A DNA stretch of 13,779 bases from NCBI GenBank assembly GCA_002694945.1, contig NZNP01000089.1, forward strand, positions 28,251-42,029, written 5' to 3'. Positions 1-13,779 of this stretch are shown in pieces. The DNA comes from Gammaproteobacteria bacterium (GTDB taxonomy: Bacteria > Pseudomonadota > Gammaproteobacteria > Pseudomonadales > Azotimanducaceae). Position 1 is the first letter of the stretch; every line of letters begins with the position of its first letter. The position numbers and the translations under genes were made by a program. The notes beneath the pieces are model-generated. The model worked only from the letters and a program-made list of their open reading frames with translations, searched no databases and was not told where the DNA came from.

Positions 1-480
1 ACGGCCCTTGATTTTCCTGAGAGGGTTTTATCATTGACCTTGAGTTGTACCAGTGGAGGGATTCACAATCCTGAACCCACTGAGGCTTTGGGTGATTTGA
101 CCTCTTCTAGTGATAGAGCCACTAATGGCCTACTGATGACTATGTCTGAGGCTTCAGCAGCGAAACCAGAATTAATGCAGTTGTATGAGTCGATTAACAA
201 CTTTAATGTGAAGTTTAGTTGGGACAAGTTGAGAACATTGCTCGGTCCGGAAAACGTCGTCCAGTTGAGTCAATTAAATCAGGTAAGCTGTCCAACGTTA
301 TTCATCAGCGGTGTTGAAGACCCTCTCTTCCCCCCTGATCAGCTCAATCAATATGTTCCTTATTTTCATAATGCGGATATTAAATTGGTTCAGGATGCAG
401 GCCACTCGCCATATTTCGAGCAACCAGAAATATTCAATACATTGCTGCGAGATCACGTCGAAAAGGTTATTGTTCAATAA
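1..480 (+). CDS. Alpha/beta hydrolase, C-terminal part (5' end outside window)
   Basis: The reading frame is open from base 1 and ends with TAA at 478-480, giving 159 visible residues; an internal ATG at 34 is unlikely to be the true start because the residues before it (ALDFPERVLSLTL) are typical of the strand that follows the nucleophile elbow in alpha/beta hydrolases. The visible part carries the last two triad members: the acid in GVEDPLFPP (Asp about 107 of the visible residues) and the base in DAGHSPYFEQP (His about 135). The nucleophile Ser and oxyanion-hole motif must lie upstream of the window. A lid-like helical insert occupies about residues 40-90. The family includes esterases, carboxyl-ester and C-C bond hydrolases; the substrate cannot be told from this fragment. 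It lies 137 bp upstream of the selenoprotein gene on the same strand. Confidence 0.85.
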   Translation, partial: TALDFPERVLSLTLSCTSGGIHNPEPTEALGDLTSSSDRATNGLLMTMSEASAAKPELMQLYESINNFNVKFSWDKLRTLLGPENVVQLSQLNQVSCPTLFISGVEDPLFPPDQLNQYVPYFHNADIKLVQDAGHSPYFEQPEIFNTLLRDHVEKVIVQ

Positions 481-553
481 ATAATGAAGTTTAATGTGTC
501 TGATGAGATGTTTTTCACGATATCAAAACGAGATTCGTTGCTAAAAGAAAATT

Positions 554-576
554 ACAGGTAGTCTTAATCTACCTGT
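554..576. repeat. Perfect 8-bp inverted repeat upstream of the selenoprotein gene
   Basis: ACAGGTAG (554-561) and CTACCTGT (569-576) are perfect inverted copies separated by 7 bases (tcttaat). No T-run follows on the + strand, so it is a poor terminator for the hydrolase gene; read on the - strand it is followed by a T-rich tract, but no minus-strand gene ends here. It sits 41 bp before the start codon at 618. A weak -35-like TTGCTA (538-543) lies upstream, and the spacer of the repeat (CTTAAT) could serve as a poor -10, so the repeat could be an operator over a promoter. Function is inferred only. Confidence 0.4.
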
Positions 577-617
577 CGGTACATAAGCAGCTTGAAGATA
601 GCATTGAGAGGTGGACC

Positions 618-1097
618 ATGACAGAAAAGCTTGTAGGGGGTGATGAATTTCCATCACTATCTCTAAATACTGCGGGCGGAAATGCACTAGTGCTACCCGG
701 CGACCTGGGAACTCCACTGACAATAATTCTGTTTTATCGTGGCCATTGGTGACCTTATTGTCGTCGCCTGCTGGCAGGTTACGAAGAGCGCCGTGAAGCG
801 TTTGAGGAGGAGGGTGTTAGTATCTTGGCGGGCACGGTCGACTCGGAAGAGGATACGTTGAAACTCGCGGAGCCACTGGGTTTTCCTTTAGCGTATGGTA
901 TGACACGTAACGATGCTGATCTTGTTGGTGCTTGGTGGGATGAACGTCGTAACCACATTCAACCCAGTGAGTTTGTGGTGAACCAACGTGGTAAGGTACT
1001 GATGTCGACCTATAGTAATTCTCCGATTGGGCGCATGGATCCGGAAGAAGCATTATCTTTGGTTAGATTTCTTAACACCCAAAGGCAAAAAAACTAG
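618..1097 (+). CDS. Peroxiredoxin-like selenoprotein with UPYC redox motif (in-frame UGA = Sec45)
   Basis: The frame from ATG 618 (preceded by a good ribosome site, GAGAGGTGG at about 606-614) runs 159 residues to TAG at 1095-1097 and is interrupted only by TGA at 750-752. Read through, residues 39-50 are FYRGHW-U-PYCRR: in the AhpC/TSA redoxin family the usual form is FYRGHWCPYC, so the UGA falls exactly on the first cysteine of the CxxC motif and Cys48 is kept as the resolving residue. Sequence on both sides is family-like: an N-terminal strand region before Sec45, then helix (YEERREAFEEEGVSI), AGTVDSEEDT, and a C-terminal FVVNQRGKVLMSTYSNSPIGR beta-hairpin region. The expected role is thiol/selenol-based reduction of peroxides or disulfides in the cytoplasm; no signal peptide is seen. 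Standard gene callers would split it or start at 825. A nonsense mutation or base error is the alternative. Confidence 0.85.
750..752 (+). other. Selenocysteine codon (UGA) in peroxiredoxin-like gene
   Basis: TGA codon 45 of the frame starting at 618. It lies between TGG (Trp44) and CCT-TAT-TGT (Pro-Tyr-Cys48), so it replaces the redox-active Cys of a CxxC motif. TGA differs from either Cys codon by a single third-position base. Elsewhere in the window TGA ends the MetF, BadH-like, PaaX-like and thioesterase genes, so it is a normal stop codon in this genome and local recoding is required. Confidence 0.8.
761..784 (+). promoter_or_regulatory. Candidate bacterial SECIS hairpin downstream of the UGA
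   Basis: Starting 8 bases after the UGA, the RNA can fold as UCGU (761-764) with ACGA (781-784), a C/U mismatch (765/780), then GCCUG (766-770) with CAGGU (775-779, one G-U pair), closing a CUGG tetraloop at 771-774. The loop starts 18 bases after the UGA, a distance usual for bacterial SECIS elements inside the coding region. Known bacterial elements usually have a G in the first two loop positions; that holds here only if the closing G770-C775 pair is open, giving a six-base loop starting with G. The fold was found by eye and no energy was computed. Confidence 0.5.
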
Positions 1098-1169
1098 GGG
1101 GCTGGCACAAAATATGACAATTAAGTGTCGGTCAGTCCAATCAAATCAAATATAAAATTGGAATTTATT

Positions 1170-2627
1170 ATGTTGTTGCAAGATACGTCCCTTTTAGAAG
1201 GTCGAGCATTTATTGATGGAGAATGGATTGATGCGGACTCGGGAGAGAGTACTCCAGTTACAAACCCGGCCACTGGTGAAGTTATTGCTGAGACAGCTAA
1301 GTGCGGGACCGCGGAAACTCGTCGTGCCATAGAGGCTGCGGAAAAAGCTTTACCTGGTTGGCGATCGAAAACTGCTAAAGAGCGAGCATCGATTATGAGA
1401 AGGTTCTTTGATCTCATGATAGAAAATCAGGAAGACTTAGCTCAGATTTTGACTGCGGAGATGGGGAAACCTCTCGCCGAAGCCAGAGTAGAAATAGCCT
1501 ATAGCGCGGGTTTTATTGAGTGGTTTGCAGAAGAAGGCAAGCGCGTCTACGGAGATACCATCCCTTCCCCTTCAAACGATAAAAGAATAGTGGTTATAAA
1601 AGAGGGTATTGGCGTCGTAGGTTGTATAACACCCTGGAACTTCCCTAGTGCAATGCTTGGCAGAAAGTTAGGGCCTGCACTCGGAGCTGGGTGCACGGTT
1701 GTATGTAAGCCCGCGAACGCAACGCCTTTATCTGCAACGGCCATGGCGGTTCTTGCGGAGCGCGCTGGCGTGCCTGCCGGAGTTATTAATGTTGTTTCGG
1801 GAAAAACCGGTGAAATTGGTGATGAAATTACATCAAACCCGATCGTACGCAAAGTAACATTCACAGGCTCGACTCCTGTTGGAAAACATCTAATGGTCCA
1901 GTGTGCGGCCACAGTCAAAACTACCTCCATGGAGTTAGGTGGCAATGCTCCTTTCATCGTTTTTGATGATGCAGACCTTGATGCTGCCGTCGAGGGCGCT
2001 ATCGCATCTAAATATCGCAACGCGGGTCAGACTTGTGTTTGCACTAATCGTATATTGGTTCAAGAAGCCATATATGATGAATTTTCTAAGAAACTTGCAG
2101 ATGAAGTTGCCAAATTAAAAATTGGAAATGGTGCAGAAGAGGATGTCACTATCGGCCCATTAATTGATGAGGGAGCAGCGAACACCGTTTGCGAATTTAT
2201 AGACGATGCGCTTGCGAAAGGAGCTAAGGCTATTGTGGGTGGAGGAAGATCCAGTTTGGGGTCTGCTTTTGTTGAACCCACAATTCTTACTGAGGCGACT
2301 AGAGACATGAGATTGTTTAGCGAAGAAATTTTTGGACCGGTTGCACCTCTTTTTAAGTTCGCGACGGAAGAAGAGGCCGTTGAGATGGCGAATGACACCG
2401 AATTTGGACTCGCTGCTTATTTCTATTCCCGTGATATTGGTCGAGTCTGGCGAGTTAGTGAATCTCTCGAATACGGTATCGTGGGCGTAAACGAAGGCAG
2501 CATCTCAACGGAAGTTGCGCCCTTCGGAGGTGTGAAGGAGTCTGGAAGTGGTCGCGAGGGTTCTAAATATGGCTTAGACGACTACACAGAGATTAAATAT
2601 CTATGCATGGGAGGTATAGATAGTTAG
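1170..2627 (+). CDS. gabD: NAD(P)-dependent succinate-semialdehyde dehydrogenase (GabD)
   Basis: This 485-residue protein matches the GabD branch of the aldehyde dehydrogenase superfamily along its whole length, and E. coli GabD is nearly the same size. It oxidises succinate semialdehyde to succinate, the last step of GABA and related degradation. Visible motifs: ITPWNF (153-158) of the cofactor pocket, Lys180, FTGST (231-235) of the Rossmann turn, general-base Glu255 in MELGGNAPF, nucleophile Cys289 in NAGQTCVC with Cys291 two residues on, and the C-terminal APFGGVKESGSGREGSKYG that is typical of the family. I chose ATG 1170 over a GTG at 1125 because MLLQDTSLLEGRAFIDGEW aligns with GabD N-termini; the site before it (TTGGAA) is weak. 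It lies 72 bp after the selenoprotein gene and may be cotranscribed. Its substrate could be another semialdehyde; no gabT or gabP is present here. Confidence 0.93.
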   Translation: MLLQDTSLLEGRAFIDGEWIDADSGESTPVTNPATGEVIAETAKCGTAETRRAIEAAEKALPGWRSKTAKERASIMRRFFDLMIENQEDLAQILTAEMGKPLAEARVEIAYSAGFIEWFAEEGKRVYGDTIPSPSNDKRIVVIKEGIGVVGCITPWNFPSAMLGRKLGPALGAGCTVVCKPANATPLSATAMAVLAERAGVPAGVINVVSGKTGEIGDEITSNPIVRKVTFTGSTPVGKHLMVQCAATVKTTSMELGGNAPFIVFDDADLDAAVEGAIASKYRNAGQTCVCTNRILVQEAIYDEFSKKLADEVAKLKIGNGAEEDVTIGPLIDEGAANTVCEFIDDALAKGAKAIVGGGRSSLGSAFVEPTILTEATRDMRLFSEEIFGPVAPLFKFATEEEAVEMANDTEFGLAAYFYSRDIGRVWRVSESLEYGIVGVNEGSISTEVAPFGGVKESGSGREGSKYGLDDYTEIKYLCMGGIDS

Positions 2628-2696
2628 ATCTAGATTCGGTCGCCACTTTGTGCGCTAGTAGCTGAGTTCTTTTTGAACTTGATTTCAACGGAAAGG

Positions 2697-2708
2697 TCTC
2701 GCGCGAGA
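2697..2708. repeat. 12-bp perfect palindrome in convergent gap gabD/metF
   Basis: TCTCGCGCGAGA is its own reverse complement and lies in the 155-bp space between the converging gabD and metF-like genes (2628-2782). As RNA it would give a 4-bp stem with a GCGC loop, or a short bidirectional hairpin, without a T-run on either side. A second short inverted repeat, AGTTC-TTTTT-GAACT (2665-2679), lies nearby. Neither is a convincing intrinsic terminator, but nothing else in the gap could serve as one. No gene is seen in this space. Confidence 0.25.
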
Positions 2709-2782
2709 GGATACTTCTACTGTGATGTCGCCAATGTCGCCGGACGTCTGCGGGTATTTCATCGGTAGGCTTTAAACAATAA

Positions 2783-3649
2783 TCACTTGGCCTTTTCGAG
2801 TATTGTTGGAATGAGTGCCTCCCAACCGATGGCCATGATGTGAACGCCCTGACACATTGGTCTGATTTCTCGGATAATTTCGGCGGATATATCGGCACTC
2901 ACGGATTTAACATCCTCTGCTGCTTCAATGGTCTGAACAATCGTTTCCGGCACGTCGATACCTGGCACGTTCTTGTTCATATGGTCGGCCATTTTTGCGG
3001 ATTTTACCGGCAGTATCCCAGCAATGATTGGCACCTGAAATGACATCACCCTATTCATGAATGCCTCAAACGCCGCTGGGTCGAATATTGCTTGGGTTTG
3101 GAAATACGTTGCACCGCTTTCTATTTTCTTTTCGAGCCGCGTAATTTCGGTATCCAAATCATCTGCACCAGGATTCACGACCGCGCCAACATTTAGTTCT
3201 GGAGCTTCATTGAGTTCGTTGCCGGTTGAATCTTTACCCATTGCTAGTCCAGCAGCTGCACTGATGAGAGCCTCAGTACTGAAATCGAATACTGGCTTCG
3301 CGTCCGGGTGATCGCCTAGATGTGGGGGATCGCCGCCCATGCAGACGAGATGTTGGACACCGAGCGAAGCTGCGCCAAGCATGTCGGATTGAAGTGCTAT
3401 GCGGTTTCTATCTCTGGTTGTCATTTGCAGAATCGGCTCAACCTCTGCCCGTATAAGGGCATGAGCTGCTGCCAGCGGAGATAAACTCATTCTAGCATTG
3501 TGTGAATCAGTAATATTAAACGCGTCTACATACTCTTTAAGTTGCTCTGCAGTTGTTAGCATTTTTCTGATATCGATGCCCTTTGGGGGCGTCAGTTCGC
3601 TAGTTACAACGAAATCGCCTTCTGTAAGTTTTTCTTTAAACAAAGACAT
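2783..3649 (-). CDS. metF: Methylenetetrahydrofolate reductase family protein, acetogen-type MetF
   Basis: This 288-residue TIM-barrel protein matches the short MetF form known from acetogens, not the E. coli form. Visible family residues: SELTPP (17-22) with the catalytic-type Glu18, FNITDSHNARMSLSPLA (44-60), TTRDRNR (77-83), LVCMGGDPP (101-109) with the flavin-contacting Asp107, GDHP.AKPVFD (112-122), FQTQAIFDP (183-191) and CQGVHIMAIGW (266-276). The reaction would interconvert 5,10-methylene- and 5-methyl-tetrahydrofolate using FAD. In acetogens this type usually works with a zinc protein, MetV, which is not in the window. The start at 3649 overlaps the SDR stop by one base (TAATG) and has a strong site, GGAAGAGG, inside the upstream gene, so the two are translationally coupled. 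It ends with TGA. Whether it serves methionine synthesis or oxidation of methyl groups is open. Confidence 0.85.
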   Translation of the reverse strand: MSLFKEKLTEGDFVVTSELTPPKGIDIRKMLTTAEQLKEYVDAFNITDSHNARMSLSPLAAAHALIRAEVEPILQMTTRDRNRIALQSDMLGAASLGVQHLVCMGGDPPHLGDHPDAKPVFDFSTEALISAAAGLAMGKDSTGNELNEAPELNVGAVVNPGADDLDTEITRLEKKIESGATYFQTQAIFDPAAFEAFMNRVMSFQVPIIAGILPVKSAKMADHMNKNVPGIDVPETIVQTIEAAEDVKSVSADISAEIIREIRPMCQGVHIMAIGWEALIPTILEKAK

Positions 3650-4389
3650 TAACCTCTTCCTATAAACGGCATGCCTGATGCCATGATGGTCATAAACTGT
3701 ACATTCGCTGAGAGAGGCATAGTCGCTATCTGAACGACAGCATTAGCCACATGTGCGACATCCATGGTTGCTTCTGGCCTGACAGACCCGTCCGCTTGTG
3801 GGACGCCGTCAGTCATTCTTGCAGTCATCTCAGTGAGTGCATTGCCAATATCAATTTGACTGCAGACGATGTTATGGGGTCGGCCATCGAGCGACGTGGA
3901 TTTCGTTAGGCCAGTTACACCGTGTTTGGTTGCTGTATAAGGGGATGAGTAAGGGCGTGGAACGTGAGCTGAGATTGAGCCGTTGTTGATGATTCGGCCG
4001 CCTTTGGGTTTCTGGGTTTTCATCAACCGAAAAGCATTTTGAGTACATAGAAACGTACCCGTAAGATTGCTGTTGACCACCTCTTGCCATTGTTCAAGTG
4101 TAAGTTCATCGATTGGCAATGCTGGAGCAGCGCTTCCGGCATTATTGAAGAGGACATCAAGACGACCAAACGTCTCTTGAGTTCGAGAAAATAGCATATC
4201 TACTTCTTCCCTTGCTGATACATCAGCGGGGATCGCGACTGCTTCAGTTTCACATTCGGCAGCGACGGCCTCTATTGGCGTTAGTCGTCGGCCAGTGAGC
4301 ACCAACTTGAAGCCTGCGGCAGAAAGTGCGAGAGCAGAATATTTACCTATGCCTGTCCCGGCCCCAGTGATTAGTGCAATACCTGTCAT
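3649..4389 (-). CDS. Short-chain dehydrogenase/reductase (SDR), coupled to metF
   Basis: A classical SDR of 246 residues: dinucleotide motif TGAGTGIG (8-15), FNNAG (81-85), Asn108 in NSNLTG, and the catalytic Ser138, Tyr151 and Lys155 (YTATK). After the second strand it has TGRR (32-35), and two arginines there usually favour NADPH. The reading frame is open to an ATG at 4440, but I chose ATG 4389: it gives the normal N-terminus [11 protein letters not shown], has GAGGAA about eight bases upstream, and avoids overlap with the divergent gene at 4428. It ends in TAA sharing one base with the metF-like ATG. The substrate is unknown. The pairing with a methylenetetrahydrofolate reductase and the nearby hydroxypyruvate-isomerase-like gene suggests a small hydroxy-acid or one-carbon route, but this is inference only. 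Confidence 0.88.
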
Positions 4390-4416
4390 CGGTAAATTCC
4401 TCATCAGATGTTTGGC

Positions 4417-4428
4417 TATAGTACTATA
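4417..4428. promoter_or_regulatory. 12-bp palindrome in divergent gap, candidate bidirectional -10 element
   Basis: TATAGTACTATA is a perfect palindrome lying between the divergent SDR (start 4389) and hyi-like (start 4428) genes, only 38 bp apart. On each strand it reads TATAGT, one base from the TATAAT -10 consensus, so it could drive transcription both ways. For the minus strand this gives a leader of about 25 bases with a GAGGAA site before the SDR. For the plus strand transcription would begin at about 4429, leaving almost no leader before the ATG at 4434. No clear -35 boxes are seen. It could equally be an operator. Confidence 0.4.
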
Positions 4429-5204
4429 TGCACATGCCACTTTTTGCTGCCAATATTACGACCATGTTCCAAGAATTACCGATGTCGGAACGGGTTCAGG
4501 CTGCCCGTCGGTGTGGATTCGCTGCTGTTGAGTTTCTGCTTCCCTATGAATGGTCGCTTGAGGAAATCTATGCCTGGCCGGAAGTTGAGTCAGTCGATTT
4601 CATTTTGATGAATACCTTACCAGGAATTGATGGATCGCCAGGATGTGCGGCCATTCCTGCACGGATTAATGAGTTTCGAACGAGCTTCAAAGAAACTCTG
4701 CGATATATGAATGGTCTGGACATCGGGATGGTTCATTTGATGGCAGGCAAGCCCAGTGAAAACTTGCCTGAGGCAGAATCCTGTTTTGTTGAGAATGTGC
4801 GCTGGGCTGCAGATCTGGTGCCGGATAAAATCATTCTTTTAGAGGCTTTAAATACTTTTGATATGCCGGACTACTTGTACAGTATGACGGATCACACGGT
4901 TAGTTTGATCGAACGCATATCAAGGCCCAACGTCAAACTCCAGTTTGATTTTTATCACCAACAACTGATGGAAGGAAATTTGTCCAAGACGCTTGAAAAA
5001 CACTGGAAGCATATTGGTCATATCCAGTTCTCAAGTGTGCCGGGTCGAAACGAACCTCAGTATGGTGAAGTCAATGTTGAATTCCTCTTCGATTGGCTCG
5101 ACGAACAAAATTATCATGGATGGATTGGTTGCGAATACAAAGCGCGAAAGCTCACCCCAGAGGGTCTCACCTGGGGTCGTCGTTGGGGACTTGGACTTGA
5201 GTAG
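4428..5204 (+). CDS. hyi: Hydroxypyruvate isomerase family protein (Hyi-like TIM barrel)
   Basis: The protein is 258 residues, the same length as E. coli Hyi, and collinear with it: [13 protein letters not shown] at the start, [14 protein letters not shown] (29-42), MNTLPG (61-66), AAIPAR (74-79) and [14 protein letters not shown] end. The four carboxylate/amide metal ligands of the AP-endonuclease-2 fold can be placed: Glu139 in LLEALNTFD, Asp174 in QFDFYH, Gln200 in HIQFSS and Glu236 in GCEYKAR. Hyi interconverts hydroxypyruvate and tartronate semialdehyde; relatives (OtnI) isomerise 2-oxo-tetronates. The usual partners glyoxylate carboligase, tartronate semialdehyde reductase or OtnK are not in the window. 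ATG 4428 or ATG 4434 could be the start (homologues favour the second); neither has a clear ribosome site. It ends only three bases from the converging BadH-like gene. Confidence 0.82.
5154..5177. repeat. Inverted repeat near the 3' end of hyi, possible hairpin
   Basis: ACCCCAG (5154-5160) and CTGGGGT (5171-5177) form a 7-bp GC-rich stem with a 10-base loop inside the last codons of the hyi-like gene. Since hyi and the BadH-like gene converge with only three bases between their stops, any transcription stop must lie inside coding sequence, and this hairpin is the best structure nearby. No T-run follows, so it does not meet the usual intrinsic terminator pattern. Confidence 0.25.
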
Positions 5205-5207
5205 TGC

Positions 5208-5969
5208 TCAGCCGTGCATGGTTAGACCGCCTGATACGCTTATTGTCTGTCCCGTGATGAAGTCAGCATCGTCGCTGACTAGGAACAGTATAGCGCCGGC
5301 GATATCTGCTGGTTGACCTAGCCGTCTCATCGGGATGGCTCTTTCAAGTCCTGATCTGATTCTTTGTCCAAACTCTCCCTTACCTGCGAATTCTTCAAAT
5401 AAACGGGTATCTGTTGGTCCAGGGCAGACCGTATTTATACAGATACCATTTTGAGCTAATTCTCTTGCAACACTTTTACCAAAACCGGTGAGTGCTGCTT
5501 TGCATCCTGCGTAGACGGCTTCTCCAGTTGAGCCCACGCGACCAGCATCGCTGGACACGTTGACGATCTTGCCTGCGCCTTGTTTGTTCAAAATTGGCAG
5601 GACATGATGATGGAGGTTTAGTGGACCTTTATAATTGATCGCGATGACTCGATCCCAGAATTCAGGGTTAGTATCGAGGAATGGCTGAGCAATGTCCCAG
5701 CCAGCATTGTTTACTAGTATGTCCAATCCTCCTAGCTGCTCGACGGCTTCGTTGACTGCGAAGCCGACGGCTTCGTAGTCTGAAATATCGACTTCGTGTA
5801 TCGAGGTCTTGACCGAGCTGAGTTGCGCAGCGACTTGCTGAGCGGCAATTCTATTGATATCGAACAGTGCAACATCGCAGCCTTCGGACGCAAGACGTGC
5901 GCAGATTTCATTGCCGATACCTCCTCCGGCTCCCGTGACTATAGCTCTCTTTCCTTTCAGGCCCAGCAT
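5208..5969 (-). CDS. badH: BadH-like SDR (2-hydroxycyclohexanecarboxyl-CoA dehydrogenase family)
   Basis: A 253-residue SDR with TGAGGGIG (12-19), Asp37 at the end of the second strand (FDINR, favouring NAD), NNAGWD (87-92), Asn112, catalytic Ser140, Tyr153 and Lys157. Several stretches are characteristic of BadH: NNAGWD..QPF, GEAVYAGCKAAL, VCPGPTDT (181-188) and the C-terminal ITGQTISVSGGLTM. BadH oxidises 2-hydroxycyclohexane-1-carboxyl-CoA to the 2-keto ester in alicyclic/aromatic acid degradation, but relatives act on many 3-hydroxyacyl-CoA-like substrates, so only a hydroxyacyl-CoA dehydrogenase role is fairly safe. ATG 5969 has GGGAG about eight bases upstream. It lies 36 bp downstream of the acyl-CoA ligase gene on the same strand, so ligase then dehydrogenase is probably an operon. 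It ends with TGA. Confidence 0.8.
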   Translation of the reverse strand: MLGLKGKRAIVTGAGGGIGNEICARLASEGCDVALFDINRIAAQQVAAQLSSVKTSIHEVDISDYEAVGFAVNEAVEQLGGLDILVNNAGWDIAQPFLDTNPEFWDRVIAINYKGPLNLHHHVLPILNKQGAGKIVNVSSDAGRVGSTGEAVYAGCKAALTGFGKSVARELAQNGICINTVCPGPTDTRLFEEFAGKGEFGQRIRSGLERAIPMRRLGQPADIAGAILFLVSDDADFITGQTISVSGGLTMHG

Positions 5970-6005
5970 TCGTCTACTCCCGTAAATTTTCTTCTTGGAT
6001 GTCGG

Positions 6006-7292
6006 TTAGCGGTTATCTATGACACGTTTCGCTTTGCCTTCTGATCTCGCAATAGTACCCGAGTCGTGAACTATCACTTTGGCTGTGACTCCTATATAAG
6101 TTTTAATCCGGCGGGCAAGTTCCTCTCCATTGGCTTCATTTGAGGAAGCATTTGTAGTTTCCACATTCACTGTCATGACATCTAGGTGGTGCTCCTTGTC
6201 AAGTTCTATCTGATAGTGTGGAGACAGACCCTTAACAGATAGGAGATGTTCTTCTATTTGTGAGGGAAATACGTTCACACCTCTTATGATCATCATGTCG
6301 TCACTGCGTCCAGTAATTTTTGCCATTCTGCGCATGGTCCGTGCCGTGCCTGGCAGTAACTTTGTGAGATCGCGAGTACGATATCGAATGATTGGCATTG
6401 CCTCCTTGGTCAAGCTGGTAAATACGAGCTCACCTTCTTCTCCATCTGCAATAGGAAGGCCAGTCTCAGGATTTACGATTTCAGGATAAAAGTGGTCTTC
6501 CCAAATAGTAGGCCCATCCTTTGTTGCAAGGCACTCCTGAGCTACACCTGGACCGATGACTTCCGAAAGCCCATAGATATCAACCGCCTCTATGTCTGTT
6601 CTTGCTTCAATCTCAGTGCGCATAGCATCTGTCCAAGGCTCAGCACCGAAAATACCCAATCGCAACGAAAGTTCATGTGGATCTACACCTTGTCGCTCCA
6701 TTTCATCAGCAATATTTAGCATATATGATGGGGTGACCATGATGATGTCGGGGTCGAAATCGGCTATCAATTGGACCTGTCGTTCGGTTTGACCTCCACC
6801 GAAGGGAATTACGGTACAACCTAACATCTCGGCCCCATAATGGGCGCCAAGCCCTCCCGTAAATAGACCATATCCATAAGATACGTGTATTTTGTCGGCT
6901 GCCTGACCGCCCGCGGCCCTTATAGAGCGAGCTGTGACATTAGCCCAAGTATCGATATCGTTCTTTGTGTAGCCAACAACCGTTGGCTTTCCGGTTGTTC
7001 CGCTTGAAGCATGGATTCTTACGATGTTTTCCATCTCTGTTGCAAATGTTCTGAAGGGGTAGTTGTCCCGAAGATCCTGTTTTGTTGTGAAAGGAAACTT
7101 CGTTAGATCATCCAGAGAGTTCAGATCGTCTGGATGCACATCGTGTTTTCGGAACATGTCCTGATACATGGGTGAATTGTTGAATGCATGTTGCAGACTG
7201 TGACGCAGACGCTTTAGTTGTAGGCTTCTGAGTTCATCGACGCTGGCTGTTTCGATGGGATGTAAGGGGTCTAAGCAAGGCGGGTTGGGCAT
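6006..7292 (-). CDS. paaK: Phenylacetate-CoA ligase family protein (PaaK-like)
   Basis: A 428-residue adenylate-forming ligase of the compact PaaK type; E. coli PaaK has about the same length. Motifs in order: IHASSGTTGKPTVVGYT (93-109) nucleotide loop, VSYGYGLFTGGLGAHYG (137-153), FGAEPW (215-220), YGLSEVIGPGVA (240-251), YRTRDLT (304-310), the hinge GRSDDMMIIRGVNVFPSQIE (328-347) and the C-terminal lysine region SEGKAKRV (417-424). It would activate phenylacetate or a related aryl/alicyclic acid to its CoA thioester with ATP, in the cytoplasm. A site AGGAG lies 12 bases before the ATG. It is divergent from a PaaX-type regulator and followed by a BadH-like SDR. None of the phenylacetyl-CoA epoxidase genes (paaABCDE) or paaG/Z/J is in the window, so phenylacetate itself may not be the substrate. 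Confidence 0.9.
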   Translation of the reverse strand: MPNPPCLDPLHPIETASVDELRSLQLKRLRHSLQHAFNNSPMYQDMFRKHDVHPDDLNSLDDLTKFPFTTKQDLRDNYPFRTFATEMENIVRIHASSGTTGKPTVVGYTKNDIDTWANVTARSIRAAGGQAADKIHVSYGYGLFTGGLGAHYGAEMLGCTVIPFGGGQTERQVQLIADFDPDIIMVTPSYMLNIADEMERQGVDPHELSLRLGIFGAEPWTDAMRTEIEARTDIEAVDIYGLSEVIGPGVAQECLATKDGPTIWEDHFYPEIVNPETGLPIADGEEGELVFTSLTKEAMPIIRYRTRDLTKLLPGTARTMRRMAKITGRSDDMMIIRGVNVFPSQIEEHLLSVKGLSPHYQIELDKEHHLDVMTVNVETTNASSNEANGEELARRIKTYIGVTAKVIVHDSGTIARSEGKAKRVIDNR

Positions 7293-7343
7293 GACAGTGC
7301 TTCGCTCCTAAAATGTAAAATAATACAAAAATCGTCCGACGTT

Positions 7344-7361
7344 GCGCTATATTCGTATCGC
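7344..7361. promoter_or_regulatory. Imperfect palindrome in paaK/paaX divergent gap, candidate operator
   Basis: In the 106-bp gap between the two divergent genes, GCGcTA (7344-7349) and TAtCGC (7356-7361) are inverted around a 6-base centre, giving five matched pairs out of six. It overlaps TATATT (7348-7353), a possible -10 for the regulator gene. A minus-strand -10-like TATTAT (7324-7319) could serve paaK, though no good -35 box is seen for either. PaaX proteins commonly bind inverted repeats in such gaps. The assignment is positional. Confidence 0.35.
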
Positions 7362-7398
7362 TAATCTGACTATTTGTTTTGTCAGGGAGGAGTCGTAA

Positions 7399-8331
7399 TT
7401 GGAATCGACAGATAGTCCTACAGTATTACTGAAAGAGTTTACGCAACGTAAGCCTTTCAGAACCAGATCTTTGGTCATTACATTTTTTGGAGATATTGTC
7501 TCGCAGCACGGTGGTAATGTTTGGCTCGGTAGTCTGATTTCAGTTTTAGCGAAATTTAAGATTAATGAACGTTTGGTTCGTACTACGGTTTTTCGTTTGG
7601 TTCAGGATGATTGGCTTGAAGCGCATCGCTTAGGTCGACGGAGTTACTACCGCTTCAGCGAATATGGTAAGCAGGAATACGAAAGAGCTGCCAGACGAAT
7701 CTACTCGGTGCATGAGGCTGACTGGTCTGGAAGTTGGCAGTTAGTAATTTTAAGGGGAGTGAGTGAGGAGAGGAAAGAAAAGCTTTCGCGCTCGCTTCGT
7801 TGGCAAGGGTATCGCAGTGTGACAGCAGGTGTGTTGGCTAAACCGGGGGAGGGTGGTGGAGACTTGATCGAGACGCTGCGTAAATTTTCTGCACAGGATG
7901 AAGTGTTGCTTATGTCTGCAACCACGCCGGAAATATCCTCAGCAGAGATAATTCGTGACCTGGTCTATAAAAGCTGGCGATTAGACGAGGTTGCCCAAGG
8001 TTACAATCAGTTTCTAAATCGCTATAGACCAATCTTGAGTTGGTTTAAGAACAATGAAGGGGAAACGGAAACATTATTTGAAACGGCGTGCTTCGTACGT
8101 CTGATGTTAATTCAGGATTATCGCCGTTTACTGCTGCAGGAAGTACCTATTCCGCGGCGACTTCTACCAACCTCATGGCCTGGATTTGATGCTAGGCATT
8201 TAGCAGCAAAAATCTATCACATTTTAGGGCCTCTTTCGGTCAAATACATAAAGACAGAGCTCGAGAGCGCAAATGGTAACTTTCCTGAAGCGGCCCCTGG
8301 ATTCAGTAAACGATTTAATGAATTTTCGTGA
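7399..8331 (+). CDS. paaX: PaaX-family transcriptional regulator
   Basis: A 310-residue protein with PaaX family layout: an N-terminal winged helix at about residues 20-95 (PFRTRSLVITFFGDIV, LISVLAKFKINERLVRTTVFRLVQDDWLEAHRLGRRSYYRFSEYG), a central ferredoxin-like part (SWQLVILRG, WQGYRSVTAGVLAKPG, 112-150) and the C-terminal helical domain (LVYKSWRLDEVAQGYNQFL, then RLMLIQDYRRLLLQEVPIPRRLLPTSWPG). PaaX is a GntR-like repressor released by phenylacetyl-CoA. The start is TTG at 7399, supported by a strong site GGGAGGAG six to seven bases before it; there is no better ATG. Its divergence from the PaaK-like ligase suggests it controls that operon and itself, with the CoA ester made by the ligase as the likely effector. 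It ends with TGA. Confidence 0.92.
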   Translation: MESTDSPTVLLKEFTQRKPFRTRSLVITFFGDIVSQHGGNVWLGSLISVLAKFKINERLVRTTVFRLVQDDWLEAHRLGRRSYYRFSEYGKQEYERAARRIYSVHEADWSGSWQLVILRGVSEERKEKLSRSLRWQGYRSVTAGVLAKPGEGGGDLIETLRKFSAQDEVLLMSATTPEISSAEIIRDLVYKSWRLDEVAQGYNQFLNRYRPILSWFKNNEGETETLFETACFVRLMLIQDYRRLLLQEVPIPRRLLPTSWPGFDARHLAAKIYHILGPLSVKYIKTELESANGNFPEAAPGFSKRFNEFS

Positions 8332-8369
8332 GAAGAGAATTAAATGTCGGTTGATTATATCCATTTCTT

Positions 8370-10322
8370 TTAGGTTCTAAGCACCTCAAGGCCTTCAAAG
8401 AAATCGAGTGCTTCTGGGTTTGCCAAAGCATCAGTATTGTCCACTGGCTGACCGTGGATGATCTTTCGAACCGCTAGTTCTACTATTTTTCCGCTGATAG
8501 TTCTGGGTATGTCCGGTACAGCGATAATTTTTTCGGGAACGTGTCGGGGAGTTGTATTCTGGCGGATAACGAGTTTTATATGGGCAATCAGTTCATCGTC
8601 GAGATTCAAACCATGCTGCAAAACAACGAAGAGTATAACTCGCTCGTCATCCCCCCAGTCTTGGCTGACAACGATGGCATCTGTGACTTCCTGAATTGTT
8701 TCGACTTGACGGTAGATTTCAGCCGTACCGATCCTTACACCACCGGGATTCAGCACTGAATCACTCCGTCCCTGGATAATTACGCCTCCACGTTCTGTGA
8801 GCTCGCCATAGTCACCATGAGTCCATACCCCCTGATTCTGTTGGAAGTAAGCGCCGAAAAATTGTTCATTGTCGGGATCATTCCAAAAACCAATAGGTAT
8901 GGACGGAAAAGGTTTAACACAGACAAGTTCTCCGAGGGTGCCTACCAGAGCTTGGTGAGATTCGTCCCAGAACTCGGTTGCCATACCCAAACCCAAGCAT
9001 TGGATTTCTCCGCTGAATACGGGCAGATTGGGATTGCCTAACATGAAGCAGGAAATAATGTCGGTGCCTCCGGAAATCGATGATAGACAAACGTTTTCTT
9101 TTATATCGCGGTACACGTATTCAAAACTGGTCTCGCTAAGAGGAGAGCCAGTTGAAAGTATACTTTTGAGGGAATCGAGCTTATGAGTATTTCTTGGTTT
9201 TAGCCCTTGCTTTTCGATTGCCGCGATAAACTTCGCGCTCGTTCCGAAGATGGTAATTTTTTCCTCATCTATGGCGTCGAGCAGTATATGCCCTGAACGT
9301 GCAAATGGAGAGCCGTCGTAAAGCACTAATGTACAGCCGCAGGCTAGACCAGAAACCAGCCAATTCCACATCATCCAGCCACAAGTTGTAAAGTAAAATA
9401 GTACATCTTGTCTTGTGACATTGGTGTGAAGTTTGTGCTCTTTCAGGTGCTGCAGCAAAGTCCCGCCTGTACCATGGACAATACATTTAGGAGCTCCGGT
9501 GGTGCCGGAAGAATACATAATGTACAACGGGTGATCGAAATCTACTGGCGTGAAGACTAGCTGGCTTTCGGGAGCATTCGTTAGGTAGTCATGCCAGCTT
9601 ACGACTTTGCTCAGAGTAGATTGACAGATGTCATCTTCAGCCGATACAACAACCGTCAAGTCCAGCGACTTCAGAGCTAACTGTATTGCTTTTACTTTTT
9701 CGAGACAGTCAATTGTTTTACCGTTGTATTGATAACGTGTAGTCGCAAATAACAATCTGGGCTTAATTTGGCCGAAGCGATCGCAAGCCCCAGCAACGCC
9801 GAAGTCTGGTGAGCATGATGACCATATTGCGCCAAGGCTTGTGGTTGCTAACATCGCAATAACCGTCTCAGATATATTTGGCATGAAACCGACAACGCGG
9901 TCGCCTTTCTTTATGCCGGAGGAACGCATGGCAGCGGCAAGCTTGGTGACAGCTCGGTGGAGTTGGTTGTAAGACAATGTGGTTCGGTTGCCATTTTCCT
10001 GCAGGCTAATAATTGCGGGTTGCTCATCCCTGTTACGCAACATGTTTTCGGCAAAATTCAGTTGACTACCTGTAAACCATTGCGCACCAGGGAAAAGTTC
10101 TGGTTCTCTAATAGTGTCGTTGGGGAGCTTTTGGGATTTAATCTCGCAAAAGTCCCAGATTTCTTGCCAAAAAAATGCTGTGTTATTGATTGACCATTCG
10201 TGCAGATCCTTATAGCTCTCGAAGGTGATACCGTAATTTCGTTCAATAGAGTGTTGAAAAGCAGTCATCTGACTACTGGCGATTTGTGAATCAGTGGGTG
10301 CCCATAGAGCCGTCTTCTCCAT
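8370..10322 (-). CDS. aacS: Acetoacetyl-CoA synthetase (acetoacetate-CoA ligase)
   Basis: A 650-residue adenylate-forming enzyme of the acetyl-CoA-synthetase-like group, full length for AacS. Motifs: an N-terminal acs-type segment (FFWQEIWDFCEIKS, QLNFAENML at 87-95), the nucleotide loop YSSGTTGAPK (270-279), TTCGWMMWNWLVSGL (312-326), GTSAKFIAAIEK (360-371), SISGGTDIISCF (415-426) and SGEIQCLGLGM, HGDY (502-505), GRSDSVLNPGGVRIG (518-532) and the catalytic Lys612 in PRTISGKIVELA. The SGGTDI and SGEIQ forms match acetoacetyl- rather than acetyl-CoA synthetase. It converts acetoacetate, ATP and CoA to acetoacetyl-CoA in the cytoplasm. The ATG shares one base with the stop of the upstream acyl-CoA dehydrogenase (TAATG), so translation is coupled. 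The gene converges with paaX across 38 bp. Confidence 0.93.
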   Translation of the reverse strand: MEKTALWAPTDSQIASSQMTAFQHSIERNYGITFESYKDLHEWSINNTAFFWQEIWDFCEIKSQKLPNDTIREPELFPGAQWFTGSQLNFAENMLRNRDEQPAIISLQENGNRTTLSYNQLHRAVTKLAAAMRSSGIKKGDRVVGFMPNISETVIAMLATTSLGAIWSSCSPDFGVAGACDRFGQIKPRLLFATTRYQYNGKTIDCLEKVKAIQLALKSLDLTVVVSAEDDICQSTLSKVVSWHDYLTNAPESQLVFTPVDFDHPLYIMYSSGTTGAPKCIVHGTGGTLLQHLKEHKLHTNVTRQDVLFYFTTCGWMMWNWLVSGLACGCTLVLYDGSPFARSGHILLDAIDEEKITIFGTSAKFIAAIEKQGLKPRNTHKLDSLKSILSTGSPLSETSFEYVYRDIKENVCLSSISGGTDIISCFMLGNPNLPVFSGEIQCLGLGMATEFWDESHQALVGTLGELVCVKPFPSIPIGFWNDPDNEQFFGAYFQQNQGVWTHGDYGELTERGGVIIQGRSDSVLNPGGVRIGTAEIYRQVETIQEVTDAIVVSQDWGDDERVILFVVLQHGLNLDDELIAHIKLVIRQNTTPRHVPEKIIAVPDIPRTISGKIVELAVRKIIHGQPVDNTDALANPEALDFFEGLEVLRT

Positions 10323-11491
10323 TAGCTCGATTCCATAAACAGTTCTCGGCCGATTAACATGCGCCTTATTTCTGATGTTCCCGCTCCGATTTCGTAAAGC
10401 TTCGCATCCCGCAGAAGACGACCAGTATCGTAGTCGTTAATGTAACCGTTTCCTCCGAGTGTCTGAATAGCTTGCAAGGCACACTGGGTGGCCTGTTCAG
10501 CCGTGTGAAGAATTACGGCGGCGGCATCTTTTCTCGTTTCTTGTCCTTTGTCGCAGGATCTGGCCACGGCATACCCGTACGCCCGACAGGCACTGAGAAC
10601 GGTGTACATGTCAGCTAATTTGCCCTGCATTAATTGGAATTCGCCTATTGGCTGATCAAACTGCTTCCTCTCATGGACATAAGGTACGACTGCATCGAGA
10701 CATGCTTGCATGATGCCGATAGGGCCGCCTGAAAGGACCGTTCGCTCGTAATCGAGGCCAGACATGAGAACGCCTACACCAGCTCCTTCCCGACCCAGAA
10801 CATTTGTAGCAGGCACTTCACAATCCTCGAAAACCAACTCACATGTATTACTGCCTCGCATGCCTAGTTTGTCGAGTTTTGGCGCACGAGAAAATCCTGA
10901 AAAATCCCTCTCGACCAGAAATGCTGTAATACCTCGAGAACCTGCATCGGGGTTAGTTTTGGCATAGATAACATAGGTATTGGCATCCGGTCCGTTGGTA
11001 ATCCACATTTTGTTGCCGTTCAGCACATAGGTGTCGCCTTGCTTTTCGGCACGCAGTTTCATGCTAACGACATCTGAGCCAGCACTAGGCTCCGACATTG
11101 CTAGAGCACCGATGTGTTTTCCACTGCAAAGATCAGGTAGGTAGCGTGCTTTTTGCTCCCCGGTGCCATGTCGTACTATCTGGTTTACACATAGGTTAGA
11201 GTGAGCGGCATAGGATAGTCCGACTGACGCAGACGCTCGGCTGATCTCCTCCATAACTACAATATGTGCAAGATAGCCCATATTGCTTCCGCCGAATTCT
11301 TCAGGTGCGGTGATACCAAGGATGCCGATGTCTCCCATTTTCATCCAGAGATCAGTGGGGAAATCGTTGGACTTATCAATAGACATAGCTCGCGGTGCTA
11401 TTTCAGCTTGAGCAAACTTGTTGACCATGCTTCTCAACATGTCGATTTCTTCACCTAGGCCATGATCCAGAGTTGCGTAATTAATGTTCAT
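10322..11491 (-). CDS. ivd: Isovaleryl-CoA dehydrogenase (acyl-CoA dehydrogenase family)
   Basis: A 389-residue acyl-CoA dehydrogenase, normal length for the family. Motifs: [13 protein letters not shown] (93-105), the flavin motif [13 protein letters not shown] (129-141), [10 protein letters not shown] (158-167), [17 protein letters not shown] (208-224), and at the C-terminus [12 protein letters not shown] and [12 protein letters not shown] (366-377). Glu249 in [22 protein letters not shown] stands where isovaleryl-CoA dehydrogenase places its catalytic base, while most other members have theirs near residue 370 (here Gly370-Ala-Gly region); this is the reason for the call. It oxidises isovaleryl-CoA to 3-methylcrotonyl-CoA with FAD, passing electrons to ETF. 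ATG 11491 has GAGGA about eight bases upstream. It is the first gene of a coupled pair with aacS. The methylcrotonyl-CoA carboxylase, hydratase and HMG-CoA lyase of the leucine route are not in the window. Confidence 0.92.
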
Positions 11492-11611
11492 CGAAAGGTC
11501 CTCAAACCATGATCTTGAATGAAATCATTGTAACTTATACGACGCGATTGCACGGTTAATCTGTAATGAATAATCCCTTAGGATGCCGTTCTTTTATAAA
11601 GTGAAACCCGT

Positions 11612-12547
11612 ATGACCCAGTTACCCCTTTGGCAGGAATCTGTCGTTGATGAATCGGAAATAGACTCCCTGGGTCACATGAATGTTCGATTTTATCTGGC
11701 TCGTGTCGATTCAGCTTTTCAACAAATACTCGAGGGTTCCGGTCTCATACCTGGAGCTCATGAAAAACTGCGTCGGTTCGAAACCTATAGTCGATTTTTT
11801 CAAGAACAGTTTGAGGGCAATCGACTCGAAACTCGAGGTGGTCTGATAAAGGCAAACGGGACTATAGGGGTTACAGGTTACTTTGAGATTCGTAACCAGG
11901 AGACCGGTCAGCTTTCAGCTTGCTTCATTGTAAGAACAGGCATAATTGATAAGGAAACGCAGAAACCACGAACTTCTCCACTGGAAGGTGATCTGTTGAA
12001 GCTAAAGATCGAAATTCCGGATTATGCGACACCTCGCTCCTTATCGCTGAAAGAGCCCAAACAGGTTCTTCTCGAAGACCTTGAAGATTTAATCAGCGAT
12101 GAGCCCATACCTGGCATGATGAGTGGCCGGCGTGAAAATATCATTCTTCCGGAGGACTGCGATTCTCAAGGTCAGTTGCGTGAAGACCTAGAATTGATGT
12201 TCATTATGCATCGGCCTATTCCTGGTCAATCTCAAGACACTTTTGGGCCGCCTCAATTGAATGACCGAGCAGGCAGGCGTTACAGTTGGGCAATGATGGA
12301 AACTCGACAGTTTGTATTCGCTAAACCTAGGCTCGATGATGCGGTTCTATCTCTTTCAGCAGATGTAGCCTTTGGGGAAAAGTGGCGGCAGAGTCGCCGA
12401 TGGATGTTTGTCAAAGACACAGGCTTGTTACTCGGAGTGCATGACTCTGTCGGGGTTTGTATGGACCTCGACGAGAGGCGATCGATGGTTATTCCCGAAG
12501 ATGTTCGAGTGGGTCTAGAGCGAAATTATCTGCCGAATTTGGCGTGA
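11612..12547 (+). CDS. Thioesterase-like double-hotdog protein
   Basis: A 311-residue protein in which two hotdog-like halves can be seen. The N-terminal half (about 5-125) has EIDSLGHMNVRFYLARVDSAF (16-36), the D..GH.N form of 4-hydroxybenzoyl-CoA thioesterase-type enzymes, with Asp18 as the likely acid, and ends GQLSACFIVRTGIID. The second half (about 190-300) has WAMMETRQFVFAKPRLDD, LSLSADVAFGEKWRQSRRWMFV and VHDSVGVCMDLDERRSMVIPEDVR, again hotdog-like, but with no matching D..GH.N motif, so only one active-site type may remain. It is probably an acyl-CoA thioesterase or acyl-CoA binding protein. It is divergent from the IVD-AacS pair across 120 bp. No strong ribosome site precedes ATG 11612 (only GTGAAA). 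It ends with TGA. The substrate is unknown. Confidence 0.75.
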   Translation: MTQLPLWQESVVDESEIDSLGHMNVRFYLARVDSAFQQILEGSGLIPGAHEKLRRFETYSRFFQEQFEGNRLETRGGLIKANGTIGVTGYFEIRNQETGQLSACFIVRTGIIDKETQKPRTSPLEGDLLKLKIEIPDYATPRSLSLKEPKQVLLEDLEDLISDEPIPGMMSGRRENIILPEDCDSQGQLREDLELMFIMHRPIPGQSQDTFGPPQLNDRAGRRYSWAMMETRQFVFAKPRLDDAVLSLSADVAFGEKWRQSRRWMFVKDTGLLLGVHDSVGVCMDLDERRSMVIPEDVRVGLERNYLPNLA

Positions 12548-12550
12548 ATC

Positions 12551-12623
12551 TAACCTGCGGTTATTGGAAACCTGGATAGCAAGGTTCTTGTGAGAGTGGT
12601 TTAAGATTTACATACTGGTATGT
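12551..12623. other. Short inverted repeats in convergent gap, possible weak terminators
   Basis: The 76-bp gap between the converging thioesterase-like and TPR/TonB-C-like genes holds three small inverted repeats: TAACC-TGC-GGTTA (12551-12563), AACCT (12569-12573) with AGGTT (12582-12586), and ACATAC-TG-GTATGT (12610-12623) directly next to the minus-strand stop. None has a following T-run on the relevant strand, so terminator function is only suggested by position. Confidence 0.25.
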
Positions 12624-13779
12624 TTATAGGCTTGCCAACTCTGTCAACTGGCATGACTGAGCTACCATCTGATTACTCCAATCGTAGACATTCGCAGAGC
12701 TCGTTATTGACAAATTGTTTGCTGAGAATGTTTGCCGAAAGGAAATGGTTGATTCGGAAGGTTTGCCAAACTGATCTATCGCCGGTCTGAATCGACTGTT
12801 ATGTAAAGAGGTCCTGATATAACGGTTAAGTTTGGGAGGCGCGTCGCCTGCTAGCGAGATCAGGATTGGCTTGCCCTGCGGGTTGATGTCAACTGTGACG
12901 TCGATGCTCAACTTTTGATCTTTGTTTTTGACCAGACTCCTGTAAGTTTCACCACACATAGTTACAGGGTTGCCGACCGATACTGGGTCAGGCTTTGATC
13001 GATTCTTACCAAAGCTGAATCCGGTCTCTGTATCTTTGAACAAGATGATCTGTGCATTACTGTCCTTAAAGCCCCTTGACTTGGCGAGTGTTGAAAAGAG
13101 AGCTTTTGGGTTTTGGAAACCAAGTAGAGCTGGCTCCAGATTCTTCGAAAGTTCATGAGAAAATTTTTCAAGGTTTACCTCGGAACCAGCAAGATAGCTT
13201 GCGTCAACATAATCTATAAGCGCTCTTTCTAGGTCGGCTCGATCAAAATCAGGCGCTTTAACCCCGATGTTGTAAGCGGCAGCAAGTTCATCTTCAAGGC
13301 AACATCTACCTGACAAGTAGCTTGTAAGCGCAATTGATCGTTTGACTCGACTTATTGCCCTTAGGTCATCTTTATTAAGGTTTAGAGCTGACTCCTTGTA
13401 AAGTTTCAGGGCTCTGTCAAACCTCGCTGTAAATCTATACCAGTCAGCGAGTCTGATTTTGGCGTCCGTATACTCTAATTGGTTCGGTGAAAACGACTTC
13501 ATCGATACGCGATAACTAAATTGATGTTGGACGTCGGCGGCACCAATGTCGCCATTTTGTATTTGTGAGTTAATAATGAAATCGAGAGGCTCTAATTGTA
13601 GCGGGGAATAAACGCCGTAGTGTCTGTGAATAATGTTTTGGAGTTGTCTGAACTCTGCTATCGCCTCATCTTGATAGCCTTGCGATTGAAGGAGTATGCC
13701 AAGTTGCCTTACAGGCAGATATATTTGTTCGCTGAACGATCCTTCCATCTTTGTTTGTTCAATTAGCGCTCTTAGTTTT
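12624..13779 (-). CDS. TPR-like repeat protein with TonB-C-like end (5' end outside window)
   Basis: The frame is open from the right edge of the window to TAA at 12624-12626. An ATG at 13748 exists, but the residues before it (LRALIEQTK) continue a helical pattern without a stop, so the true start probably lies outside. The visible 385 residues begin with tetratricopeptide-like helix pairs (LPVRQLGILLQSQGYQDEAIAEFRQL; KIRLADWYRFTARFDRALKLYKESA) and end with a segment resembling the TonB C-terminal fold: LSIDVTVDINPQGKPILISL, then LNRYIRTSLHNSRFRPA and a FRQTF strand. Such TPR plus TonB-C proteins occur in proteobacteria with unknown roles in the envelope. Two Cys pairs (e.g. adjacent CC in SGRCCLEDE) are seen. 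No relation to the metabolic neighbours is evident. I do not assign a function. Confidence 0.65.
   Translation of the reverse strand, partial: KLRALIEQTKMEGSFSEQIYLPVRQLGILLQSQGYQDEAIAEFRQLQNIIHRHYGVYSPLQLEPLDFIINSQIQNGDIGAADVQHQFSYRVSMKSFSPNQLEYTDAKIRLADWYRFTARFDRALKLYKESALNLNKDDLRAISRVKRSIALTSYLSGRCCLEDELAAAYNIGVKAPDFDRADLERALIDYVDASYLAGSEVNLEKFSHELSKNLEPALLGFQNPKALFSTLAKSRGFKDSNAQIILFKDTETGFSFGKNRSKPDPVSVGNPVTMCGETYRSLVKNKDQKLSIDVTVDINPQGKPILISLAGDAPPKLNRYIRTSLHNSRFRPAIDQFGKPSESTISFRQTFSANNLSITSSANVYDWSNQMVAQSCQLTELASL

Follow-up and report, generated by a model that had tools for sequence, protein, structure and literature searches.

We found that positions 618 to 1,097 of the window, by which we mean the whole 13,779-nt stretch of DNA analyzed here, almost certainly hold a genuine selenoprotein gene, this being the best explanation that we can propose for an intact redoxin-type frame with a conserved in-frame UGA at its active site. 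The sequence-only reading, an earlier interpretation of the same gene made from its letters and open reading frames, had also proposed a selenoprotein and is well supported by our analysis. The features to which the text refers are as follows.

618 to 1,097, + strand: predicted peroxiredoxin (Prx)-like (AhpC/TSA-fold) selenoprotein gene, 159 amino acids with UGA as selenocysteine (Sec), UPYC active site
750 to 752, + strand: in-frame TGA, proposed Sec45 codon
759 to 761, + strand: TGT codon of Cys48, which is retained and proposed to act as the resolving partner of Sec45
761 to 784, + strand: candidate SECIS-type hairpin, from folding, with UCGU/ACGA and GCCUG/CAGGU stems and the loop CUGG

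A Complete Redoxin Frame with a Single Internal TGA

The read-through translation of 618 to 1,097 comprises 159 residues, ends at a TAG, and contains one internal TGA, at residue 45. The motif around this codon is FYRGHW-U-PYC, with U45-P-Y-C48 standing at the CxxC site. The purine-rich GAGAGGTGG ends 3 bases 5' of ATG 618, and the closest in-frame stop upstream of this ATG is the TGA at 504. When the read-through product was compared with Pfam, AhpC-TSA (PF00578) matched residues 8 to 127, spanning the TGA (E = 1e-15; 58.2 bits against a cut-off of 26), and Redoxin (PF08534) also matched across the TGA (E = 4.6e-06). The sequence-only reading had claimed that the frame encodes a complete redoxin-family protein once TGA 750 to 752 is read as a residue, and that this TGA falls at the redox Cys of an FYRGHW-C-PYC motif with Cys48 kept; the Pfam matches and the translation bear out both statements. 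It had further described TGA as a real stop elsewhere in the window, where we found that it terminates 4 of the 13 frames checked.

Without recoding, the sole listed frame of at least 80 amino acids in this region is a TTG-started one of 90 amino acids from 825, the very truncation that had been foreseen. Routine gene calling would drop or shorten the gene, as the active site is missing from the non-recoded frame. No NCBIfam model scored above its cut-off with the window protein (SelL_rel_redox, NF040769, reached 19 bits against a curated cut-off of 120), and the gene may therefore remain hidden in annotated genomes. The window itself yielded no Rfam family above its gathering score and no tRNA.

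Fold and Active-Site Chemistry

An AlphaFold2 model of the protein (pLDDT 91.4) is close to Prx structures. In the profile alignment, Sec45 stands at the Thr of the PxxxTxxC motif and Cys48 at the peroxidatic Cys. R41 and U45 occupy the Pro and Thr positions of 6q5v and 5xbq, and C48 alone matches, the Cys; the full canonical peroxiredoxin signature (the Pro, Thr, and peroxidatic Cys of PxxxTxxC) is thus absent. Because Sec45 aligns with the Thr, not with the peroxidatic Cys, of peroxiredoxins, a disulfide oxidoreductase appears likelier than a classical peroxidase. "Peroxiredoxin-like," the label chosen in the sequence-only reading, therefore names the fold and not an established peroxidase activity, given this alignment of Sec45.

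That the product is a selenoprotein and nevertheless a classical peroxidase, i.e., a true peroxiredoxin, would be compatible with our main reading, and we regard it as a tentative and rather unlikely alternative. Speaking against it are the replacement of the catalytic Thr by Sec45 and of the Pro of PxxxTxxC by Arg41, as well as the resemblance of the UxxC pair to ResA/thioredoxin.

For the gene read as encoding a selenoprotein oxidoreductase, the following mechanism can be proposed. SelB would bring Sec-tRNA to the UGA at 750 to 752, aided by the hairpin just 3' of the codon, and the product, 159 residues in a single domain, would adopt a thioredoxin fold of the peroxiredoxin/ResA-like type. 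A selenol/thiol redox pair would be made up of Sec45 and Cys48, in which Sec45 would attack an oxidized substrate, either a protein disulfide or a hydroperoxide, and Cys48 would resolve the Sec45 intermediate as a selenenylsulfide; a cellular thiol system would re-reduce the pair. Of this scheme, sequence shows the intact frame, the conserved UGA and Cys48, three genes of the Sec machinery, and a modeled fold, and it is Sec insertion, the role of the hairpin, the substrate, and the reductant that we infer.

Conservation of the UGA among Relatives

We searched a sample of 390 genomes of the order at a threshold of E ≤ 1e-20. Ten of them matched, the window's own included, each with a single TGA located at the Sec45 codon, which means that the same codon is TGA in 9/9 other matching genomes. 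The Sec45 codon is likewise TGA in 10/10 named relatives at 57 to 70% identity. A scan of genome_contigs returned 121 stretches encoding a relative, and 80 of these were kept for codon comparison; the Sec45 codon is TGA in 11, the 10 relatives just named among them, and TGC or TGT in 69, the latter being the Cys homologues with which the sequence-only reading had wished to see the protein aligned. The scan pattern spelled Cys, so these counts favor Cys forms among distant relatives, a bias of which the order search is free. The nearest Cys form, locus L055, is 48% identical to the window protein. The eleventh TGA locus, L058 (50% identity), has a frameshift just before its TGA; its genome (G400) carries selA in pieces, which together with the frameshift suggests an error-rich assembly.

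Comparison with six close relatives showed stronger conservation downstream of the TGA than upstream of it: 72 to 74 of 99 residues were kept after the TGA versus 24 to 26 of 40 before, and dN was 0.17 to 0.22 after versus 0.30 to 0.36 before. Only one of these comparisons had synonymous change small enough to score. Cys48, on the sequence comparison, is conserved together with the UGA.

These data bear on whether the gene might instead be a pseudogene in which a nonsense mutation has turned the active-site Cys codon into TGA. Such a mutation would take a single base change from TGC or TGT, and no tRNA-Sec was found in the genome's own assembly, but the identical TGA recurs in nine other genomes of the order and 10 named relatives, and the residues kept and the dN after the TGA point the same way, making a pseudogene extremely unlikely. 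It had been argued beforehand that the TGA was no chance hit, with Cys codons in close relatives and decay of the frame after the TGA named as the signs to the contrary; the close relatives turned out to carry TGA, not Cys, and to have a conserved downstream part with no such decay. A sequencing read error at the TGA also seems very unlikely, because many separate genomes carry the same TGA.

Selenocysteine Machinery in the Genome and in Its Relatives

Contig C84, which contains the window, belongs to an assembly of 3.41 Mb in 146 contigs (86.55% complete, 5.32% contamination). In this assembly we detected three machinery genes above curated cut-offs: those for SelA (518 bits) and SelB (421 bits), which adjoin on contig C8, and that for SelD (268 bits) on contig C102. 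The tRNA-Sec gene (selC) was not found in the assembly at this level of completeness. In the hunt for it, scoring covered 150 of the 228 initial candidates, and six sub-threshold Rfam tRNA-Sec matches in the genome proved to be tRNA-Ser (two), tRNA-Trp, tRNA-Leu (two), and tRNA-Phe. ARAGORN found no tRNA in the selA-selB stretch or the rest of contig C8, and no Rfam family scored above its cut-off in that stretch; nor was there any Rfam match at E ≤ 1 in the stretch of the genome that faces the tRNA-Sec of a same-genus relative. DNA searches of the genome with the tRNA-Sec of the same-genus genome G240 (run without a positive control) and with that of G350 (which recovered G350 itself) gave no full match, and a 23-base match at C18 to the tRNA-Sec query is only a fragment.

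We also carried out machinery searches in 30 genomes of the order, namely the 10 carriers of the gene and 20 listed non-carriers. SelA was found in 10/10 carriers and in 11/20 non-carriers. The tRNA-Sec model matched above its cut-off in eight of the 10 carriers, while in a ninth, G350, the match lay just under the cut-off and was called tRNA-SeC (UCA) by ARAGORN. The cut-off is not perfectly specific, since one non-carrier match above it (G006) is a tRNA-Ser by ARAGORN. ARAGORN called tRNA-SeC in 12/12 fetched loci, among them four of the eight above-cut-off carriers, and it did so in the same-genus G240. Because relatives have tRNA-Sec, the failure to find it in the window's own assembly is most likely due to the incompleteness of that assembly. 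The sequence-only reading had proposed a look for the sel genes in the same genome: selA, selB, and selD are there, and the Sec tRNA was not found in this incomplete assembly.

A further SelA search covered 20 genomes to which named loci belong, 11 of them TGA carriers and nine Cys carriers. SelA was matched in 10/11 TGA carriers (in G395 and G400 in fragments only), the TGA carrier without a match being G391 (behind L046), and in 8/9 Cys carriers (marginally, at 26.6 bits, in G402), where the one genome without a match was that of L055; absence of SelA is weak evidence here, as the completeness of these assemblies is not given. Since SelA is also present in Cys-bearing genomes and in order non-carriers, its presence is necessary, not specific, for Sec reading.

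A reading of the UGA as another residue (as Trp or through near-cognate suppression) or a different genome code has nothing specific in its favor and is highly improbable, given that TGA terminates frames in this window, that Cys stands at the position in all 69 non-TGA homologues examined, and that selA, selB, and selD are in the genome.

A Candidate SECIS Hairpin after the UGA

Counted from the first base of the UGA, the hairpin in the window spans nt 11 to 34 downstream. A 5- to 7-bp hairpin was seen in one register, 12 to 30 nt after the U of the UGA, in 15/21 TGA orthologues; the window and L022 have theirs in other registers, and four of the 21 (L023, L024, L026, and L053) have a 3-bp hairpin only. 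The pair at 17-25 varies compatibly, being G-C in 14, A-U in one, and U-A in two, and is unpaired in 4/21.

We then assessed folding quantitatively in 22 TGA genes, i.e., the 21 orthologues and the paralogue L002. Over +3 to +45, folding energy against synonymous-codon shuffles gave a mean z of -0.21, with p < 0.05 in 0/22 TGA genes. When the best local hairpin centered 18 to 26 nt after the UGA was scored, p ≤ 0.05 was reached in 12/22 TGA genes (mean z 1.82) versus 0/69 Cys genes (mean z 0.05); this narrow range was picked after the folds had been viewed, and the fairer figure comes from the wider range of 16 to 37 nt, with 9/22 TGA versus 2/69 Cys genes at p ≤ 0.05. The rows are related, so these counts are not independent. 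The background of the test is also not clean, because a downstream control range was raised in the TGA set as well (4/22, mean z 1.27).

In bacterial SECIS elements, a G stands near the start of the apical loop, a rule that not all members of this set follow. In view of this loop, of the kinship among rows, of the raised control, and of the window copy, which alone gave p = 0.25 and differs in register from most relatives, we call the post-UGA hairpin a candidate SECIS only.

History of Sec and Cys at the Active Site

The tree was built from 57 rows whose matches span residues 12 to 125 (20 Sec and 37 Cys); 34 of the 91 analyzed loci were dropped, including L058 and the paralogue L002. On this tree the Sec/Cys label needs two changes, and the starred branches force two. 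Within a Sec clade (98/96), L055, a Cys row, pairs with L027, a Sec row, as its sister (100/99). Most simply, Sec would have been gained once and L055 would have gone back to Cys, a reading that is not final because the L055 branch is long. We hold the odds to be evenly balanced on a broader view, in which the FYRGHW-UPYC proteins form a distinct subfamily where Sec arose once, became almost fixed in Pseudomonadales-type Gammaproteobacteria, and reverted at least once, in L055. If true, L055, whose genome has no detectable SelA, would amount to a natural experiment, with joint loss of Sec, the hairpin, and the machinery. The Sec/Cys pair L027/L055 makes it possible to compare the fold with and without the contribution of Sec.

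Two rows of the Sec clade, L050 and L051, have titles naming a Klebsiella pneumoniae metagenome-assembled genome (MAG) and a Myxococcota MAG and pair together; the remaining named rows of the clade bear the titles Gammaproteobacteria, Pseudomonadales, or OM182 clade. The two may be mislabeled or mis-binned contigs, or may reflect transfer.

A Second UPYC Gene and Genomic Neighbors

The same genome contains a second candidate selenoprotein gene (L002:1111-1911; G000:C88:16914-17711), encoding 266 amino acids with an FFRAHW-UPYC motif and, by eye, a hydrophobic N-terminal part. Among the 390 genomes of the order, nine matched this gene; seven have one TGA (the window's own genome and six others), and the two most distant have Cys. 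G039 and G255, like the window's genome, carry this TGA-containing family besides the first. Relatives of the second protein have in their vicinity, at L126 (302-757) and L127 (2925-3380), another frame with a stop at a W-stop-PPC site, and two selenoprotein genes possibly lie close together at these loci.

Aldehyde dehydrogenase genes lie just downstream of both UPYC genes (1,170 to 2,627 in the window; from about 2033 in L002), and their products are 47 to 49% identical to each other. No aldehyde dehydrogenase was found beside relatives among the loci searched, except at the own-genome paralogue, and no cluster other than the gene's own remainder occurred in more than five of the 24 loci compared; order-search loci have no more than about 1.5 kb of flanking sequence, which limits this look at the neighborhood. 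In the window, 7,399 to 8,331 encodes a PaaX-type regulator (Pfam), and the genes around it look, by eye, like aromatic or acyl-CoA catabolism. About 1 kb from selB and selA, contig C8 holds frames (L017:166-5191) that we take to resemble mevalonate-pathway genes, part of which stretch is matched by the same-genus G240. Mevalonate-pathway genes near selA and selB are unusual for Gammaproteobacteria.

Comparison with Known Systems

The best structural and profile matches of the window protein are Bcp/PrxQ- and Prx6-type peroxiredoxins (3hjp, 6q5v), from which it differs in lacking PxxxTxxC and in having Sec at the Thr position. In the thiol-disulfide oxidoreductase ResA (3c71), W-C-P-H-C aligns column by column with W-U-P-Y-C of the window protein, but ResA has Cys for Sec and is distant in sequence (profile E = 1.7e-10). 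The chain in 3c71 is a variant; natural ResA has the motif CEPC.

The literature searched held no statement on the exact FYRGHW-UPYC subfamily, which does not prove it unpublished. None of the terms sought was present in the deep-Sep paper (PMC12013277), and, judged by titles and the starts of abstracts, none of the papers listed for OM182 with selenocysteine deals with the window gene. The papers listed for the motif itself seem, going by title, to be accidental letter coincidences and carry no information.

The sequence-only reading had described Prx-like selenoproteins as an already known class, and three papers agree. A Prx-like family in which UXXC replaces TXXU appears in the Sargasso Sea paper (PMC1088965); the GOS paper (PMC2398784) gives Prx-like 1 (pfam00578, UxxC) with 225 sequences; and a 2026 review (PMC13188914) lists a "Prx-like thiol:disulfide oxidoreductase" (PF00578, UxxC), predicted with high confidence. 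The review also lists a "Peroxiredoxin-like family protein (AhpC/TSA)" (cd02970), of the same broad fold as the window protein but with UxxS, not UxxC, and a "Redoxin family protein" (PF08534, UxxC), again of the same broad fold and with a Pfam model that, as noted above, matches the window protein. The printed Prx-like UxxC selenoproteins share with the window protein the PF00578 fold, UxxC in place of the TxxU of Prx, and the occurrence of Sec and Cys forms, while the window protein, compared by description only, has its own FYRGHW-UPYC signature. Prx-like selenoproteins with UxxC have been described in the literature since 2005, and the window gene adds one member to them.
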